A stretch of 64,000 nt of DNA, from NCBI GenBank assembly GCA_036273515.1, contig DASUHM010000062.1:1-64000 (forward strand). Reading direction: 5' to 3'. A program made the translations under genes and the position numbers. Positions within the stretch are counted from its first letter, which is position 1; every line of letters begins with the position of its first letter. Below are positions 1 to 64,000 of this stretch, one piece after another. The notes beneath the pieces are model-generated. The model searched no databases. It was not told the DNA's origin and saw only the letters and a program-made list of their open reading frames with translations. Source of the DNA: Gaiellales bacterium. Lineage in GTDB: Bacteria > Actinomycetota > Thermoleophilia > Gaiellales > JAICJC01.

Positions 1-1263
1 GGACAGCAGCGGCCGGTAGAAGCAGGTGCGGAACCGCTCCAGCGTATGGGCGGCGCCGAGGAAGTGGCCGCCGTGGCCGACCTCCTGGTGGGCGCCGTAG
101 GCCAGGCTGGCCTCGTCGATCTCGAGCGGCGTGAACTCCTCCTGCAGCATCCGCAGCATCTCGATGTCGACGATGAACTTCTCGTAGCAGGCGACGAGGC
201 CCGACTCGAGCCAGCCGGCCGCATGCTCCACGAAGTTCGCCCCCGCGAGGAACGCGGGCAACATGGTGTTCAGGCCCTCGTAGGCGGCCTGCGCGTCGGC
301 AGTCTGGCTGGACGTCAGGAAGCCGCCGCCGGCCCGCCACGGCACGCCCAGCCGGCGCGCGATCTGTCCCGAGCAGAGCAGGCCCATCGCCGACTCCGGG
401 CCGCCGAAGCCGGGGGAGCCCGACTGCATGTCGGTGTGGGAGAGGAACGAGCCGAGCACGACCGGCGCGCCGGGTCGCACGACCTGCGTCAGGGCGAGGC
501 CGGCCAGCGCCTCGGCGGTCTGCTGTACCAGCGACCCGGGCACCGACGCCGGCGACATCGCGCCCATGAGCAGGAACGGGGTGATGATCACGGCCTGGCC
601 GGCGGCCGCGTAGACCACCATCGCCTCGATCATGCGCGTGTCGTAGCGCATGGGCGAGTTGGCGTTGACGACGCCGAACACGCGCACCTGGTCGTCCGCG
701 GCGCCGCCGAACAGCATGTCGGTCATCCGGATCGTGTCGACGGCGGCGCCCTCGGTGATGACGGCGCCCATGTACGGCTTGTCCGTGAGCGTCTGGACGG
801 CGAGCAGCATGTCGAGGTGGCGCGAGTCGAGCGGCCGGTCGCCGGGCTCGCAGCAGAGGCCGCCGGGCGTGTCCAGCTGGTCGTAGGTCTGGCTCAGGCG
901 GCACAGGTTCTCGAAGTCCGCCATCGTCGCCTCGCGCCGATCCTCTCCCTCGCGCACGAACGGCGGGCCCTGGGTGGGGGAGAAGACCATGTGCCGGCCG
1001 CCCAGGTGGACGGTACGCTCGGGGTTCCGGGCGACGAGGTCGAACTCGCTCGGCGTGCTTGCGACGCACTCCATCACCCAGTCGGGATCGAACTTCACCA
1101 CCGACCCCTCGACCGTCTGCCCGGCCGCGCGGAAGCGCTCCAGCGATCCCTCGTGCAGGAACTCGACGCCGATGTCGGAGAGGAGCCGCCGCCAGCCCCG
1201 CTCGAGCACCTCCATCGCGTCCTCGGAGAGGATGTCGTAGCGGGGCATGTCGTTGCGGAACAC
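1..1263 (-). CDS. Trimethylamine methyltransferase (MttB) family protein, partial
   Basis: The reading frame is open for 421 codons and runs off the left edge, so the C-terminus is missing (full MttB proteins are roughly 470-510 residues). MttB-superfamily enzymes move a methyl group from a methylamine or betaine to a corrinoid protein. Recognisable stretches include an N-terminal helix with LSDIGVEFLHEG and the glycine-rich middle part ending MGLLCSGQIARRLGVPW. I checked every codon and found no in-frame TAG where the pyrrolysine of true MttB would lie, so this is probably a non-pyrrolysine member of the glycine-betaine methyltransferase type. The substrate cannot be read from sequence. The GTG start at 1263 lies 2 bases after the kinase stop, so it is probably co-transcribed with that operon. 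Confidence 0.85.
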   Translation of the reverse strand, partial: MFRNDMPRYDILSEDAMEVLERGWRRLLSDIGVEFLHEGSLERFRAAGQTVEGSVVKFDPDWVMECVASTPSEFDLVARNPERTVHLGGRHMVFSPTQGPPFVREGEDRREATMADFENLCRLSQTYDQLDTPGGLCCEPGDRPLDSRHLDMLLAVQTLTDKPYMGAVITEGAAVDTIRMTDMLFGGAADDQVRVFGVVNANSPMRYDTRMIEAMVVYAAAGQAVIITPFLLMGAMSPASVPGSLVQQTAEALAGLALTQVVRPGAPVVLGSFLSHTDMQSGSPGFGGPESAMGLLCSGQIARRLGVPWRAGGGFLTSSQTADAQAAYEGLNTMLPAFLAGANFVEHAAGWLESGLVACYEKFIVDIEMLRMLQEEFTPLEIDEASLAYGAHQEVGHGGHFLGAAHTLERFRTCFYRPLLS

Positions 1264-1265
1264 GG

Positions 1266-2657
1266 CTAGGCCGCCTTCCCGGCCGCGGGGATGCTCACGG
1301 AGAAGACGGTGTCCCCGGGCCGCGACCGCACCGACATCGCCCCGCGGTGGCCGATCACGATCCGGCGGGCGATGTCGAGGCCGAGGCCGGTGCCGTCGCC
1401 GACCTGCTTCGTCGTGAAGAACGGGTCGAAGATGCGCCCCTGCACCTCGGCCGGGATGCCGGGGCCGTCGTCGCCGATCTCGACCACGACGTCGTCGCCG
1501 ACGCTCCGGGTGGTGATCGTGATCGTCCCCTTGCCGTTGCCCTCGATCGCGTCGAGCGCGTTCGTGAGCAGGTTCGTCCACACCTGGTTCAGCTCCGAGC
1601 CGTGCACGGTGACGAGCGGAAGCGAACGGTCGTAGACGCGCTCGACCTTCACCGGCTCGTGCTTGATGCGGTACTTCAGCATGGTCAGGGTGCTGTCGAG
1701 CCCGGCGTGGACGTCGACGTCCTCGACGGCGGCCCGGTCCATGTGCGTGTAATCCTTGATCGCGGCCACGAGCTCCGAGATGCGGGCGGTCGACTCGTGC
1801 AGCTCGCCGACCAGGGTGTGCGCGGTGAGCGACGCGGCCACCCATTCGAGCGCCGGGCCGGTGGCCGGCCCGGCCGCCGACTGCACCTGCTCGAGCCAGT
1901 CCTCGTCGAGGCACGCCCGCGACAGCGGCTCGGCCAGCCGCCAGCCCTCCTGGCCCATGTCGTCCAGGAGCTCGGCCAGGCGGTCTTCGCGGTCGGCCGC
2001 GGCGACGTCGCCCTCGCCTTCGCCGGCCCGCGTCAGCGCCGCCTGCTGGAGCGTCACCAGGCGGGCGGCCTCCTCGCGCTCGACCCCGCTCGAGACGAAG
2101 TGGTGGACGGTGTCCTGGAGCGTGGCCAGCGCCTCGCCGAGCTCGCTGGCGGTGCGGCGGGCGGCCGCGGCCGGGTTGTTCAGCTCGTGGGCGAGCCCCG
2201 CGGAGAGGGTGCCGAGCGCGGCCAGCTTCTCCTGCTGGCGCACGAGCGCGTCGGCGGCCTGGGCGATCGGCGCGATCAGCCGCACCGTCGTCCGCATGGC
2301 GGTCGGCGCGTCGCGCAGGAACGACTTGAAGGTGGGGATGTCCCAGGTCAGCAGGTCGACCTCGGTGACGGCGCGGCCGCTCGCGACCGGCGGGTCGCCG
2401 GTGAGCACGTTCGAGGCGCCGGCGTACGTCGGCCCCTCGCGCTGGCTCAGGATCACGTCGACGCCGTTGATGCAGCGCGACCACTCGATCCGCCCCCTGA
2501 CGACGACGGAGAAGCGCTCGAGCGGCTTGCCCTCGGTGAAGAGCTCGTCGCCGATCGTGAGCCGGTCGGGCACGGCCTTGCCCGCGAAGTCCTCGAGCAG
2601 CGGCCGCTCGACGCCCTCGAACAGGTCGAGCCCCTCCAGCACCTCCACCGTGGTCAT
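1266..2657 (-). CDS. Sensor histidine kinase with N-terminal cyclic-nucleotide-binding domain
   Basis: This is a 463-residue soluble kinase. Residues about 8-125 form a cNMP-binding (Crp-like) beta-roll sensor. A HisKA dimerisation helix with the phospho-acceptor in LAHELNNP (His about 157) follows, then a HATPase_c domain with an N-box (NLLTNALDAI) and G-boxes (DDGPGIP, GTGLGL). No membrane segment is visible, so it senses a cytoplasmic signal or acts as a partner of the upstream receiver fusion. Its ATG shares the ATGA overlap with the upstream gene's TGA, implying translational coupling. The receiver of the upstream gene is the obvious phosphorylation partner, by inference from gene order. 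The physiological signal is unknown. Confidence 0.9.
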   Translation of the reverse strand: MTTVEVLEGLDLFEGVERPLLEDFAGKAVPDRLTIGDELFTEGKPLERFSVVVRGRIEWSRCINGVDVILSQREGPTYAGASNVLTGDPPVASGRAVTEVDLLTWDIPTFKSFLRDAPTAMRTTVRLIAPIAQAADALVRQQEKLAALGTLSAGLAHELNNPAAAARRTASELGEALATLQDTVHHFVSSGVEREEAARLVTLQQAALTRAGEGEGDVAAADREDRLAELLDDMGQEGWRLAEPLSRACLDEDWLEQVQSAAGPATGPALEWVAASLTAHTLVGELHESTARISELVAAIKDYTHMDRAAVEDVDVHAGLDSTLTMLKYRIKHEPVKVERVYDRSLPLVTVHGSELNQVWTNLLTNALDAIEGNGKGTITITTRSVGDDVVVEIGDDGPGIPAEVQGRIFDPFFTTKQVGDGTGLGLDIARRIVIGHRGAMSVRSRPGDTVFSVSIPAAGKAA

Positions 2658-4324
2658 ACGGCCGCTGCCAGGTACTCGTGCACGAAGTGGACGGCCATCG
2701 ATCCCTCGCCGACGGCCGAGGCGACCCGCTTCATCGACTCGCTGCGGACGTCGCCGGCGACGAAGACGCCGGCCATGCTGGTCTCGAGCAGGTAGGGGTC
2801 GCGGTCGAGCCGCCAGCGCGGGCGCACGTCCTCGCGCAGCACCTCGGCGCCGGCCAGGACGAATCCGCGCGGGTCGCGGGCGATGCCGCCGGGCAGCCAG
2901 TCGGTCTGCGGCCGGGCGCCGATGAAGACGAACATCGCGGCCAGGGAGAGGTCGTCCGTCTCGCCGGTCTGCGTGTCGCGGACGGTGATCCGCTCGAGCG
3001 AGGCGTCTCCGTGCGCGGCGGCCACCTCGCCGTGCAGGCGGACGTCGATGTTGGGGGTGGCCTCGATGGTGTCGATCAGGTAGCGCGACATGCTCTTCGC
3101 GAGGCTGGCCCCGCGGTACAGGATCGTCACCCGCTGGGCGTAGCCGGCGAAGTAGATCGCGGCCTGCCCGGCCGAGTTGGCGCCGCCGACCACGACGACA
3201 TGCTCGTCGCGGCACGAGACGCCCTCGCTGCGCGATCCGCCGTAGTAGACGCCGCGGCCGGCCAGCTCGTCGATCCCGGGCGCCTCGAGGCGGCGGTAGT
3301 CGACACCGGTCGAGACGATGATCGCCTTCGCGCCCAGCTGGTCGTGGCCGGCCATCTGCACGAGCCGGGCCGGGCCGCGCTCGTCGATCGCCGTCACCTC
3401 CTGGACGGTCAGGAGCTCGGCGCCGAAGCGCTGCGCCTGCGCCGTCGCCCGCCGGGCCAGGTCGGCCCCGGAGAGGCCGACAGGGAAGCCGAGGTAGTTC
3501 TCGATCCGCGAGCTCTGGCCGGCCTGCCCGCCAGGCGCCTCGCGCTCGATCAGCGCGGTGCGCAGGCCTTCGGAGGCGCCGTAGACCGCCGCGGCGAGGC
3601 CGGCCGGGCCGCCGCCGACGATCACGAGGTCGTAGAACTCGAGCTCGGCCCGTCGGCGTACGCCGGAGCGCTCCGCCAGCTCCGCCACGCTCGGGCCGTG
3701 CAGCACGCCCCCGTCGGGGAAGAGCACGAGCGGCAGCGCGGCCTCGCCGTCGGCCGCGGCGAGCAGCCGCCGGCCCTCGTCGTCGCGCTCGACGTCGAGC
3801 CACCGGTACGGCACCTGGTTCCGGGCCAGGAAGTCGCGGGCGTCGTGCGACTCACGCGACCAGCGGTGGCCGACCACCTGGATGCGGTCGGCGTCGTCCG
3901 GCGCGTCCGCCCGCCAGGCGTCGAGCAGGTCGTCGACGACCGGGTAGAGCTGCTCGTCGGGCGGGTCCCAGGGCTTCAGCAGGTAGTGGTCGAGCGAGAC
4001 GCGGTTGATCGCGTCGATCGCCGCCTGGGTGTCGGCGTAGGCGGTCAGGAGCACGCGCTTCGCCTCGGGGGCGAGCCGCATGGCCTCCTCCAGGAACTCG
4101 ACGCCCGACATCTCCGGCATGCGCTGGTCGGCCAGCAGCAGGGCGACCTTGGCGCCGCGCAGCTTCGACTCGCGCACGGACGTCAGGGCGTCCTCGCCGC
4201 TCTCGGCGCGAAGGACACGGTAGTCGCGCCCATAGCGGCGGCGCAGGTCGCGCTCGACCGCCCGCGCCACCGAGGGCTCGTCGTCGACGGCCAGCAGCAC
4301 CGGCCGCGCCTCCTGGGTGCTCAT
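2654..4324 (-). CDS. Response-regulator receiver / glutaredoxin-like / thioredoxin-reductase-like fusion flavoprotein
   Basis: This 556-residue protein has three parts. Residues 8-135 are a canonical receiver (acidic pair VDDE, phospho-Asp in LLADQRMP about 66, Thr in LLTAY, Lys in LLKPWD about 117). Residues about 147-220 resemble a glutaredoxin/thioredoxin fold, but WSRESHD stands where a CxxC would be. Residues about 230-556 are a thioredoxin-reductase-like module with FAD motif VGGGPAG and NADPH motif VVGGANSAG. The reductase lacks the CxxC pair: GGSRSEGVSC is found at that place. It is therefore probably a phospho-regulated flavoprotein rather than a true thioredoxin reductase. It overlaps by 4 bases with both the zinc-finger gene upstream and the kinase downstream, forming one operon. 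Confidence 0.88.
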   Translation of the reverse strand: MSTQEARPVLLAVDDEPSVARAVERDLRRRYGRDYRVLRAESGEDALTSVRESKLRGAKVALLLADQRMPEMSGVEFLEEAMRLAPEAKRVLLTAYADTQAAIDAINRVSLDHYLLKPWDPPDEQLYPVVDDLLDAWRADAPDDADRIQVVGHRWSRESHDARDFLARNQVPYRWLDVERDDEGRRLLAAADGEAALPLVLFPDGGVLHGPSVAELAERSGVRRRAELEFYDLVIVGGGPAGLAAAVYGASEGLRTALIEREAPGGQAGQSSRIENYLGFPVGLSGADLARRATAQAQRFGAELLTVQEVTAIDERGPARLVQMAGHDQLGAKAIIVSTGVDYRRLEAPGIDELAGRGVYYGGSRSEGVSCRDEHVVVVGGANSAGQAAIYFAGYAQRVTILYRGASLAKSMSRYLIDTIEATPNIDVRLHGEVAAAHGDASLERITVRDTQTGETDDLSLAAMFVFIGARPQTDWLPGGIARDPRGFVLAGAEVLREDVRPRWRLDRDPYLLETSMAGVFVAGDVRSESMKRVASAVGEGSMAVHFVHEYLAAAV

Positions 4325-4614
4325 CCGGCTCCGGCGGCCGGCGGTGACACGCTGAACGCGACCTCGTCCTCGTAGCACCAGAACCAGTCCTCGCCCGGCT
4401 CCGCGGAGCGGATGATCGGGTGGCCGCTGGCGTGCACGTGGGCGGTGGCGTGCCGGTTCGGCGACGAGTCGCAGCAGCCGATGTGGCCGCAGGTGGCGCA
4501 CATCCGCAGATGCAGCCAGCGGCCGCCGATGGCCAGGCAGTCCTCACATCCCGGGATCTCGTCAGGGAGCTCGGTGCGCTCGATCCGATCGGTGTGCGTG
4601 CAGGCCTCGGCCAT
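4321..4614 (-). CDS. UBP-type zinc finger protein
   Basis: This 97-residue protein is a single UBP (ZnF-UBP) domain. The ligand pattern is visible as CEDCLAIGG, MCATCGHIGCCDSS, HATAHVHASGHP and WFWCYED. In eukaryotes this fold binds the ubiquitin C-terminus. In bacteria, stand-alone copies occur beside thioredoxin-reductase-like flavoproteins and their role is not known. The start at 4614 is supported by a strong Shine-Dalgarno sequence (GGAGG, 7 bases upstream). It is the first gene of the operon with the receiver fusion and the kinase, overlapping the next gene by ATGA. A regulatory or adaptor role there is inference. Confidence 0.88.
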   Translation of the reverse strand: MAEACTHTDRIERTELPDEIPGCEDCLAIGGRWLHLRMCATCGHIGCCDSSPNRHATAHVHASGHPIIRSAEPGEDWFWCYEDEVAFSVSPPAAGAG

Positions 4615-4666
4615 CGTTTCCCTCCGTCTTGCCGGAACCGGAGAGGGAAGCCTATCTGCGCAGGTG

Positions 4667-6412
4667 TCAGGCGAGGCGGAAGTGCGCGACGAGCCGCTCG
4701 AGGCTCTGGGCCGTCGCGGCCAGCTGCTGCGACGAGGCGCTGATCTGCTGCACCGCGGCGTTCGTCTGCTCGGCCGACGCGGACACCTGCTCGGTGGCGG
4801 CGGACGACTGCTCGGCGACGACGGCGACCTCGGAGGACGCGTGCGCGATCCGCTCGATGCGGTGCGACATGTCCTCGACGGCGACGCCGATCTGGCCGAA
4901 CGCGACCCGCGTCTCGGCGACGATGGTGGCGCCCTCGTCGCTGCGGGTGGCGCCCTCGGTGACGACGCCGACCGTGCGCTTGGTCTCGACCTGGATCTCG
5001 CCGACGAGCTCGGCGATCTGCTCGGCCGCGCGGCGCGACTCCTCGGCCAGCTTGCGCACCTCCTCGGCGACGACGGCGAAGCCGCGGCCCTGCTCGCCGG
5101 CGCGGGCGGCCTCGATGGCCGCATTCAGCGCCAGCAGGTTGGTCTGGCCGGCGATGGCCGTGATCGTCTCGACGATGCCGCCGATGCGGTCGGACCGGGT
5201 GGCGAGCTCGCCGATGGCCCCGACGACCTCGGCGGAGGACTGCTTGACGACGCCCATGGCGTCGGTGGCCTGCTCGGCGGCGCCGATGCCCTCGTTGGCG
5301 ACGTTGCTGGCCTGCTCGGCGGCGCCGGCGGACTCGGCGGCGAGGTCGCGTGTGGTCTGCACCATGAGCACCTGGCGCTCGGCGCCCGCGGCCACCTCCT
5401 GGACGGCGCGGGTGATGTCGTCGACGGCGCGGCTGGTCTCGCTCGACGTTGCGGTCAGCTCCTGCGAGGCGGCGCTCATCTCGGTCGCGGCGGTCGTGAC
5501 CTGGGAGATGATCGCGCGCAGGGCCTCGAGCATCTCGGCGACGGCGGCGCCGAGCACGTCGCGCTCGGACGCAGGTGCGACGGTCACCGTCAGGTCGCCC
5601 TGGGCGACGCGGGTGACCGAGTCGGCCATCTCCTGGAGGTAGCGCACCATGCGTTGGAACGCGCGGGACGTCTCGCCGATCTCGTCGCGGCTCGTGCTCT
5701 CGACGTCCTGGTCGAGATCGCCCTGGGCGATGCCCTCGGCGGCGCGCAGGATCCGGCGGGTGCCGCCGGCGATGCGGCGGGTGAGGACGACGGCGAGGAC
5801 CGTTGCGACCGCAACCTCGACGAGCGCGAACAGGATGACGGCCCAGCGGACGGTCGTGGCGGTGGAGTCGGCCGAGACAGCGAGGTGCCGTTCGGCCGCC
5901 CGCAGCGAGCTCTGGTAGGTGCTGAGCGTCTCGACGATGACGTCGCTCGCGTCGTCGGCCTCGTTGTTCATCACCGCGATCGCCTGGGCGTGGTGGCCGG
6001 CGGCGAGGAGCCCGAACATCCTGGTGTCGATCGCGTCGGCCTTCGCGACGGCCGCGTCGATCTTGCGCATCGCGGCACGGTCGGAGGGGCTCGTGGCGAG
6101 AGCGTTGAGCTGCTTCAGGTCGGACTCGAAGGTGGCGTGGTCGCGCTGGAAGTCCGCGACGTCCGCCTTGGTGCCGTCGAAGACCGCGCGGGTCTGGGAG
6201 AAGTGCGTGTCGCCGGCGCTGGCGCGGACGTCGTCGACCGCGATCAGGCGCGGGGTCACCGAGCGGTCGATCTGCCGCGACACGGACGTCGTCTGCGAGA
6301 GGCCCCAGCTGGCGAGGCCGCACAGGCCGAGCAGGAGGACGACGACGAGGCCGAAGCTCGCTCCGAGCTTCGAGCCGATCGATCCGGTGAGTCGCGAGAG
6401 GGAGGTGCGCAT
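4667..6412 (-). CDS. Methyl-accepting chemotaxis protein
   Basis: This 581-residue chemoreceptor has an N-terminal membrane helix (about residues 15-40), a roughly 150-residue extracytoplasmic four-helix sensor, a second membrane helix (about 195-215, [13 protein letters not shown]), HAMP segments, and a long coiled-coil signalling domain. The conserved hairpin tip reads [20 protein letters not shown], followed by [10 protein letters not shown]. The ligand is not evident. No che genes lie nearby, so it must couple to a kinase encoded elsewhere. The ATG at 6412 has only a weak ribosome-binding site. It is divergent from the HAD gene, with 63 bases between starts. Confidence 0.93.
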
Positions 6413-6475
6413 GGCACAGAGGGTGATCGGCAACTGCGGCCGCGGGATTAGCCGCTTCGCATACGCTCGCGGTCG

Positions 6476-7171
6476 ATGCCGACCCGCTCCCGCCAGCATC
6501 TGATCTTCGACGCCGACGACACGCTGTGGGAGAACAACGTCGTCTTCGAGGGTGTGATCGCCGACTTCATCGCCTGGCTCGACCATCCGGGCATGACCGC
6601 CGAGGAGGTGCGGAGCGTGATGGACGGCATCGAGCGCGAGCACGCCGTCCGCTTCGGCTACGGCACGAAGGTGTTCGAGCTGACGCTCGCGGAGACCGTG
6701 CGGCGCCTGCACGACGGGTGCGTGACGGCGGCCGACGCCCAGCAGATCGCGCTCCTTATGGCACGGCTGCGGTGGGACCGGCTCGACATCATCGACGGCG
6801 TCCCCGAGACTTTGACCGAGCTGCGCCGCCGCCACGACCTGCTGCTCCTGACCAAGGGCGACCAGGAGGAGCAGGTGCGAAAGATCGAGCGCTCCGGCCT
6901 GGCAGAGCTCTTCCGGCGCACGCTCGTGACGCCGGAGAAGACCGAGGCCACCTACCGCGGCGTGGTCGCCGACGAGCGGCTGGACGCCCGCAAGACGTGG
7001 ATGATCGGGAACTCGCCGAAATCCGACATCCTGCCGGCGGTGGCCGCCGGCCTGCGCGCCGTGTTCATCGCCCACCCGCACACGTGGCGCCTGGAGGTCA
7101 TCGCCCTGCCGGAGAACGACGCCCGCATTCTGCGGGTGACGAGGTTCCGCGAGCTGGCAACGCTGTTCTAG
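6476..7171 (+). CDS. HAD-superfamily hydrolase
   Basis: This 231-residue protein has the HAD motifs in order: motif I FDADDTLW near the N-terminus (nucleophile and acid Asp), motif II in LLLLTKGD (Thr), motif III Lys in the PEKTEATY region, and a motif IV-like GNSPKSD. It is probably a phosphatase of the YjjG/phosphoglycolate-phosphatase type; the substrate is not evident. A TACGCT hexamer ends 8 bases before the ATG, which would give a transcript with almost no leader. The gene is convergent with ahcY across a perfect inverted repeat. Confidence 0.87.
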
Positions 7172-7177
7172 GCGAAG

Positions 7178-7244
7178 GCGGGGTCAGACCCCGAACGGAA
7201 GCGCAACGAAACTGCAACGGCCGCCGTTCGGGGTCTGACCCCGC
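7178..7244. repeat. Perfect inverted repeat with two GGGGTCAGACCCC cores
   Basis: Two 21-base arms (7178-7198 and 7224-7244) are exact inverses separated by 25 bases. Each arm contains the palindromic core GGGGTCAGACCCC plus GAACGG. It fills the whole gap between two convergent genes, so its transcript would fold into a strong hairpin in either direction. It belongs to the dispersed palindrome family seen at six other places in this window. Confidence 0.9.
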
Positions 7245-7249
7245 TTGGC

Positions 7250-8704
<1,455 letters not shown>

Positions 8705-8744
8705 CGCTGCTCCAGGTGGGTCGGGGTTGGGGGCCTGCGGCCGA

Positions 8745-9989
8745 TCACGCCGAGACGGCGGCGGCGGCAGGGGCGCCCAGACCGGCGGCGGCGCGCAGGG
8801 CGTCGGCGCGGTCGGTGCGCTCCCAGGTGAAGTCGGGGTCGTCGCGGCCGAAGTGGCCGTATGCGGCGGTCTTCTGGTAGATGGGGCGGTGCAGGGCGAG
8901 CTCCTCGCGGAACGCGCCGGGGCGCAGGTCGAAGTGCTCGGCGACGAGCTCGGCGATGCGGCCGCGGCCGATCCGCTCGGTGCCGAACGTCTCCACCATG
9001 ACCGACACCGGGTGGGCGACGCCGATCGCGTAGGCGACCTGCACCTCGGCCCGGTCGGCGAGCCCGGCCGCCACGATGTTCTTGGCCACCCAGCGGGCGG
9101 CGTAGGCGGCCGAGCGGTCGACCTTGGACGGGTCCTTGCCGCTGAACGCGCCGCCGCCGTGGCGGGCCATGCCGCCGTAGGTGTCGACGATGATCTTGCG
9201 CCCGGTCAGGCCGCAGTCGCCCATCGGCCCGCCGATGACGAACCGCCCGGTCGGGTTGACCATGAAGTTCGCGTGCAGCCGGCCCTCGTCGTAGAGCTCG
9301 GCCGGCAGCACGGGGGCGACGACGTGCTCCCACAGGTCGGGCTTGATCTGCGTCTCGGCGTCGATACCGTCGGCGTGCTGGGTCGAGATCAGGAGCTTCT
9401 CGACGGCGACCGGCCGGCCGTCGCGGTAGCGCACCGTGACCTGGGTCTTGCCGTCGGGGCGCAGGTAGGGCACCTCGCCCGAGCGGCGCACCTCGGCCAG
9501 CCGCCGGGCGACCTGGTGGGCGAGCGAGATCGGCAGCGGCATCAGCTCGGGCGTCTCGCGGGTCGCGTAGCCGAACATCATGCCCTGGTCGCCGGCGCCG
9601 GCCAGATCGAGCGCGTCCTGGTCGTTCGCGTCCGTGCGCACCTCGTAGGCGCGGTCGACGCCCTGGGCGATGTCGGGCGACTGGCGGTCGAGCGCGTTGA
9701 TCACCGAGCACGTGTTGCAGTCGAAGCCGTAGAGGGCGTTGTCGTAGCCGATCCGGCGCACCGTCTCGCGGGCGATCTCATGCACGTCGACGTGGGCGGT
9801 CGTCGAGATCTCCCCGGACACGACCACGAGGCCGGTGTTCACGAGCGTCTCGCAGGCGACGCGGCCGTACGGGTCGTCCGCCAGAACCGCGTCGAGGACG
9901 CCGTCGGAGATCTGGTCGGCGATCTTGTCGGGGTGACCCTCGGTCACCGACTCTGACGTGAAGAGATATTCGTTGTCGGCTGCGGTCAT
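8745..9989 (-). CDS. metK: S-adenosylmethionine synthetase
   Basis: This 414-residue enzyme makes S-adenosylmethionine from methionine and ATP. Signature motifs are present: SVTEGHPDK near the N-terminus, [12 protein letters not shown] in the middle, and the P-loop-like [16 protein letters not shown]. The length is typical. Its ATG overlaps the upstream methyltransferase stop (ATGA), so translation is coupled to the enzyme that regenerates its substrate methionine. No SAM riboswitch is seen ahead of the operon. Confidence 0.98.
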
Positions 9990-11725
9990 GCCGGTGGAGC
10001 CTCGCTTTCTGCGTCTCGCGTGACCTCGATCAGGTACGCGACGATGACGTTCTGGTCGCCCAGCCGGAGGTGGTATGCGTCCGACAGCTGCTCCACCCGG
10101 TGGATCTGCTGCTCCTTGTCCTGGAACAGCTCGGTGTACTCGAAGAATCCGAAGTCTACGACCCTGGACGCGAATCCGGCTCGGTCGAGCAGCGCGGCCG
10201 TCCGCCGCTGGCCGATGATCGAGAGCTGCATCAGGTACGCGACGCCGTCGGCGGCCAGCGCTTCGGGCAGCATCGCGATCAGGTGATCGATCAGGTTCCG
10301 GCCCCAGTAATCGAGCGGCCGGTGGGTCGACGCGCCGTCGAACGGGTCGACCGGCGTCTGGTAGAGGCTGGCGACGATCACGTCGTAGCGCTCCTCCGGC
10401 ACCCACGGGAAGAGGTCGACCGCGGCGGCGGTGACGCGGCCGGCGACGCCGTTCCGAAACGCGTTCGTGAGCGTGTTCTGGGCGGCGCGGGCGTCGACGT
10501 CGATGGCGTGGACGTGGGCGGCGCCGTTCTTGGCCAGCTGCACGGTCTGAAGGCCGGTGCCGCAGCCGACGTCCAGGCAGCGGGCGCCGCGGCCAACGCC
10601 CTCGCGGAACAGGTATTTCCACACCAGGTAGCTGCCCTGGGTGGGGACGAACACGCCCGGCTCGCACAGGATGTCGGGGAAGTCGAGCGGGAAGAGCGAC
10701 GACCCGCGCGCGTCCTTCCAGGGGCCCGGCCGGGCCCCGGCGGGCGCGTCGCCGCCGTCGTCGCCGGCCGCGATCCCGCGCGGCCGGGCGTGCCCGGGGC
10801 GGGTGCCGGCGAGCGCCTCGCGCGCGGCGGCGAGGTGCTCGGGGCCGACCCCGCAGCAGCCACCGACGATCTGGGCGCCCTCGTCGCGCCAGGCCAGGGC
10901 CATGCGGGCGTACTCGGCGCCGTCGACGCCGGCCTCGGTGCGCCAGCCGGCGGTGGAGAGGTAGCCGAGGTTGGGATAGGCGCCCAGCGGGAGGTCGGTG
11001 AAGTCCCGCATCCACGAGATCATCCCGGCCACGTGGTCGGGCGGAATGCAGTTGATCAGGAGGGCCGAGACGCCCATCTGCTCGAACCGCCGCGCCGCCC
11101 GGCCGAAGGAGTCGCCCTCGGGGCCGCCCCAGTGCTCGCCGTAGACGCCGCAGACGCCCTGGCGGCAGCGGCGGAAGCTGAGCCACACCGGGATCCCGGT
11201 GCCGAGCAGGCGCTCGACGGTGTCGTAGGTCTGCGGCCGCACGAGCGAGAGCGTCTCGAGCAGGACGATGTCGGGTGGCTCCTCCTCGAACACGCGCGCG
11301 AGCAGCCGGATCGTCTCGGCGCCCTCCGGCGTGTCGACGTCGCCGTTCATCGAGAACGCGACCGCGCACTCGTCGCCGCGGCCGCCCTCGGCGGCAGCCT
11401 GGCGGGCGAGCTGGACGCCTCGGCGGGCGACGTCCATCCAGTGCACCGGCCGGTCGGCGTCCCACAGCTGCGGCCGCTCGTCCCGCAGCGCCGTGGGCAG
11501 GCCCCAGGTGTCGGTCGAGATGACGTCGCAGCCCGTGTCGACGTAGCGGCGGTGGACGCGCAGCACGTCGTCGGGCGAGCGCACGAGCGCGCCGGTGCCC
11601 CACAGGCGCTCCTGCAGGTCGGGCCGGTCGCCGACCACCTCCGCCAGCTCGGTGGCGGTGCCGCCGTCGAGGACGACGCACCGATCTGCCTCGATCAGCT
11701 CGGTGATGCGTGCATACCTGCTCAA
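9986..11725 (-). CDS. Homocysteine S-methyltransferase fused to a class I SAM-dependent methyltransferase
   Basis: This 579-residue fusion starts from TTG at 11725; no ATG lies close and the frame could extend to 11833. Residues about 10-335 are a homocysteine methyltransferase barrel: [11 protein letters not shown] at the start, the zinc cysteine in LLINCIPPD, and the cysteine pair in [12 protein letters not shown]. After a Pro/Gly-rich linker, about residues 365-579 form a Rossmann methyltransferase with the SAM motif [12 protein letters not shown], acidic loop AIDVDA and VASLYQTP. Its substrate is unknown; the N-terminal reaches resemble L11/PrmA-type enzymes only loosely. The operon continues with metK and ahcY, closing the cycle. 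The divergent cupin start is only 10 bases away. Confidence 0.88.
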
Positions 11726-11735
11726 GGTCGGCGGA

Positions 11736-12092
11736 ATGGTAGGTGACGTGACGCAGGTATCGTGGGCGGCCGTGACGGGGCCGCTCGAGATCGACTGGGA
11801 CGCGCGCGACTTCTCGGAGCTGCGGCCCGGCATCCGCGGCTCGACGATCGTCTCGGCCGACCTGACCGTCTCGATGTACCGCTACGCCGCCGGCTCGCGC
11901 TGGGAGGAGCACACGCATCCCGAGGACCAGCTCACGGCCGTCCTCTCCGGCGAGATCGTCTTCCGCTCGGACGGCGCCGAGCTGCGCCTCGGTCCCGGCC
12001 GGCAGGTGCTGATCCCCGGCGGCGTGCCGCACTCCGCCGAGGCCGGCCCCGCCGGGGTCGTGACGCTGAACGTCTGGCCCCCGCGCACCTGA
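11736..12092 (+). CDS. Cupin-domain protein
   Basis: This 118-residue protein is a single small beta-barrel. Motif 1 is visible as [17 protein letters not shown] (two His, one Glu and a later His as metal ligands) and motif 2 as [12 protein letters not shown]. Small cupins of this kind bind a divalent metal and act as dioxygenases, isomerases or sensors, so no specific function is assigned. The ATG at 11736 is preceded by GGCGGA; a GTG at 11748 is a possible alternative. It is divergent from the methyl-cycle operon, with the starts almost abutting. Confidence 0.82.
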
Positions 12093-12138
12093 CCGGGTCA
12101 GACCCATGCACCAGACGGGGTCAGACCCCTTTTGGTGC
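12093..12138. repeat. Tandem GGGTCAGACCC palindromes (dispersed repeat family)
   Basis: A partial core (CGGGTCAGACCC) starts directly after the cupin TGA. A full core GGGGTCAGACCCC at 12117-12129 follows, flanked by GCACCA (12108-12113) and TGGTGC (12133-12138). The second unit folds into a nested hairpin. It lies between a stop codon and the next gene on the same strand and could end transcription of the cupin gene. Confidence 0.85.
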
Positions 12139-12146
12139 GCACTACG

Positions 12147-13358
12147 ATGAGCGGCATGGCGACGACCTCCGAGGTGCCGTACTTCGACGTCTCCGACCCC
12201 GAGTTCTCGGTGTCGTCGGCGGAGGTGCTCGCGGCCCGGGAGCGCAGCTGGTACGCCCGCACGAACTTCGGCATCGCCGTGCTGCGCTACGAGCAGACGA
12301 GCGCGCTCCTGAAGGACCGGCGGCTGCGCCAGGGCAGCTTCGCCTGGCCCGAGCAGCACGGGATCACCGACGGCCTGCTGCACCGCTGGTGGTCGCTGCT
12401 CATGCTGAGCGTCGAGGGCGACGACCACCGCCGCCTGCGCCGGCTCGCGAACCCGGCCTTCTCCCGCGCGCTGATGGAGGAGATGGTGCCGGGCTTCAAG
12501 CTGCTCGCCGGCGAGCTGGTCGACACGTTTGCCGGCCGCGGCCGCTGCGAGTTCGTCTCGGAGTTCGCCGAGCCCTACTCGGCCCGCGTGCTCTGCCGCC
12601 TGGTCGGCCTCGCCGAGTCGCGCTGGCGCGACCTCTCGCACTGGTCGACGGACATCGGCCTTGCGTTCGGGGTGACGATCGCCCGCGACCGGGAGCGGAT
12701 CGAAGCCGGCCTGCGCAACATGTACGGCCTGGCCGACGAGCTGATCGCCGAGCGCCGCCGCACCCCGGGCGGCGACGTGATCTCGGCGCTCGTCCAGGCC
12801 CACGACGACGAGGGCCGCCTCTCGCACGAGGAGCTCGAGGCCATGATCACGCTGATCGTGTTCGGCGGCATGGACACGACCAAGAACCAGCTCGGTCTGG
12901 CGCTGCAGCTCTTCATCGATCACCCCGACCAGTGGGAGCTGCTCGCCCGTGAGCCCGAGCTCGGGCCGCGCGCCGTCGAGGAGGTCATCCGCTGGAACCC
13001 GACCGTGGTCTGGACGACCCGGCGGGCGGTGGAAGACCTGACGGTCGAGGGCCTCGACATCCCGGCCGGCACGACCATGCACCTCCTCAGCCCGCCCGCG
13101 AACACCGACCCGCTGGCCGTCGGCGACGAGCCGTTCGACATCACGGTCGAGCGCCGCGCCCACTTCGGCTTCGGCGGCGGCGCCCACCACTGCCTCGGCC
13201 ACTGGCTGGCCCGCATCGACATGCGCGAGGCCCTGCCGATCCTGGCCCGGCGGCTGCATCGGCCGCGGCTCGAGCGGGCGCCGATGCTGCGGCCCATCAG
13301 CGGCGTCACCGGGCCGGTCGAGCTCCCGATCACCTTCGACCCTGGAGTTGACGCATGA
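12147..13358 (+). CDS. Cytochrome P450
   Basis: This 403-residue P450 has an I-helix oxygen-activation motif FGGMDTTKN, the K-helix ExxR in EEVIRW, and the heme-cysteine loop [12 protein letters not shown] near the C-terminus. It is soluble and has no membrane anchor, as expected for a class I bacterial P450. The next gene, a [3Fe-4S] ferredoxin, overlaps by ATGA and is its likely electron donor. Start choice is between ATG 12147 and ATG 12156. The substrate is unknown; no biosynthetic cluster surrounds it. Confidence 0.95.
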
Positions 13359-13543
13359 AAGTCACCGTCGACGAGCAGACCTGCGATCACCACGGCCAGT
13401 GCATGATCGCGTGCCCGGAGGTCTTCAACCTCGTCTCGCCGGAGAAGCTCGAGTACGTCGCCGAGCCGGACGAGAGCCTGCGCGACTGCGTCGAGGAGGC
13501 CGAATCCGCCTGCCCGACGCTCTCGATCATGATCGAGGACTGA
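13355..13543 (+). CDS. [3Fe-4S] ferredoxin, P450 partner
   Basis: This 62-residue ferredoxin has the cluster pattern CDHHGQC, then IACPEVF, then the distal ESACP. A His replaces the second cysteine of a [4Fe-4S] pattern, which is the signature of the [3Fe-4S] ferredoxins that serve actinobacterial P450s. It is translationally coupled to the P450 through the ATGA overlap. No ferredoxin reductase gene is adjacent. Confidence 0.95.
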
Positions 13544-13545
13544 TC

Positions 13546-13563
13546 GGGCGGTAGGGACCGCCC
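13546..13563 (+). terminator. Possible hairpin terminator after the P450-ferredoxin pair
   Basis: A perfect 7-bp stem, GGGCGGT with ACCGCCC, closes a 4-base loop two bases after the ferredoxin stop. There is no T-run, as is usual in high-GC actinobacteria, so the terminator role is inferred from position. Confidence 0.5.
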
Positions 13564-13635
13564 CCGGAGGTGGGGAGCCAAGACCACCGGGTTGCGGTAT
13601 GGCGCGATCGGGCCGGGCCCGTCGAGGATGACGGC

Positions 13636-14544
13636 ATGCGGCGCACGATCCTTCTCGTCCTCGCACTGGCAGCAGCCGCCCTGGCTGCCGCGCCCGCCGC
13701 GCAGGCAGGGTCGATCACGCCGACCTCCGGCATCTACCTGGGCGCCTTCGCCAACGAGCCCGGCGGGATCGCGACGCTCGAGTCGGACATCGGCCGCCAC
13801 CTGGCGCTCGACCGCACGTACATGCCGTGGACGTTCACGGGCTGGGCGAACCGGATCGCGCCGGATGTCGCCGCCGGCCGCATCCCCGAGCTGGCCTGGT
13901 CGGCGGCGCCAACGACGACCGCCGCGGCGATCGCCGCTGGAACCCAGGACAAGGTCATCAAAGCGGCCGCCAAGGCGATGCGCGAGACGGCCGCCCAGAT
14001 CATGCTCGTGCCCTGGTACGAGTTCGACCAGCCCAAGGGCCACAAGCGCTTCATCGGCGGCCCCAAGAAGGTCATCGCGGCCTGGCGCCGCATGGTCACG
14101 CTCTTCCGCGCCGTCGGCGCGACCAACGTCCACTTCGTGTGGACGCCAATGGCCTACGACTTCGGCCCACACGCCAAGGTGGACGCGCGCACGTTCTACC
14201 CGGGCGACGCGTGCGTGCACTGGATCGGCGCCGATGCCTACAACCTGCCGGGCGCGCCGTTCCGCTCGCAGGACGAGCTGCTCGACGCGGCCGTCGCGTT
14301 CGCGCACGCCCACCACAAGCCGTTCATCGTGGGGGAGACCGCCAGCCTCGCCTCCGTCGCCGCCACGCCAGCCTGGATCGAGGCGTACGGCGCCTGGGCG
14401 GCCGCCCACCCGACGGTCAAGGCCGTGAACTTCTTCGACTCGATCTCGCCCCGGGGCTACGACTTCCGCCTCATCGCCAACCCCGCCCTCCTGACCGCGT
14501 TCACGAACCTCGGTCAGCAGGCGTACATGCGCGCGATGCCCTGA
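13636..14544 (+). CDS. Secreted GH26-like glycoside hydrolase
   Basis: This 302-residue protein begins with a clear signal peptide (MRRT, a Leu/Ala-rich core, cleavage near AQAG). The rest resembles glycoside hydrolase family 26 (beta-mannanase/endoglucanase clan): LVPWYEFDQP holds a candidate acid/base Glu, AAWRRMVTLFRAVGATNVHF and VWTPM follow, then GDACVHWIGADAYN, and a candidate nucleophile Glu in IVGETAS. It probably cleaves a beta-linked polysaccharide outside the cell, but substrate specificity cannot be read. Classification rests on pattern memory, not a search. Confidence 0.72.
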   Translation: MRRTILLVLALAAAALAAAPAAQAGSITPTSGIYLGAFANEPGGIATLESDIGRHLALDRTYMPWTFTGWANRIAPDVAAGRIPELAWSAAPTTTAAAIAAGTQDKVIKAAAKAMRETAAQIMLVPWYEFDQPKGHKRFIGGPKKVIAAWRRMVTLFRAVGATNVHFVWTPMAYDFGPHAKVDARTFYPGDACVHWIGADAYNLPGAPFRSQDELLDAAVAFAHAHHKPFIVGETASLASVAATPAWIEAYGAWAAAHPTVKAVNFFDSISPRGYDFRLIANPALLTAFTNLGQQAYMRAMP

Positions 14545-14580
14545 CGCGCCGCCGCGGGCGTGCGAAGCTGCCCGCGGCGG

Positions 14581-15705
14581 ATGATCTGTCTCCTTCCCAA
14601 CTGCCGCGTCCTGCCGGCGCCGGCGCGGACGCTCGAGATCGACCGCGCGCTCCGGGAGCGCGGCGCCGGCGTGCGGGTCGCAACGCACGGCGGCCCGTAC
14701 GAATGGGTGCTGCGCGACGCGGCGGTGGAGTACGACCTGCTCGCGGGCGGGGAGGCCGCATACCTGCGCGAGCTCGGGGCTCGCGTCGTCGTCACGGGGG
14801 GAGCGGAGACCGCGCGGGACGCGAGCCGGCTCGCCGGCATCGCGCTCGTCAGCGTCGACGCCGGCGCGTGGGTGCCGCCGATGTGGGAGCGCAACCTGCT
14901 GCCGCTCCCGTTCGAGCCGCTCGGCATCCCCTTCGAGCGCTGCCTGCCGCGGCCGATCCGGCGGCGGACGTTCAACGCGCGCATGAGGAGCGGGGCCTGG
15001 CTCCGGGGCGAGCCGGCCGACCTCACCCTCGTCACGGACCTCCCCGAGCTGCTCGGGATCACCGCGACGGCGATCGACGGCTGGCGCCCGCGCGATCCGG
15101 CGGCGCCCCGTGGCGGGCGCCTCAAGCTCGTCGGGCCGATCCTGCCCCGCCTCGACGTGCCCGTGCCGGAGCGGGTGGAGCGGCTTCTCGCCGGGCCACG
15201 GCCGATCGTCTACGTCGCCATGCCCTCCAGCGAGCCCGGCCTCGTGCGCGCGGCCGTCGGCGCGCTGCGGCCGCTCGGCGCGCGCATCCTCGTCGCCGGC
15301 CCCGTCGCCGATCTGGCCGGGCTCGAGGACGACCAGGTCGCGGTCGAGGGCGTCCTGCCCGGCCACCTGATCATGCCGCGCGTTGACCTGGCCGTCGTTT
15401 CCGGGGGCCAGGGCGGCGTCCAGTCCGCCCTGGCGGCGGGCGTCCCGTTCGCGGGGCTGCCGCTCGGGCCCGAGCAGCACCTGAACGTCGCCCTCGCCGA
15501 GCGGGAGGGAGCGGCCAGGGCGATCGCGCCGGCGCTCGCCGGCACGCCCGACCTGACGGCGGCGGCGCGCGCGCTCATGACCGTGCCCCGGCACCGGGCA
15601 GCCGCCGAGCGACTGCGCGACGCCTTCGCGCGGGCCGACGGCGCCGGCCGCGCCGCCGAGGCCATCATCGCCCTGGCGTCAGGAGTGGCCGTCCATCCAG
15701 GTTGA
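14581..15705 (+). CDS. Glycosyltransferase, GT-B fold (MGT/YjiC-like)
   Basis: This 374-residue enzyme has the two-domain layout of NDP-sugar glycosyltransferases. The N-terminal half starts MICLLPNCRV. In the C-terminal half, VVSGGQGGVQSALAAGVPFA and LPLGPEQHLNVALAE match the nucleotide-sugar-binding region of MGT-like enzymes, where an acidic residue and Gln hold the sugar. Acceptor and donor are unknown. The ATG at 14581 is preferred over an in-frame upstream codon at 14560. Its 3' end overlaps the convergent HTH gene by 27 bases. Confidence 0.8.
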   Translation: MICLLPNCRVLPAPARTLEIDRALRERGAGVRVATHGGPYEWVLRDAAVEYDLLAGGEAAYLRELGARVVVTGGAETARDASRLAGIALVSVDAGAWVPPMWERNLLPLPFEPLGIPFERCLPRPIRRRTFNARMRSGAWLRGEPADLTLVTDLPELLGITATAIDGWRPRDPAAPRGGRLKLVGPILPRLDVPVPERVERLLAGPRPIVYVAMPSSEPGLVRAAVGALRPLGARILVAGPVADLAGLEDDQVAVEGVLPGHLIMPRVDLAVVSGGQGGVQSALAAGVPFAGLPLGPEQHLNVALAEREGAARAIAPALAGTPDLTAAARALMTVPRHRAAAERLRDAFARADGAGRAAEAIIALASGVAVHPG

Positions 15706-15921
15706 GGCGTCCACCAGGTAGTCCGGCGGCCGGTCGGCCTGGATCTGCGTGAGCCCGCGGATCTCGTCGGCCCGGTAGAGCCGCGACCGGCCGGTGCCGC
15801 GGCGGTAGGAGCGCAGCCGTCCCCGCGAGGCGTACGCGTAGAGGGTCTCGCGCTTCACGCCGAGCGCCGCGGCCGCCTCGTCGGCGGTCAGGTACTCGAT
15901 GCCGTCCACCATCACGGGCAT
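15679..15921 (-). CDS. Small helix-turn-helix (excisionase/MerR-like) DNA-binding protein
   Basis: This 80-residue protein has a single winged-HTH: YLTADEAAAALGVKRETLYAYASRGRL forms the helix-turn-helix and the Arg-rich YRRGTGRSRLY the wing, as in HTH_17/MerR-N proteins. The same kind of domain is known fused to the N-terminus of some actinobacterial citrate synthases. It is divergent from the acyl-CoA condensing enzyme at 15978, with only 56 bases between starts, so control of that gene and of itself is likely by inference. An in-frame ATG at 15912 is an alternative start. Confidence 0.75.
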   Translation of the reverse strand: MPVMVDGIEYLTADEAAAALGVKRETLYAYASRGRLRSYRRGTGRSRLYRADEIRGLTQIQADRPPDYLVDASTWMDGHS

Positions 15922-15965
15922 GGCGCCAGTGTACGGAACCCTGCGACCGGTCTCCCTGGATCATG

Positions 15966-15971
15966 TAGAAT
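15966..15971 (+). promoter_or_regulatory. Leaderless-type -10 element TAGAAT
   Basis: TAGAAT lies exactly at -12 to -7 of the ATG at 15978, which places the predicted transcript start on the A of the start codon. No ribosome-binding site is present, so a leaderless mRNA is expected. On the opposite strand TTGACA occurs in the same stretch, possibly a -35 element for the HTH gene. Confidence 0.6.
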
Positions 15972-15977
15972 CAATGT

Positions 15978-17237
15978 ATGTCAAGACAAATCAATAACGT
16001 GAATGCGCCCAATCGCCACCGCGGTGCCTATCCGATCGGCGCCGCTCCGCGCGTGCTCGCCGACGGCCGCCTCCCCGCCCGCTCGCTGCGGATCACCGAC
16101 ACCACGTTCCGCGACGGCCAGCAGGCCGGCGAGCCGTTCTCGCTCGCGGCCGCCGTCGTTCTTCACGCCGTGCTGGCCCGGCTCGACGCGGGCAGCGGCC
16201 GCATCGCCCAGACCGAGCTCTTCCTCTACTCCGACCGCGACCGCGCCCTGCTCGACGCGATCCGCGGCACCGGGGCGGCGTTCCCCGAGCCGACCGCATG
16301 GATCCGGGCCGACCCGCGCGACCTCGCGCTCGTCCGCGACGGCGGGGTGGCCGAGACCGGCATCCTCTGCTCGGCCTCCGACCACCACATCTACGGGAAG
16401 CTGCGCTGGACGCGGCGCGAGGCGTTCGACCGCTACGTCGAGCTCGTCGGCGCGGTCATCGACGCCGGCATCCGCCCGCGCGTCCACCTCGAGGACGTGA
16501 CCCGGGCCGATGTGGACGGCTTCGTGCTGCCGCTCGCAGAGGCGCTGGCCGAGCTCGGCCGCGAGCGCGGCGTGCGGGTGAAGCTGCGGCTGTGCGACAC
16601 GCTCGGCCTCGGCCTGCCCTGGCGCGAGGCGGCGCTGCCGCGCAGCGTCCCGCGGCTCGTGGAGGCGATCCGCGCCGCCGGGGTCGCCGGCGAGCAGCTC
16701 GAGTGGCACGGCCACGACGACCTCGGCAAGGTGCACGCCAACGCGACGGCCGCCTGGCTGGCCGGCTGCGCGGCGGTCAACGGGACGCTCGGCGGGATCG
16801 GCGAGCGCACCGGCAACGAGCCGATCGAGCTCGCCGCAGTCGAGCTGGCGGGGATCGACCCGGGATGCGGGCTCGACCTGACCGCGCTGGGCGATCTGCC
16901 CGCCGCGCTCGTGGCGGCCGGGGCGCCGGTGTCGGCGCGCCGCCCGGTGATCGGCGCCGACGCGTTCCTCACTCGCGCGGGCGTGCACATCGACGGCCTG
17001 CTGAAGGACCCCGAGATCTACCTGCCGTTCGACCCGGCCCTGGTCGGGCGCACTGCCGAGGTCGCCCTGAACGACCGCTCCGGCGCGGCCGGCGTCGCCT
17101 GGGTGCTCGGCCGCGACAAGCGCGACCCGGTGGTCGAGGCGGTCGCCGCCCGCATCGCCGCGTCGTATGCCGACGGCCGAACGACGGACGTCTCGCCGGC
17201 CGAGGTGCGCGAGCTGGCGGCCGATCTGGCGGCGTAG
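15978..17237 (+). CDS. 2-Isopropylmalate/homocitrate/Re-citrate synthase family enzyme (DRE-TIM metallolyase)
   Basis: This 419-residue enzyme belongs to the DRE-TIM metallolyases, which condense acetyl-CoA with a 2-oxo acid. It shows TDTTFRDGQQAG (metal-binding Asp and catalytic Arg), HLEDVTRAD, the metal-ligand pair in EWHGHDDLG, and NGTLGGIGERTGN. There is no C-terminal LeuA allosteric domain; the protein ends soon after a short helical region. The family includes annotated isopropylmalate synthases that turned out to be Re-citrate synthases, so the product could be citrate, homocitrate or isopropylmalate. No leu genes adjoin it. The divergent HTH gene is of a type linked to citrate synthases, which tips the guess toward citrate. 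Confidence 0.8.
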   Translation: MSRQINNVNAPNRHRGAYPIGAAPRVLADGRLPARSLRITDTTFRDGQQAGEPFSLAAAVVLHAVLARLDAGSGRIAQTELFLYSDRDRALLDAIRGTGAAFPEPTAWIRADPRDLALVRDGGVAETGILCSASDHHIYGKLRWTRREAFDRYVELVGAVIDAGIRPRVHLEDVTRADVDGFVLPLAEALAELGRERGVRVKLRLCDTLGLGLPWREAALPRSVPRLVEAIRAAGVAGEQLEWHGHDDLGKVHANATAAWLAGCAAVNGTLGGIGERTGNEPIELAAVELAGIDPGCGLDLTALGDLPAALVAAGAPVSARRPVIGADAFLTRAGVHIDGLLKDPEIYLPFDPALVGRTAEVALNDRSGAAGVAWVLGRDKRDPVVEAVAARIAASYADGRTTDVSPAEVRELAADLAA

Positions 17238-17242
17238 CGGCC

Positions 17243-17312
17243 GCGCCAATTGGCGCGTCGCTCCGGTGAATTGGCATCCGGCCAATTGGCACTCTCGACG
17301 TGTGCCAATTGG
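17243..17312. repeat. Cluster of CCAATTGG palindromes
   Basis: CCAATTGG occurs three times and AATTGG a fourth time within 70 bases. GCGCCAATTGGCGC at 17243-17256 is a perfect 14-base palindrome. CCAATTGGCAC (17282-17292) and GTGCCAATTGG (17302-17312) form an 11-bp inverted repeat with a 9-base loop. The AT-rich centres stand out in this GC-rich DNA. It lies behind the condensing enzyme and ahead of a membrane-protein gene and could be a terminator, an operator array, or a repeat remnant. Confidence 0.8.
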
Positions 17313-17368
17313 GCGGGAACAGGGATCTCCCCGACGCGACCGATCTTTCGGGCGGCCAGGGTTCGGGC

Positions 17369-17953
17369 ATGGCCGAGATCCTCGATGACCCGTCGGACCT
17401 CGCACCGAGGCTGCTTCGCTCCACGCCGTTCGCGCTGGTCGTGTTCTGCTTCCTGCTCCCGTTCTTCTCGCTGTCGTCCTGCGACGGCGGCACCGAGACG
17501 GACGCGACCGGCTTCCAGATCGTGGCCGGATCTCGACTGATCCGGGAGCAGGTGAAGCAACCCCTCTACCTGATCCCCGACGACGGCTCCGGCTCGCCGG
17601 CGGCCGTGCCGCACGTGCGGCTCGGACCGATCGGTCCCGATGCCGCTGCGCAGACGGTCGCGGACGCCGCCCGCCCGTGGGTCGCGCTCACGCTCATCGT
17701 CGTCGCGCTCGGCGGATGCGTGATGGTCACCACGACCCGGCGCTGGCGGGGCATCCGGGCGATCGCCGCCGGGCTGGCGTTGTCCGCCTGGGTCGGGGCG
17801 GCGATTGCGGCCGACAACGCAGGTCCGACGCCATCGCGTGCGGAGTTCAGCCTGGAATGGGGATTCGGGCTTCCGCTGCTCATCCTGATCGTCACCTGCG
17901 TCTACGGGGTGTGGGCGCTCGCGCGGGGGCACGACGAGCAGGTCGACACTTGA
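17369..17953 (+). CDS. Membrane protein of unknown function
   Basis: This 194-residue protein has an N-terminal hydrophobic segment (FALVVFCFLLPFFSLSSC) followed by a short extracytoplasmic region with a Cys-Asp-Gly, then three further membrane segments (about residues 105-120, 130-150 and 165-185). The N-terminal LPFFSLSSCDG pattern recurs in uncharacterised bacterial membrane proteins. No function is assigned. The upstream GTG/ATG frame could extend to 17300 through the palindrome cluster, but ATG 17369 is more plausible. Confidence 0.6.
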   Translation: MAEILDDPSDLAPRLLRSTPFALVVFCFLLPFFSLSSCDGGTETDATGFQIVAGSRLIREQVKQPLYLIPDDGSGSPAAVPHVRLGPIGPDAAAQTVADAARPWVALTLIVVALGGCVMVTTTRRWRGIRAIAAGLALSAWVGAAIAADNAGPTPSRAEFSLEWGFGLPLLILIVTCVYGVWALARGHDEQVDT

Positions 17954-17976
17954 CGTCTCGCTAGACTCGGCCCGCA

Positions 17977-18618
17977 ATGGCCGACTGGGTCACCATCTCG
18001 TCGCTCGCGACGGCGGGCGGCACGCTCGTCCTGGCCTTCGCGACGTTCTCGTCGGTGAGGTCGGCGAACCGCTCCGCCCGCGTGGCCGAGCGGTCGCTGC
18101 TGGCCGGGATCCGGCCCGTGCTGATGCCGTCGCAGCTCGAGGACGCCGCCGTCAAGATCGGCTTCGCCGACGACCGCTGGCTGTACGTGCCGGGAGGTGG
18201 TGGCGCCGCCGAGGTCACGCCCGACGCGGTGTACGTGGGGATGTCGCTGCGAAACGTGGGCCACGGCATCGCCGTGCTGCACGGCTGGAAGTTCTGGCCC
18301 GAGCGGCAGATGGGCTCCGATGCGGCGCCGCCCCCGCTCGCAGAGATGCACCGGCTCACCCGTGACATCTACATCCCGACCGGCCAGGTCGGGTTCTGGC
18401 AGGGCGTGTTCCGCGACCCGGAATCGGACGAGTTCAAGGCTGTCGCCGACGCCCTGGCCGCCCGTGTTCCCGTGTCCATCGACGTGCTCTACGGCGACCA
18501 CGAGGGTGGCCAGCGGACGATCACCCGGTTCGGCATGATCCCGCGCCAGGGCGAGGACGCCACCTGGGTCGTGGCCGCCGCCCGGCACTGGAACATCGAC
18601 CGCGACGACCCGCGGTAG
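17977..18618 (+). CDS. Hypothetical protein with N-terminal membrane helix
   Basis: This 213-residue protein begins with one hydrophobic helix (about residues 5-27) and then a soluble domain rich in beta-type segments, including YVGMSLRNVGHGIAVL, a pattern common in domains of unknown function anchored by an N-terminal helix. I do not recognise the family. A TAGACT hexamer ends 9 bases before the ATG, suggesting a very short leader. Confidence 0.65.
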   Translation: MADWVTISSLATAGGTLVLAFATFSSVRSANRSARVAERSLLAGIRPVLMPSQLEDAAVKIGFADDRWLYVPGGGGAAEVTPDAVYVGMSLRNVGHGIAVLHGWKFWPERQMGSDAAPPPLAEMHRLTRDIYIPTGQVGFWQGVFRDPESDEFKAVADALAARVPVSIDVLYGDHEGGQRTITRFGMIPRQGEDATWVVAAARHWNIDRDDPR

Positions 18619-18684
18619 GCGTTCAAGCCCGCCGGGCGGGCTGCCGATAGGTGCCTCGTGGCAACGTCGCACGAGGGCTGATCG

Positions 18685-19203
18685 GTGGGACTCCCCGTCT
18701 GGGTCACGGTCATCATCTGCCGCCTCCTGGGCGGTGTCATCACCGGCTTCCTGGGCGTCGCCGTGTTCGCGGGCCTGCTCATCACGAACCCGGCGGGCAC
18801 GCCCGTGCCGCAGACGTCGCTGGTCACCTACTCGCTGGTGGTGACCGTCCTGAGCGCCGCCGTGATCGGCCTCGTGCTGACCGGCCTCCTGCCCGCGCTG
18901 TCGGGCTCCCGGGTCGGCATCGGCACGGCCATGCTGGCGGCGTTCGCCGGCCAGATGGTGCCGTTCATCGGCGGCGCGCTCTTCACGAACGCGTTGCTCT
19001 CGTCCCGCCAGGGCGCCTACTCGCTGACGCTCGTGATGACCGCGACGCCGCTCCTCAGCCTCGGGCTGACGGCGCTCGGCATCGCCGTCACGGCGTGGAT
19101 CGTGCAGTCGTCGACGGGCGGCGCCGGCTCCGGCCGCGGCCCGAAGTATGACCTCTACGGCCGCGCCCGCCAGACGAGCCTCGACGAGCCGCCCGAGCTC
19201 TGA
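18685..19203 (+). CDS. Small polytopic membrane protein, unknown function
   Basis: This 172-residue protein from a GTG start has four predicted membrane helices (about residues 7-32, 45-68, 76-100 and 115-138) and a charged C-terminal tail (DLYGRARQTSL). No catalytic motif is seen. It precedes fdhD by 25 bases, but fdhD has its own promoter element, so a functional link is not implied. Confidence 0.6.
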   Translation: MGLPVWVTVIICRLLGGVITGFLGVAVFAGLLITNPAGTPVPQTSLVTYSLVVTVLSAAVIGLVLTGLLPALSGSRVGIGTAMLAAFAGQMVPFIGGALFTNALLSSRQGAYSLTLVMTATPLLSLGLTALGIAVTAWIVQSSTGGAGSGRGPKYDLYGRARQTSLDEPPEL

Positions 19204-19216
19204 TCAGGACGCGGCG

Positions 19217-19222
19217 TACACT
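19217..19222 (+). promoter_or_regulatory. Leaderless-type -10 element TACACT
   Basis: TACACT occupies -12 to -7 of the fdhD GTG at 19229, so transcription should begin on or next to the start codon. No ribosome-binding site is present. Confidence 0.6.
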
Positions 19223-19228
19223 GCCTGC

Positions 19229-20071
19229 GTGAGCGCTCCCGCCCGCGCCGGCAACGTCACCCGCACCCGCCTGACCGCGGTCGAGCTGGGCGACGGCCGT
19301 CGCCGCACGGCCGATGCGCTCGCCACCGAGGAGCCGCTCGAGATCCGGGTCGACTCGCCCGGCATGGAGCAGCGCCGGGTCGCCGTGACGATGCGCACGC
19401 CGGGGCACGACTTCGAGCTTGCGGCCGGGTTCCTCTTCACCGAGGGCATCGTCTCCGCCGGGACCGACGTGCGCAGCGTGCGCTACTGCGACGTGCCCCG
19501 CGAGGAGCAGCAGTACAACGTCGTCACCGTCGACCTGCGCCGCGCGTATGACCCCGAGCTGCTCCAGCGCAACTTCTACACGACGTCCAGCTGCGGCGTC
19601 TGCGGCAAGGCGTCGCTCGACTCGATCTCGGTGCGGTGCGCGCCGGTAGCGGACGGGCCGGAGGTGGCGGAGTCGGTCGTCGTGGCACTGCCCGACCGGC
19701 TGCGGGAGGCTCAGCGGGTGTTCGACCGCACGGGCGGGCTGCACGCCGCCGGCCTCTTCGACACGGACGGGACGCTGCTCGAGCTGCGCGAAGACGTCGG
19801 CCGCCACAACGCCGTCGACAAGCTGGTCGGCCGCGCCCTCCTGGCCGGGGAGCTGCCGCTGTCGGAGCGGGTGCTGATGGTCTCCGGCCGGCTCAGCTTC
19901 GAGATCGTGCAGAAGGCGGCCGTCGCCGGAATCCCGATCGTCTGCGCGGTCTCGGCGCCGTCGAGCCTCGCCGTCGACGCGGGCCGCCGCTTCGGGATGA
20001 CCCTGGTCGGCTTCCTGCGCGGCAGCCGCTTCAACATCTACACCAGGGCCGAGCGCATCACCGCTGCATAA
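19229..20071 (+). CDS. fdhD: Formate dehydrogenase accessory sulfurtransferase FdhD
   Basis: This 280-residue protein hands sulfur from a cysteine desulfurase to the molybdenum/tungsten bis-guanylyl cofactor of formate dehydrogenase, which is required for activity. The persulfide-carrying loop SSCGVCGKAS is intact with both cysteines. Other conserved parts are RTPGHDFELAAGFLFTEG, EDVGRHNAVDKLVG and SGRLSFEIVQKA. It is convergent with the three formate dehydrogenase subunit genes, which it presumably serves. Confidence 0.96.
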   Translation: MSAPARAGNVTRTRLTAVELGDGRRRTADALATEEPLEIRVDSPGMEQRRVAVTMRTPGHDFELAAGFLFTEGIVSAGTDVRSVRYCDVPREEQQYNVVTVDLRRAYDPELLQRNFYTTSSCGVCGKASLDSISVRCAPVADGPEVAESVVVALPDRLREAQRVFDRTGGLHAAGLFDTDGTLLELREDVGRHNAVDKLVGRALLAGELPLSERVLMVSGRLSFEIVQKAAVAGIPIVCAVSAPSSLAVDAGRRFGMTLVGFLRGSRFNIYTRAERITAA

Positions 20072-20095
20072 ACGGGGTCAGACCCCTTTTGTTCA
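20072..20095. repeat. GGGGTCAGACCCC palindrome between convergent genes
   Basis: The core lies at 20074-20086, starting two bases after the fdhD stop. On the other strand the outer sequence TGAACAAA supplies the TGA stop of the formate dehydrogenase subunit gene. It probably acts as a bidirectional hairpin, by inference. Confidence 0.85.
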
Positions 20096-21031
20096 GGGCT
20101 GGGGTGCGCGGCTCTGGACGTGCTGGAAGCCGAACCGGCCCTTGATGCAGAGGTTGCCGCTCGTGACGTCGTGGTCGAGCGGCGAGGTGACCTTGACGAT
20201 CGTGTTGTCCTGGACGTGCAGCGTCAGGTTGCAGCCGACGCCGCAGTAGGGGCAGATCGTGTCGGTCTGCGTCTGCTTCGACTCGTCCCACGTGCCGGCC
20301 TCGCGGTGGTCGTGCTCGCTCTTGAACATGAGCGCGCCCGTCGGGCAGACCGCAATGCAGTTGCCGCAGTAGACGCACGCCGAGCCGGGGAGCGGCACGG
20401 CGTACTCGGTGGCGATGCGGGTGTCGAACCCGCGCCCGGCGACCGCGATGGCGAACGTGTTCTGCCAGTCCGAGCCGCAGCCCTCGACGCACTTGTAGCA
20501 GAGGATGCACTTCGAGTAGTCGCGAATGTAGAGCTCGTTGTCGACCTTCACCGGCTGCGCGACGGTCGCCGCGGTCTGGCCGTCGCCGGCGTGGTGATGG
20601 CCGGCCTGGGCGTGGTCGCGCTCGCCGTCCTTCGCGGGCGGCGCCGGCGGGCCGTAGCGCTCCGGCCTCGCGTCGTACTCGGACATCCACTCTTCCGCGC
20701 GCGCGGTGGTGGAGAGGTCGACCGACGAGCCGAGGAACTCGAGCACCATCTTGCGGGCGTGGCGGACGCGCTCGGACGCCGTCTTGATCTTCATCCCGTC
20801 CTCGACCTTGCGCGCGCACGACGGCACGAGCACGCGTGAGCCCTCGACCTCGACCATGCACACGCGGCACGCGTTCACGGGCGTGAGCGTCTCGCCGAAG
20901 CAGAGCGTCGGGATGTCGAGCCCTGAGCGGCGGCACGCGTCGAGGATCGTCTCGCCCTCGCGCGCGCGCACCGCCTCGCCGTCGATCTCGAGCTCGACCG
21001 AGCGCCGCAGCGTGACCGGGACGGCGCTCAT
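20093..21031 (-). CDS. Formate dehydrogenase iron-sulfur subunit (detached N-terminal part of the alpha subunit)
   Basis: This 312-residue protein carries the iron-sulfur domains normally found at the N-terminus of NAD-linked formate dehydrogenase alpha subunits. There is a plant-type [2Fe-2S] domain (CFGETLTPVNACRVC, later SCA), a His-rich linker (AGHHHAGD), and two [4Fe-4S] clusters (CILCYKCVEGC, CVYCGNCIAVCPTGAL). At the C-terminus is the cofactor-proximal [4Fe-4S] motif CPYCGVGC ending in LCIKGRFGFQHV. That last motif belongs next to the molybdopterin domain, which is here on a separate protein encoded by the gene at 22887. It overlaps the NuoEF-like gene by ATGA. Confidence 0.92.
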   Translation of the reverse strand: MSAVPVTLRRSVELEIDGEAVRAREGETILDACRRSGLDIPTLCFGETLTPVNACRVCMVEVEGSRVLVPSCARKVEDGMKIKTASERVRHARKMVLEFLGSSVDLSTTARAEEWMSEYDARPERYGPPAPPAKDGERDHAQAGHHHAGDGQTAATVAQPVKVDNELYIRDYSKCILCYKCVEGCGSDWQNTFAIAVAGRGFDTRIATEYAVPLPGSACVYCGNCIAVCPTGALMFKSEHDHREAGTWDESKQTQTDTICPYCGVGCNLTLHVQDNTIVKVTSPLDHDVTSGNLCIKGRFGFQHVQSRAPQP

Positions 21032-22887
21032 GACACCGCCTCCGTGCGGAACGGCCGCAGGCCGCGCAGGGCAGACTCGATGGCGTTTGCGGCCGTCTGG
21101 CCGAGGCCGCAGATCGAGGCGTCGCGCATGCCCCGGGCGATCTCGTCGAGCAGGGCGAGCTCGTCCTCGACGGAGCCGCGCGGGCGGTCGTTCACGAGCC
21201 GCAGGAGCGCCTCCTGCTGGCGCACCGTCCCGACCCGGCAGGGTACGCACTGGCCGCACGACTCGTCCCGGAAGAAGCCGGCGATGCGCAGCAGAACGGG
21301 TGCCAGAGGCACCGTCTCGTCGAAGACCATGATCACGCCGCTGCCCAGCGTCACGCCGGCCTCGCGGGTGGCCTCGAAGGAGAGCTCGAGGTCGAGCATG
21401 TCGGGGCCGACGAAGGCGCCCGCGGCGCCGCCGAGCAGCACCGACCGCAGCTCGTGCCCGGCGCGGACGCCGCCGGCCATGTCGAGCACCTCACGCAGCG
21501 TCACGCCGAACGGCGCCTCGTAGAGGCCCGGCCGCTCGACGCACCCGGACAGGCAGAAGAGCCGCATCCCGGTCGAGCCCGCGGTGCCGCGCTCGGCGAA
21601 CGCGCGGCCGCCCTCGAGGACGATGTCGAGCACGTTCACGAGCGTCTCGACGTTGTTGATGACGGTCGGCTTTTGGAACAGGCCGGCGTCGACGGGGAAC
21701 GGCGGCTTGTTGCGCGGCTCGCCGCGGAAGCCCTCGATCGAGTTGAAGAGGGCCGTCTCCTCGCCGCAGATGTAGGCGCCGGCGCCCTTGCGCAGCTCGA
21801 TGTCGAAGCGCATGCCCTGGCCCATGATGTCCTCGCCGAGGAAGCCGTGCCGGCGGGCGAGCGTGACCGCGTTCACGAACCGCTCCCAGGCGAGCGGATA
21901 CTCGCCGCGCAGGTAGACGTAGCCGTGCTCGCAGCCCGTCGCATACGCGGCGATGGTCATCGCCTCGATCAGGCTGAACGGGTCCTGCTCGAAGACGAAG
22001 CGGTCCTTGAACGTGCCGGGCTCCGACTCGTCGGCGTTGCAGATCAGGTAGTGCGGCCGGACGGGCTGGCGGGCGACGGCCTCCCACTTGCGGCCGGTCG
22101 GGAAGGCGGCGCCGCCGCGCCCGAGCAGCTTCGAGTCGGACACCTCGCGGATCACGCCTGCGGGCCCGAGCGCGAACGCCTGCCGCAGCGCGTCGTAGCC
22201 GCCCTGGGAGCGGTAGCTGTCGAGGCTCTCCGGGTCGACGACGCCGAACCGGCGCATCAGCCGCACGTCGGGGCCGCCCTGCTGGGCGACCGGCTCCGTC
22301 GCCATCCGCTCGGGCAGGCGGCCGGCCAGGGCGCCCGCCACGTCTTCGGCGCTCGCCGGGGCGACCGAGCGCTCGGACGGATCCTCGCCCGCCTCGGTCA
22401 CGAGCACCGCCGGCGCCCGCTCGCACAGGCCGAGGCACGGGCTCTCGAGCCAGATGGCGTGGCCGTTGCCAGGATGCTCGCCGGCCGGGCCGACGGTGCG
22501 CTCGAGCTCGGCGACGAGCATCTGGCTGCCGCGGCACATGCAGGCGATGTCGGTGCAGACGTGGGCGACGATCGGCGGCCGCGGCTCGAGCGCGAAGAGG
22601 GCGTAGAAGCTGGCGACGCCGTAGGCCTCGGCCGGCGGGATGGTCAGCCGGCGGCAGATGTAGCCGAGCGCGCCGGGGCTGATCCAGCCGACCCGCGCCT
22701 GCACCGCGTGCAGCACGGGCAGCAGCAGGTGGCGCCGGCTGCGGGCGGCATGGCCGCCGATGGCGAAGTGCCCGTCCTCCTTCGACCGCACCGCGCCGAC
22801 CCAGCCCGAATCGGGCTCGCCGAGCACCGCGTCGACCGCCTGGCGCTCGACCGGGGTCGCCGTCTGATCGTGGATCCGGAGGTCCAC
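21028..22887 (-). CDS. Formate dehydrogenase diaphorase subunit, NuoE-NuoF fusion
   Basis: This 619-residue protein joins two complex-I-type modules. The N-terminal part (to about residue 190) is NuoE-like with [2Fe-2S] ligands CTDIAC and CLGLC. The C-terminal part is NuoF-like with the NADH/FMN motifs GRGGAAFPTGRKW and GAGAYICGEETAL and a [4Fe-4S] site SCGQCVPC. It would pass electrons from formate to NAD+ (or the reverse), as FdsG and FdsB do in soluble formate dehydrogenases. It sits between the two halves of the alpha subunit and overlaps both neighbours at its ends. Confidence 0.94.
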   Translation of the reverse strand: MDLRIHDQTATPVERQAVDAVLGEPDSGWVGAVRSKEDGHFAIGGHAARSRRHLLLPVLHAVQARVGWISPGALGYICRRLTIPPAEAYGVASFYALFALEPRPPIVAHVCTDIACMCRGSQMLVAELERTVGPAGEHPGNGHAIWLESPCLGLCERAPAVLVTEAGEDPSERSVAPASAEDVAGALAGRLPERMATEPVAQQGGPDVRLMRRFGVVDPESLDSYRSQGGYDALRQAFALGPAGVIREVSDSKLLGRGGAAFPTGRKWEAVARQPVRPHYLICNADESEPGTFKDRFVFEQDPFSLIEAMTIAAYATGCEHGYVYLRGEYPLAWERFVNAVTLARRHGFLGEDIMGQGMRFDIELRKGAGAYICGEETALFNSIEGFRGEPRNKPPFPVDAGLFQKPTVINNVETLVNVLDIVLEGGRAFAERGTAGSTGMRLFCLSGCVERPGLYEAPFGVTLREVLDMAGGVRAGHELRSVLLGGAAGAFVGPDMLDLELSFEATREAGVTLGSGVIMVFDETVPLAPVLLRIAGFFRDESCGQCVPCRVGTVRQQEALLRLVNDRPRGSVEDELALLDEIARGMRDASICGLGQTAANAIESALRGLRPFRTEAVS

Positions 22888-24830
22888 TACCGGGCGGGGA
22901 GCGCCACCTGGCCGGGGGCTGCGTCGGTCTGGGGCAGGGGCAGCTTCTCGACCCGGATCGCGCTCGCCTTGAACTCGGCGGTGCCCGACTTCGGATCGGT
23001 CGCCTCGATCGTGAGGATGTTCGTCTGCACGTCGTCCGGGAAGTGGAACGTCATGAACGCGAGTCCCGGCCGCAGCGTCGGGTCGATCCGCACCGGGGCG
23101 ATGACCGTACCGCGCCGCGAGGTGATCTGGACGCGCTCACCCTCCTCGACGCCGAGCTGCTCGCAGTCCTCCGGCGAGAGGTCGAGGCTCTCGGAGCGCC
23201 GCAGCGGCGACGAGAAGCCGTTGGACTGCACGCCGGTGTTGTAGGAGTCGAGCCGGCGGCCGGTCGTGAGCCGGATCGGGAACTCGTCGGTGAGCCGGTC
23301 GACCGGGAGCTCATGCTCGCAGACGAAGAACGGCGCCGGCGGGCCGGAGATCGGGTTCTCCCACAGCCGCCCGTGCAGGAACTGGGCGCCGGGATCGTCC
23401 TCGCTCGTGCACGGCCACGGGATGCCGCCGAGCTCCTCGAGCCGGGCGTAGCTCATGCCCGCGTGCATCGGCGAGAGGCTGCGCAGCTCGTCCCAGACCG
23501 CCTCGACCGACGGGTAGGTCCAGTCGTGGCCCATGCGCCGGGCGATCTGGCAGATGATCTCGATGTCGTCGCGGGCGCCCTCCGGCGGCTCGATCGCCTT
23601 GCGCACGCGCTGCACCCGCCGCTCGCTGTTCGTGACGGTGCCCTCGGCCTCGCACCAGCTGGCCGAGGCGGGCAGGACGACGTCGGCCATCTGGGCCGTG
23701 CGGGTCATGAAGATGTCCTGGACGACGAGGCACTCGAGGCCCTCGAGCAGCTCGTGCGTGTGCTTCGCGTCGGCCTCGGACTGGGCCGGGTTCTCGCCGA
23801 TCACGTAGGCGGCGGTCAGCTCGCCACGCTCCATCGCCGCGAACATCTGGGTCAGGTGCCAGCCGTACTGCGGGTTGATCTCCACCCCCCAGGCCTGACG
23901 AAACTTCTCGCGGGCGTCGGCGTCGCGCTCGATGTCCTGGAAGCCGGGCAGCTTGTTCGGGATTGCGCCCATGTCGCCGCCGCCCTGGACGTTGTTCTGT
24001 CCGCGCAGCGGATTCAGGCCCGAGCCGTAGCGGCCGACGTGGCCGCACAGCAGGGCCAGGTTGATCAGCGAGAAGACGTTGTCGACCGCGTTGTGATGCT
24101 CGGTGATGCCGAGCGTCCAGCACAGGATGGCCCGGTCGGCACGCGCGTAGGCCAGCGCCAGCTCGCGGATGACGGCGGCGGGGACGCCCGTCTCCTGCTC
24201 GCCGCGCTCGAGCGTCCACTCCTCGACGGAGGCCGCGAACTCCTCGAACCCGGTGGTCGCCCGCTCGATGAACTCGCGGTTGTGGAGGCCCGAGTGGATG
24301 ATCTCGCGCGCGACGGTGTTCGCGAGGGCGATGTCGGTGCCGACGTCGATCCCCAGCCAGCCGTCGGCCCACTGGGCCGAGACGGTGCGGCGCGGGTCGA
24401 CCACGAACAGGCGCGCGCCGTTGTGCACCGCCTTCAGGACGTGGTGGAAGAAGATCGGGTGCGTCTCGCGGGCATTCGATCCCCACAGGATGACGAGGTC
24501 GGTCTCCTCGACCTCACGGTACGAGCTGGTGCCTCCGCCCGCTCCGAACACTGTCGCCAGACCGACGACGCTGGGAGCGTGTCAGGTGCGGTTGCAGCTG
24601 TCGATGTTGTTCGTGCCGACAGCCACGCGGGCGAACTTCTGCGCGACGAAGTTGACCTCGTTCGAGGCCTTCGAGCACGAGAAGATCCCGAGCGCGTTCG
24701 GCCCCTTCGCGGCGACCGCCGCGCTGATGCCGGCGGCGGCCCGGTCGAGCGCCTCGTCCCACGTCGCCGGCCGCAGCACGCCGTTGTCGCGCACCATGGG
24801 CTCCGTGAGCCGTGTGAGGGTCTTTGCCAT
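22887..24830 (-). CDS. Formate dehydrogenase catalytic subunit, selenocysteine-containing
   Basis: This 647-residue molybdopterin subunit contains an in-frame TGA at 24584-24582 (residue 83). The context DSCNRT-U-HAPSVVGLATVFG aligns with the Sec-His active site of FdhF-type formate dehydrogenases. Other landmarks are LWGSNARETHP, RGQNNVQGGGDMG, and the C-terminal cofactor domain (LTTGRRLDSYNTG). A SECIS hairpin directly follows the TGA. The protein starts at MAKTLTRLTEPMV, with a GGGAGG ribosome-binding site 8 bases upstream, so it lacks the usual N-terminal [4Fe-4S] domain; that lies in the gene at 20093. No selA, selB, selC or selD is in the window. Read as an ordinary stop, the TGA would falsely split the gene. 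Confidence 0.95.
24553..24584 (-). promoter_or_regulatory. Bacterial SECIS element behind the selenocysteine TGA
   Basis: Starting 12 bases after the TGA, GTCGTC pairs with GGCGAC (6 bp including one G-U) around the five-base loop GGTCT. The loop begins 18 bases after the TGA, the same spacing and the same GGTCT loop as I recall for E. coli fdhF. It would recruit SelB to recode UGA. Confidence 0.85.
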
Positions 24831-24863
24831 CCCGATCACCTCCCTTCCGAACGTCTACCCAAG

Positions 24864-24869
24864 ATCGTA
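24864..24869 (-). promoter_or_regulatory. Putative -10 element TACGAT of the formate dehydrogenase operon
   Basis: TACGAT on the minus strand lies 33 bases before the catalytic subunit ATG, in the only gap ahead of the operon. No convincing -35 is seen. Assignment is by motif and position only. Confidence 0.35.
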
Positions 24870-24926
24870 GCCCGATGCACCGGCACGGGCGATGGCGGAG
24901 CGCCCATACTCGCATGTCCGGATCGG

Positions 24927-25376
24927 TCAGAACAGGCGCCGTCCCGTGCGGATGACGATCGTCCCGCCCCAGCGGTCGCCCAGGCGCTGGTTGTGCGGCG
25001 AGGCCCACACGAAGACGGCCGCCACGATCGGCGAGAACAGGGAGCAGTCGAAGAACCGTCCCACGGTGCGCATGAACACGGCCCGGCCGGTCAGCGGGCT
25101 GCCGTCGAGCATCGCCACGCGCAGGCCGACCAGGCGCTTGCCGACCGTCGATCCGTGCCAGGCGCTCTCGAGGCCGCCGAAGTAGACCAGCAGGGCGGCC
25201 GCGATGACGAGGCTCGCGGCCGTGTTCGGGTCGGTCAGGCTGGTGTTGTTCTCGGCGGTCTGGTTCACGCCTCCGGCGAGGCCCCAGACGGTCACGATGA
25301 TCAGCACCACGAACGCGAGGTCGAGCAGGAAGGCGACGGCCCGTGGGCCGACGCCTACGGGGGCGCGGTCGAACAT
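24927..25376 (-). CDS. RDD-family membrane protein
   Basis: This 149-residue RDD-domain protein has the Arg in GPRAVAFLLDLAF in helix 1, a second helix around residues 55-72, the motif GSTVGKRLVGLRV, and a third helix around 110-125, ending with GDRWGGTIVI. RDD proteins are small integral membrane proteins of mostly unknown or ion-transport function. It lies upstream of the formate dehydrogenase operon on the same strand, separated by a 96-base gap with a likely promoter. Confidence 0.85.
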   Translation of the reverse strand: MFDRAPVGVGPRAVAFLLDLAFVVLIIVTVWGLAGGVNQTAENNTSLTDPNTAASLVIAAALLVYFGGLESAWHGSTVGKRLVGLRVAMLDGSPLTGRAVFMRTVGRFFDCSLFSPIVAAVFVWASPHNQRLGDRWGGTIVIRTGRRLF

Positions 25377-25385
25377 TTCGCGAGT

Positions 25386-25853
25386 CTACCGATGGCCGGT
25401 TGGCCGCTCGTGGAGAGCCGTTCCGGCGGCTTCGAGCTCGGCCAGGAGCGCCCAGAACGGCGACCCGGCCGGCGGGATCCGCGGCGGCCGCATGCGGTGC
25501 TGGCGCAGCTGCGCCCAGGTCACGTACGATCGCAGCCGCCGGCCCGCGCTGCGGCGGGCGTGGTCGGAGAGCGGGACGATCGAGTTCGCGAGCGCCCACC
25601 GCCAGGCGGCGGCCTCCTTCTCGAGCCGCGTGCCCGACCGGCCCGGCCCGATCAGGTGGCCCAGTTCGTGCAGCGCCACCGCGTACGTCACCTGGCTTCG
25701 GATCGGCGGGATGCGGATGCCGGGCCGGCGGCGGCCGGCGGGGCCGCGCCGGTAGGCGACGCCGCGCCCGCCCGTGCGCCGCTCCACCCCGTGCACGTCG
25801 CACAGGTGCTGGATGTGGGCGTCGAAGGTGGCGACGGGCACGCGAGCCGGCAT
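25386..25853 (-). CDS. Putative zinc metallopeptidase (HELGH)
   Basis: This 155-residue basic protein contains the zinc-binding helix ALHELGHLIG at about residue 80. A Glu about 20 residues later (LEKEAAAWRWA) is a plausible third ligand, as in ImmA/IrrE-type peptidases. No HTH domain, signal peptide or membrane helix is seen. The substrate is unknown. It lies 9 bases before the RDD gene on the same strand and may share its transcript. Confidence 0.7.
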   Translation of the reverse strand: MPARVPVATFDAHIQHLCDVHGVERRTGGRGVAYRRGPAGRRRPGIRIPPIRSQVTYAVALHELGHLIGPGRSGTRLEKEAAAWRWALANSIVPLSDHARRSAGRRLRSYVTWAQLRQHRMRPPRIPPAGSPFWALLAELEAAGTALHERPTGHR

Positions 25854-25885
25854 CGCGGGAGACGCTAACGGAGGGGGCGGCGGGC

Positions 25886-26473
25886 CTACCCGCGCAGCGG
25901 CGTTTCGGACGGCCGGCGCAGCAGCGGGAACGCCGCGACGCCCGCCACCGCCGCGAGCAGCAGGGTGGGCGGGCCGCCCAGGGCGGCGCCGGCCAGTGCG
26001 GCGCCGGCGATCGCGCCGCTCGCCTCGGCGTCCAGGCGGCCGACGGTGACCACCGCGAAGGCGACCAGGGCGAGCGGGATGACGACGAGCACCGTGTCGG
26101 GCGCAGGCGATGCGCTCACCGCGGCCAGCGCGCACGCGCCGACCACGGCGGCGAGGAGGACGATCCGGGCGATCCCAGCGACCCCGCGCGGGAGGGCGGG
26201 CGAAAGGCCGATCGCGAGCGTCGCAAGCGGCGTCAGCAGGAAGGCGTCGAGCGACACCGCGAAGGCGGCCACGATCCCGAGCAGCGCGACGGCCACGCCC
26301 GCGGCGATCGTCGCCGGCGCCGCGCGCCGGCAGGCGCAGACGCCGACCAGGAGCGTCACGAAGGGGAGCAGGAACGGGCCGAGGCTGAAGATCGCGAGGA
26401 AGCCGAGCACCAGCCCGAACCCGGCCGCCGTCCAGGCCCAGAACCACCCACAGTGCGATCGGTGCGGTTCCAT
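25886..26473 (-). CDS. Polytopic membrane protein, unknown function
   Basis: This 195-residue, Ala/Leu/Val-rich protein has about six predicted membrane helices and almost no charged loops. No family motif is recognised. It is divergent from the P1 peptidase gene with 28 bases between start codons; a TAGTAT/ATACTA element there could serve either side. Confidence 0.6.
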   Translation of the reverse strand: MEPHRSHCGWFWAWTAAGFGLVLGFLAIFSLGPFLLPFVTLLVGVCACRRAAPATIAAGVAVALLGIVAAFAVSLDAFLLTPLATLAIGLSPALPRGVAGIARIVLLAAVVGACALAAVSASPAPDTVLVVIPLALVAFAVVTVGRLDAEASGAIAGAALAGAALGGPPTLLLAAVAGVAAFPLLRRPSETPLRG

Positions 26474-26501
26474 TCCGTGCCCCCGTAGTATGGCACTCCC
26501 G

Positions 26502-27608
26502 ATGCCCGGAAATCCACCCAGAGCCCGGGATCTCGGGGTCGTCATCGGCGACCTCCCGCCCGGCCCGGCGAACGCGATCACCGACGTCGCCGGCGTGCGC
26601 GTCGGGCACACGACGCTGATCTCCGGCGAGGGCCCGCTGAAGGTGGGCGAGGGTCCGGTGCGCACCGGCGTCACGGTGATCGTGCCGGGCTCGAACGACC
26701 CGTGGGGCGAGCCGGTGACCGCCGGCGCGCACCGCCTGAACGGCAACGGCGAGCTGACCGGCCTCGAGTGGATCCGCGAGTCGGGCCTTCTCACGACCTG
26801 CATCGGCCTCACGAACACGCACTCCGTCGGCATCGTGCGCGACGCGCTGATCGCCGCCGCGACCGCCGAGCGGCCGCCCGACGAGATCCGCTGGTACCTG
26901 CCGGTCGTCGGCGAGACCTACGACGGCGACATGAGCGACATCAACGGCCACCACGTCCGTCCCGAGCACGTCCGCGCCGCCCTCGCCGGGGCGAGCGGCG
27001 GCCGCATCGACGAGGGCGGCGTGGGCAGCGGCACCGGCATGGTCAGCCACGGGTTCAAGGGCGGGATCGGGACATCTTCGCGGGTTGTCGGCGGACACAC
27101 GGTCGGCGTGCTCGTGCAGGCCAACCACGGCACCCGCGCGCGGCTCATGGTCGGAGGCGTCCCGGTGGGTCGGGCGATCGGCCCCGACGAGGTGCCCGAC
27201 CCGCGCGGCGAGGACCGGCCCGGCACCGGCTCGATCATCGTGATCGTGGCGACCGACGCGCCGCTCCTGCCCGGCCAGTGCACCCGGCTGGCGCAGCGCT
27301 CGGCGCTCGGCGTCGGCCGCACAGGAGGCGCCGGCGAGAACGGCAGCGGCGACCTCATGCTCGCCTTTGCCACCGGCAACCGCGGCCTGCGGACCCTGGC
27401 CGACTCGCTCGAGCACGAGACCGAACCCGTTGCGCTGCGGGCCGTGACGGCGGCGACGCTCGACTCCCTCTTCTACGCCGCGATCGAGGCGACCGAGGAG
27501 GCGATCGTGAACGCCCTCGTCGCCGGCCGGACGATGGTCGGCTGCAACGGCACAACCGCCTACGGCATCCCGCACGAGCGGTTGCGGGCGCTCGCCGGCG
27601 GAGCCTGA
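26502..27608 (+). CDS. P1/S58-family peptidase (DmpA/BapA-like aminopeptidase)
   Basis: This 368-residue N-terminal-nucleophile hydrolase has the family start DLGVVIGDLPPGPANAITDV, the motif GMVSHGFKGGIGTSSR, and the self-cleavage site GENGSGDLMLAF, where cleavage before the Ser creates the new N-terminal nucleophile. Members are aminopeptidases acting on D-amino-acid or beta-amino-acid peptides. No signal peptide is visible. The start is either ATG 26502 or in-frame ATG 26490. Together with the nearby peptide transporter and M55 peptidase it fits a peptide-scavenging role. Confidence 0.92.
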   Translation: MPGNPPRARDLGVVIGDLPPGPANAITDVAGVRVGHTTLISGEGPLKVGEGPVRTGVTVIVPGSNDPWGEPVTAGAHRLNGNGELTGLEWIRESGLLTTCIGLTNTHSVGIVRDALIAAATAERPPDEIRWYLPVVGETYDGDMSDINGHHVRPEHVRAALAGASGGRIDEGGVGSGTGMVSHGFKGGIGTSSRVVGGHTVGVLVQANHGTRARLMVGGVPVGRAIGPDEVPDPRGEDRPGTGSIIVIVATDAPLLPGQCTRLAQRSALGVGRTGGAGENGSGDLMLAFATGNRGLRTLADSLEHETEPVALRAVTAATLDSLFYAAIEATEEAIVNALVAGRTMVGCNGTTAYGIPHERLRALAGGA

Positions 27609-27641
27609 CTTCTGGCACATCCGCCCGTAGACTGACCGTTG

Positions 27642-28700
27642 ATGAGCGAGATCGCGGCACGCGGTCGCAGGTATCCGGTCGGGATCGCGATCGGGGTGCT
27701 CGCCACGGTTGTCGCTGCCGTCCTCTTCGGCCCCGTGGTCACACGCCACGGCGCGGGCGCGACGAAGAGGCACCCTGTCGCCGTGAAGCCCACCCGGCTG
27801 GTGTATGCGACGCCCTTCGGTCACTCGAAGGTGGCACGGGAGGCCGTCTACAGCACGACGCCGTCCAACCGGGGCCGGATCCGCCTGGCGGTCGGGTCGA
27901 CCCCGCTCATCTCGCCGAACGGCCGGTGGGTTGCATACGACGCCGGCCCGCAGAACAGCCACACCGGTCTCAGCCTGATCGCCGCCACCGGCGGCGCTGC
28001 CCGGCACGCCGGCACGGCCGGCTATCCGGTGGCATGGTCGCCGGACTCGCGGCTCGTCGCCGTCGTGCACGACAACGGCTATCAGACGGTGATCACCGTC
28101 GTGAACGCGCGGACGCTTCGGGCGACCACGCTCGCGGTGCCGTCTGGCCGCAACTTCGGGTTCTCACCCGACGGGCGGACGCTGATCTTCGACCACGACG
28201 AGTCGACCGCCAGGAGCGACCTCTACACCGTGACGCTCGCGACCGGGGCCGTCCACCGCCTGACGCATGACGGTCGCAGTTGGGAGCCGCTCTGGGGCCC
28301 GCGCGAGATCGCCTTCAACCGCTACTCGGCACGCGGATCGGGCGACGTCTGGCTGATGCGGGCGAACGGCACGGACGCACACCGGCTGATGCACACGAAC
28401 CTCGGCCTCTATCCGGCGGGCTGGTCGGCCGACGGCTCTCGCCTCCTCGTCGCCAAGCCGGACATGTTCAACGGCCGCCTGTACGCGGTCGATCCGGCCA
28501 CCGGCGCGACCCGCGCGCTGACCCCGCTCCTCGGCGGGCTCATCCCCCAGGGTCTCTCCACGGACGGGCGCACCGTGCTCGCCGCGTACGGCTGCCCCAA
28601 CAACCCCGCCGGCTCGGGCGTGCTCGAGACGATCCCGTTCGCCGGCGGCCCGCCGACCGTGGTCGCCCGGGGCGCCTGCGGCGGCAGCTGGAACGCCTGA
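27642..28700 (+). CDS. Membrane-anchored TolB-like beta-propeller protein
   Basis: This 352-residue protein has an N-terminal signal-anchor (about residues 12-32) and at least five TolB/PD40-type blades, recognised by repeated ISPNGRWVAY, WSPDSRLVAV, FSPDGRTLIF, WSADGSRLLV and LSTDGRTVLA. It is predicted to face outside the membrane. Propellers of this sort bind proteins or ligands; no partner is evident. TAGACT at 27628-27633 suggests a near-leaderless transcript. It ends one base from the convergent transporter operon. Confidence 0.8.
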   Translation: MSEIAARGRRYPVGIAIGVLATVVAAVLFGPVVTRHGAGATKRHPVAVKPTRLVYATPFGHSKVAREAVYSTTPSNRGRIRLAVGSTPLISPNGRWVAYDAGPQNSHTGLSLIAATGGAARHAGTAGYPVAWSPDSRLVAVVHDNGYQTVITVVNARTLRATTLAVPSGRNFGFSPDGRTLIFDHDESTARSDLYTVTLATGAVHRLTHDGRSWEPLWGPREIAFNRYSARGSGDVWLMRANGTDAHRLMHTNLGLYPAGWSADGSRLLVAKPDMFNGRLYAVDPATGATRALTPLLGGLIPQGLSTDGRTVLAAYGCPNNPAGSGVLETIPFAGGPPTVVARGACGGSWNA

Positions 28701-28701
28701 C

Positions 28702-29736
28702 CTAGGCCGGGTCGGGCTCGGCCTCCGCGATCACCTCGGGCACGTGCGCCGGCGGCGGCGCCGTCCAGGCGAAGTGGCAGGCGGCGCCGTGGGTGCCGCC
28801 GTTCGTGGCCAGCGCCGGGTCGTCGGTGTGGCACACCTCCTGCGCGATCGGGCAGCGGGTGTGGAAGCGGCAGCCGGTCGGGAGGTTGATCGGGCTGGGC
28901 GGGTCGCCCTCCATCGCCGGTGCCTCGGACACGCGCCCGGGCACGAGGTGGGGCACCGCCTTCAGCAGCCCCTGCGTGTAGGGGTGGCGCGGGTTCGAGA
29001 AGAGCTCCTCGGTCGGCGCGGTCTCGACGATGCGGCCGAGGTACATCACCGCCACCCGGTCGCAGACGTGCCGTACCACGGCCATGTTGTGGGCGATGAA
29101 GAGGACGGTCAGCCCGAGCTTCGCGCGCAGCTCCGCGAGCAGGTTGAGCACGGTGGCCTGGACCGAGACGTCGAGGGCCGACACGGGCTCGTCGGCCACC
29201 AGCAGCTCGGGCTCGAGCGCGAGCGCGCGGGCGATCGAGACCCGCTGGCGCTGCCCGCCGGAGAAGTTGCGCGGGTGGGAGTCGAGCGCGCGCGGCGGCA
29301 GCCCGACCAGGTCGATCAGCTCGCGGCAGCGGGCGTCGATCCCCGGCTTCGGCACCATCTTGTGCACTCGCAGCAGCTCCGAGAGCACCTGGCGCACCGT
29401 CATCCGCGGGTTGAGCGACGAGTACGGATCCTGGAACACGATCTGCATCCGCCGCCTCTGGGCGCGCGTCCGCCGGACGGACAGCGGCTCGCCGGCGTAG
29501 CGGATCTCGCCCGCCGAGGGCGCGTACAGGCCGACGATGCAGCGGCCGAGGGTCGACTTGCCGCAGCCGGACTCGCCGACGAGGCCGAGCGCCTCGCCGC
29601 GGGCGATCTCGAGGTCGACGCCGTCGACCGCGCGCAGCACTTCGGCCGGGATCTTGCGCGTGCGGCGCACGAGCGAGTCGGCGAGGACGAAGTTCATGTG
29701 CACGCCGCGCACCTCGAGCAGGGGAGCGTCAGACAC
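28702..29736 (-). CDS. Oligopeptide ABC transporter ATP-binding protein (OppF/DppF-like)
   Basis: This 344-residue ATPase has Walker [10 protein letters not shown], the ABC signature FSGGQRQR, Walker B LLVADEP and H-loop FIAHNMAVV. The C-terminal oligo/dipeptide extension has a cysteine cluster (GCRFHTRCPIA, CHTDD) that probably holds an iron-sulfur cluster, as in this family. It is the last gene of the five-gene peptide importer operon and overlaps the OppD-like gene by 8 bases. Confidence 0.95.
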   Translation of the reverse strand: MSDAPLLEVRGVHMNFVLADSLVRRTRKIPAEVLRAVDGVDLEIARGEALGLVGESGCGKSTLGRCIVGLYAPSAGEIRYAGEPLSVRRTRAQRRRMQIVFQDPYSSLNPRMTVRQVLSELLRVHKMVPKPGIDARCRELIDLVGLPPRALDSHPRNFSGGQRQRVSIARALALEPELLVADEPVSALDVSVQATVLNLLAELRAKLGLTVLFIAHNMAVVRHVCDRVAVMYLGRIVETAPTEELFSNPRHPYTQGLLKAVPHLVPGRVSEAPAMEGDPPSPINLPTGCRFHTRCPIAQEVCHTDDPALATNGGTHGAACHFAWTAPPPAHVPEVIAEAEPDPA

Positions 29737-30742
29737 TGGCGATCACCGGGTTCGCGGACACGTCCTGGGCGCAGTCTTCGTCGTGGATGCAGGCGGTCGC
29801 CCGGCCGGGACCGAGCCGCCGCAGCGGAAAGTCGCCCTCGAGGCAGTCGTCGCGCGCGAACCCGCACCGGGGCTGGAACGGGCACCCCGTGGGCGGCAAC
29901 ACCAGGTCGGGGGGCTGGCCCGGGATCGAGTCGAGCGTCTGGCGCACGACGTCGAACCGCGGCACCGAGCGCAGCAGGCCGAGCGTGTACGGGTGCCGCG
30001 GCGCCCGGAACACCTCGTCGACGGTGCCCGTCTCGACCACCTGGCCGGCGTACATGACCGCGATCCGCTCGCACGTCTCGGCCACCACCGCAAGGTCGTG
30101 CGTCACGAAGACGACGCTGACGCCGAGGTCGCGGCGCATCGCGCTCAGGAGCTTCAGGATCTGATCCTGGATGGTGACGTCGAGCGCCGTGGTCGGCTCG
30201 TCGCACAGGATCAGCTGCGGCTCGCAGGAGAGCGCGATGGCGATCATCACCCGCTGGCGCATGCCGCCCGACAGCTCGTGCGGGTAGGCCCGCGCCCGCC
30301 GGGCCGGGTCGGGGATGCCGACCTTGCGCATGAGCTCGAGCGCCGTCTGCCGTGCCTCCGAACGGCTCTTGCCCAGGTGCACCCGCGGGCCCTCGGCGAT
30401 CTGGTCGCCGACCCGCATGACCGGGTTGAGCGCGGTCATCGGCTCCTGGAAGATGATCCCGATGCGGGCGCCGCGCACGTCGCGCAGCCGCTTGGAGTCG
30501 GCGTTCGCCAGGTCGTCGCCCTCGAACCGGATCTCGCCGCCCGTGACGTGCCCCGGCTGGGGCAGGAGGCCGAGGATCGCGCGCAGCGTCATGCTCTTGC
30601 CGCAGCCCGACTCGCCGACGAGCCCGAGCGCCTGGCCGGCCTCGACCGTGAACGAGGCGCCCTGGACGGCGTGCACGGTCCCGCGCGTGAGCGGGATCTC
30701 GACCCGGAGGTCGCGGACGTCGAGGATGGGCGTGTCGCTCAT
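29729..30742 (-). CDS. Oligopeptide ABC transporter ATP-binding protein (OppD/DppD-like)
   Basis: This 337-residue ATPase has Walker [10 protein letters not shown], signature LSGGMRQR, Walker [13 protein letters not shown] and H-loop FVTHDLAVV. The C-terminal [14 protein letters not shown] cysteine motif is typical of peptide-transporter ATPases. It pairs with the downstream OppF-like subunit to power import. It overlaps the permease gene by 4 bases. Confidence 0.95.
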
Positions 30743-31608
30743 TCGGGTCGCAGCAGGTCGGCCAATCCGTCACCGATCAGCGAGAGCCCGAGAGCGGTGA
30801 TGACGACCACCACTCCGGGGATCGTCGACAGCTCCCACTTCGTCGTCAGGAACGCCTGGCCGTCGGCGATCATGCCGCCCCAGTCCGGCGTCGGCGGCTG
30901 GATGCCGAGGCCGAGGTAGCCGAGCGTGACGATGGCGAGGATGTCGAGGACGATGTCGGACATCGCGTAGACGATGGCCTGCGTGATCACGTTGGGCAGG
31001 AGGTGGCGGGTGATGATGCGTCTGTCGCGGAAGCCGGCCGCCCGGGCGGCCAGGATGTACTCCTGGCGTTTGGCGACGAGGGTCTCCCCGCGGATGATGC
31101 GGGCGTACGACACCCAGCCGACGAACGTGATCGCGATGTAGATGCTGCGCGCGCCCGCCCCCAGGGCGAACACGAGCGCGATCACGAGGACGTAGAAGGG
31201 GATCGCCACCATGACGTCGACCAGCCGCATGATCGCGGTGTCGTAGAACCGGCCGTAGTAGCCGGAGATGCAGCCCAGCGTCGTGCCGATCAGGAACGGC
31301 AGGAGCACGGCCAGGAAGGCGACCCGCAGGTCGACGCGGCCGCCGTAGAGGATGCGCGAGAAGAGGTCGCGGCCGAGCTGGTCGGTGCCGAGCGGGTGCT
31401 TCGCCGACGGGCTCGCCAGGATGTTGTTCAGGTCCTGGTGGGTCGGACTCTGGCTGGTCAGGAGCGGCGCGGCCAGGCAGGCCGCCACGATCGTCCCCAG
31501 GATGAGCACGCCGGCCACGAACGCGGGCGTGCGGTACCAGCGCCGGCGGAACCCGCCCCGGTGCTCGGCGACCTCGTCGAGTGCGCCTTCGGCGACGGCG
31601 ATGGCCAT
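30739..31608 (-). CDS. Oligopeptide ABC transporter permease (OppC/DppC-like)
   Basis: This 289-residue inner-membrane permease has six predicted helices and an N-terminal OppC-type region ending HPLGTDQLGRDLFSRILYGGR. The EAA cytoplasmic loop is seen as EYILAARAAGFRDRRII. It forms the channel with the OppB-like protein. Its ATG overlaps the OppB stop. Confidence 0.95.
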   Translation of the reverse strand: MAIAVAEGALDEVAEHRGGFRRRWYRTPAFVAGVLILGTIVAACLAAPLLTSQSPTHQDLNNILASPSAKHPLGTDQLGRDLFSRILYGGRVDLRVAFLAVLLPFLIGTTLGCISGYYGRFYDTAIMRLVDVMVAIPFYVLVIALVFALGAGARSIYIAITFVGWVSYARIIRGETLVAKRQEYILAARAAGFRDRRIITRHLLPNVITQAIVYAMSDIVLDILAIVTLGYLGLGIQPPTPDWGGMIADGQAFLTTKWELSTIPGVVVVITALGLSLIGDGLADLLRPE

Positions 31609-32552
31609 CAGTCGAACCTCACGCGCGGGTCGAGGAACGAGTGGAGCACGTCGGTGGCCAGGTAGACCAGCACGACCATGATCCCGAACACGAGCGTGAC
31701 GCCCTGCACGACCGGGAAGTCGCGCTGGAAGATCGAGTTCAGCATCAGCTGGCCGATCCCGGGCAGGGCGAAGACCTGCTCGATGACCACGGTGGCGCCG
31801 ACCAGGAACGCGATGTTCACGCCCAGGACGGCCACGGTGGACACGACGGCGTTGCGCAGCGCGTGGCGGGCGAGCACGCGCCGCTCGGAGAGCCCCTTCG
31901 AGCGGGCCGTCGTGACGTAGTCGGACTCGAGCACCTGGAGCAGGCTCGCTCGCAGCGAGCGGATCAGGAGCGGCGAGATCCCGAGCGCGACCGTGAGCGC
32001 GGGCAGGAACATCGAGTGCAGGTGGCCGATGAAGCCGGTGCCGTAGCCGCCGACCGGGAAGAGCCGGCCGAGGTGGAGGCCGAACGCCAGCAGCAGCATG
32101 ATCCCGAGCCAGAACGGCGGGAAGCCGAGGCCGACCAGCGGCACCGCGCGGACGGCCTGGTCGGCGGCCTTGTCCTTGCGCGTGGCCGCGAGCGTCGCCA
32201 GCGGCAGCGCGATCACGATCGAGAGCAACGTTCCGTAGGCGATCAGCCACAGCGTCACCGGCAGCCGGCCCCGGATCAGCGACGCCGTCGACACCCGGTA
32301 GAAGAGCGACGTGCCGAGGTTGCCGTGGAGCAGGCGCTTGAGGTATAGCCAGTACTGCTCCGGCACCGACCGGTCGAGCCCCCACTCACGGTGCAGGGCG
32401 GCGACGCGACCGGGGGTCGCGTGCACGCCCAGCATCGTCCGGGCGGGGTCGCCCGGGACCAGGTGGATCATGAAGAACACGATCAGGGTGACGCCGAACA
32501 GCACCGGGATCGCCTGCACGAGCCTGCGCAGGATGTATGCAAACCGGTCCAC
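31608..32552 (-). CDS. Oligopeptide ABC transporter permease (OppB/DppB-like)
   Basis: This 314-residue permease has the family start YILRRLVQAIPVLFGVTLIVF, six predicted helices, and an EAA loop (DYVTTARSKGLSERRVL). The C-terminal part VFALPGIGQLMLNSIFQRD is typical of OppB. It starts at GTG 32552, 30 bases after the binding-protein gene. Confidence 0.95.
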   Translation of the reverse strand: MDRFAYILRRLVQAIPVLFGVTLIVFFMIHLVPGDPARTMLGVHATPGRVAALHREWGLDRSVPEQYWLYLKRLLHGNLGTSLFYRVSTASLIRGRLPVTLWLIAYGTLLSIVIALPLATLAATRKDKAADQAVRAVPLVGLGFPPFWLGIMLLLAFGLHLGRLFPVGGYGTGFIGHLHSMFLPALTVALGISPLLIRSLRASLLQVLESDYVTTARSKGLSERRVLARHALRNAVVSTVAVLGVNIAFLVGATVVIEQVFALPGIGQLMLNSIFQRDFPVVQGVTLVFGIMVVLVYLATDVLHSFLDPRVRFD

Positions 32553-32582
32553 GTTTGGTTTCCGGGTGCCCTCAGATGCCGG

Positions 32583-34154
32583 CTAGTGGGACAGCCAGAC
32601 GTCCTCCATATGGAAGTTGCCGGTCGGGTAGACGAAGAAGCCGTGCAGCTTGTTCGTGTACGCGTACCGGTACGGCGAGTAGTACATGAACACCATGAAT
32701 GCGTCCTGGGCCGCCTGCGCCTGGATCTTCGAGTAGAGCTCCTGGCGGCCGCTGGCCGAGAACGTCTTCTCCGCGGTGTGCGTCCAGTTGATGACGTCGG
32801 GGTTGTTGTAGTCGGTGTAGAACGACTTCGCGCCCGCGCTCGGAACGACGGCGAACGTGACCAGCTCGTCCGGGTCGGCGATGTCCATCGTCCAGTAGCT
32901 CAGGCCGAGCTGGTACTTGAACTCCTGCTCGTCCGAGAACTCGACGCTCGGGTCGACGGGCTTCAGGGTGACCTTGATGCCGAGCTTGGCCAGCTCCTGC
33001 TGGTAGATCTGGGCGATGGACTTCTCGTCGGCGACCCCGGCCCCGACCAGCATCTGCACCGGGAACCCGTTCGGGAACTTCGACTTGGCCATCTCCGCCT
33101 TGGCCTGGGCCAGGTTGTACTGGAGGCCCGGCGACTTCGGGTCGTAGAACGGCACCTGCGGCGGCATGAACGAGTTCGCCGGCTGGCCGTGGCCGAACAG
33201 CACCGACTTGATGATCGCGTTGCGGTCGATCGCGTAGCTGATCGCGCGGCGCACGTGCACGTCGGCGAGCGGCGCGTAGCGCTCGTTCATCATCGTGTAG
33301 TCCGTGCGCGTCGAGTTGAACAGCGACATCGTGATCCCGGGCGTGCTCTTCAGCGTGTTGACGGTCTGCCAATCGGGGAACTGGTCGATCTGCTCCTGTC
33401 CGCCCTGCAGCTGCAGCTGGCGGGTGTTCGTGTCGGTGACCGTCAGGAACGTGATCTGGTCGAGGTACGGCTTGCCCTTCTGCCAGTAGTGCGGGTTGCG
33501 CTTGAGCACGATCTCCTGGCCGTGCGTCCAGTGGCCCCACATGAACGGGCCGGTGCCGATCGGGTGGGTGTAGAACTCCTTGGCCGTCTCACCGCCGTAG
33601 TTGTTCGGCACGATGCCGTTCGCGAAGAGCGCGATATCGGCCATGAACGGCGCCCACTTGTACTTGGTGTGGATGACGACCGTCTCGGGATTCGGCGTCT
33701 GGATGTCCTTGATCGCCGAGTTGAGGTAGCCCCAGCCCTGCGAGCCCGTCTTCGTCGTCTGGTCGATCGAGAACTTGACGTCGGCCGACGTCATCTTCTT
33801 GCCGTTCGAGAACTCCACCCCCGGGCGCAGGTGGAAGGTGTACGTCAGCTTGTCGGGCGAGAGGGTGACGGACTTCGCCAGCCACGGCTTCACGCTCTTG
33901 CCGTCGGGGCTGACGGTGTAGAGGGGCTCCATGATCTGCTCGAGCACCCAGATCGACTGGTTGTCGAAGACGTTCTCCTTGTCCATCGACTGTGGCTCCG
34001 CCGACCAGCCGATGGTGATGTTGCCACCGTGCTGCGGCGTGCCCGCGCTGCTGCCGGAGCCGCCACCGCTGCTGCCTCCGCCGGATCCACCGCATCCGGC
34101 CGCGAGAGCGACGAGACACACGATGAGCAGCACAACAGGGGCGGTGACTTTCAT
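32583..34154 (-). CDS. Peptide ABC transporter substrate-binding lipoprotein (SBP_bac_5)
   Basis: This 523-residue protein begins with a lipoprotein signal peptide (lipobox LAAGC near residue 18, then a Gly/Ser-rich linker). The rest is a family 5 extracellular binding protein: WSAEPQSMDKENVF, LRPGVEFSNGKKMTSADVKFSI, and VRRAISYAIDRNAI. It captures peptides or related solutes for the importer encoded downstream. A GGAG ribosome-binding site 7 bases before ATG 34154 fixes the start; an in-frame upstream ATG at 34208 would put the signal peptide in the interior. It is first in the operon. Confidence 0.95.
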   Translation of the reverse strand: MKVTAPVVLLIVCLVALAAGCGGSGGGSSGGGSGSSAGTPQHGGNITIGWSAEPQSMDKENVFDNQSIWVLEQIMEPLYTVSPDGKSVKPWLAKSVTLSPDKLTYTFHLRPGVEFSNGKKMTSADVKFSIDQTTKTGSQGWGYLNSAIKDIQTPNPETVVIHTKYKWAPFMADIALFANGIVPNNYGGETAKEFYTHPIGTGPFMWGHWTHGQEIVLKRNPHYWQKGKPYLDQITFLTVTDTNTRQLQLQGGQEQIDQFPDWQTVNTLKSTPGITMSLFNSTRTDYTMMNERYAPLADVHVRRAISYAIDRNAIIKSVLFGHGQPANSFMPPQVPFYDPKSPGLQYNLAQAKAEMAKSKFPNGFPVQMLVGAGVADEKSIAQIYQQELAKLGIKVTLKPVDPSVEFSDEQEFKYQLGLSYWTMDIADPDELVTFAVVPSAGAKSFYTDYNNPDVINWTHTAEKTFSASGRQELYSKIQAQAAQDAFMVFMYYSPYRYAYTNKLHGFFVYPTGNFHMEDVWLSH

Positions 34155-34242
34155 GCGAGCTCCTTGCAGGGGGGCGCAAGTATCCCACGCTCGGCGGATG
34201 GCGTCCATGTGGTGAAGCGATGAAGGCGCTCCGGCCCCGCGG

Positions 34243-34248
34243 TAGGAT
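34243..34248 (+). promoter_or_regulatory. Leaderless-type -10 element TAGGAT
   Basis: TAGGAT occupies -12 to -7 of the ATG at 34255. No ribosome-binding site lies in the remaining bases, so a leaderless transcript is expected. Confidence 0.55.
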
Positions 34249-34254
34249 CGGACA

Positions 34255-36369
34255 ATGCGCTATGCCGTCATCGGGGCGGGTGCGATCGGCGGCACGGTTG
34301 CCGCCGGGCTGATCCGCGACGGCCACGAGGTGCTCCTGTGCGACGCGGACGCCGACCACGTCGCGGCGATCAACGCGGACGGCCTGCGCATCGAGGGACC
34401 GGTGGAGGAATACACCGTGCCGGCTCGCGCGATCGCGCCGGACGCGCTGCCCCACGGGCTCGGCGCCGTGCTCCTGGCCGTGAAGGCGCACCACACCGCC
34501 GGGGCGGTGGCGCAGCTCGGCCCGCGGCTGGCCCCGGACGGGTTCGTCGTCTCGCTCCAGAACGGGTTCAACGAGGACACCATCGCCGCGGCGGTCGGGC
34601 GGGAGCGGGTCGTGGGCGCGTTCGTGAACTTCGGTGCCGACGTGATGGGCCCCGGCCGGATCATGCGCGGCAACCGGGCCGCGTTCTGGATCGGCGAGCT
34701 CGACGGGGCCGACACGGAGCGTGTGCGCGGCCTCGTCGCCGACATCGCCGACGCCCGCCAGACCGCCAACATCCATGGCTTCCTGTGGTCGAAGGAGGCC
34801 TACGGCGCGATCCTCTTCGCGACGGCCGTCTCCGACCTCTCGATCGCCGATGCCCTGGCCGAGCCGCGCTACCGGCCGCTCTACCTGGCCCTCGCGCGCG
34901 AGGTGCTCTCGGCGGCCACGGCGACGCCCGAGCCCTTCGACGGCTTCGACCCGGCCGACCTGGACGGCTCGATCGACCGCCTGATCGAGTTCAACCGTGG
35001 GTCGGCGAAGACGCATTCGGGCATCTACCGCGACCTGGCGGTGCGGCACCGCAAGACCGAGGTCGAGAACATGCTCGAGGTGCTCGACGGGCCGCTCGTG
35101 CGCCAGACAGCGGCGCTGATCCGGGCGATCGAGGACGGCCGCCGCGTGTGCGAGCGCGCGAACCTCGAGCTGCTTGCCGCCTACGAGCGCATGGAGCGCT
35201 TGGGCCGGCCGCTGAACGCGATCATCGCGACGGTGCCGGCGCCGGACCGGGCCGCGGATGGGCCGCTGCACGGCCGGCCGATCGCGATCAAGGACAACAT
35301 CGACGTGGCCGGCTTCGTGACGACGAACGCCTCGACGGTCGGCGTTCCGCCGGCGGCGAAGGCCGACGCCGAGGCGGTCGCCCGCGTGCGCGCGGCCGGG
35401 GGAGACGTGTTCTGCAAGGCGAACCTGCTCGAGTACGGCGCCGGCAGCGTCAACCCGGCTTACGGGATGACCTACAACCCGCGCAATCCGGAGCGCACGG
35501 CCGGCGGCTCGTCGAGCGGATCGGCGGCCCTCGTCGGGGCCGGCGTGTGCGACGCGGCCGTGGGGACGGACAGCGGCGGCTCGATCCGCGTCCCGGCCTC
35601 CTACTGCGGCATCGTCGGCGTGAAGCCGACCACGGGGTCTGTCCCGGCAATGGGGCTCTTCCCGCTCTCGCGCACGTGCGACGGGATCGGGCCGCTCGCG
35701 ACCACGGTCGCCGGCGCCGCCCGCCTGCTCGAGGTGCTGCAGGCGCGGCCGTGCCCGATCGAGCGTGTCGGTGCCCTTCGCATCGGCGTCGTTCGCAGCC
35801 AGCTCGACGACCCCGACGTGCGCCCGCTCGTGCGCGCGTGTGTCGCCGAGGCGATCGAGGCGCTGGCCGGACTCGGGCACGAGCTCGTCGACGTCGAGAT
35901 CCCCGAGCTCGCCGTCGCCGACGCGGCGCTCGGCACGATCGTGCTGCGCGAGGCCTGGGACGTGCACGGCGACCTCTACAAGGCCGAGGGCGAGCGCTAC
36001 GGCCTGGGTACGCGGGCGCTGCTCGACCTGGCGTCGCGCATCACCGAGCCCGAGTACCGAGAGGCGCTCGCCGACGCCGACCGGGTGACCGCCGGGTTCG
36101 CGCGGGCGTTCGCCGAGGCGGACATCCTGGCGGGCCCGACCATGGCCTACGTAGCGCCGCCCGAGGATCCGCCGTTCGGCACTCCCGACGGCGACGTCGA
36201 GGCCCGCTTCACCGGGCCGTGCAACCTGGCCCGGATTCCCGCCGTGACGCTGCCGTGCGGCCTCGCCGAGGACGACCTGCCGGCGGGTCTGCAGCTCATG
36301 TCGGTGGCCGACAGCGAGCCCCTGCTGCTCTCGGTGGCGGCGGGATACGAGGAGGTGGCGCCGCGATGA
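34255..36369 (+). CDS. Ketopantoate-reductase-like / amidase-signature fusion protein
   Basis: One 704-residue frame joins two enzymes. Residues 1 to about 305 are PanE/ApbA-like: the NADP motif VIGAGAIGG at the N-terminus, VKAHHT, and the ENMLEVLDG region typical of the C-terminal helical domain. Residues about 320-704 are an amidase-signature hydrolase with catalytic Lys in IAIKDNIDV, the Gly/Ser loop TAGGSSSGSAA, and the nucleophile region GTDSGGSIRVPA. Normally these are separate proteins. The fusion suggests consecutive steps on one metabolite, perhaps a 2-oxo or hydroxy-acid amide; this is inference. No frameshift is needed and both active sites look intact. The creatininase gene follows with ATGA overlap. 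Confidence 0.88.
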   Translation: MRYAVIGAGAIGGTVAAGLIRDGHEVLLCDADADHVAAINADGLRIEGPVEEYTVPARAIAPDALPHGLGAVLLAVKAHHTAGAVAQLGPRLAPDGFVVSLQNGFNEDTIAAAVGRERVVGAFVNFGADVMGPGRIMRGNRAAFWIGELDGADTERVRGLVADIADARQTANIHGFLWSKEAYGAILFATAVSDLSIADALAEPRYRPLYLALAREVLSAATATPEPFDGFDPADLDGSIDRLIEFNRGSAKTHSGIYRDLAVRHRKTEVENMLEVLDGPLVRQTAALIRAIEDGRRVCERANLELLAAYERMERLGRPLNAIIATVPAPDRAADGPLHGRPIAIKDNIDVAGFVTTNASTVGVPPAAKADAEAVARVRAAGGDVFCKANLLEYGAGSVNPAYGMTYNPRNPERTAGGSSSGSAALVGAGVCDAAVGTDSGGSIRVPASYCGIVGVKPTTGSVPAMGLFPLSRTCDGIGPLATTVAGAARLLEVLQARPCPIERVGALRIGVVRSQLDDPDVRPLVRACVAEAIEALAGLGHELVDVEIPELAVADAALGTIVLREAWDVHGDLYKAEGERYGLGTRALLDLASRITEPEYREALADADRVTAGFARAFAEADILAGPTMAYVAPPEDPPFGTPDGDVEARFTGPCNLARIPAVTLPCGLAEDDLPAGLQLMSVADSEPLLLSVAAGYEEVAPR

Positions 36370-37067
36370 GAGTGCACGACTGCACCTGGATGCAGATCGA
36401 GGAGTACCTGAAGGGGGACGAGCGCATCGTCCTGCCGCTGGGCTCGACCGAGCAGCACGGCTACCTGTCGCTCGGGGTCGATGCGATCCTCTCCGAGCGG
36501 GTGGCGGTCGAGGCGGCCGAGCCGCTTGGCGTGCCGGTGCTGCCCTCGCTGCCATACGGCCTGACGCCCTACTTCGCGGCGTATCCGGGCAGCCCGACCC
36601 TGACCGTCCACACCTACGTGGCGGTCGTGCGCGAGCTGCTCGAGTCGCTGCACGACCAGGGCTTCCGCCGCATCGTGATCGTGAACGGCCATGGCGGGAA
36701 CTCGCCTGCGGCCGGCGTCGCCCCCGAGCTGATGGCGGCACGGCCGGACTGCCAGGTGCTTTTCCACAGCTGGTGGAACGGGCCACGGGTGTGGCCGATC
36801 GTGCAGTCGATCGACCCCGACGCGTCGCACGCCTCCTGGCTCGAGCGGTTCCCCTGGACGGAGGTGGAGGGCGTCGAGGTGCCGGAAGGGCACAAGACGC
36901 CGGTCGATGCGGGGCGGCTGCGCGTCTCGGATCCCGCGGGCGTGCGCGAGCTGCTCGGCGACGGCTCCTACGGCGGCGACTACGGCCGGCCGGAGGCCGA
37001 CTGGCGGGCCGTGTGGGAGGCCGGGGTCGAGGAAGTGCGCGACCTGATCGCGTCCGGCTGGCGCTAG
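36366..37067 (+). CDS. Creatininase-family amidohydrolase
   Basis: This 233-residue protein has the metal-binding motifs of the family: LPLGSTEQHGYLSLGVDA near the N-terminus (Glu, His, Asp) and IVNGHGGN in the middle, with EGHKTPVDAG later. Members hydrolyse creatinine, formamides or peptide-like bonds. The substrate is unknown here. It is coupled to the reductase-amidase fusion by start-stop overlap, so it probably acts in the same amide-degrading pathway. Confidence 0.9.
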   Translation: MRVHDCTWMQIEEYLKGDERIVLPLGSTEQHGYLSLGVDAILSERVAVEAAEPLGVPVLPSLPYGLTPYFAAYPGSPTLTVHTYVAVVRELLESLHDQGFRRIVIVNGHGGNSPAAGVAPELMAARPDCQVLFHSWWNGPRVWPIVQSIDPDASHASWLERFPWTEVEGVEVPEGHKTPVDAGRLRVSDPAGVRELLGDGSYGGDYGRPEADWRAVWEAGVEEVRDLIASGWR

Positions 37068-37068
37068 G

Positions 37069-37527
37069 GTGGGCTGGCTGCCGGACGGCTTCGAGACGCC
37101 GTCGCGGCTCGACCTTGAGACCGGCCACCACCTGCGGCCGATCCGGGGCTCGGACGCCGACATCGACTACCCGGCGGTGATGGGCTCGCGGGCGTCGCTC
37201 TGGGGGCGCTACGGCGAGGCCTGGGGGTGGCCGCCCGAGACGATGACGTTCGAGCAGGATCGCGCGGATCTCGTCCACCACGAGGTCGAGATCGCGGCCC
37301 AGGAGACGTTCAACTACGCCGTGCTCGACGCCGGCGAGACGGAGCTCCTGGGCTGCGTCTACATCGATCCGCCGGACGCCGGCTGCCCGCCCGGCACCGA
37401 CGCGCTCGTCTCATGGTGGGTGGTCGAGGCCGAGCGGGGCAGCGATCTCGACCGCGCGCTGGCCGACGCGATCCCGCGCTGGCTGGCGGCCACCTGGCGC
37501 TTCCGCGCGGTGCACTACGCGCCATGA
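37069..37527 (+). CDS. GNAT-like acetyltransferase, putative
   Basis: This 152-residue protein starts at GTG one base after the creatininase stop. The pattern HLRPIRGSDADIDYPAV, then FNYAVLDAGETELLGCVYIDPP and SWWVVEAERGSDLDRALADAIPRWL, resembles the beta-strand and helix order of GNAT N-acetyltransferases, but the acetyl-CoA Q/RxxGxG/A loop is not clear. Function is tentative. Confidence 0.55.
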   Translation: MGWLPDGFETPSRLDLETGHHLRPIRGSDADIDYPAVMGSRASLWGRYGEAWGWPPETMTFEQDRADLVHHEVEIAAQETFNYAVLDAGETELLGCVYIDPPDAGCPPGTDALVSWWVVEAERGSDLDRALADAIPRWLAATWRFRAVHYAP

Positions 37528-37531
37528 ATAC

Positions 37532-37583
37532 CCGGTGCAACGCACCGGTTACGCACCATGCGGGGTCAGACCCCTTTTGGTGC
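37532..37583. repeat. Hairpin plus GGGGTCAGACCCC palindrome
   Basis: CCGGTGC and GCACCGG (37532-37548) form a 7-bp hairpin right after the stop codon. The full dispersed repeat follows: GCACCA (37553-37558), core GGGGTCAGACCCC (37562-37574), TGGTGC (37578-37583). An inverted copy lies at 37790-37820. The 206 bases between the two copies hold no gene I can support. Confidence 0.85.
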
Positions 37584-37770
37584 GTGGGCCTTCAGCAGCC
37601 TGCCGGGTTCCGCGGAGATGCTCGGGAGCGGGCCCCCGGAGCGGACGATCCGCATGCACCACATCGCGTGGCGCATCTGGCGGCGCTTCACGGAAGTGAG
37701 CGGTGTGTATCCCGACGGTGTGCTCGTGAACCTCCAGGCCCACCGCGTCGGAGCCTCCACGGTGCGTGCG

Positions 37771-38778
37771 CTACTGCGGAACTTCCCCCGCACCAAATGG
37801 GGTCTGACCCCGTTTGGTGCGTTCAGCCAGCGGCTTGATGCCGGCGCCCAGGCCGAGCAGGAGGCCGTCGTCGGTCACCGCCGGGCTGGAGGTGATGAAG
37901 AGCGGCACGCCCCTCTCGGGCGCCTCGATCGTCTCGAGCTCGTCGCCGTAGGGATCGAGCACGGCGCCCAGCCGGCCGCCGGCGGGCACCTCGTCGCCGA
38001 CCCGCACCGACGGCTGCCACCAGCCCGCCTTCTCGGAGCGCAGCCAGATGAAGCGGTCGACGGTGTGCTGGGGCTTCGGGGCCGGCTCGACCACGCCCTC
38101 GAGCATCCCCAGCGCGCGCATGACGTTGCGGCAGCCCGCGACGTGGGCGGCGACCGCATCGGCCTCGAGCAGGCCGCAGCCACCGACCTCGGCGGTGATG
38201 GCGGGCACGCCGACGTCGGCCGCGGCCGCGCTCGTCGTGCCGCCGATCGGCGCGCCCTCGCGCTCGGTGCGAACGATGTAGGGCAGGCCGAAGGCGACCG
38301 CCATCACCCGCGCGGTCTCCTCGACCGGCGAGCCGTCGTAGAGCGCGAACGGCTCGAGCGCCTCGACCATGTCGCCGCCGTGCAGGTCGACCAGGGCGTC
38401 CGCCGGGGCGATCACCTCGTCGTGGACGTGATACGCGAGCTGGTCGGAGTACGTCCCGCGCAGGTCGCCGGGGAAGCACCGGTTCAGGTTCTTGCCGTCG
38501 GCGGGCGAAACGAACGGCGTCCGCTGCCGGTGGGACTCGAGATTCACGATCGGCACCGCGGTCACCCGCCCGCGCAGCTCGGCCGGGTCGAGCCCGCGCA
38601 TGAGCTCGACGGCCCCGGAGATCGACGAGTACTCGCACCCGTGGATCCCGGCGATGATCGCCAGGTGCGGCCCGTCCTGCGCGCCGCGGGCGTCGAAGTA
38701 CGGCCACTCGAGGTGCCGCAGCGCCGGCGCGCCGAAGCGGAGCGTCTGCCGGGAGATCGTTCCCGGCCCGGCGCTCAC
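37771..38778 (-). CDS. Succinylglutamate desuccinylase/aspartoacylase family protein
   Basis: This 335-residue M14-type zinc deacylase has ligand motifs IIAGIHGCEYSS (His and Glu) and LVDLHGGD (third His), with NLNRCFPGD between. It should remove an acyl group from an amino acid or an N-terminal amide. The GTG start overlaps the upstream D-aminopeptidase stop. The last 15 or so residues ([12 protein letters not shown] onward) are encoded by a copy of the dispersed palindrome, so the natural C-terminus seems to have been replaced. Confidence 0.85.
   Translation of the reverse strand: MSAGPGTISRQTLRFGAPALRHLEWPYFDARGAQDGPHLAIIAGIHGCEYSSISGAVELMRGLDPAELRGRVTAVPIVNLESHRQRTPFVSPADGKNLNRCFPGDLRGTYSDQLAYHVHDEVIAPADALVDLHGGDMVEALEPFALYDGSPVEETARVMAVAFGLPYIVRTEREGAPIGGTTSAAAADVGVPAITAEVGGCGLLEADAVAAHVAGCRNVMRALGMLEGVVEPAPKPQHTVDRFIWLRSEKAGWWQPSVRVGDEVPAGGRLGAVLDPYGDELETIEAPERGVPLFITSSPAVTDDGLLLGLGAGIKPLAERTKRGQTPFGAGEVPQ
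37790..37820. repeat. Perfect GCACCAAA/TTTGGTGC-flanked palindrome inside a coding 3' end
   Basis: GCACCAAA, core GGGGTCTGACCCC and TTTGGTGC form a nearly perfect 31-base palindrome, the best-preserved copy in the window. It is inverted relative to the copy at 37553 and lies within the last codons of the aspartoacylase-like gene. Confidence 0.9.
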
Positions 38779-39608
38779 CCCTCGACGCCCCGCGTCAGCG
38801 CGACGATGGTGACGAAGGTGCGGTAGAGCTGGAGCGGGTCGTCGTCCTTCACGGCGATCGACCGCGGGGAGGAGCGGACGACGCCGCGGATGGCCGTCGC
38901 CGCCTCGGCCATGTCGGCCGTGAGGAACGTGATGTCGAGCGTGGCGGGCAGGTCGATCTGCGGCGGCCCGATGTCGTCCAGCCGTCCGATCGCGGCGCGG
39001 GCGCCCGCCTGGATCAGCTCGCAGGCCCGGCGCGGATGCAGGCTCTCGGCGGCGAAGCGGCTCACCGACCGCTTGACGACGACCGCCTCGATCGCCGGCG
39101 CGAAGGTGCGGGCCTCGTCGGCGGTGGCCTGGTCGCCGCTGATGAGGGCGACCGGCACGCCGTGGTGGAGCGCGACCAGGGCGTTCAGCGCGCTCTCGCC
39201 GACGATCGCCCCGTTCAGCTTGACCTCCCAGATCGCGCCCGGGTTGTACGTGTGCGCCAGGATCGCGCGCTCGTGGCCGATCGAGCCGTGGTAGGCGATG
39301 AAGAACGCGGCGTCGAAGCTCTGGTCGAGGCCCTCCATCATGTAGAGCGGCTTGTAGCGGCCCGACAGGTAGGAGGCCTCGCGGTGGATCGCCGCCGGCG
39401 GCAGGTTCGCCATCGTGGCGTGGGCGTCGTTCACCAGGAAGTCGGTCGCGCCGGCCTCGCCGGCGCCGTCGATGGCGGCGTTGATCTCGGCGAGGAGCAG
39501 CCGCCGGCCGACCTCGTACTCCGAGCTCGGGCCCAGCACCTGGCCCCAGTCGACGATCCCCGCGGTGCCCTCGATGTCCGTCGACAGATAGACCTTGGCA
39601 GCGCTCAC
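38775..39608 (-). CDS. M55-family D-aminopeptidase (DppA-like)
   Basis: This 277-residue metallopeptidase begins VYLSTDIEGTAGIVDW, with the zinc-binding Asp and Glu of the family. Further ligands lie in VNDAHATM and FIAYHGS, and the nucleophilic region is in KLNGAIVGESA. DppA-type enzymes release D-amino acids from small peptides. It is coupled by GTGA overlaps to both ridA upstream and the deacylase downstream, so the three act together. Confidence 0.93.
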   Translation of the reverse strand: MSAAKVYLSTDIEGTAGIVDWGQVLGPSSEYEVGRRLLLAEINAAIDGAGEAGATDFLVNDAHATMANLPPAAIHREASYLSGRYKPLYMMEGLDQSFDAAFFIAYHGSIGHERAILAHTYNPGAIWEVKLNGAIVGESALNALVALHHGVPVALISGDQATADEARTFAPAIEAVVVKRSVSRFAAESLHPRRACELIQAGARAAIGRLDDIGPPQIDLPATLDITFLTADMAEAATAIRGVVRSSPRSIAVKDDDPLQLYRTFVTIVALTRGVEG

Positions 39609-40003
39609 GCGCGCTCCTCCCCGACGCGGGCGACCGCGTCCATCTCGACCAGCATGCCATCGAACAGGAACCCGCCCGCCACGATCGCGGTCGACGCCGG
39701 GTAGGGCGGGGCGAAGAGCTGGCCGCGGACGCGCTTGAACGCGTCGTAGTCGGATGCGCGCGCGAGGTACACGGTCATCTTCACGATCGTCCGAAGCGAC
39801 GCGCCCTCGGCCTCGAGCACCGCGGCGACGTTCGCGAACGCCCGCCGGATCTGGGCCTCGGCGTCGTCCGGGTCGACGACTGCGCCGTCCGCGCCGAAGC
39901 CGCCCTGCCCGGCCGTGAACACGAGCTCGCCCTCGGTGACCACGGACTGCGAGTACTGGTACTCGGCCGCGAACGGGAAGGGGTTGCGTCCGGCGCGATT
40001 CAC
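39605..40003 (-). CDS. RidA-family (YjgF/YER057c/UK114) protein
   Basis: This 132-residue protein has the RidA pattern: YSQSVVTEGELVFTAGQ, a middle helix FANVAAVLEAEGASLRTIVKMTVYL, and the YPASTAIVAG segment. Canonical RidA has an Arg about 105; here the equivalent region reads PASTAIVAGG, so it may be a non-canonical subfamily. These proteins hydrolyse reactive imines or enamines formed during amino-acid catabolism. The start is GTG 40003 with TAGTAT at 40012-40017 on the minus strand, giving a very short leader. Confidence 0.85.
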   Translation of the reverse strand: MNRAGRNPFPFAAEYQYSQSVVTEGELVFTAGQGGFGADGAVVDPDDAEAQIRRAFANVAAVLEAEGASLRTIVKMTVYLARASDYDAFKRVRGQLFAPPYPASTAIVAGGFLFDGMLVEMDAVARVGEERA

Positions 40004-40022
40004 GGCCGCGGATACTACAAGG

Positions 40023-40634
40023 GTGGACGAGCGCGGGCGGCTTCCCGATCTGGACGCGCTGCAGCGTGCCCTGCGGCCGTGCCGGAGGTGCGTCGCGGCC
40101 GGGATCCGGGTGGAGTCGATGCCGGTCGTGAGCGGCAGCCGCGACGCCGACGCGATCCTCGTCGGGCAGGCTCCCGGCATCCGTGAGGCCGACAACCTGA
40201 CGCCGTTCAGCGGGCCTGCGGGTCGGCGGCTGCGCGAGTGGCTCGCGCCCGCCGGCCTCGGCGACGAGGAGTCCTTCTACGGCCGCCTCTACGTCGCCGC
40301 GGTCGTGCGCTGCTTCCCCGGGAAGCGGCCCGGCGGCGGCAGCGACATCCGTCCGTCGCCGGCCATGGTGCGCGAGTGCGTGCCCTGGCTGCGGCGCGAG
40401 CTCGAGCTCGTGCCCGCGCCGGTCGTCCTCTCGGTCGGCACGCTGGCGCTCGAGGAGCTGGCGCCGGGCGTCCGGCTCGACGACGCGGTGGGCGCCGAGC
40501 TCCAGATCGCGGACGGCCGCCCGCTGCTGGCGTTGCCGCACCCGTCGGGCGCGAGCCCGTGGCCGCACATGCCGGGCAACGCCGAGCGCCTTGAGCGGGC
40601 GCTGCGGATGGTGGCTGAGCGGCTCGGGCCGTAG
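40023..40634 (+). CDS. Uracil-DNA glycosylase, iron-sulfur type (family 4/5)
   Basis: This 203-residue DNA-repair enzyme removes uracil from DNA. It has the active-site motif VGQAPGIREADN and the late motif LALPHPSG. Four cysteines in the family 4/5 pattern (CRRC near the N-terminus, RCFPG, and REC after about 20 residues) should hold a [4Fe-4S] cluster. It is divergent from ridA with 19 bases between the GTG starts. Confidence 0.9.
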   Translation: MDERGRLPDLDALQRALRPCRRCVAAGIRVESMPVVSGSRDADAILVGQAPGIREADNLTPFSGPAGRRLREWLAPAGLGDEESFYGRLYVAAVVRCFPGKRPGGGSDIRPSPAMVRECVPWLRRELELVPAPVVLSVGTLALEELAPGVRLDDAVGAELQIADGRPLLALPHPSGASPWPHMPGNAERLERALRMVAERLGP

Positions 40635-40700
40635 CGGCTCGGGCGGTACCGGCAGGCGGAGTCGGTGGGCAGCGGGTTTCGCGCCACTTTCAGGACGCAT

Positions 40701-40743
40701 GAACTGACACTTGTCGCATGCTGCTGGCGACAAGTGCCAGTTC
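40701..40743. terminator. Long inverted repeat between convergent genes, likely bidirectional terminator
   Basis: Arms 40701-40717 and 40727-40743 pair over 17 bases with one mismatch around a 9-base loop; the stem contains ACTTGTCGC. It fills much of the 140-base gap between the convergent glycosylase and HD-GYP genes. There is no T-run. It is unrelated in sequence to the GGGGTCAGACCCC family. Confidence 0.65.
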
Positions 40744-40774
40744 CAGCAGGCAAACCCGCCCGGAACTGCGGGGC

Positions 40775-41965
40775 CTACGCCTCCGCCTCAGGCGGCTGCA
40801 CGACGTGCTCGCGCTCGGCGTCGGCCCAGCCTTCGGCGCGCACGACCTCGAGGAGCGCCCGCACGCAGTCGGGGTCGAACTGGGTGCCGGAGCAGCGCTC
40901 GATCTCGGCGACGGCCTCGTCGTGGCGCAGCGCCTTGCGGTAGACCCGGTCCTCGGTCATCGCGTGGAAGGCGTCGCAGACGCCGATCACGCGGGAGCCG
41001 AGCGGGATGCCTTCGGCGGCCAGGCCGTCCGGGTAGCCGGCGCCGTCGAAGCGCTCGTGGCTCGCCCGGACGAGGGGGACGAGCTCGGCGAAGTGGGGGA
41101 CGGGTTCGAGGATCCGCGCGCCGATCTGGGGGTGGCGCTGCATGACGGTGGCCTCTTCGGCTGAGAGCGGGCCGGGCTTGCGCAGGATCGACTCGGGGAT
41201 GCCGATCTTGCCGATGTCGTGCAGGAGCGCGCCGAGCCGGATCAGGCGGGCGTCGGCCGGCGCGATCCGCAGCTGGTCGCACACGGCGCCGGCCAGGTCG
41301 GCGATCTCGATCGCGTGGTCGTTCGTGTAGGCGTCCTTGGCCTCGAGCGCCGCGGCCAGCGCGCCGAGCGTCGCGAAGTAGGCCTGCTCGAGCCGCTCGC
41401 CCATCCGCTTCTGCTCGACGACCTTGCCGGCCTCGGCGGCGAGCGCCCGGCACAGCCGCACCTCGACGCCGCCGAACGAGCGCTGCCGGGTGTCGTAGAT
41501 CTCGATCAGCGCGTAGGGCTCGTCCTCGACCGTGAGCGCGAACATGAGCAGCGAGCGGAAGCCGAGCTGGCGCACCCGGCGGACCTCGGAGGGGTCGGCG
41601 TCGGCCTCGTCGACCCGGACGACGACCGGCACGCCCTGCTCGACCGCGTCGGCCGTGCTCGGGTAGTCCTCGAGCAGGTACTCCTCGGCGGCCGCGTCCC
41701 AGGCGTGGGGCGGCCGCGCGTAGCCGGCCAGGTCGCGCACGGCCGCGGCGTCCATGTCGATCGAGGAGACCATGCACGCCTTCGCGTCGACGAGCTCGCA
41801 CAGGCTGCGCGCGAGCACCGCGAGCATCTCGGCGACGTCGTCGTGCGTGAAGAGCGCCTGTGCAGCCTCGAACACGCCGAGCGCCGGCTCGAGGTGCTCG
41901 GCGGCGATCCGCGCGACCGGCGGCTCGAACGGTGGTTTCTCGCCACGGGGTGGCATCCGGTTCAA
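40775..41965 (-). CDS. GAF / HD-GYP domain protein (putative c-di-GMP phosphodiesterase)
   Basis: This 396-residue protein has a GAF-like sensor (about residues 35-185) and an HD-GYP domain (about 195-370). The latter has LLHDIGKIGIPESIL, the His pair region MQRHPQIGARIL, and the signature SHERFDGAGYPDGL. HD-GYP enzymes degrade cyclic di-GMP in the cytoplasm. TTG 41965 has a GGAG ribosome-binding site 5 bases upstream; ATG 41956 is an alternative. It links to the PilZ receptor and GGDEF protein in the same window. Confidence 0.92.
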   Translation of the reverse strand: MNRMPPRGEKPPFEPPVARIAAEHLEPALGVFEAAQALFTHDDVAEMLAVLARSLCELVDAKACMVSSIDMDAAAVRDLAGYARPPHAWDAAAEEYLLEDYPSTADAVEQGVPVVVRVDEADADPSEVRRVRQLGFRSLLMFALTVEDEPYALIEIYDTRQRSFGGVEVRLCRALAAEAGKVVEQKRMGERLEQAYFATLGALAAALEAKDAYTNDHAIEIADLAGAVCDQLRIAPADARLIRLGALLHDIGKIGIPESILRKPGPLSAEEATVMQRHPQIGARILEPVPHFAELVPLVRASHERFDGAGYPDGLAAEGIPLGSRVIGVCDAFHAMTEDRVYRKALRHDEAVAEIERCSGTQFDPDCVRALLEVVRAEGWADAEREHVVQPPEAEA

Positions 41966-41994
41966 GTTCGCTCCGGTTTTAGGGGTTCCCTCTT

Positions 41995-42450
41995 TCAGCC
42001 CGCGTTCTCGTCCCGTACCCGGCGCAGCGCCCCTTCGATCACGCCCGCCTCGTCAGCGGAGAGGTGGCCCAGGAAATGCTCGGCGACGGCGGCGCGGTGA
42101 TCGGCCCGTGCCCGCCGGTAGACGGCGTCCCCGGCGGGCGTCAGCGTCACGTGGACGACGCGGCGGTCGTCCGGGTCGCCGCTGCGCTCGACGAGGCCCG
42201 CGCGCGCCATCCGGTCGACGAGGCCGGTGAGCCCGCTCTTCGAGATCACGACGGCCCGGCCGAGTTCGCGCATCGTCAGCCTCCCCCCCGGCGCGGCGTG
42301 CAGCTGCAGCAGCACGTCGTACCAGCGCAGCGAGAGGCCGTGGCTCGTCTGGAGCGCCGCCTCGAGCCGGGCGCACACGGCCGCGTGCGCCTCGAAGAAC
42401 ATCTGCCATGCCGCCCAGTGCTCGGGGACGGGTTGCGTCTTCGTCGCCAC
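41995..42450 (-). CDS. MarR-family transcriptional regulator
   Basis: This 151-residue regulator has a winged HTH: RWYDVLLQLHAAPGGRLTMRELGRAVVISKSGLTGLVDRM as helices and the wing DPDDRRVVHVTLT. It probably represses its own gene and the divergent gene at 42509; the 58-base gap between them holds a CGATATCG palindrome near its own start. The GTG start at 42450 carries TACGAT at -12 to -7, so the transcript should be leaderless. Confidence 0.92.
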   Translation of the reverse strand: MATKTQPVPEHWAAWQMFFEAHAAVCARLEAALQTSHGLSLRWYDVLLQLHAAPGGRLTMRELGRAVVISKSGLTGLVDRMARAGLVERSGDPDDRRVVHVTLTPAGDAVYRRARADHRAAVAEHFLGHLSADEAGVIEGALRRVRDENAG

Positions 42451-42456
42451 GGCGAT

Positions 42457-42462
42457 ATCGTA
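42457..42462 (-). promoter_or_regulatory. Leaderless-type -10 element TACGAT of the marR gene
   Basis: TACGAT lies at -12 to -7 of GTG 42450 on the minus strand and overlaps the palindrome CGATATCG (42453-42460), a plausible autoregulatory site. Confidence 0.55.
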
Positions 42463-42508
42463 CCCAAGCCAACTGTTCGCATACGTACAATCTTCGGAGG
42501 AGGTTTCC

Positions 42509-42817
42509 ATGTACGCGCAGGTGATCACGTTCGAGGACTCGCCCTCGGATCTCGAGGACGGCATCGCCCACGTGCAGGACGAGGTCGTGCCCGCCGCCGC
42601 AGCCACCGCCGGCGTCCAGGGGCTCTGGCTCGTCGACCGCGAGACCGGGCAGCGGCTGAGCGTGATGCTCTTCGCGGACGAGGCGACGGCCGAAGCGATG
42701 TTCGCGAGGGTCGGAGAGCGGCGGGCCGCCGATCCCGGCCGCAACCGGCCCAAGCCCACCGGCTCGCACCGCTACGAGGTGTACGCGCAGGTGTCCGGCG
42801 GCGCCGTTCCCGCCTGA
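42509..42817 (+). CDS. Small dimeric alpha-beta barrel (ABM-like) protein
   Basis: This 102-residue protein begins MYAQVITFEDSPSDLEDGI, with strand-helix-strand order GLWLVDRETGQRLSVMLFAD, as in antibiotic-biosynthesis-monooxygenase-like ferredoxin-fold barrels. It probably binds or oxidises a small molecule, but the function is unknown. A strong ribosome-binding site (GGAGGAGG) precedes ATG 42509 and a consensus -10 TACAAT lies at 42486-42491. It is divergent from and probably controlled by the MarR gene. Confidence 0.75.
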   Translation: MYAQVITFEDSPSDLEDGIAHVQDEVVPAAAATAGVQGLWLVDRETGQRLSVMLFADEATAEAMFARVGERRAADPGRNRPKPTGSHRYEVYAQVSGGAVPA

Positions 42818-42869
42818 TAGGGTCGCGCCGCAGCTCGACCACGCCGTCGAGGGAAGGGGCGCCGGACTG

Positions 42870-43286
42870 ATGGCATCGCTCGTGCTCGGCTACGACGGCT
42901 CGGCGTGCGCGAACGCGGCCCTCACCGCGGCGGTCGAGAGCGCGAAGGCCCACGGCGACGGGATCGTGGTGGCGTTCGGCGCCGGCGTCCACCCGGCCGG
43001 GGAGCACTCCGACCGCCAGAAGCTGGCGCGCCAGATGGGCGACGACTGGGCCGAGGAGGCGCTCTCGGCCATCCGCAGGCAGGGCGTCGAGGATGCCGAG
43101 GCGGTCGTCGTCGACGCGCGCCCGGCCGAGGCGCTGCTGCAGGTGGCGAGCGAGCGGAAGGCGCGCATGATCGTCGTCGGCACGCATGGCGAGCGCCCGC
43201 TGACCGGCGCCGTGCTGGGCTCGGTGCCGCACCGGCTCCTGCACCTCTCCCGGGTGCCGGTGCTGGTCGTGCCCGTCCGGCCGTGA
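42870..43286 (+). CDS. Universal stress protein (UspA family)
   Basis: This 138-residue single-domain protein starts SLVLGYDGSACANAAL, and its ATP-binding loop is VVGTHGERPLTGAVLGSVPHRLL, close to the GxxG-(9)-GS pattern of ATP-binding Usp proteins. It is probably a cytoplasmic stress protein. AAGGGG upstream serves as ribosome-binding site. Confidence 0.93.
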   Translation: MASLVLGYDGSACANAALTAAVESAKAHGDGIVVAFGAGVHPAGEHSDRQKLARQMGDDWAEEALSAIRRQGVEDAEAVVVDARPAEALLQVASERKARMIVVGTHGERPLTGAVLGSVPHRLLHLSRVPVLVVPVRP

Positions 43287-43317
43287 TTCCGCGCACCGCC
43301 GCCTAATCCCCCCGCAT

Positions 43318-44169
43318 ATGCGGCCGATCACGGGGCTTGAGGTCCCTACCCCGAACGACCTCCCCGTGATGTCCGATACGCCGTCGCACAATCTGCCCAC
43401 CGCGGCCGAGGCCGCAGCCCTGCTCGTGGAAGCCTCCGCGTTCGACGTCGACACGGACCGGGGCGAGACGATCGAGATCTGGACGATCGCGAGCGACGGC
43501 AACACGGTCACCGGCAGCGGCCCGCGCCTGTCGGTCGCCGGCGGCATGGCGATCTCGTGCCGGCTCTCGCACGACGGCCAGCCGATCCAGGTCGACGCGG
43601 TCATCGACGAGGCCGAGTTCCGCTCGCAGTCCCGCGCGTCGCTCATCCTGCGCGTCGTCGGCGTCTCGGCGCACGGCTACCGCCGCCGCACCGAGCGGCT
43701 CGCGGTCAGCTCCGCCGCGTCGCTGCGCGCGGTCATCTGCGACCGCGTCGTGCCGGACGAGGTCATCCCGGTGACGCTCACCGACCTGAGCGACGCCGGC
43801 GGCGCGATGAACCTGACCGAAAACCGCCTGCGCGAGGGCGACCGGATGGCGCTCACGGCCCGGTTCCTCGAGGGCGAGTTCACCGCCGAGATCCGCATCG
43901 TCCGCGTCCACTCGCCGAGCCCTGACGTCTACACCGCCGGCTGCTACTTCATCAGCGTGCCCGCCGCCGCCCAGGCCGTGCTCGAGCGCGTCCTCGCCCG
44001 CCTGGCGGGGCACGCGCGGCCCGCGACCGACCTCGGCGCCCTGCGCGATGACCTCGGCGAGGCGGCCGCCAATTCGCTCAAGTCCGAGCCGCGGACTGCC
44101 GATGACGCATATTGGACGTTCGCCAAGCGTTCCGCTGCACGCATCCCTCAGGCCAGACGAGCGGCCTGA
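43318..44169 (+). CDS. PilZ-domain protein (putative c-di-GMP receptor)
   Basis: This 283-residue protein shows a YcgR-like order: an N-terminal beta domain (about residues 40-115), then a PilZ domain whose first motif is YRRRTER (RxxxR type) and whose second is TDLSDAGGAMN (D/NxSxxG), followed by FISVPAAAQ. It should bind cyclic di-GMP and regulate motility or pili. ATG 43372 is an alternative start. The TadE gene follows by 27 bases. Confidence 0.8.
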   Translation: MRPITGLEVPTPNDLPVMSDTPSHNLPTAAEAAALLVEASAFDVDTDRGETIEIWTIASDGNTVTGSGPRLSVAGGMAISCRLSHDGQPIQVDAVIDEAEFRSQSRASLILRVVGVSAHGYRRRTERLAVSSAASLRAVICDRVVPDEVIPVTLTDLSDAGGAMNLTENRLREGDRMALTARFLEGEFTAEIRIVRVHSPSPDVYTAGCYFISVPAAAQAVLERVLARLAGHARPATDLGALRDDLGEAAANSLKSEPRTADDAYWTFAKRSAARIPQARRAA

Positions 44170-44196
44170 GCCCACGGCCCGCCGAGGTAGCCCCGC

Positions 44197-44628
44197 ATGT
44201 CCCAGCCTGGAACCGAACCCCCCGCCACCACCGAAGCCGGAGCTGGCGACCGCCGCAGCCGCGGTCAGGCGATGGTCGAGTTCACGCTCATCCTGCCGCT
44301 GCTCCTGCTGCTGATCCTCGGCATCTACCAGTTCGGGCAGACCTACGCGGATTACATCCAGGTGACGAACGCCGCCCGCGACGGCGGCCGCAAGGCGCTC
44401 GTCTCGCGCAGCGACGCGTCCGGCGTGTCCGACGTCATCACGACGGCCAAGAACGCGACCTGGTGGCTCGACAAGAACCAGATCGCGGTCAGCGTCTCGC
44501 CGGGCCAGCCGTGGACGACGGGTCAGAACGTGACCGTCACGGTCACCTACCCGTACAGCATCAACCTGCTCGGCCTCGTCGTCGCCTCGGGCACCCTCAA
44601 GTCGACGACCACCGTCCGGATGGAGTAG
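44197..44628 (+). CDS. TadE-family pilus-associated protein
   Basis: This 143-residue protein has a charged N-terminus (RRSRGQAMVEF) followed by one membrane helix (TLILPLLLLLILGIYQFGQ), the classic TadE-like start in which GQAMVEF marks prepilin-type processing. It would be a minor pseudopilin of an Flp/Tad apparatus. No tad ATPase or secretin genes are adjacent, but a CpaE-like gene lies 1.3 kb away. Confidence 0.88.
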   Translation: MSQPGTEPPATTEAGAGDRRSRGQAMVEFTLILPLLLLLILGIYQFGQTYADYIQVTNAARDGGRKALVSRSDASGVSDVITTAKNATWWLDKNQIAVSVSPGQPWTTGQNVTVTVTYPYSINLLGLVVASGTLKSTTTVRME

Positions 44629-44641
44629 GCGCGGCGCGCCG

Positions 44642-45871
44642 CTAGGGCGCCCACGCCAGCCGCAGCCGCTGCGGCCGCCGGAACGCGAAGCCGCTCGGCT
44701 CGTCGACTTCCACCAGTTCGGCATCCGGCAGGGCCGCGAGCAGCTGCCCGACCGCCGTCACCGTCTCGAGCCGCGCCAGGTGGGCGCCGACGCAGTGGTG
44801 CTCGCCGAAGGAGAAGCTGAGCGCGTGTCGGGCATTGCCGCGGCCGACGTCGAACCGCAGCGGATCGGCGAAGACCGCCGGGTCGCGGTTCGCGGCGATC
44901 ACGGACACGCCGACGAACTCGCCGGCGCCGATCGCGACACTGCCGATCTCGAGCGGCGCCTGCGTCCAGCGCTCCATGAAGGCGACCGGCGGGATCATCC
45001 GCAGCGCCTCGTCGACCGCGCCCGCGAGGACGGCCCGGTCGGCTCGCGCCGCCGCCAGCGCGGTCGGGTGGCGCAGGAGCAGCAACATCGTGTTCATCAC
45101 GGCGCCCTGGATCGTCTCGATCGCCCCGAACATGATCACGCGTAGCTGGGACGCGATCTCGGCGTCGGTCATCCCGGCGCCGGGGTCGTTCGCGACCTGC
45201 GAGGTGACCGAGGCGTCCGGCGTCGAGCGGCAGCGGCCGAGCTCGGCGTGGAGGATCGCGTCCAGCTCGGCCCGGGCTGCGTCCGCCAGCCGCTGCGGCT
45301 CCGGGTTGCCGTCGTAGCTCATGGCGCCCGCGAAGGCGTCGTAGAAGGCGTCGATGCGGCGGGCGTCGCCGAGCGAGAGGCCGAGGATCCGGCCCGCCAT
45401 GGCGATCGCGAAGGGCGCGGCGAAGTCGGCGCCGAGCTCGCACTCACCGGCGGGCCCGATCGCGTCGGTGAGGCCGGCGGCGGTCCGGGCGATGGCGGCG
45501 CCGAAGAGGTCGGTGGCCTCGCGCATCCGGAACGGGCGCTCGAACGGCGCCCGCATGCGCGAGTGCTCGTCCGCGTCTGATGTGAGCATCATGCGGCCGA
45601 GCGACGCCCGCACCAGGTTCTGCTCCGCCTCGACGGTCGTCGCCGCCCGGGGGCTGAGCGCCTCGCGTGCCTGGGGGTGGCCCGTGACGAGCCAGCCGCC
45701 GAGCGCCGGCAGCCATGAAACCGGCTCGGCCTCGCGCAGCCGGTCGAGCGCCGCCTCGCCGCCGGCGTCCTCGAGGTCGGAGAAGGTGATCCCGGCGCCG
45801 GCCGGGAACCGCTCCTGCCGGGCCGCGTCCGTGCCGGCGTCGACCTCGGCCTGCTGCAGCAGCTCAGCCAT
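44642..45871 (-). CDS. Cytochrome P450 (second)
   Basis: This 409-residue P450 has the heme-cysteine loop SFSFGEHHCVGAHLAR, an ExxR-type K-helix (VDEALRMIPP holds Glu and Arg), and an I-helix reading MFGAIETIQG, where Glu replaces the usual acidic Asp before Thr. No ferredoxin gene accompanies it, so it must borrow electron carriers. The substrate is unknown. It is convergent with the TadE gene with 13 bases between. Confidence 0.93.
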   Translation of the reverse strand: MAELLQQAEVDAGTDAARQERFPAGAGITFSDLEDAGGEAALDRLREAEPVSWLPALGGWLVTGHPQAREALSPRAATTVEAEQNLVRASLGRMMLTSDADEHSRMRAPFERPFRMREATDLFGAAIARTAAGLTDAIGPAGECELGADFAAPFAIAMAGRILGLSLGDARRIDAFYDAFAGAMSYDGNPEPQRLADAARAELDAILHAELGRCRSTPDASVTSQVANDPGAGMTDAEIASQLRVIMFGAIETIQGAVMNTMLLLLRHPTALAAARADRAVLAGAVDEALRMIPPVAFMERWTQAPLEIGSVAIGAGEFVGVSVIAANRDPAVFADPLRFDVGRGNARHALSFSFGEHHCVGAHLARLETVTAVGQLLAALPDAELVEVDEPSGFAFRRPQRLRLAWAP

Positions 45872-45877
45872 CGTCCC

Positions 45878-45883
45878 ACCGTA
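45878..45883 (-). promoter_or_regulatory. Leaderless-type -10 element TACGGT
   Basis: TACGGT sits at -12 to -7 of the P450 ATG (45871) on the minus strand and there is no ribosome-binding site, so the transcript is probably leaderless. Confidence 0.5.
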
Positions 45884-45901
45884 CCATCGCGCCGATGGCG
45901 T

Positions 45902-45932
45902 GCACCAAGCGGGGTCAGACCCCTATTGGTGC
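45902..45932. repeat. GCACCAA-flanked GGGGTCAGACCCC palindrome
   Basis: GCACCAA (45902-45908), core (45911-45923) and TTGGTGC (45926-45932) make a nested palindrome. This copy lies between two genes on the same strand, 19 bases after the stop of the CpaE-like gene and just ahead of the P450 promoter element. Confidence 0.88.
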
Positions 45933-45950
45933 GTGGACCGACTCGGCGGC

Positions 45951-47069
45951 CTAGCGGCCGACCGTCGCGACCAGCGAGCGACTGACGCTCAGGAGCGAGC
46001 GGGCCGCCTTCGAGCGCGGGTCATCGGCCACCACGGCGCGGCCGCGGTTGACCGACAGCGGCACCGCCCGGTCGGACGGCAGCGCGTAGGCGATCTCGCG
46101 GCGCAGGGCGGCCTCGATCTCGGCGGTGTCGAGGCCGACGTCGGCGCCGGCCCGGTTCATGACGATGCGGACGTCGGGCAGGTCGAGCTCGAGCAGCTCG
46201 AGCGTCTCGAGCGCGATGCGCACGCTCCGCACCGCCGGCACGTCCGGCGCGCCGACCAGGAGCAGCGTGTCGGTGTGGTCGAGGGCGAGCAGCGTGGTGG
46301 GGGAGAACGCCGCCGCGGCGTCGATGACCACCGCGTCGTAGCCCTCCCGGGCGGTCTCGACGAGCTGCGCCAGCCGCTCGACGGAGACGAGCTCCTCCTC
46401 CTCGGGCCGCGCCGGCGCTGCCAGGACGTCGGCGCCGCTGACGTGGCGGGTGACGGCGCGGCCGAGCGCCTCGGCGTCGATCGGCCCCGAGCCGGCGACG
46501 AGGTCGAGCATCGTCGCCCGCGGTGCCAGGCCGAGGACGAGGGCGCAGTCGCCCGAGTGCAGGTCGAGGTCGAGCAGCAGCGTGCGCAGCCCCGCCTGGG
46601 CGAAGCACACGGCCAGGTTCGAGGCGATCACGGTGCGGCCGGATCCGCCCTTCGTCGAGAAGACGGTGAACACATGCCCGCCGCCGGCCGGGCCCTCGGC
46701 CGCGACCGGCATCCTGCGCGCCCGGGCGGCCCGCGCCTTGGCGGCGGCCATGCCCAGCGACTGCGGCGTCTGCGGCAGGCAGAGGACGTCGTCGACGCCG
46801 AGCCGGAGCGCCTCCTGGAACCAGCGGATGGGATGCCGGTCGGAGAGGACGACGACGCCCGGCGCGGCCGGGTCGGCCAGCGCGGCCAGCACGTCCGAGA
46901 GCAGCCCGTCGGCGTCGTGCGGCAGCATCCACACGAGCACGTCCGGCACGGTGTCGACCACGCGCACCATCCCCGAGCGCTCGAAGAGCTCGCGCAGACC
47001 GGGGTGGTCGCTCATCAGCGCCACGCGGATCAGCTCGGGGTGGGGAGGGTGCTCGGGGATGCCGTTCAT
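45951..47069 (-). CDS. CpaE/TadZ-like P-loop ATPase
   Basis: This 372-residue protein has a degenerate receiver-like N-terminal domain (about residues 12-120) and a MinD/ParA-type ATPase with deviant Walker A FSTKGGSGRTVIASN and the Asp motif LLLDLDLHSGD. This two-part layout is that of CpaE/TadZ, which positions the Flp-pilus machine at the cell pole. A chromosome-partition role is unlikely: no ParB or parS is adjacent. Together with TadE and PilZ it suggests a scattered Tad locus. Confidence 0.85.
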   Translation of the reverse strand: MNGIPEHPPHPELIRVALMSDHPGLRELFERSGMVRVVDTVPDVLVWMLPHDADGLLSDVLAALADPAAPGVVVLSDRHPIRWFQEALRLGVDDVLCLPQTPQSLGMAAAKARAARARRMPVAAEGPAGGGHVFTVFSTKGGSGRTVIASNLAVCFAQAGLRTLLLDLDLHSGDCALVLGLAPRATMLDLVAGSGPIDAEALGRAVTRHVSGADVLAAPARPEEEELVSVERLAQLVETAREGYDAVVIDAAAAFSPTTLLALDHTDTLLLVGAPDVPAVRSVRIALETLELLELDLPDVRIVMNRAGADVGLDTAEIEAALRREIAYALPSDRAVPLSVNRGRAVVADDPRSKAARSLLSVSRSLVATVGR

Positions 47070-47214
47070 CGGGCGGCCGTGCGGCCGGCGGAGTGGGGGG
47101 ACGGCCGCGACAACGCGTTGCGGCTCCTGCTCCAGTGATAGCGAAGGAAATGCAGATTGTCTAGCGTGCTATGAAAGAGGCGGCGTGGGCGGGCCGGTAG
47201 GCTGCCCGCGCCCC

Positions 47215-48009
47215 GTGCTCCTGTCGCTTCCCAGCCCCGGCGATCCGTACGTCTTCAAGCTCGGCAGCTTCCAGCCGCGCTGGTACGGCCTGATCCTGGT
47301 CGTCGCGATCGCCGCGGGCGTGTGGACGGCGCGGCGCGGGTTCGCCCGCCGCGGCCTCGACCCGGAGCGGGTGGTTCCGATCGCCATCGCCGCCGTCCTG
47401 CTCGGATTCGTCGGCGCGCGCGTCGAGCACGTCGTCACCGACTGGAAGCCGTTCGCCGCGATCCCCCAGAACGCGTTCATCATCTGGCGGGGCGGGTTCG
47501 GCATCTACGGCGGCATCATCGGGGGGATGATCGGGGCGGCGATCGCGTGCCGCCTGATGCGGCTGCCGTTCTGGGTCGTGGCCGACTGCGCCGCCCCCGC
47601 CATCGTCCTCGGCCAGGCGATCGGCCGCTTCGCCAACTACGCGAACCAGGAGCTCTACGGCCATCCCAGCAGCCTGCCGTGGGCGATCCGGATCGACAAT
47701 CCGGTGCCGCCGTACCTGCCCGGACGGGCGTTCCAGCCGGCCTTCCTCTACGAGGCGCTGTGGGACCTGGCCGTGCTCGCGATCCTGGTCTGGTTCGCCC
47801 GCCGCGTCGGCGGCCGCATCCGGCCGGGGACGGTCTTCGCGCTCTACGCGGCCCTGTACGCGGCGGGCCGGCTCGTCATGGAGCGGATCCGCATCGACCA
47901 CACCACCTACGTGCTCGGCCAGCGGGTCGAGATCTGGGTCTCGCTGGCCGTGCTCGTGCTGGCCGCGAGCGCATTCGCCGTGCTCTGGCGCCGGCGCGTG
48001 ACGATCTAG
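47215..48009 (+). CDS. lgt: Prolipoprotein diacylglyceryl transferase
   Basis: This 264-residue integral membrane enzyme attaches diacylglycerol to the lipobox Cys of prolipoproteins. It has FGIYGGIIGG and the signature GQAIGRFANYANQELYG with the essential Arg and Asn. Seven membrane segments are plausible and the length is usual. Start GTG 47215 follows a TAGGCT element (47198-47203). Substrates in this window include the peptide-binding lipoprotein and the lipoprotein at 54597. Confidence 0.95.
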   Translation: MLLSLPSPGDPYVFKLGSFQPRWYGLILVVAIAAGVWTARRGFARRGLDPERVVPIAIAAVLLGFVGARVEHVVTDWKPFAAIPQNAFIIWRGGFGIYGGIIGGMIGAAIACRLMRLPFWVVADCAAPAIVLGQAIGRFANYANQELYGHPSSLPWAIRIDNPVPPYLPGRAFQPAFLYEALWDLAVLAILVWFARRVGGRIRPGTVFALYAALYAAGRLVMERIRIDHTTYVLGQRVEIWVSLAVLVLAASAFAVLWRRRVTI

Positions 48010-48046
48010 CGGTTGAAGCAGGCACGCTTCCGGGCACCTACGGGGC

Positions 48047-48823
48047 ATGGGCAACGCGCAGGGCAGCTACGCGCCCGATCCGATCCGGATCGTTCCCGTC
48101 CACCGCGTCGCCGAGCTGGGCCAGCCCGCACACGGCGCAGCCGCTGCTGCGGATCCGCAGCTGACCTATCGCGGCGGCCCGCTCCTGACGGCGGTCGAGG
48201 TGTTCACGGTCTTCTGGGGCGCATGGTGGCAGGGGAGCGACGGGACGGCGCTCGCGGCTCAGCTGAACGGCTTCTTCGACTTCGTGCTCACCAGCCAGCT
48301 GATCGACCAGCTCGGCGAGTACAGCGTCAGCGGCCGGACGATCGGCCACGGCAGCCACATCGGCACGACGACGGTCACCGACCCGGCGCCCGGGACGACG
48401 GTCAGCGACGCCCAGATCCAGCAGGCGCTGGCCCAGCTGGTCGGCGCAGAGACCCTCCCGAGCCCGACCGCGAACACGCTCTACGTCGTCTACCTGCCGC
48501 CGAACGTGACGGTGACACAGGGCGGCAGCCGCTCCTGCCAGGCGTTCTGCGGGTACCACAACGCCACCGGCGCGGACGTCTTCTACGCCGTCATGCCCTA
48601 CCCCGGCTGCAGCGGCTGCGCGGGCGGGCTCGCGCTGCTCGACGCCCTCACCTCCACGAGCTCGCACGAGCTGTGCGAGGCGATCACCGATCCCGTGCCC
48701 GGCGACGGCTGGTACGACGACCAGAACGGCGAGATCGGGGACATCTGCGCGTGGCGGACCCGTAAGCTCGGCGACTACACGGTGCAGCTCGAGTGGTCGA
48801 ACCAGCAGAACGCGTGCGTCTGA
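48047..48823 (+). CDS. EXORDIUM-like protein of unknown function
   Basis: This 258-residue protein shows VYLPPNVTV, CQAFCGYHN, DVFYAVMPYPGCSGC, then SSHELCEAITDP and GWYDDQNGEIGDIC. The HELxEAxTDP stretch followed by an acidic metal-binding-like segment resembles the plant EXORDIUM/phosphate-induced family and related bacterial proteins, which look like metallopeptidases but have no settled activity. Six cysteines in the middle part suggest disulfides, yet no signal peptide is visible. Function is left open. Confidence 0.65.
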   Translation: MGNAQGSYAPDPIRIVPVHRVAELGQPAHGAAAAADPQLTYRGGPLLTAVEVFTVFWGAWWQGSDGTALAAQLNGFFDFVLTSQLIDQLGEYSVSGRTIGHGSHIGTTTVTDPAPGTTVSDAQIQQALAQLVGAETLPSPTANTLYVVYLPPNVTVTQGGSRSCQAFCGYHNATGADVFYAVMPYPGCSGCAGGLALLDALTSTSSHELCEAITDPVPGDGWYDDQNGEIGDICAWRTRKLGDYTVQLEWSNQQNACV

Positions 48824-48830
48824 GGCGGCT

Positions 48831-49544
48831 CTAGCCCGCCCGCCGCCGCATCGGCTCGCGCCCGGCGGCGATGCGCAGTGCCGTGCCGATCCGGCCGGCG
48901 GCCTTGACGGCCAGGGCGGTCGCGGCGGACGTGCGCCGGTCGACCGGCGTGGCCGCGCGCAGGAGCGCAGGGAGCGACGCGGCGTCCACCGGCCCGGCCG
49001 GGGCCGACACCAGGCAGGTGCCGATCATCGCGGCCTCGTGCGCGTCCGACGAGGCGGTGTGGGGCAGGCCGCAGGCCCGCGCCCAGGTCAGCGCCCGGGC
49101 GTTCGCGGCCGCCGTGAACGGGCCGCCGTTCGCCGCCTCGACGACGTCGAGCAGGCCGCGGCCGCGCAGCTCCTCGCGGACGCTGTCGTGCATCCGGCCG
49201 CGGACGAGCCGGTAGAACGGGTGCTGCAGGTAGACGAGGCCGCACTGGGCGCGGATCCGCTCCGCCGTCTCGATCGCGGACAGCCCGGCCGGCACCGGCT
49301 CCTCCAGGAAGAGGCCGATCAGCTCGCCGTCGGCGGTGTCGATCTCCTGGCCGACGATGACCGGGAAGCTCGCCCGCGTGCGCAGCTCGAGCGCGCCTGC
49401 GATCGTGTTGTGGTCGGTGATCGCGACCACGTCGACGCGGCCCGCGGCGTGCGCCCGCTCGTAGTCGGCCGGGTGGATCTGGGCGTCGTAGGAATGGTGG
49501 GTGTGGTTGTGGAGGTCGAGCAGCTGCCGGCCCGGCGCCGTCAC
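48831..49544 (-). CDS. PHP-domain metal-dependent phosphoesterase
   Basis: This 237-residue protein has the PHP metal motifs: LLDLHNHTHHSYDA at the N-terminus, VAITDHNTIAGA, a middle GQEID, LVYLQHPF, and TASSDAHEA. Such proteins hydrolyse phosphate esters such as 3',5'-bisnucleotides. Its GTG overlaps the GGDEF gene stop, making it the last gene of the two-component operon. Confidence 0.9.
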   Translation of the reverse strand: MTAPGRQLLDLHNHTHHSYDAQIHPADYERAHAAGRVDVVAITDHNTIAGALELRTRASFPVIVGQEIDTADGELIGLFLEEPVPAGLSAIETAERIRAQCGLVYLQHPFYRLVRGRMHDSVREELRGRGLLDVVEAANGGPFTAAANARALTWARACGLPHTASSDAHEAAMIGTCLVSAPAGPVDAASLPALLRAATPVDRRTSAATALAVKAAGRIGTALRIAAGREPMRRRAG

Positions 49545-50923
49545 ACGGCGGCCTGGTCGGCCAGCAGCGTCTCGAGCGCGCGCATGCAGCTCGGATCGAA
49601 CTCGTCGCGCCGCTGCCACATGTCCGCCAGCGCCCGGCCCGCGCCGGCGCTCGAGAGGTGGCCGCCGGATTCGACGAAGGCGGCCGCGACCGCGATCACG
49701 CGCGACTCGATCGGGGCCTCGCGGTTCATGTCGTGGGCGGCCAGCAGCCATTCCGCCGCCTCGGCGTCGAGCGCGTTCGCGACCACCTTGGAGGCGACCC
49801 GGGCGCGCTCGTCGCGGTCGCCGCCCGGCGTGGTCGAGTCGTACAGGAACGCGGCGAGCCGCACGCGGTCGGTGCGGTCGGGCGAGAGGCCCACCTCGGC
49901 GGCGATATGGCCGGCGTACTCGCTGACGGCTCGCGACGAGGCCGACTGGCCGCGGGCGGCCTCGAGGGCGCGCATCGTGCGCTCGTAGGTGTCGCGCTCG
50001 AGCTGACGGGCCCGCTCCTCGGCCGAGAGCGCCTCGACCACCTCGGAGTCATACGCCACCGCCCGCCCGCCGCCGCCGCGCCGCGCCCAGTAGAGGGCGC
50101 CGGTCGCGAGCCGCACGAGCTCGGCCTGGGTGTCGCCGTCGGCGGGAAAGCCGGCCACGCCGGCCGAGACCGTCGCGCCCTGCGCCGACGACGCGAACGC
50201 CGCCGCGAGCCGCTCGAGCAGCGCCCGCGCCACCTCGGGCTCCATGCCGGGGAGGACGAGCCCGAACTCGTCGGGGCCGATCCGCGAGACGTTGTCGTAG
50301 GTGCGCACGCCCGAGGCCAGGCAGCGGGCCGCCGTGCGCAGGAGCTCGTCGCCGGCGGCGTGGCCGCGGCGCTCGTTCGCCTCCTGGAAGCCGTCGAGAT
50401 CGACCATCGCCACCGCCACGGGGACGCCGCTGCGCATGGCGCGGGCGAGCTCGCGGGCGAGGGCGCGCTCGAAGCCGCGGTGGTTCGAGAGCTCGGTGAG
50501 CACGTCCTGCGTGCCGGAGCTGTGGCCGGTCCGCTCCCACAGCCGGGCCGACTCGATCGCCTGGGCCGCCAGCACGGCGATCAGGCGGATGTCGGAGAGG
50601 TCCGCGTAGGCGGGGGCGTGGGTGACGATGCAGCCGACCGTGCGCCGTGCGCTGATCAGCGGCACGAGCCAGCGGTCGCCGATGTGCACCGGCCCGTCCG
50701 GCTCGGGCGGGTCGAGCTCGTCGACGCCCTCGCCGGCCGCCAGGCGCAGGTTGGCGCCGTCGTCGGTCAGCACGTAGGCGGCGGTGGCGACGCCCGAGAG
50801 CGACTCCGAGACGGCCTTGCACACGGCCGCCATCACCGCCGGCAGGTCGAGCCCGTTCTCGCAGGCTTCGACGAGCGCGTCGACGGGGCTGGTGGACTGC
50901 TTCTGCCTACGCCACATCGGCAT
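49541..50923 (-). CDS. GAF-GGDEF protein with altered signature
   Basis: This 460-residue protein has a GAF-type sensor (about residues 15-130), a GGDEF domain (about 140-300), and a helical C-terminal region (about 330-455) reminiscent of HD-type domains but without clear catalytic His-Asp. The active-site loop reads RIGPDEFGLVLPG, so Gly-Gly-Asp-Glu-Phe became Gly-Pro-Asp-Glu-Phe; catalysis may be lost and the domain may act as a sensor. Metal-binding AMVDLDGFQEANE is kept. It overlaps the kinase gene by 17 bases. Confidence 0.88.
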   Translation of the reverse strand: MPMWRRQKQSTSPVDALVEACENGLDLPAVMAAVCKAVSESLSGVATAAYVLTDDGANLRLAAGEGVDELDPPEPDGPVHIGDRWLVPLISARRTVGCIVTHAPAYADLSDIRLIAVLAAQAIESARLWERTGHSSGTQDVLTELSNHRGFERALARELARAMRSGVPVAVAMVDLDGFQEANERRGHAAGDELLRTAARCLASGVRTYDNVSRIGPDEFGLVLPGMEPEVARALLERLAAAFASSAQGATVSAGVAGFPADGDTQAELVRLATGALYWARRGGGGRAVAYDSEVVEALSAEERARQLERDTYERTMRALEAARGQSASSRAVSEYAGHIAAEVGLSPDRTDRVRLAAFLYDSTTPGGDRDERARVASKVVANALDAEAAEWLLAAHDMNREAPIESRVIAVAAAFVESGGHLSSAGAGRALADMWQRRDEFDPSCMRALETLLADQAAV

Positions 50924-52406
50924 GGTCGTGGGACGGCAGCGAGACGCGCAGCTCGGTGCCGGCGCCCGGCACGGAGTCGATCTTCAGGCGCCCGCCCAGG
51001 ATCTGGGCGCGCTCGCGCATCGCCGTCATGCCGTGATGGGGGAGGCCATCGTCGGAGGGCGAGACGGCGAAGCCGGTGCCGTCGTCGCGGACGACCACCT
51101 CGAAGCCGCCGCCCGGCGTGCCGGAGACGGTGACCGACACCGACCGCGGGGTGGCGTGCTTGACCGCGTTCTGGACCGCCTCGCGCACGATCTGGTACAG
51201 GAACACCTGGTCGTCGGGCGGCAGCTCGCCGGCCGCCTCGACGTCGAGGTCGACCGACACCGCGTGGCCGCGCTCCATCTCGTCGGCGAGAGCACGGATG
51301 GCGACGACGAAGCCCTGGTCGCGCAGCACCCACGGCTCGAGCGCGAAGGAGAGCTCACGCAGCGACCGGATCACCGAGCGCTGCCGCTCGCGGGCCGTGT
51401 CGAGCACCCGCAGCGCCGAGTCGACCTCGCCCTCGGTGGCGTCCTCGGCGACGGCGTCGAGCATCATCGCGATGCCGGACATGGCCTGCAGCGGGCCGTC
51501 GTGCAGGAACAGCGAGAGCTTGCGGCGCTCGTCCTGCTCGGCCGAGAGGATGCGGCGGGAGAGCTCGGCCCGCTCGCTCTCGCGCATGCGCGCCTGGGCG
51601 AGCAGCGACTCGACCCGCTGGAACAGCTGGGCGTTGGCGGCCGCGCTCGCGCCGAAGTCGGCGACGAGCACCGCCTGGGCCACCTCGGCCGGGCCGAAGC
51701 CGGCCTCGCCCTGGAGCCGGAAGAGCACGAGCAGCGCGTGCAGCTCGTCCAGCACGACCAGCGGCACGGCCAGGGCCGCGACGGGGCGCAGATGCTTCGT
51801 GAGCGCGTCGCCGCCCGGCTTCACAGGCCCGGCGGCCGGGGTGCGGCTGGCGGCCGCCTCGGCCAGGAGCGAGTCGGGGCTCCCGGGATCGACGCCGAGG
51901 CTCGCGATCGGGCCGAGCGCGATCCCGCGGGCGACGGTGGGGCGCAGGTCGCGCCCGCCGGAGGGGACGAGGACGACGGTGGCGTCGGGCCGGAGCAGGC
52001 GATGGGCCTGCTCGGCGGTCGCCGCCAGCACCGCCTCGGCGTCGCGGGTGGACGTCATCGCGGCGAGGCTGCCGACCACCTCGTCGAGGAAGGCGGCCTG
52101 CGATATCAGCTCGCCGCGCAGGCGCCGCTGCCACTCCTCGGACGTCTGCAGCCGGCGGGCGTCGCGCTGGACGGCGTGGGCCGCGAGCGCGCCGACGAGG
52201 GCGACGGCTGCCACCCCGGCGATGAGGATGGCGACGGGGTCGGAGAACGCCGCGTCGGCGAGGGCGAACGCGATCGCCGTCACCGCGACGGACAGCGCCG
52301 CCAGCCCTCCCACCTGCACGATCCGCGTGGGCGCCGCGACTGCGCGGGCCCCGGGATCGGCGGGACTAATCGATGATGGCCTGTCTGAGGGCGATGGCGA
52401 CTGCAT
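50907..52406 (-). CDS. NarL-type sensor histidine kinase with GAF domain
   Basis: This 499-residue kinase has two N-terminal membrane helices (about residues 28-80), a coiled-coil, a GAF domain (about 110-265), a HisKA_3 helix with LSLFLHDGPLQAMSG (phospho-His), and a HATPase_c domain (NAVKHA, DDGTGF). It should phosphorylate the response regulator encoded immediately upstream, whose 3' end it overlaps by 41 bases from the ATG chosen; a later GTG start is possible. Confidence 0.92.
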   Translation of the reverse strand: MQSPSPSDRPSSISPADPGARAVAAPTRIVQVGGLAALSVAVTAIAFALADAAFSDPVAILIAGVAAVALVGALAAHAVQRDARRLQTSEEWQRRLRGELISQAAFLDEVVGSLAAMTSTRDAEAVLAATAEQAHRLLRPDATVVLVPSGGRDLRPTVARGIALGPIASLGVDPGSPDSLLAEAAASRTPAAGPVKPGGDALTKHLRPVAALAVPLVVLDELHALLVLFRLQGEAGFGPAEVAQAVLVADFGASAAANAQLFQRVESLLAQARMRESERAELSRRILSAEQDERRKLSLFLHDGPLQAMSGIAMMLDAVAEDATEGEVDSALRVLDTARERQRSVIRSLRELSFALEPWVLRDQGFVVAIRALADEMERGHAVSVDLDVEAAGELPPDDQVFLYQIVREAVQNAVKHATPRSVSVTVSGTPGGGFEVVVRDDGTGFAVSPSDDGLPHHGMTAMRERAQILGGRLKIDSVPGAGTELRVSLPSHDHADVA

Positions 52407-52986
52407 GCGTACGGGTATCCGCCTCCAGCTTCGAGAGGATATGCCGTACGTGGCTCTTGACGGTCTCCTGGCTGATGAAGAGCTTCGCGGCCACGTCGGC
52501 GTTCGACATCCCGTCGGCCAGGAGCTGCAGGATCTCGCGCTCGCGCGCGGTCAGCATGTTCTCGCGCTCCTTGGTGAGGAACGCGGGCATCAGCGCAGGA
52601 TCGACGTACCCGTCACCGCCGGCCACCTTCTGGATCGCGCGCACCAGCGTCTGGTGCGGCGCCTCCTTGAGGATGTAACCCTTGGCGCCGGCCTCGAGGC
52701 CACGGGTGAGCAGGCTGCGCTCGCCGTAGGCCGTGAACATGAGCACGTAGGCCTCGGGGACCTCGGAGGAGATCTCGCGCGCGGCCTGGAGACCGTCGGT
52801 GCCGGGCATCCGGACGTCCATGATCACGACGTTCGGGCGGCGGCGGCGGGCAAGCGCAACGGCGGCGCTGCCGTCCGACGCCTCGCCGACAACGCGGATG
52901 TTGTCCGTGCGGGACAGCGCCAGGCGCAGGCCCTCACGAACGACCTCATGATCATCGACAATCAGACAGGTAATCGGCTCGGCCAC
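52366..52986 (-). CDS. NarL/FixJ-family response regulator
   Basis: This 206-residue regulator has a receiver with LIVDDHEVVREGL, phospho-Asp in VVIMDVRMPGTDG and Lys in YILKEAP, and a LuxR-type HTH (LTAREREILQLLADGMSNADVAAKL, SQETVKSHV). The GTG start is supported by GGAG 6 bases upstream. It is the first gene of an operon with its kinase, the GGDEF protein and the PHP phosphoesterase. Confidence 0.94.
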   Translation of the reverse strand: MAEPITCLIVDDHEVVREGLRLALSRTDNIRVVGEASDGSAAVALARRRRPNVVIMDVRMPGTDGLQAAREISSEVPEAYVLMFTAYGERSLLTRGLEAGAKGYILKEAPHQTLVRAIQKVAGGDGYVDPALMPAFLTKERENMLTAREREILQLLADGMSNADVAAKLFISQETVKSHVRHILSKLEADTRTHAVAIALRQAIID

Positions 52987-53178
52987 GTGTGCTCCACTCG
53001 TCGCATCGACCAGCTTCGGGTTTAGGCGGTATCGGCAGAAATCGGTGCGGCCGTTAGCACTCGCGTGCCAGCCGTCCGGTTTTCGCCGGTCTGGGGGTGA
53101 TCCCTGCTGCAGTGAATCGGCAGTTGCGTCTCGCGCTTGAGCGGTTCTTCGCCTTCCAAGGCCGTACGACCCCCCGAC

Positions 53179-53184
53179 TATACT
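53179..53184 (+). promoter_or_regulatory. -10 element TATACT of the CNNM/CBS gene
   Basis: TATACT matches the consensus in five of six positions and lies 34 bases before the ATG at 53219, in a 232-base divergent gap. No clear -35 is seen. The rest of the gap (52987-53178) shows nothing I can name. Confidence 0.5.
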
Positions 53185-53218
53185 GGCGAGGCTTGAGCGA
53201 CGACGGTCCGAGTACTCG

Positions 53219-54559
53219 ATGACAACCGCACTCGAGCTGCTTGCGGTGGCCGTCATCGTGGCCGCAAATGCCTTCTTCGTGGCGGCCGAGTACGGCCTCG
53301 TCACCGTCCGCCGGACGCGGATGCAGGAGCTCGAGGCGCAGGGCAGCCGGGGCGCCCGGCGAGTGCTGCGGCTGCTCGAGCAGCCGCCGCGCTTCATCTC
53401 GGCCATCCAGCTGGGCGTGACCCTCTCCAGCCTGGCGCTCGGCGCCATCGGCGAGCCGGTCGTCTCCAGGCTCCTCGAGCGCCCGCTCGACCTGCTCCCG
53501 GAGAGCTGGCACACGAGCGTCGCGACCACGATCTCCGTGATCGTCGCGTTCACGATCCTGAGCTACTTCCACGTCGTGATGGGCGAGATCGTGCCGAAGT
53601 CGTTCACGCTCCAGCACCCCGAGCGGGTGGCCGTGTTCGCCGCCGGGCCGATCAGCTCGTTCTACGTGATCTTCCGGCCGTTCATCTGGGTGTTGGTGCG
53701 CTCGAGCGCGGCCGTGCTGCGGTGGTTCGGGGTGAGCGCGTCGAGCGGGGTGACGCTCGTCCACTCCGAGGAGGAGCTAAAGATGCTCGTCACCGCGAGC
53801 CGCGAGAAGGGCGTGCTCGAGGAGGAGGAGCAGGAGATGCTCCACAAGGTCTTCGAGTTCGCGGACAAGGACGCCGTCGATGTGATGGTGCCGCGGCCCG
53901 ACGTGATCGCCGTCCCGGTCGACCTGCCGGTGCAGGAGGTGCTGCGGCTCGTGCTCTCGCACCCGTTCACCCGCTACCCGGTGTTCGAGGAGGAGATCGA
54001 CGACATCGTCGGCGTGCTCCACGTCCGTGACCTGTTCTCGGCGCTGCACGAGCGCGGGCTCGAGAGCACCGATCTGCGCGCGATCCTGCGCGAGGCGATC
54101 ATGGTGCCCGAGACGAAGCCGCTCGACGAGCTCCTGGCCGAGTTCCAGCGCACGTCCAACCACCTGGCGATCGTCGTCGACGAGTACGGCTCGGTGGAGG
54201 GGCTCGTGACGCTGGAGGATCTGCTCGAGGAGATCGTCGGCGAGATCGGCGACGAGTTCGACCTGCCCGACGCCGGCATCCTGCGCATCGGACGCGGCCG
54301 GGTGCGGCTGGTGGGGTCGTTCCCGATCGACGAGTTCAACGAGCGCTTCGGCAAGAGCCTGCCCGTCGACGACTACCACACGATCGGCGGCTTCGTGTTC
54401 GGCGAGCTCGGCCGGGTGCCACGGGTCGGTGACACGGTCGCCTTCGACGGCGCCTGCTTCGAGGTGAGCGCCATCGACGGCCCCCGCATCCGCGAGGTCG
54501 ACGTGACGCTGACCGCGGCGGCGCCCCAGCCGGCCCGCCCGCCGGCGCAGGGCGAGTAA
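53219..54559 (+). CDS. CNNM/CorC-family membrane protein with CBS domains
   Basis: This 446-residue protein has the N-terminal CNNM (DUF21) membrane domain with AANAFFVAAEYGLVTVRRTRM and GEIVPKSFTLQHPE, then two CBS domains (MVPRPDVIAVP to VGVLHVRDLF, and IMVPETKPLDELL to VVDEYGSVEGLVTLEDLLEEIVGEI), and a C-terminal CorC/HlyC domain. Family members export Mg2+ or other divalent cations. Older annotations call it hemolysin, which is misleading. Confidence 0.94.
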   Translation: MTTALELLAVAVIVAANAFFVAAEYGLVTVRRTRMQELEAQGSRGARRVLRLLEQPPRFISAIQLGVTLSSLALGAIGEPVVSRLLERPLDLLPESWHTSVATTISVIVAFTILSYFHVVMGEIVPKSFTLQHPERVAVFAAGPISSFYVIFRPFIWVLVRSSAAVLRWFGVSASSGVTLVHSEEELKMLVTASREKGVLEEEEQEMLHKVFEFADKDAVDVMVPRPDVIAVPVDLPVQEVLRLVLSHPFTRYPVFEEEIDDIVGVLHVRDLFSALHERGLESTDLRAILREAIMVPETKPLDELLAEFQRTSNHLAIVVDEYGSVEGLVTLEDLLEEIVGEIGDEFDLPDAGILRIGRGRVRLVGSFPIDEFNERFGKSLPVDDYHTIGGFVFGELGRVPRVGDTVAFDGACFEVSAIDGPRIREVDVTLTAAAPQPARPPAQGE

Positions 54560-54596
54560 CGGGACGCAAAGCACTCCTGACCCCGTACTCACCGAT

Positions 54597-55133
54597 GTGC
54601 GTGCCTGGACGGTGATGCTGCTCGCCCTGGCGGTAACCGCGACCGGCTGCTTCGGCTCGGCTCATCAGACGGCCCCGGCGTCGACCGCGTTGATCCCACC
54701 CCGGCCGTCGACCGCCGCTGCTTATGCCGGCACAGCCGCGACCTGCCCGAAGCCCACGACGTACACCCCGCGACTCTCACCCACCCACGGGCCGGCGGGT
54801 ACCGACGCGACCATCACCGGCACGTTGCCCCTGTACGGGGAGAACGGGGCGCTGAACGCCTCCCTGACGACCGCGCTGGTGGGGTGGTGGAACGTCGGCT
54901 TCCGCCACTGGCCCGAACTGGCGGGCGCGCGGCCCAAGGCCGTTCCGGCCCAACCGGGCCCCGCCTTCCGGATCCTGGACGTCGCGGTGCCCACGCCGAA
55001 CCCGTGCACCTACCGGCTCACGATCCACGTTCCCGAGGTCGCCGCGGGGACCTACCCGATCGACATCCTCGTTTCCGGCGGCCGCAGTACCGGCAGCCTG
55101 GCCCCGGTCAGGTTCACCGTCACCGGCCCCTGA
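54597..55133 (+). CDS. Putative lipoprotein
   Basis: This 178-residue protein from GTG 54597 has a lipoprotein signal peptide (MLLALAVTATGC lipobox near residue 18) and a Pro/Thr/Ala-rich linker. The beta-rich domain has LSPTHGPAGTDATITG (IPT/TIG-like start) and ends with strands typical of an Ig-like fold. Function is unknown; it would be anchored on the outer face of the membrane by Lgt. Confidence 0.7.
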   Translation: MRAWTVMLLALAVTATGCFGSAHQTAPASTALIPPRPSTAAAYAGTAATCPKPTTYTPRLSPTHGPAGTDATITGTLPLYGENGALNASLTTALVGWWNVGFRHWPELAGARPKAVPAQPGPAFRILDVAVPTPNPCTYRLTIHVPEVAAGTYPIDILVSGGRSTGSLAPVRFTVTGP

Positions 55134-55142
55134 GGCCCTGCG

Positions 55143-55172
55143 TGCACAAAAGGGTCTGACCCCGTTTGTTCA
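55143..55172. repeat. GGGTCTGACCCC palindrome between convergent genes
   Basis: Core AGGGTCTGACCCC with outer GCACAAAA and TTTGTTCA. It lies 10 bases after the lipoprotein stop, and its last bases supply the TGA of the convergent pterin dehydratase gene, exactly as the copy at 20072 does for the formate dehydrogenase gene. Confidence 0.85.
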
Positions 55173-55451
55173 GCCGGCCAGCTGATCGCTCTTGCCGGCC
55201 ATCTCGATGTCCTTCTCGGTGATGCCGCCCGCGCTGTGGTTCACCCAGCGCAGCGTGACGGTGTTCCACGAGATCGAGATGTCGGGGTGGTGGTCGGCCG
55301 CGTTGGCGGCGTCGGCGACGCTGTTCACGAACGCCATCGACCCGTCGAAGTCGCCGCGGTCGTACGACTTCTCGAGCGCGCCGTCGCGCACCTCCCAGCC
55401 CTGCATCCCCGCGACCTTCTCCTGAAGCTCCGATTCGTCGAGCACCGCCAT
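55170..55451 (-). CDS. 4a-Hydroxytetrahydrobiopterin dehydratase (PCD/DCoH family)
   Basis: This 93-residue enzyme has the family motif ADHHPDISISWNTVTLRWVNHSAGG, in which the two His are catalytic, and the usual N-terminal MQGWEVRDGALEKSY. It dehydrates 4a-hydroxy-tetrahydropterins. No aromatic amino-acid hydroxylase is nearby; in bacteria the family may also serve molybdopterin metabolism. A strong GGGAGG ribosome-binding site fixes ATG 55451. Confidence 0.93.
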   Translation of the reverse strand: MAVLDESELQEKVAGMQGWEVRDGALEKSYDRGDFDGSMAFVNSVADAANAADHHPDISISWNTVTLRWVNHSAGGITEKDIEMAGKSDQLAG

Positions 55452-55521
55452 GGCGTCCTCCCTGGTCCGTTTCGCCGACGCCGTGAGGGTACCCAGGGTA
55501 TGGTTCCGCATCACCTCGGAC

Positions 55522-56010
55522 GTGAAAGACCTGAACGACATCGATCGAGCGATCGTGGGCGTGCTCCAGGTCGAAGGGCGGTCGACCTTCGCCCAGATCG
55601 CGCAGCACGTGGGGCTCTCGCCCGCCGCGGTCCACGAGCGGGTGAAGAAGCTCGAGGCGCGCGGGGTCATCACCGGCTACCGGGCCGTCGTCGACCCGGA
55701 GAAGGTGGGGGCGGGCGTGAGCGCGTTCATCCTCGTCACCCAGATCGCAGGCCCCCGCGGCAGCCTCGAGGAGGCCTTCGAGGGCATGCCGTGGGTCGAG
55801 GAGTGCCACCACATCGCCGGCGAGGAGAGCCTGATGCTGAAGGTCAGGGCCGAGTCGACGCGGGCGCTCGAGCACCTGATCTGGGACATCCGCGCGCTCG
55901 AGTCGGTGGAGCGGACGAAGACCGTCGTCGTGCTGGCGACGGAGTTCGAGGGCCGCCCGGTCGCGCCGATGGCGACCGACGTCGCGCTCGACGAAGCCCA
56001 GAGCGGCTAG
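55522..56010 (+). CDS. Lrp/AsnC-family transcriptional regulator
   Basis: This 162-residue regulator has the AsnC HTH (LNDIDRAIVGVLQVEGRSTFAQIAQHVGLSPAAVHERVKKLE) and an RAM ligand-binding domain (FILVTQIAGPRG, VEECHHIAGEESLMLKVRA). Such proteins sense amino acids. GTG 55522 is chosen because the HTH normally begins about there; TATGGT at 55499-55504 could be its -10. An earlier in-frame start at 55450 would abut the divergent dehydratase start. Confidence 0.9.
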   Translation: MKDLNDIDRAIVGVLQVEGRSTFAQIAQHVGLSPAAVHERVKKLEARGVITGYRAVVDPEKVGAGVSAFILVTQIAGPRGSLEEAFEGMPWVEECHHIAGEESLMLKVRAESTRALEHLIWDIRALESVERTKTVVVLATEFEGRPVAPMATDVALDEAQSG

Positions 56011-56111
56011 ACACCCGGCGTCGGGCGCTCGGATCTCATCCTCGAGGATGAGGCGGAAGTTCGCCCCTGCGGCCGAGGCGGCAGGCGGGTGCGGCCCCTA
56101 GCCTGGGCCGC

Positions 56112-57062
56112 ATGCACACCACACATCTCACTGACGGGGACTGGGTCGTCGAGACGACCGGTCTCACCAAGCGGTTCGGCGACCGTGTCGCGGTCGACGG
56201 CGTCGACCTCCGCGTCGCCCAGGGCAGCGCGTTCGGGTTCCTTGGTCCGAACGGCGCCGGCAAGACCACGATGATCCGCATGCTGCTCGGGCTCACCCCG
56301 GCGACGGCCGGCAGCATGCGCCTGCTCGGCCGGCCCGTGCCCGACGAGCGCACGGCCGCTCTGGCACAGGTCGGCGCGATCGTCGAGGAGCCGAGCTTCC
56401 ATGGCCATCTCACCGGGAGGGAGAACCTCACCGTCGCCGCCGCCTGCCGCGCACCCGAGGCGCACGCTCGCATCGACCCGGCGCTCGACCGGATGGGCCT
56501 GCTCGACCGCGCCGACGACCGGGTGCGCACGTACTCCATGGGCATGCGCCAGCGCCTCGGCATCGCCCGCTGCCTGCTCGCCGATCCCGTGCTCCTGATC
56601 CTCGACGAGCCGACCAACGGGCTCGACCCGGCCGGGATCCTCGAGTTCCGGGCCTTCGTCCACGACTTCGTCGCCGAGGGCCGGACCGTCTTCCTGTCCT
56701 CGCACCTCCTGGACGAGGTCGAGAAGATCTGCGACTCCGTCGCCATCGTCGACCGGGGCCGCATCCGCGCGCAGGGGCCGATCGCCGCCGTGTCGGCGGG
56801 CGCGCGCCCCCGCGTCCTCATCGCGTGCGACGACAACGCGGCCGCCTCGGCGCTGCTGGCCGCCGATCCGGCGGTCGCACACGTGCAGGCGGCCGACGGC
56901 GGCCTGCACGTCGAGCTGGTCGACCGCGACGACGCCGCGGTCGCGGACCTCAACCGGCTGCTGGTGGACGCGTCGATCGCGGTGCACCGGCTCGAGCCGG
57001 CCCGAATCTCGCTCGAGGAGCGGTTCCTCGAGGTCACGACCCAGCTGGGGGTACCGACATGA
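56112..57062 (+). CDS. ABC-2 type exporter ATP-binding protein
   Basis: This 316-residue ATPase has Walker A GPNGAGKTT, signature YSMGMRQRLG, Walker B LLILDEPTNGLDP and H-loop LSSHLLDEV. The C-terminal roughly 90 residues resemble those of bacitracin/lantibiotic-type exporters. TAGCCT at 56099-56104 suggests a near-leaderless transcript. It heads an operon of ATPase, permease, kinase and regulator, the usual layout for a drug- or envelope-stress-responsive exporter. Confidence 0.94.
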   Translation: MHTTHLTDGDWVVETTGLTKRFGDRVAVDGVDLRVAQGSAFGFLGPNGAGKTTMIRMLLGLTPATAGSMRLLGRPVPDERTAALAQVGAIVEEPSFHGHLTGRENLTVAAACRAPEAHARIDPALDRMGLLDRADDRVRTYSMGMRQRLGIARCLLADPVLLILDEPTNGLDPAGILEFRAFVHDFVAEGRTVFLSSHLLDEVEKICDSVAIVDRGRIRAQGPIAAVSAGARPRVLIACDDNAAASALLAADPAVAHVQAADGGLHVELVDRDDAAVADLNRLLVDASIAVHRLEPARISLEERFLEVTTQLGVPT

Positions 57063-57820
57063 ACGTCCGGATGATCCGGGCAGAGCTGCTGCGGCTGCGC
57101 AAGCACCGCGGGCTCTTCTGGTGGTCGATCGTGCTCACGAGCGGCGCCGTCGCCGCCTTCTACGGGATCGTGCTCGGCTTCCATCTGAACGACCCGGCCC
57201 ACCACGGGCCGGCGGGAGGGGCCGAGAACCTGCAGCGAGGGCTGTGGGTGCTGACGATGGTCGGCGGGGTCGGCGCCGCGATCGTCGGCGCCACGGCCGG
57301 CACGGCGGACACGTCGAGCGGGGTCTTCCGCGACCTCGTCGTCACGGGCCGCTCCCGCATCGCCCTCTTCGTGTCGCGCACTGCCGGCGCCGTCGCCTTC
57401 TGGGTGCCGCTCGCGGTCGTCGCCTATGCGACCATGATGGTGCTCACGTTCGCGCTGGCGGCGGGCACCGCCACGCCGGGCGCGGCGGTGATCGCGAAGG
57501 ACGGCGCCTGGGCGCTCTCGGTCACGACCGTCATGCTGCTCGTCGGCCTCGGCGTCTCGGCGGCGATCGGCTCGCGCGGGATCTCCATCGGCGTCATCCT
57601 GGGCTGGCAGCTGGCCGTCTCCCAGGTGCTCGAGGAGGTGCACGTCCTGGGCGTCACCCGCGAGGCGCTGCTGACGGCGGCCGCCACCCGGCTCGAGCCG
57701 TCTTCCGGCGAGGCGTTGCTCGTCCCCATGTCAGCGGCTGCGGCGGTCGCCGCGCTGGTCGGATGGACGCTCGTGCCGCTGCTCGCCGGTGCCTGGCGCA
57801 CCCGCACCCGTGACGCATAA
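57059..57820 (+). CDS. ABC-2 type exporter permease
   Basis: This 253-residue membrane protein has about six predicted helices and starts MNVRMIRAELLRLRKHRGLFWW, a typical ABC-2 cytoplasmic start before helix 1. It is coupled to the ATPase gene by ATGA overlap. The exported substrate is unknown. Confidence 0.9.
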   Translation: MNVRMIRAELLRLRKHRGLFWWSIVLTSGAVAAFYGIVLGFHLNDPAHHGPAGGAENLQRGLWVLTMVGGVGAAIVGATAGTADTSSGVFRDLVVTGRSRIALFVSRTAGAVAFWVPLAVVAYATMMVLTFALAAGTATPGAAVIAKDGAWALSVTTVMLLVGLGVSAAIGSRGISIGVILGWQLAVSQVLEEVHVLGVTREALLTAAATRLEPSSGEALLVPMSAAAAVAALVGWTLVPLLAGAWRTRTRDA

Positions 57821-57830
57821 CCTGCTCGCG

Positions 57831-58994
57831 ATGGAGGCCCTGCCCACCCCGCCGCGGCTCCGCATCCCCACCCGCTGGCTCGATGCGGGGATCGCGGTGG
57901 GGCTGGTGCTCTTCCAGGTGGCGGCGGCCTTCACCGGCAAGGTCCTCGACCCGGCCGACCACACGCTCCCGTTCATGCTCGCGCTCGCGGCCGCCGCGTC
58001 ACTCTACTGGCGCCGGCAGCGGCCGCTGGAAGTGCTCGCGCTTGCGGCCGTGGCAGTCCTCGTGCAGGGCGTCGTCGAGGTGGGCCAGACGACCTCGGTC
58101 GTCCTGCTCGTCGCGGTCTACACAGTGTGCTCGCGCCGCCCGCGCGACACCGGCCTCGCTGCGGCGGCGGTGGCCGCCGCAGCGCTCCTGGTCGGCCCGC
58201 TCGTGCACGACACGGGCCAGATCCTGCCCACGGTCATATCCCGCGTGGGCACCGTTGCGGCCGCGACGGCAACCGGGCTCTACTTCGGCGCCCGCTGGGC
58301 CTACTTCGAGGCCCTGCGTGAGCGGGCGGAGCAGCTGGCGCGCGAGCGCACGCTTCTGGCCGGGCTCGCGGTGGACGAGGAGCGCGTCCGCATCGCACGC
58401 GAGCTGCACGACGTGGTCGCGCACCACGTCACCCTCCTGACGGTACAGGCCGGCGCGGTGCGCGAGACGCTTGACCCCGCCGATCCTGCCCGGCCCGTGC
58501 TCGACTCGATGATCGCGACCGGCCGTCAGGCGATGGATGAGATGCGGCGGATGCTGGACGTGCTGCGGACCGAGCCGAGCGCCGCAGCCGAGCGAGGGCC
58601 GCAGCCGCGGATCGAGGAGATCGCGGCGCTGGTCGAGCAGACGCGGGCGGCCGGGCTTCCCGTGCAGCTGCGGGTCGAGGGAACGGCCCGGCCGCTGCCC
58701 GCGGGGATGGAGCTCTCCGCGTACCGGATCGTGCAGGAGGCGCTCACGAACGTCGTCAAGCACGCCGGCCCGGCCAGGGCCGATGTCGTCGTCCGGTACC
58801 TGCCCGGCGCGCTCGAGCTGTGCGTCCGCGACGACGGCCGCGGTGCGCTCGCCGAGGGCGCGAACGGCGGCCACGGCCTGGTGGGCATGCGCGAGCGGGT
58901 CGCCCTCTTCGGAGGGGAGCTCCAGGCCGGCGGCCGCGCCGAGGGTGGCTACGTCCTGCGGGCGGTGCTTCCCCTCGAGGGCGGGGCCGGGTGA
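57831..58994 (+). CDS. Sensor histidine kinase (HisKA_3, NarL/DesK type)
   Basis: This 387-residue kinase has about five N-terminal membrane helices (to about residue 160) without an obvious extracytoplasmic domain, then the dimerisation helix RIARELHDVVAHHVTLL with phospho-His, and a HATPase_c domain (ALTNVVKHAG, DDGRG, GHGLVGMRERV). The short loops suggest intramembrane sensing. GTG 57810, overlapping the permease, is an alternative start. It pairs with the regulator encoded next. Confidence 0.93.
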   Translation: MEALPTPPRLRIPTRWLDAGIAVGLVLFQVAAAFTGKVLDPADHTLPFMLALAAAASLYWRRQRPLEVLALAAVAVLVQGVVEVGQTTSVVLLVAVYTVCSRRPRDTGLAAAAVAAAALLVGPLVHDTGQILPTVISRVGTVAAATATGLYFGARWAYFEALRERAEQLARERTLLAGLAVDEERVRIARELHDVVAHHVTLLTVQAGAVRETLDPADPARPVLDSMIATGRQAMDEMRRMLDVLRTEPSAAAERGPQPRIEEIAALVEQTRAAGLPVQLRVEGTARPLPAGMELSAYRIVQEALTNVVKHAGPARADVVVRYLPGALELCVRDDGRGALAEGANGGHGLVGMRERVALFGGELQAGGRAEGGYVLRAVLPLEGGAG

Positions 58995-59659
58995 CGGCGC
59001 CGCTCCGCGTCGTCATCGCCGACGACCAGGCGCTGATGCGGGCCGGCTTCCGGATGCTGCTCGAGGCCCAGGGTGACATCGAGGTGGTTGCGGAGGCCGC
59101 CGATGGAGCCGAGGCGATCGCGGCGACCGAGCGGACGGATCCCGACGTCGTCCTGATGGACATCCGCATGCCGGTCATGGACGGCGTCGAGGCGACGCGC
59201 CGGCTGCCCGGCCGCCGGGTGGTCATCCTGACGACGTTCCATCTCGACGAATACGTCGTGGACGCCCTCCGGGCCGGTGCGAGCGGGTTCCTCCTGAAGG
59301 ACGCGCCCCCCGAGGAGCTGGTCCGGGCGGTGCGTACGGCCGCCGCCGGCAACGCGCTCCTGTCTCCGGCGGTGACGCGCCGTCTGCTCGACCGGGTGGT
59401 CGCCCGTCTTCCCGAGCGTGACGCGCCCACGCCGGCGGTGCTCGAGAGGCTGACCGATCGTGAGGTCGAGGTGCTGCGCCTCGTCGCCCAGGGCCTCTCG
59501 AACGCGGAGATCGCAGAGCGGCTGGTCGTCAGCGAGGCGACCGTGAAAACCCACGTCTCCCACGTCCTCGCCAAGCTCGACCTCCGCGACCGCGTCCAGG
59601 CGGTCGTGCTGGCCTACGACGTCGGCCTCGTGCGTCCGCCCGGCGGCGCGCCTCGCTGA
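58991..59659 (+). CDS. NarL/LuxR-family response regulator
   Basis: This 222-residue regulator has a receiver with VVIADDQALMRAGF, phospho-Asp in VVLMDIRMPVMDG and Lys in FLLKDAPP, and a LuxR HTH (LTDREVEVLRLVAQGLSNAEIAERL, SEATVKTHV). Its GTG overlaps the kinase TGA. It probably controls the upstream exporter genes. After its stop, a GC-rich stretch with CCCGGGCCCGGG (about 59695-59706) could terminate transcription. Confidence 0.94.
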   Translation: MTAPLRVVIADDQALMRAGFRMLLEAQGDIEVVAEAADGAEAIAATERTDPDVVLMDIRMPVMDGVEATRRLPGRRVVILTTFHLDEYVVDALRAGASGFLLKDAPPEELVRAVRTAAAGNALLSPAVTRRLLDRVVARLPERDAPTPAVLERLTDREVEVLRLVAQGLSNAEIAERLVVSEATVKTHVSHVLAKLDLRDRVQAVVLAYDVGLVRPPGGAPR

Positions 59660-59718
59660 ACCGAAAGGGCACTCCTTCGGGTAATTGCCCGTTCCCGGGC
59701 CCGGGCGTATGCCTGAGG

Positions 59719-60573
59719 GTGACAGTGATTTCCAGCACGAAGTCCTTGAGCCGGCGACGGGCGCGCTTCGCGGCGCTGCTCGAGCGAGCCGACGACGCGC
59801 GGCTGCGCGAGGCCGCCGCCGCGGCGGCCCGCTCCGAGGCGGCCGCCCGCGACCTGGCCCTCGAGGCGGATCGCGCCTGGCCGCGGCTGAGCCAGGCCGA
59901 GCGCGACCTGCTCGGATACCACGTGCGGGCGGCCGGCGTCGGACTGGCGCTCGAGCGGGCTACGCACTCGCTGCTGCCTCCCCGCCGCGCCCGCGCGGGG
60001 ACGGCGATCGGGGAGCTGCGCCTGGCCGAGGCCGCTCCGCGGCTGGCCGAGATGCTTTCCGACCGCAACCGCTGGGCGGGCATCGCCGCGGCGAGGGCGC
60101 TCGGCCGGATCGGCTCGCCGTTCGCGGCGCAGGCGTTGCTCGAGGCGCTGGAGGAGGGCCTCGTGCCCGAGCAGCGGCTGGTCGAGGCGCTCGGCGGGGC
60201 CTGGGCGGAGGAGCCGCTCCTGCTCGCGTTTCGGGCGCCGCGCACCGTCGCGCTGCGCGTGCCGCTGGCGGACGCGCTCGGCCGTACGAGCTCGCCGGCG
60301 GCGGCGGATGTCCTCGCGGCCGCCATGCCGGCCGCGTCGGTCGACCTGCGCGTGCGGATCGTGCGCGCCCTGGCTCGGCTGGGCCGGCCCGAGCCGGTGC
60401 GCGCCGCGATGTCCGATCCGCACGGCCGGGTGCGGGCACAGGCCGCCTGGGCGCTCGGCCGGCTCGGCGACGAGCAGGCGTCCGAATTGCTCGAGGCGGC
60501 GCTCTCCGACAGCGCCCCATGGGTGCGCGCCAACTCCGCCGCCGCGCTGCGGCGCCTCGCGGCTACGCCGTGA
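59719..60573 (+). CDS. HEAT-repeat protein
   Basis: This 284-residue, Ala/Leu/Arg-rich protein is made of helical HEAT/PBS-lyase-like repeats, seen as WAGIAAARALGRIGSP, RVPLADALGRTSSP, RVRIVRALARLGRP, RVRAQAAWALGRLGDE and WVRANSAAALRRL. It should be a protein-binding scaffold; an N-terminal helix is only weakly hydrophobic. The partner is unknown. Its 3' end overlaps the convergent Mec gene by 11 bases. Confidence 0.8.
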   Translation: MTVISSTKSLSRRRARFAALLERADDARLREAAAAAARSEAAARDLALEADRAWPRLSQAERDLLGYHVRAAGVGLALERATHSLLPPRRARAGTAIGELRLAEAAPRLAEMLSDRNRWAGIAAARALGRIGSPFAAQALLEALEEGLVPEQRLVEALGGAWAEEPLLLAFRAPRTVALRVPLADALGRTSSPAAADVLAAAMPAASVDLRVRIVRALARLGRPEPVRAAMSDPHGRVRAQAAWALGRLGDEQASELLEAALSDSAPWVRANSAAALRRLAATP

Positions 60574-60955
60574 CGAGCTCCTCCTCCGTGACCTCCATGT
60601 CACGGATGCGGTAGCCGCGCACGTCGGCGTCGGGGCTCGCCAGCGACACGATCACGTACACGGCGTCCGGCCAGAACGCCTGCTCGGCGTCGGTGCGCGA
60701 CGGGAACGCCGGCGAGCTCGTGTGCGAGTGGTAGATCCCGATCAGGTCGAGCCCGGCCTCGTCGATCTCGTTCATGATCCGGATCTGGTCGCGCGACTCG
60801 ATCCGGTAGTAGTAGGGGCTCGGCTCGTCCGACTCGGCGGGGAAGAACCGCTCGACCCGGCCGTCCAGCCCGGCCAGGATCCCGCACGCCTCGTTCGGCA
60901 GGCCCGCCCGCGCGTGCGCGACGACCTCGTCGCGCACCGCCGCCGGGATCACCAC
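60563..60955 (-). CDS. mec: JAMM/MPN metalloprotease (Mec-like, cysteine release from CysO)
   Basis: This 130-residue protease has the JAMM zinc motif: Glu in NEACGIL, then GIYHSHTSSPAFPSRTD (His-x-His and Asp). In mycobacteria Mec cuts the new cysteine from the CysO C-terminus. It is the last gene of the operon, overlapping cysM by 7 bases. By inference it may also trim the residues beyond the CysO di-glycine in this organism. Confidence 0.92.
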   Translation of the reverse strand: MVIPAAVRDEVVAHARAGLPNEACGILAGLDGRVERFFPAESDEPSPYYYRIESRDQIRIMNEIDEAGLDLIGIYHSHTSSPAFPSRTDAEQAFWPDAVYVIVSLASPDADVRGYRIRDMEVTEEELVTA

Positions 60956-61905
60956 CAGACGCGCTCCTCCATCTCGCGCTCGAGCTGGTCCGAGTCCTTC
61001 GTGTAGATGCCGGCCGAGAGGTACTTCGAGCCGCCGTCGGCGAAGACGCAGACCACGTTGCCCGACTCCATCTCGCCGGCGACGCGGCGGGCGACGGCCA
61101 GGGCGGCACCGGCGGACACGCCGGCGAAGACGCCCTCGAGGGCGAGCAGCTTGCGCAGGGCCATGACGGCCTCGCCGTTCGAGACGAGCAGCTTGCGGTC
61201 GAGCTCGGCGATGTCGAGGATCGGCGGCGTGTAGCCGTCCTCCAGGCTGCGAAGGCCCATCACCGGGTCGCCCTGGAGCGGCTCGGCGGCGACGATCATG
61301 ACATCGGGGTTGGCCTCGCGCAGCCGGCGCGAGCAGCCCATCAGCGTGCCGCCCGTGCCGAGGCCGGCGACGAACGCGTCGACCTGGCCGTCCGGCACCT
61401 GCTCGAGGATCTCGACCGCGGTGCCGCAGTAGTGGGCCGCCGGGTTGGCCTCGTTCGCGTACTGGAACGGCATGAACACCGAAGGGTCGCGCTCGGCCAT
61501 CGAGCGGGCCATCGCGACCGCGCCGTTCGAGCCCAGCGGGCCCGGCGAGAACACGATCTCGGCGCCGTACATCCGCAGCAGCTCGATCCGCTCGGGTGTG
61601 GCCGACTCGGGCATGACGGCGGTGACCGGGTAGCCCTTGACGGTGCCGATCATCGCGAGCGCGATGCCGGTGTTGCCGCTGGTCGGCTCCAGGATGCGGC
61701 GGCCGGGCTCGAGCTCGCCCGTGGCCTCGGCCGTCTCGACCATCGACAGGGCCACGCGGTCCTTGATCGAGCCGGTCGGGTTCTGCTCCTCGAGCTTCGC
61801 GAAGATGCGCACGTCCGGGTTCGGCGACATCCGCGGCAGCTCGACGAGCGGTGTGTTGCCGACGGCGGTGAGAGCGGCGCTGCGGCGAGTCTCGAGACAG
61901 CTCAT
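60949..61905 (-). CDS. cysM: Cysteine synthase, CysO-dependent type
   Basis: This 318-residue pyridoxal-phosphate enzyme has the Lys in NPTGSIKDR (about residue 48), the substrate loop PTSGNTG and the phosphate loop GLGTGGTLMG. In the CysM branch the sulfur comes from thiocarboxylated CysO rather than free sulfide, using O-phosphoserine. Assignment to that branch rests on the neighbouring cysO and mec genes. ATGA overlap with cysO. Confidence 0.94.
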   Translation of the reverse strand: MSCLETRRSAALTAVGNTPLVELPRMSPNPDVRIFAKLEEQNPTGSIKDRVALSMVETAEATGELEPGRRILEPTSGNTGIALAMIGTVKGYPVTAVMPESATPERIELLRMYGAEIVFSPGPLGSNGAVAMARSMAERDPSVFMPFQYANEANPAAHYCGTAVEILEQVPDGQVDAFVAGLGTGGTLMGCSRRLREANPDVMIVAAEPLQGDPVMGLRSLEDGYTPPILDIAELDRKLLVSNGEAVMALRKLLALEGVFAGVSAGAALAVARRVAGEMESGNVVCVFADGGSKYLSAGIYTKDSDQLEREMEERVWW

Positions 61906-62189
61906 GCCGGCGCTCCGCCTCCTCCGGCCATGGCCGGCAGCACGATGACCGTCGAGTCGGGCGCGACGGCCGTGTCGAGGCCGCTGCCGAGCCGCACGTC
62001 CTCGTTGTTCACGTAGACGTTGACGAACCGGTTGAGGTCGCCGCCGTCGTCGAAGAGGTGGGTGCGGATGGCAGGGAAGCGCCCGGTGAGGTCGTCGAGG
62101 ACCTCGCGAACGGTGCCGCCCGAGGCATCCACCTCACGGGCGCCGCCGACGGCCTGGCGCAGGATGGGGGGCATGCGGACGGTGCTCAC
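61902..62189 (-). CDS. cysO: Sulfur-carrier protein CysO (MoaD/ThiS fold) with C-terminal extension
   Basis: This 95-residue beta-grasp protein has the family pattern VREVLDDLTGRFPAI, RFVNVYVNNEDVR and a C-terminal tail IVLPAMAGGGGAPA. Typical CysO ends at the di-glycine, where the thiocarboxylate forms. Here the frame continues past the first Gly-Gly with Gly-Gly-Ala-Pro-Ala before the stop, which itself overlaps the cysM start. A carrier with such a tail would need trimming. Starts at GTG 62189, overlapping the activating-enzyme stop. Confidence 0.9.
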   Translation of the reverse strand: MSTVRMPPILRQAVGGAREVDASGGTVREVLDDLTGRFPAIRTHLFDDGGDLNRFVNVYVNNEDVRLGSGLDTAVAPDSTVIVLPAMAGGGGAPA

Positions 62190-63394
62190 GAAGCGACGGC
62201 CTCCTGAGTTCGCGCGACGGCCCGTCCGGGCAGGGCGCAGAACTGCTCGTAGTCGATGAACTCGATCTCGTGGGGATCCTTGCTGCAGACCGGGCAGTCC
62301 GGATCGCGGTGCATCTTCAGCTCCACGAACTCCATGGACAGCGCGTCGTAGCGCAGCTGGCGGCCCACCAGCGGTTCGCCGATGCCCAGCAGGAGCTTCA
62401 CGGCCTCGGTCGCCTGGAGCGTCCCGATGACGCCGGGGAGCACGCCCAGCACGCCGCCCTCGGCGCACGACGGCGCCAGCTCGGGCGGCGGCGGCTCCGG
62501 GTACTGGCAGCGGTAGCAGGGGCCGTCGTGCGGCTTGTAGACCGTCACCGAGCCCTCGAACTGGTAGATCGACCCGTGCACGACCGGGATGCCGGCCACG
62601 AGGCTGGCGTCGTTCAGCAGGTACCGGGTCGGGAAGTTGTCGGTGCCGTCCACGATCACGTCGTACCCCGTGATCACGTCGAGCACGTTCTCGGACGTGA
62701 GCCGGATGTCGTACTTCAAGACCTTGACCTCGGGGTTGATCCCGTGAATGGCGATCTCGGCGGAGTCGACCTTGGGCGTCCCCACCCGGTCGACCGTGTG
62801 CACGATCTGGCGCTGGAGGTTGCTCGTGTCGACCGTGTCGGCGTCGATGATGCCGAGCGTGCCGACGCCGGCCGCGGCCAGGTACAGCGCCGCCGGCGAG
62901 CCGAGCCCACCCGCGCCGATCAGGAGCACCTTGGAGTCGAGCAGCCTGAGCTGCCCCTCCTCGCCGACCTCGGGGATGAGGACGTGGCGGCTGTAGCGCT
63001 CGAACTGGGCGTGGTCGAGAGTGCGCGGCACCTTCCACTCGTGGCCGTTGTCCTTCCAGCCGGAGAAGCCGCCGGCCAGCGAGACGACGTTGGCGTAGCC
63101 GAGCTCCGTGAGCGTCTTCGCCGCGTAGGCCGAGCGGTTGCCCGACTCGCAGTAGATGATCACGGGCGTGCTTCGGTCGGGGATGTTCGCCTCGACACGC
63201 GACTCGAGGTTGCCGCGGGCGATGTGGATCGCGCCAGGGATGAAGCCCTGCTCGTATTCGTCGCGCTCGCGCACGTCGACGACCACCGGCCGGGGCTCGG
63301 TTTCGAGCCGCGCGGCGGCGTCGTGCGCCGTCTCCTCTCTGATCTGCTGCTTCACCGCAGCCAAGTACTCGCGAGCCGAGACCACCGGCTTCAC
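62186..63394 (-). CDS. Rhodanese - MoeB/ThiF-type adenylyltransferase fusion (MoeZ-like)
   Basis: This 402-residue protein has an N-terminal rhodanese domain (about residues 10-125, active Cys in YCESGNRSAYA) and a ThiF/MoeB E1-like domain (about 135-390) with the ATP motif IGAGGLGSPAA, NLQRQIVH, GTDNFPTRYLLND and zinc pairs CYRC and CPVC. It adenylates the CysO C-terminus and then loads sulfur from the rhodanese. In mycobacterial MoeZ the rhodanese is at the C-terminus; here the order is reversed. GTG 63394 has AAAGGG nearby, and TAGACT (63433-63438, minus) may be its -10. Confidence 0.93.
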   Translation of the reverse strand: MKPVVSAREYLAAVKQQIREETAHDAAARLETEPRPVVVDVRERDEYEQGFIPGAIHIARGNLESRVEANIPDRSTPVIIYCESGNRSAYAAKTLTELGYANVVSLAGGFSGWKDNGHEWKVPRTLDHAQFERYSRHVLIPEVGEEGQLRLLDSKVLLIGAGGLGSPAALYLAAAGVGTLGIIDADTVDTSNLQRQIVHTVDRVGTPKVDSAEIAIHGINPEVKVLKYDIRLTSENVLDVITGYDVIVDGTDNFPTRYLLNDASLVAGIPVVHGSIYQFEGSVTVYKPHDGPCYRCQYPEPPPPELAPSCAEGGVLGVLPGVIGTLQATEAVKLLLGIGEPLVGRQLRYDALSMEFVELKMHRDPDCPVCSKDPHEIEFIDYEQFCALPGRAVARTQEAVAS

Positions 63395-63446
63395 CTACCC
63401 TTTCCCCTCTAGAGCGTTCACACGCAGCTTGAAGTCTACCAACCGA

Positions 63447-64000
63447 ATGGATCCAAACTTTCCCTCTGAGAGGGCTAACGTCGGGCCTCCTGTGCGTATT
63501 CCCACGGGCCGCCGGCGGCTCATCCTGGTGGCCGTGGTGGCGCTCGTGGCGGGCGGTGTGGCCGCCGCGACGGTGATTGCGACGCGCGGGGGAGGGAGCG
63601 ACCCGGCGCCGAACTCCGCCCAGCGGCTCTCGGGCCGGCCGCCGCTCGTGCTGCAGCTGCCGGGCGGGGCGGTGGGGAAGGGCAACGCCGCCGTCTACGC
63701 CGCCGCCAAGCAGCGCCTGCCCGCCGGCGACGTGCGCCTGTCGGTGGCCCGGGCGATCATGGCCTACGACCCGGCCCACCGCGCGCGGACGGTCGCCGCG
63801 CTCGAACGGCTGCCGCAGCGAAATCCGGCCGTCGCCTTCGCGCTGGGGATGGCCCAGCTCTGGGCAGGCGATCCGAAGGCGGCGGAGCAGACCCTGGAGC
63901 GCGTGAAGCAGCTCGATCCGTACGGCTACTACGGGACGAACGCGGACAACCTCCTGCACCTGAACCGGGAGGTGGCCGGCTACCCGCCGTACTTCCCGCC
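63447..64000 (+). CDS. Membrane-anchored protein, TPR-like, partial
   Basis: At least 184 residues run off the right edge. ATG 63447 opens a short cytoplasmic stretch, a membrane anchor (LILVAVVALVAGGVAAATV about residues 25-43), and an extracytoplasmic helical part with VAFALGMAQLWAGDPKAAEQTLERVKQLDP, which matches a tetratricopeptide helix pair. GTG 63492 is an alternative start. It is divergent from the cysteine operon. Function is unknown. Confidence 0.7.
   Translation, partial: MDPNFPSERANVGPPVRIPTGRRRLILVAVVALVAGGVAAATVIATRGGGSDPAPNSAQRLSGRPPLVLQLPGGAVGKGNAAVYAAAKQRLPAGDVRLSVARAIMAYDPAHRARTVAALERLPQRNPAVAFALGMAQLWAGDPKAAEQTLERVKQLDPYGYYGTNADNLLHLNREVAGYPPYFP

Follow-up and report, generated by a model that had tools for sequence, protein, structure and literature searches.

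Receiver-linked thioredoxin reductase-like flavoproteins lacking both cysteine pairs are conserved across phyla beside a histidine kinase

What can a flavoprotein with the build of a disulphide reductase do once both of its redox-active cysteine pairs are gone, and under what control does it act? The question is raised by an open reading frame in a 64,000-nucleotide stretch of DNA from a Gaiellales bacterium (contig DASUHM010000062.1, positions 1 to 64,000; hereafter, the window). The frame lies in a compact cluster with the following features:

2654..4324, minus strand: P0001, 556 aa, a receiver, glutaredoxin-fold and low-Mr thioredoxin reductase (TrxR)-like fusion; ATG at 4322-4324, stop at 2654-2656
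3905..4324, minus strand: receiver domain of P0001, residues about 1-140 (Pfam Response_reg, 5.3e-15)
3650..3904, minus strand: mycoredoxin/glutaredoxin-fold domain of P0001, residues 141-225 (profile search and structure)
2657..3640, minus strand: TrxR-like FAD/NAD(P)H module of P0001, residues 229-556 (Pfam Pyr_redox_2, 7.6e-35)
1266..2657, minus strand: P0002, 463 aa, a cNMP-fold sensor histidine kinase (Pfam and conserved neighbour)
4321..4614, minus strand: P0003, 97 aa, a UBP-type zinc finger protein (Pfam zf-UBP, 9.4e-13)

The genes are ordered UBP, REC-TrxR, kinase, with an ATGA overlap at both junctions: the UBP stop codon overlaps the REC-TrxR start, and the kinase start codon overlaps the REC-TrxR stop. 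Directly upstream of the UBP gene, a putative gene for a methyl-accepting chemotaxis-type protein was recognized by eye (4667 to about 6400, minus strand), as were, near the system, putative genes for S-adenosylhomocysteine hydrolase (7250-8704, minus strand) and, in the frame upstream of it, S-adenosylmethionine synthetase. On the other side, a gene of the MttB methyltransferase family (1-1248, minus strand; PF06253, 1.7e-159) begins 17 bases past the kinase stop and runs off the window edge; it was dropped as a candidate partner, being common, among the loci compared, only to the near-identical locus L052.

The receiver of P0001 is canonical, as the earlier note on this DNA had held: the Response_reg match covers residues 11-122 (56.0 bits against a Pfam cut-off of 30.2), and the acid pocket (D14/D15), the phospho-acceptor D66, T94 and K117 are all present. 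D66 is kept in 105 of 113 aligned sequences. For the middle domain, the NCBIfam mycoredoxin model TIGR02200 matches residues 148-218 below its cut-off, a profile search retrieves mycoredoxin-1 (2LQO, E = 1.6e-9), and an AlphaFold2 model confined to this domain (pLDDT 89.8) aligns in Foldseek with a thioredoxin-like protein at TMq 0.73-0.79, with other glutaredoxin-fold proteins scoring lower. Structure prediction, which had been proposed as a check, thus recovered the thioredoxin fold and, together with the 2LQO match, rules out an unrelated domain. At the glutaredoxin site, WCxxC has become W-S-R-E-S (S156-R-E-S159), and the cis-Pro position, P198, is retained; the CxxC is indeed absent, but the residues replacing it are Ser/Ser rather than the Ser/Glu first described.

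The C-terminal part matches the TrxR core over residues 229-553 (Pfam/NCBIfam) and ends where TrxR ends. It scores 215.9 bits with TIGR01292 (low-Mr TrxR), under the curated cut-off of 343.45, and the AhpF family profile is not reached either (173.8 against 502.9 bits). In place of CATCDG it has GGSRSEG (residues 362-368), longer by one residue, in agreement with the earlier statement that the flavoprotein lacks the reductase CxxC. C371 is the sole cysteine of the whole protein, which makes an internal disulphide impossible. The AlphaFold2 model of full-length P0001, built with 49 aligned sequences (pLDDT 88.8), finds its best Foldseek match in AhpF (4o5q), with TrxR cores at TMt up to 0.93, and is nearer to the NADPH-near-flavin form of TrxR (5mh4, FR; TMt 0.92) than to 5mjk (FO; 0.63).

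The rest of the flavoprotein is strongly conserved. Across 49 aligned sequences from many phyla, 47 columns are invariant; the FAD/NAD(P)H motif residues G237, G239, G242, G265, G266, G524, D525, G380, N383, S384, A385 and R404 do not vary in this set, and E367 is nearly invariant. Furthermore, the loop that housed the TrxR cysteines retains Y361 in 113 of 113 members, G362 in 112 and an acid (Glu or Asp) at position 367, which aligns with the TrxR catalytic Asp, in 111. At position 371, 68 of 113 members have Cys, while about 40% have Tyr or a different residue; in seven members the entire core is free of cysteine. Of the three basic residues that contact the NADPH 2′-phosphate in E. coli TrxR, two are missing in the cysteine-less protein, and coenzyme use is therefore uncertain.

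We assembled the family from a scan of genome contigs (80 loci) and from loci in 199 genomes of the window's phylum. The scan reached Actinomycetota, Chloroflexota, Thermomicrobiota, Acidobacteriota, Cyanobacteriota, Pseudomonadota, Bacteroidota, Verrucomicrobiota, Deinococcota, Fidelibacterota and one Kariarchaeota MAG, and the family thus spans at least 11 phyla. The cysteine loss, whose conservation the earlier note had asked about, proved general: none of 125 homologues sharing this core has a CxxC at either the glutaredoxin or the TrxR site. In a tree of the TrxR part (IQ-TREE), the cysteine-less sequences form one clade (support 100/100) whose sister group consists of cysteine-bearing mycoredoxin-TrxR fusions, the two groups together again receiving 100/100; the topology was unchanged when the former CxxC loop was masked in all but six rows. 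The fusions, which are more distant matches, have no input domain and keep both CxxC motifs in seven cases (L133-L137, L139 and L140), whereas L138 has CPDS at the glutaredoxin site (monothiol) and CASC at the TrxR site. Homologues with intact CxxC, taken beforehand as grounds for rejecting the original reading, do therefore exist, yet they make up a separate sister clade, and the loss is accordingly derived, and old in this family, rather than a misreading. Most simply, both pairs would have disappeared once, in a mycoredoxin-TrxR fusion ancestral to the family. Plasmids of Burkholderia, Rhodococcus, Cupriavidus and Gloeocapsa carry members that are bare at the N-terminus and likewise devoid of CxxC, so that the loss need not coincide with the gain of an input domain. 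The fusions L133-L140 appear to be self-contained disulphide reductases, and L140 has two glutaredoxin repeats within its CxxC-intact chain.

The adjacent kinase shows the closest association with the receiver form. P0002 has an H-box with H157 in LGTLSAGLAHELNNP, the His being invariant in 89 of 89 family kinases, and a clear HATPase_c match (84.1 against 26.4 bits in Pfam). Among the 199 genomes of the window's phylum, the kinase is present in 22 of the 23 with a strong receiver form and in 2 of the 176 others. In the flanks examined, a P0002-like kinase (>100 bits) is present at 90 of the 105 loci that keep D66, but at none of the 9 whose receiver has decayed; rows of the cNMP type and others without a receiver were removed by hand before counting. 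Numerically the contrast is strong, but most of it comes from a single sub-clade, and a comparison of independent pairs on the tree gave no significance; it is thus supportive only. Kinase and TrxR distances are correlated (mirror-tree r = 0.88, with 0 of 1000 permutations as high), shared species history contributing to the value. Clustering of the ORFs around 112 loci found no constant neighbour besides the kinase. By adjacency, co-occurrence and co-evolution, the kinase is a dedicated partner of the REC-TrxR protein. Three tandem P0002-like kinases adjoin a single REC-TrxR gene at L036 and L038 (genomes G196 and G131).

The cNMP-domain Pfam score of this kinase is exactly at the cut-off, and the phosphate-binding cassette GE...(P)R.A[ST] is missing, with AGASNVLTGDPPVASGRAV in its place; 16 of the 89 family kinases match the cassette motif and 73, the window's own included, do not. 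Of the coupling to a cNMP-domain kinase claimed at the outset, the conserved adjacent kinase thus holds in many phyla, but the motif that usually contacts a cyclic nucleotide is missing.

Coupling to the UBP zinc finger, also claimed from the window sequence, was supported at the level of genomes. P0003 is a well-supported zf-UBP protein (48.7 against 22.7 bits in Pfam), with 2IDA as its closest structure (E = 6e-32). A zf-UBP gene occurs in 31 of 39 genomes with a cysteine-less core and in 14 of 160 without one, and the link persists in both the 2.5-3.5 and the 3.5-5 Mb genome strata. Consistently, in one genome (L043) a single frame encodes kinase and UBP together and matches the cNMP, HATPase and zf-UBP models. 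UBP genes also adjoin some bare and cNMP forms of the cysteine-less core, but they were found in the examined flanks of just 24 of 112 loci. Judged by these associations, the zinc finger is a genuine partner, though a looser one than the kinase. In eukaryotic ubiquitin readers such as HDAC6, the Arg of the CGR motif anchors the ubiquitin C-terminus; P0003 has CCDSS where CGRYV is expected, and the Arg is missing in its relatives too.

Within the cysteine-less clade, the input domain is exchangeable: it may be a receiver, a receiver without D66, a cNMP-fold domain, or none. The cNMP-fold domain is found in cis on the cysteine-less core in other genes, and the sensor type of the kinase therefore recurs as a direct fusion. 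Some of these cNMP forms end DnaK-GrpE-DnaJ-CbpM-ClpB-TrxA operons (Rhodococcus, Nocardia and Streptomyces plasmids and two sampled genomes, L143 and L144), where the UBP gene mostly lies between TrxA and the flavoprotein. Most of the chaperone-operon loci (L176, L181, L185, L186, L188, L143 and L144) have a UBP gene. In L176, L181 and L186, where the operon TrxA was read, its C-x-P-C is intact and two further CxxC pairs lie on its N-terminal side. By analogy only, these operons suggest a stress or protein quality control setting for the window's receiver form, although they belong to the cNMP form and come from a small number of actinobacteria, several being on related plasmids. The window genome itself encodes three paralogues, all cysteine-less (L032, G000:C44 83086-84297; L033, G000:C71 3573-5219; L034, G000:C12 60963-61826): one of them carries a cNMP-fold domain in cis, another has a receiver lacking the phospho-Asp, and in a third the glutaredoxin and TrxR portions are split between different frames, through interruption or assembly error. 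P0001 is not the only reductase of this genome, which has a canonical TrxR at G000:C88.

Collectively, the results lead us to favour, with moderate confidence, a reading of P0001 as a response regulator whose output is enzymatic or ligand-binding and which belongs to a dedicated two-component system: a phosphorylation-gated flavoprotein working independently of thiols. The adjacent cNMP-fold kinase would phosphorylate D66, and the phosphorylated receiver would alter the state of the AhpF-like glutaredoxin-TrxR flavoprotein. With both relay sites erased in the ancestor but the FAD, NAD(P)H and general-acid positions retained, the usual electron transfer to thioredoxin should not take place. More likely, FAD would take up hydride from NAD(P)H and hand it on to an acceptor other than a disulphide, or the redox state of the flavin would itself be the signal. 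The glutaredoxin fold could then offer a docking surface and the UBP zinc finger act as partner or reader, probably in the context of stress and protein quality control. The sequences establish the domain anatomy, a conserved cysteine loss of single origin, the dedicated kinase, the UBP association and the exchangeable inputs; cofactor binding, phosphotransfer, thiol-independent chemistry and the stress role are what we infer, and the sensor or oxidase role first proposed is hypothetical. We regard P0001 as a probable flavin switch whose job differs from thioredoxin reduction.

A different reading of the same features is that the protein is a catalytically dead scaffold, which would gauge redox or energy state by binding FAD and NAD(P)H and signal through its conformation without turnover, its receiver perhaps docking for feedback on the kinase. 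The absence of both electron-relay sites from 125 of 125 members and the exchangeable input domains speak for it, and the better fit of the model to the NADPH-near-flavin TrxR (5mh4, FR) is compatible with a fixed sensing conformation, although the conformational preference of an AlphaFold2 model is weak evidence. The former active-site loop and the acid at the catalytic Asp position, however, are kept across phyla, which suggests chemistry near the flavin, and we regard the scaffold as an unlikely, if serious, alternative. If electrons do leave the flavin, their acceptor might be ferredoxin or flavodoxin, with P0001 serving as a TrxR-like reductase under receiver control. TrxR-like enzymes of this kind (FNRs) are known and lack CxxC (PMC10294844), but the best sequence and fold matches of P0001 are TrxR and AhpF cores rather than FNRs, the protein ends as TrxR does, and no ferredoxin or flavodoxin gene is among the recurrent neighbours examined; we consider this quite improbable.

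Residual thiol chemistry is more doubtful still. It would have to proceed through C371 alone or borrow a disulphide from a partner, for instance the TrxA encoded in the chaperone operons; in its favour are the Cys at position 371 in 68 of 113 members and the CxxC-intact thioredoxin adjoining some cNMP forms. That cysteine is nevertheless replaced in about 40% of members, seven members have none in the core, and P0001 shares its genome with a separate, canonical TrxR. Lastly, missing catalytic residues are what a decaying gene or a local accident would leave behind, but decay is scarcely credible when 47 alignment columns are invariant in 49 sequences, the frames are intact, the operon is maintained and the gene co-evolves with that of the kinase; conservation across phyla rules out a pseudogene or local mutation.

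Beyond the regulatory reading of P0001 favoured here, it is possible, though we advance it only tentatively, that these proteins constitute a previously uncharacterized multi-phylum class of enzymatic response regulators which dropped both relays of a mycoredoxin-TrxR fusion, acquired interchangeable receiver and cNMP inputs, and perform thiol-independent redox chemistry in UBP-linked stress proteostasis. The family would offer a defined case of a redox enzyme that gave up both redox-active disulphides, kept its flavin machinery and gained signalling control, and it ties bacterial UBP zinc fingers to a specific partner.

Several known systems share parts of this architecture. With low-Mr thioredoxin reductase (TrxB, TIGR01292), P0001 has in common the FAD and NAD(P)H domains, the fold, the C-terminal end and the catalytic-site acid (E367), but it lacks CxxC, falls under the TIGR01292 cut-off and is fused to a glutaredoxin fold and a receiver. 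AhpF, the best Foldseek match (4o5q), likewise places a thioredoxin-fold domain ahead of a TrxR core; however, it has two such repeats and working CxxC pairs, whereas P0001 has one glutaredoxin fold, no CxxC and, in addition, a receiver. The mycoredoxin-TrxR fusions (L133-L139) share the domain order and are the sister clade (100/100), but have CPDC and CATC (CPDS and CASC in L138), no receiver or cNMP domain, and no kinase or UBP gene in the examined flanks. TrxR-like FNRs are a known group with the TrxR fold and without CxxC (PMC10294844), and differ in that the nearest relatives of P0001 by sequence and fold are TrxR and AhpF. The REC-TrxR architecture itself is already in print: a census of archaeal two-component systems describes REC-thioredoxin reductase as 'Mycobacterium-like' (PMC5847659), the passages concerned being silent on cysteine loss, the glutaredoxin domain, kinase pairing and UBP. 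Apart from this mention, we found in the open full-text literature no study of the cysteine loss, the kinase/UBP coupling or the function. Sequence records give the product name FAD-dependent oxidoreductase to the receiver form and to some cNMP forms, others of which are labelled thioredoxin-disulfide reductase. The NCBI 'cyclic nucleotide-binding domain-containing thioredoxin-disulfide reductase' shares the cysteine-less glutaredoxin-TrxR core and differs in having a cNMP input instead of the receiver; its product name is unsupported by the sequences. A large and ancient family, partly named thioredoxin-disulfide reductase in databases, thus lacks what the classical mechanism of such an enzyme requires.
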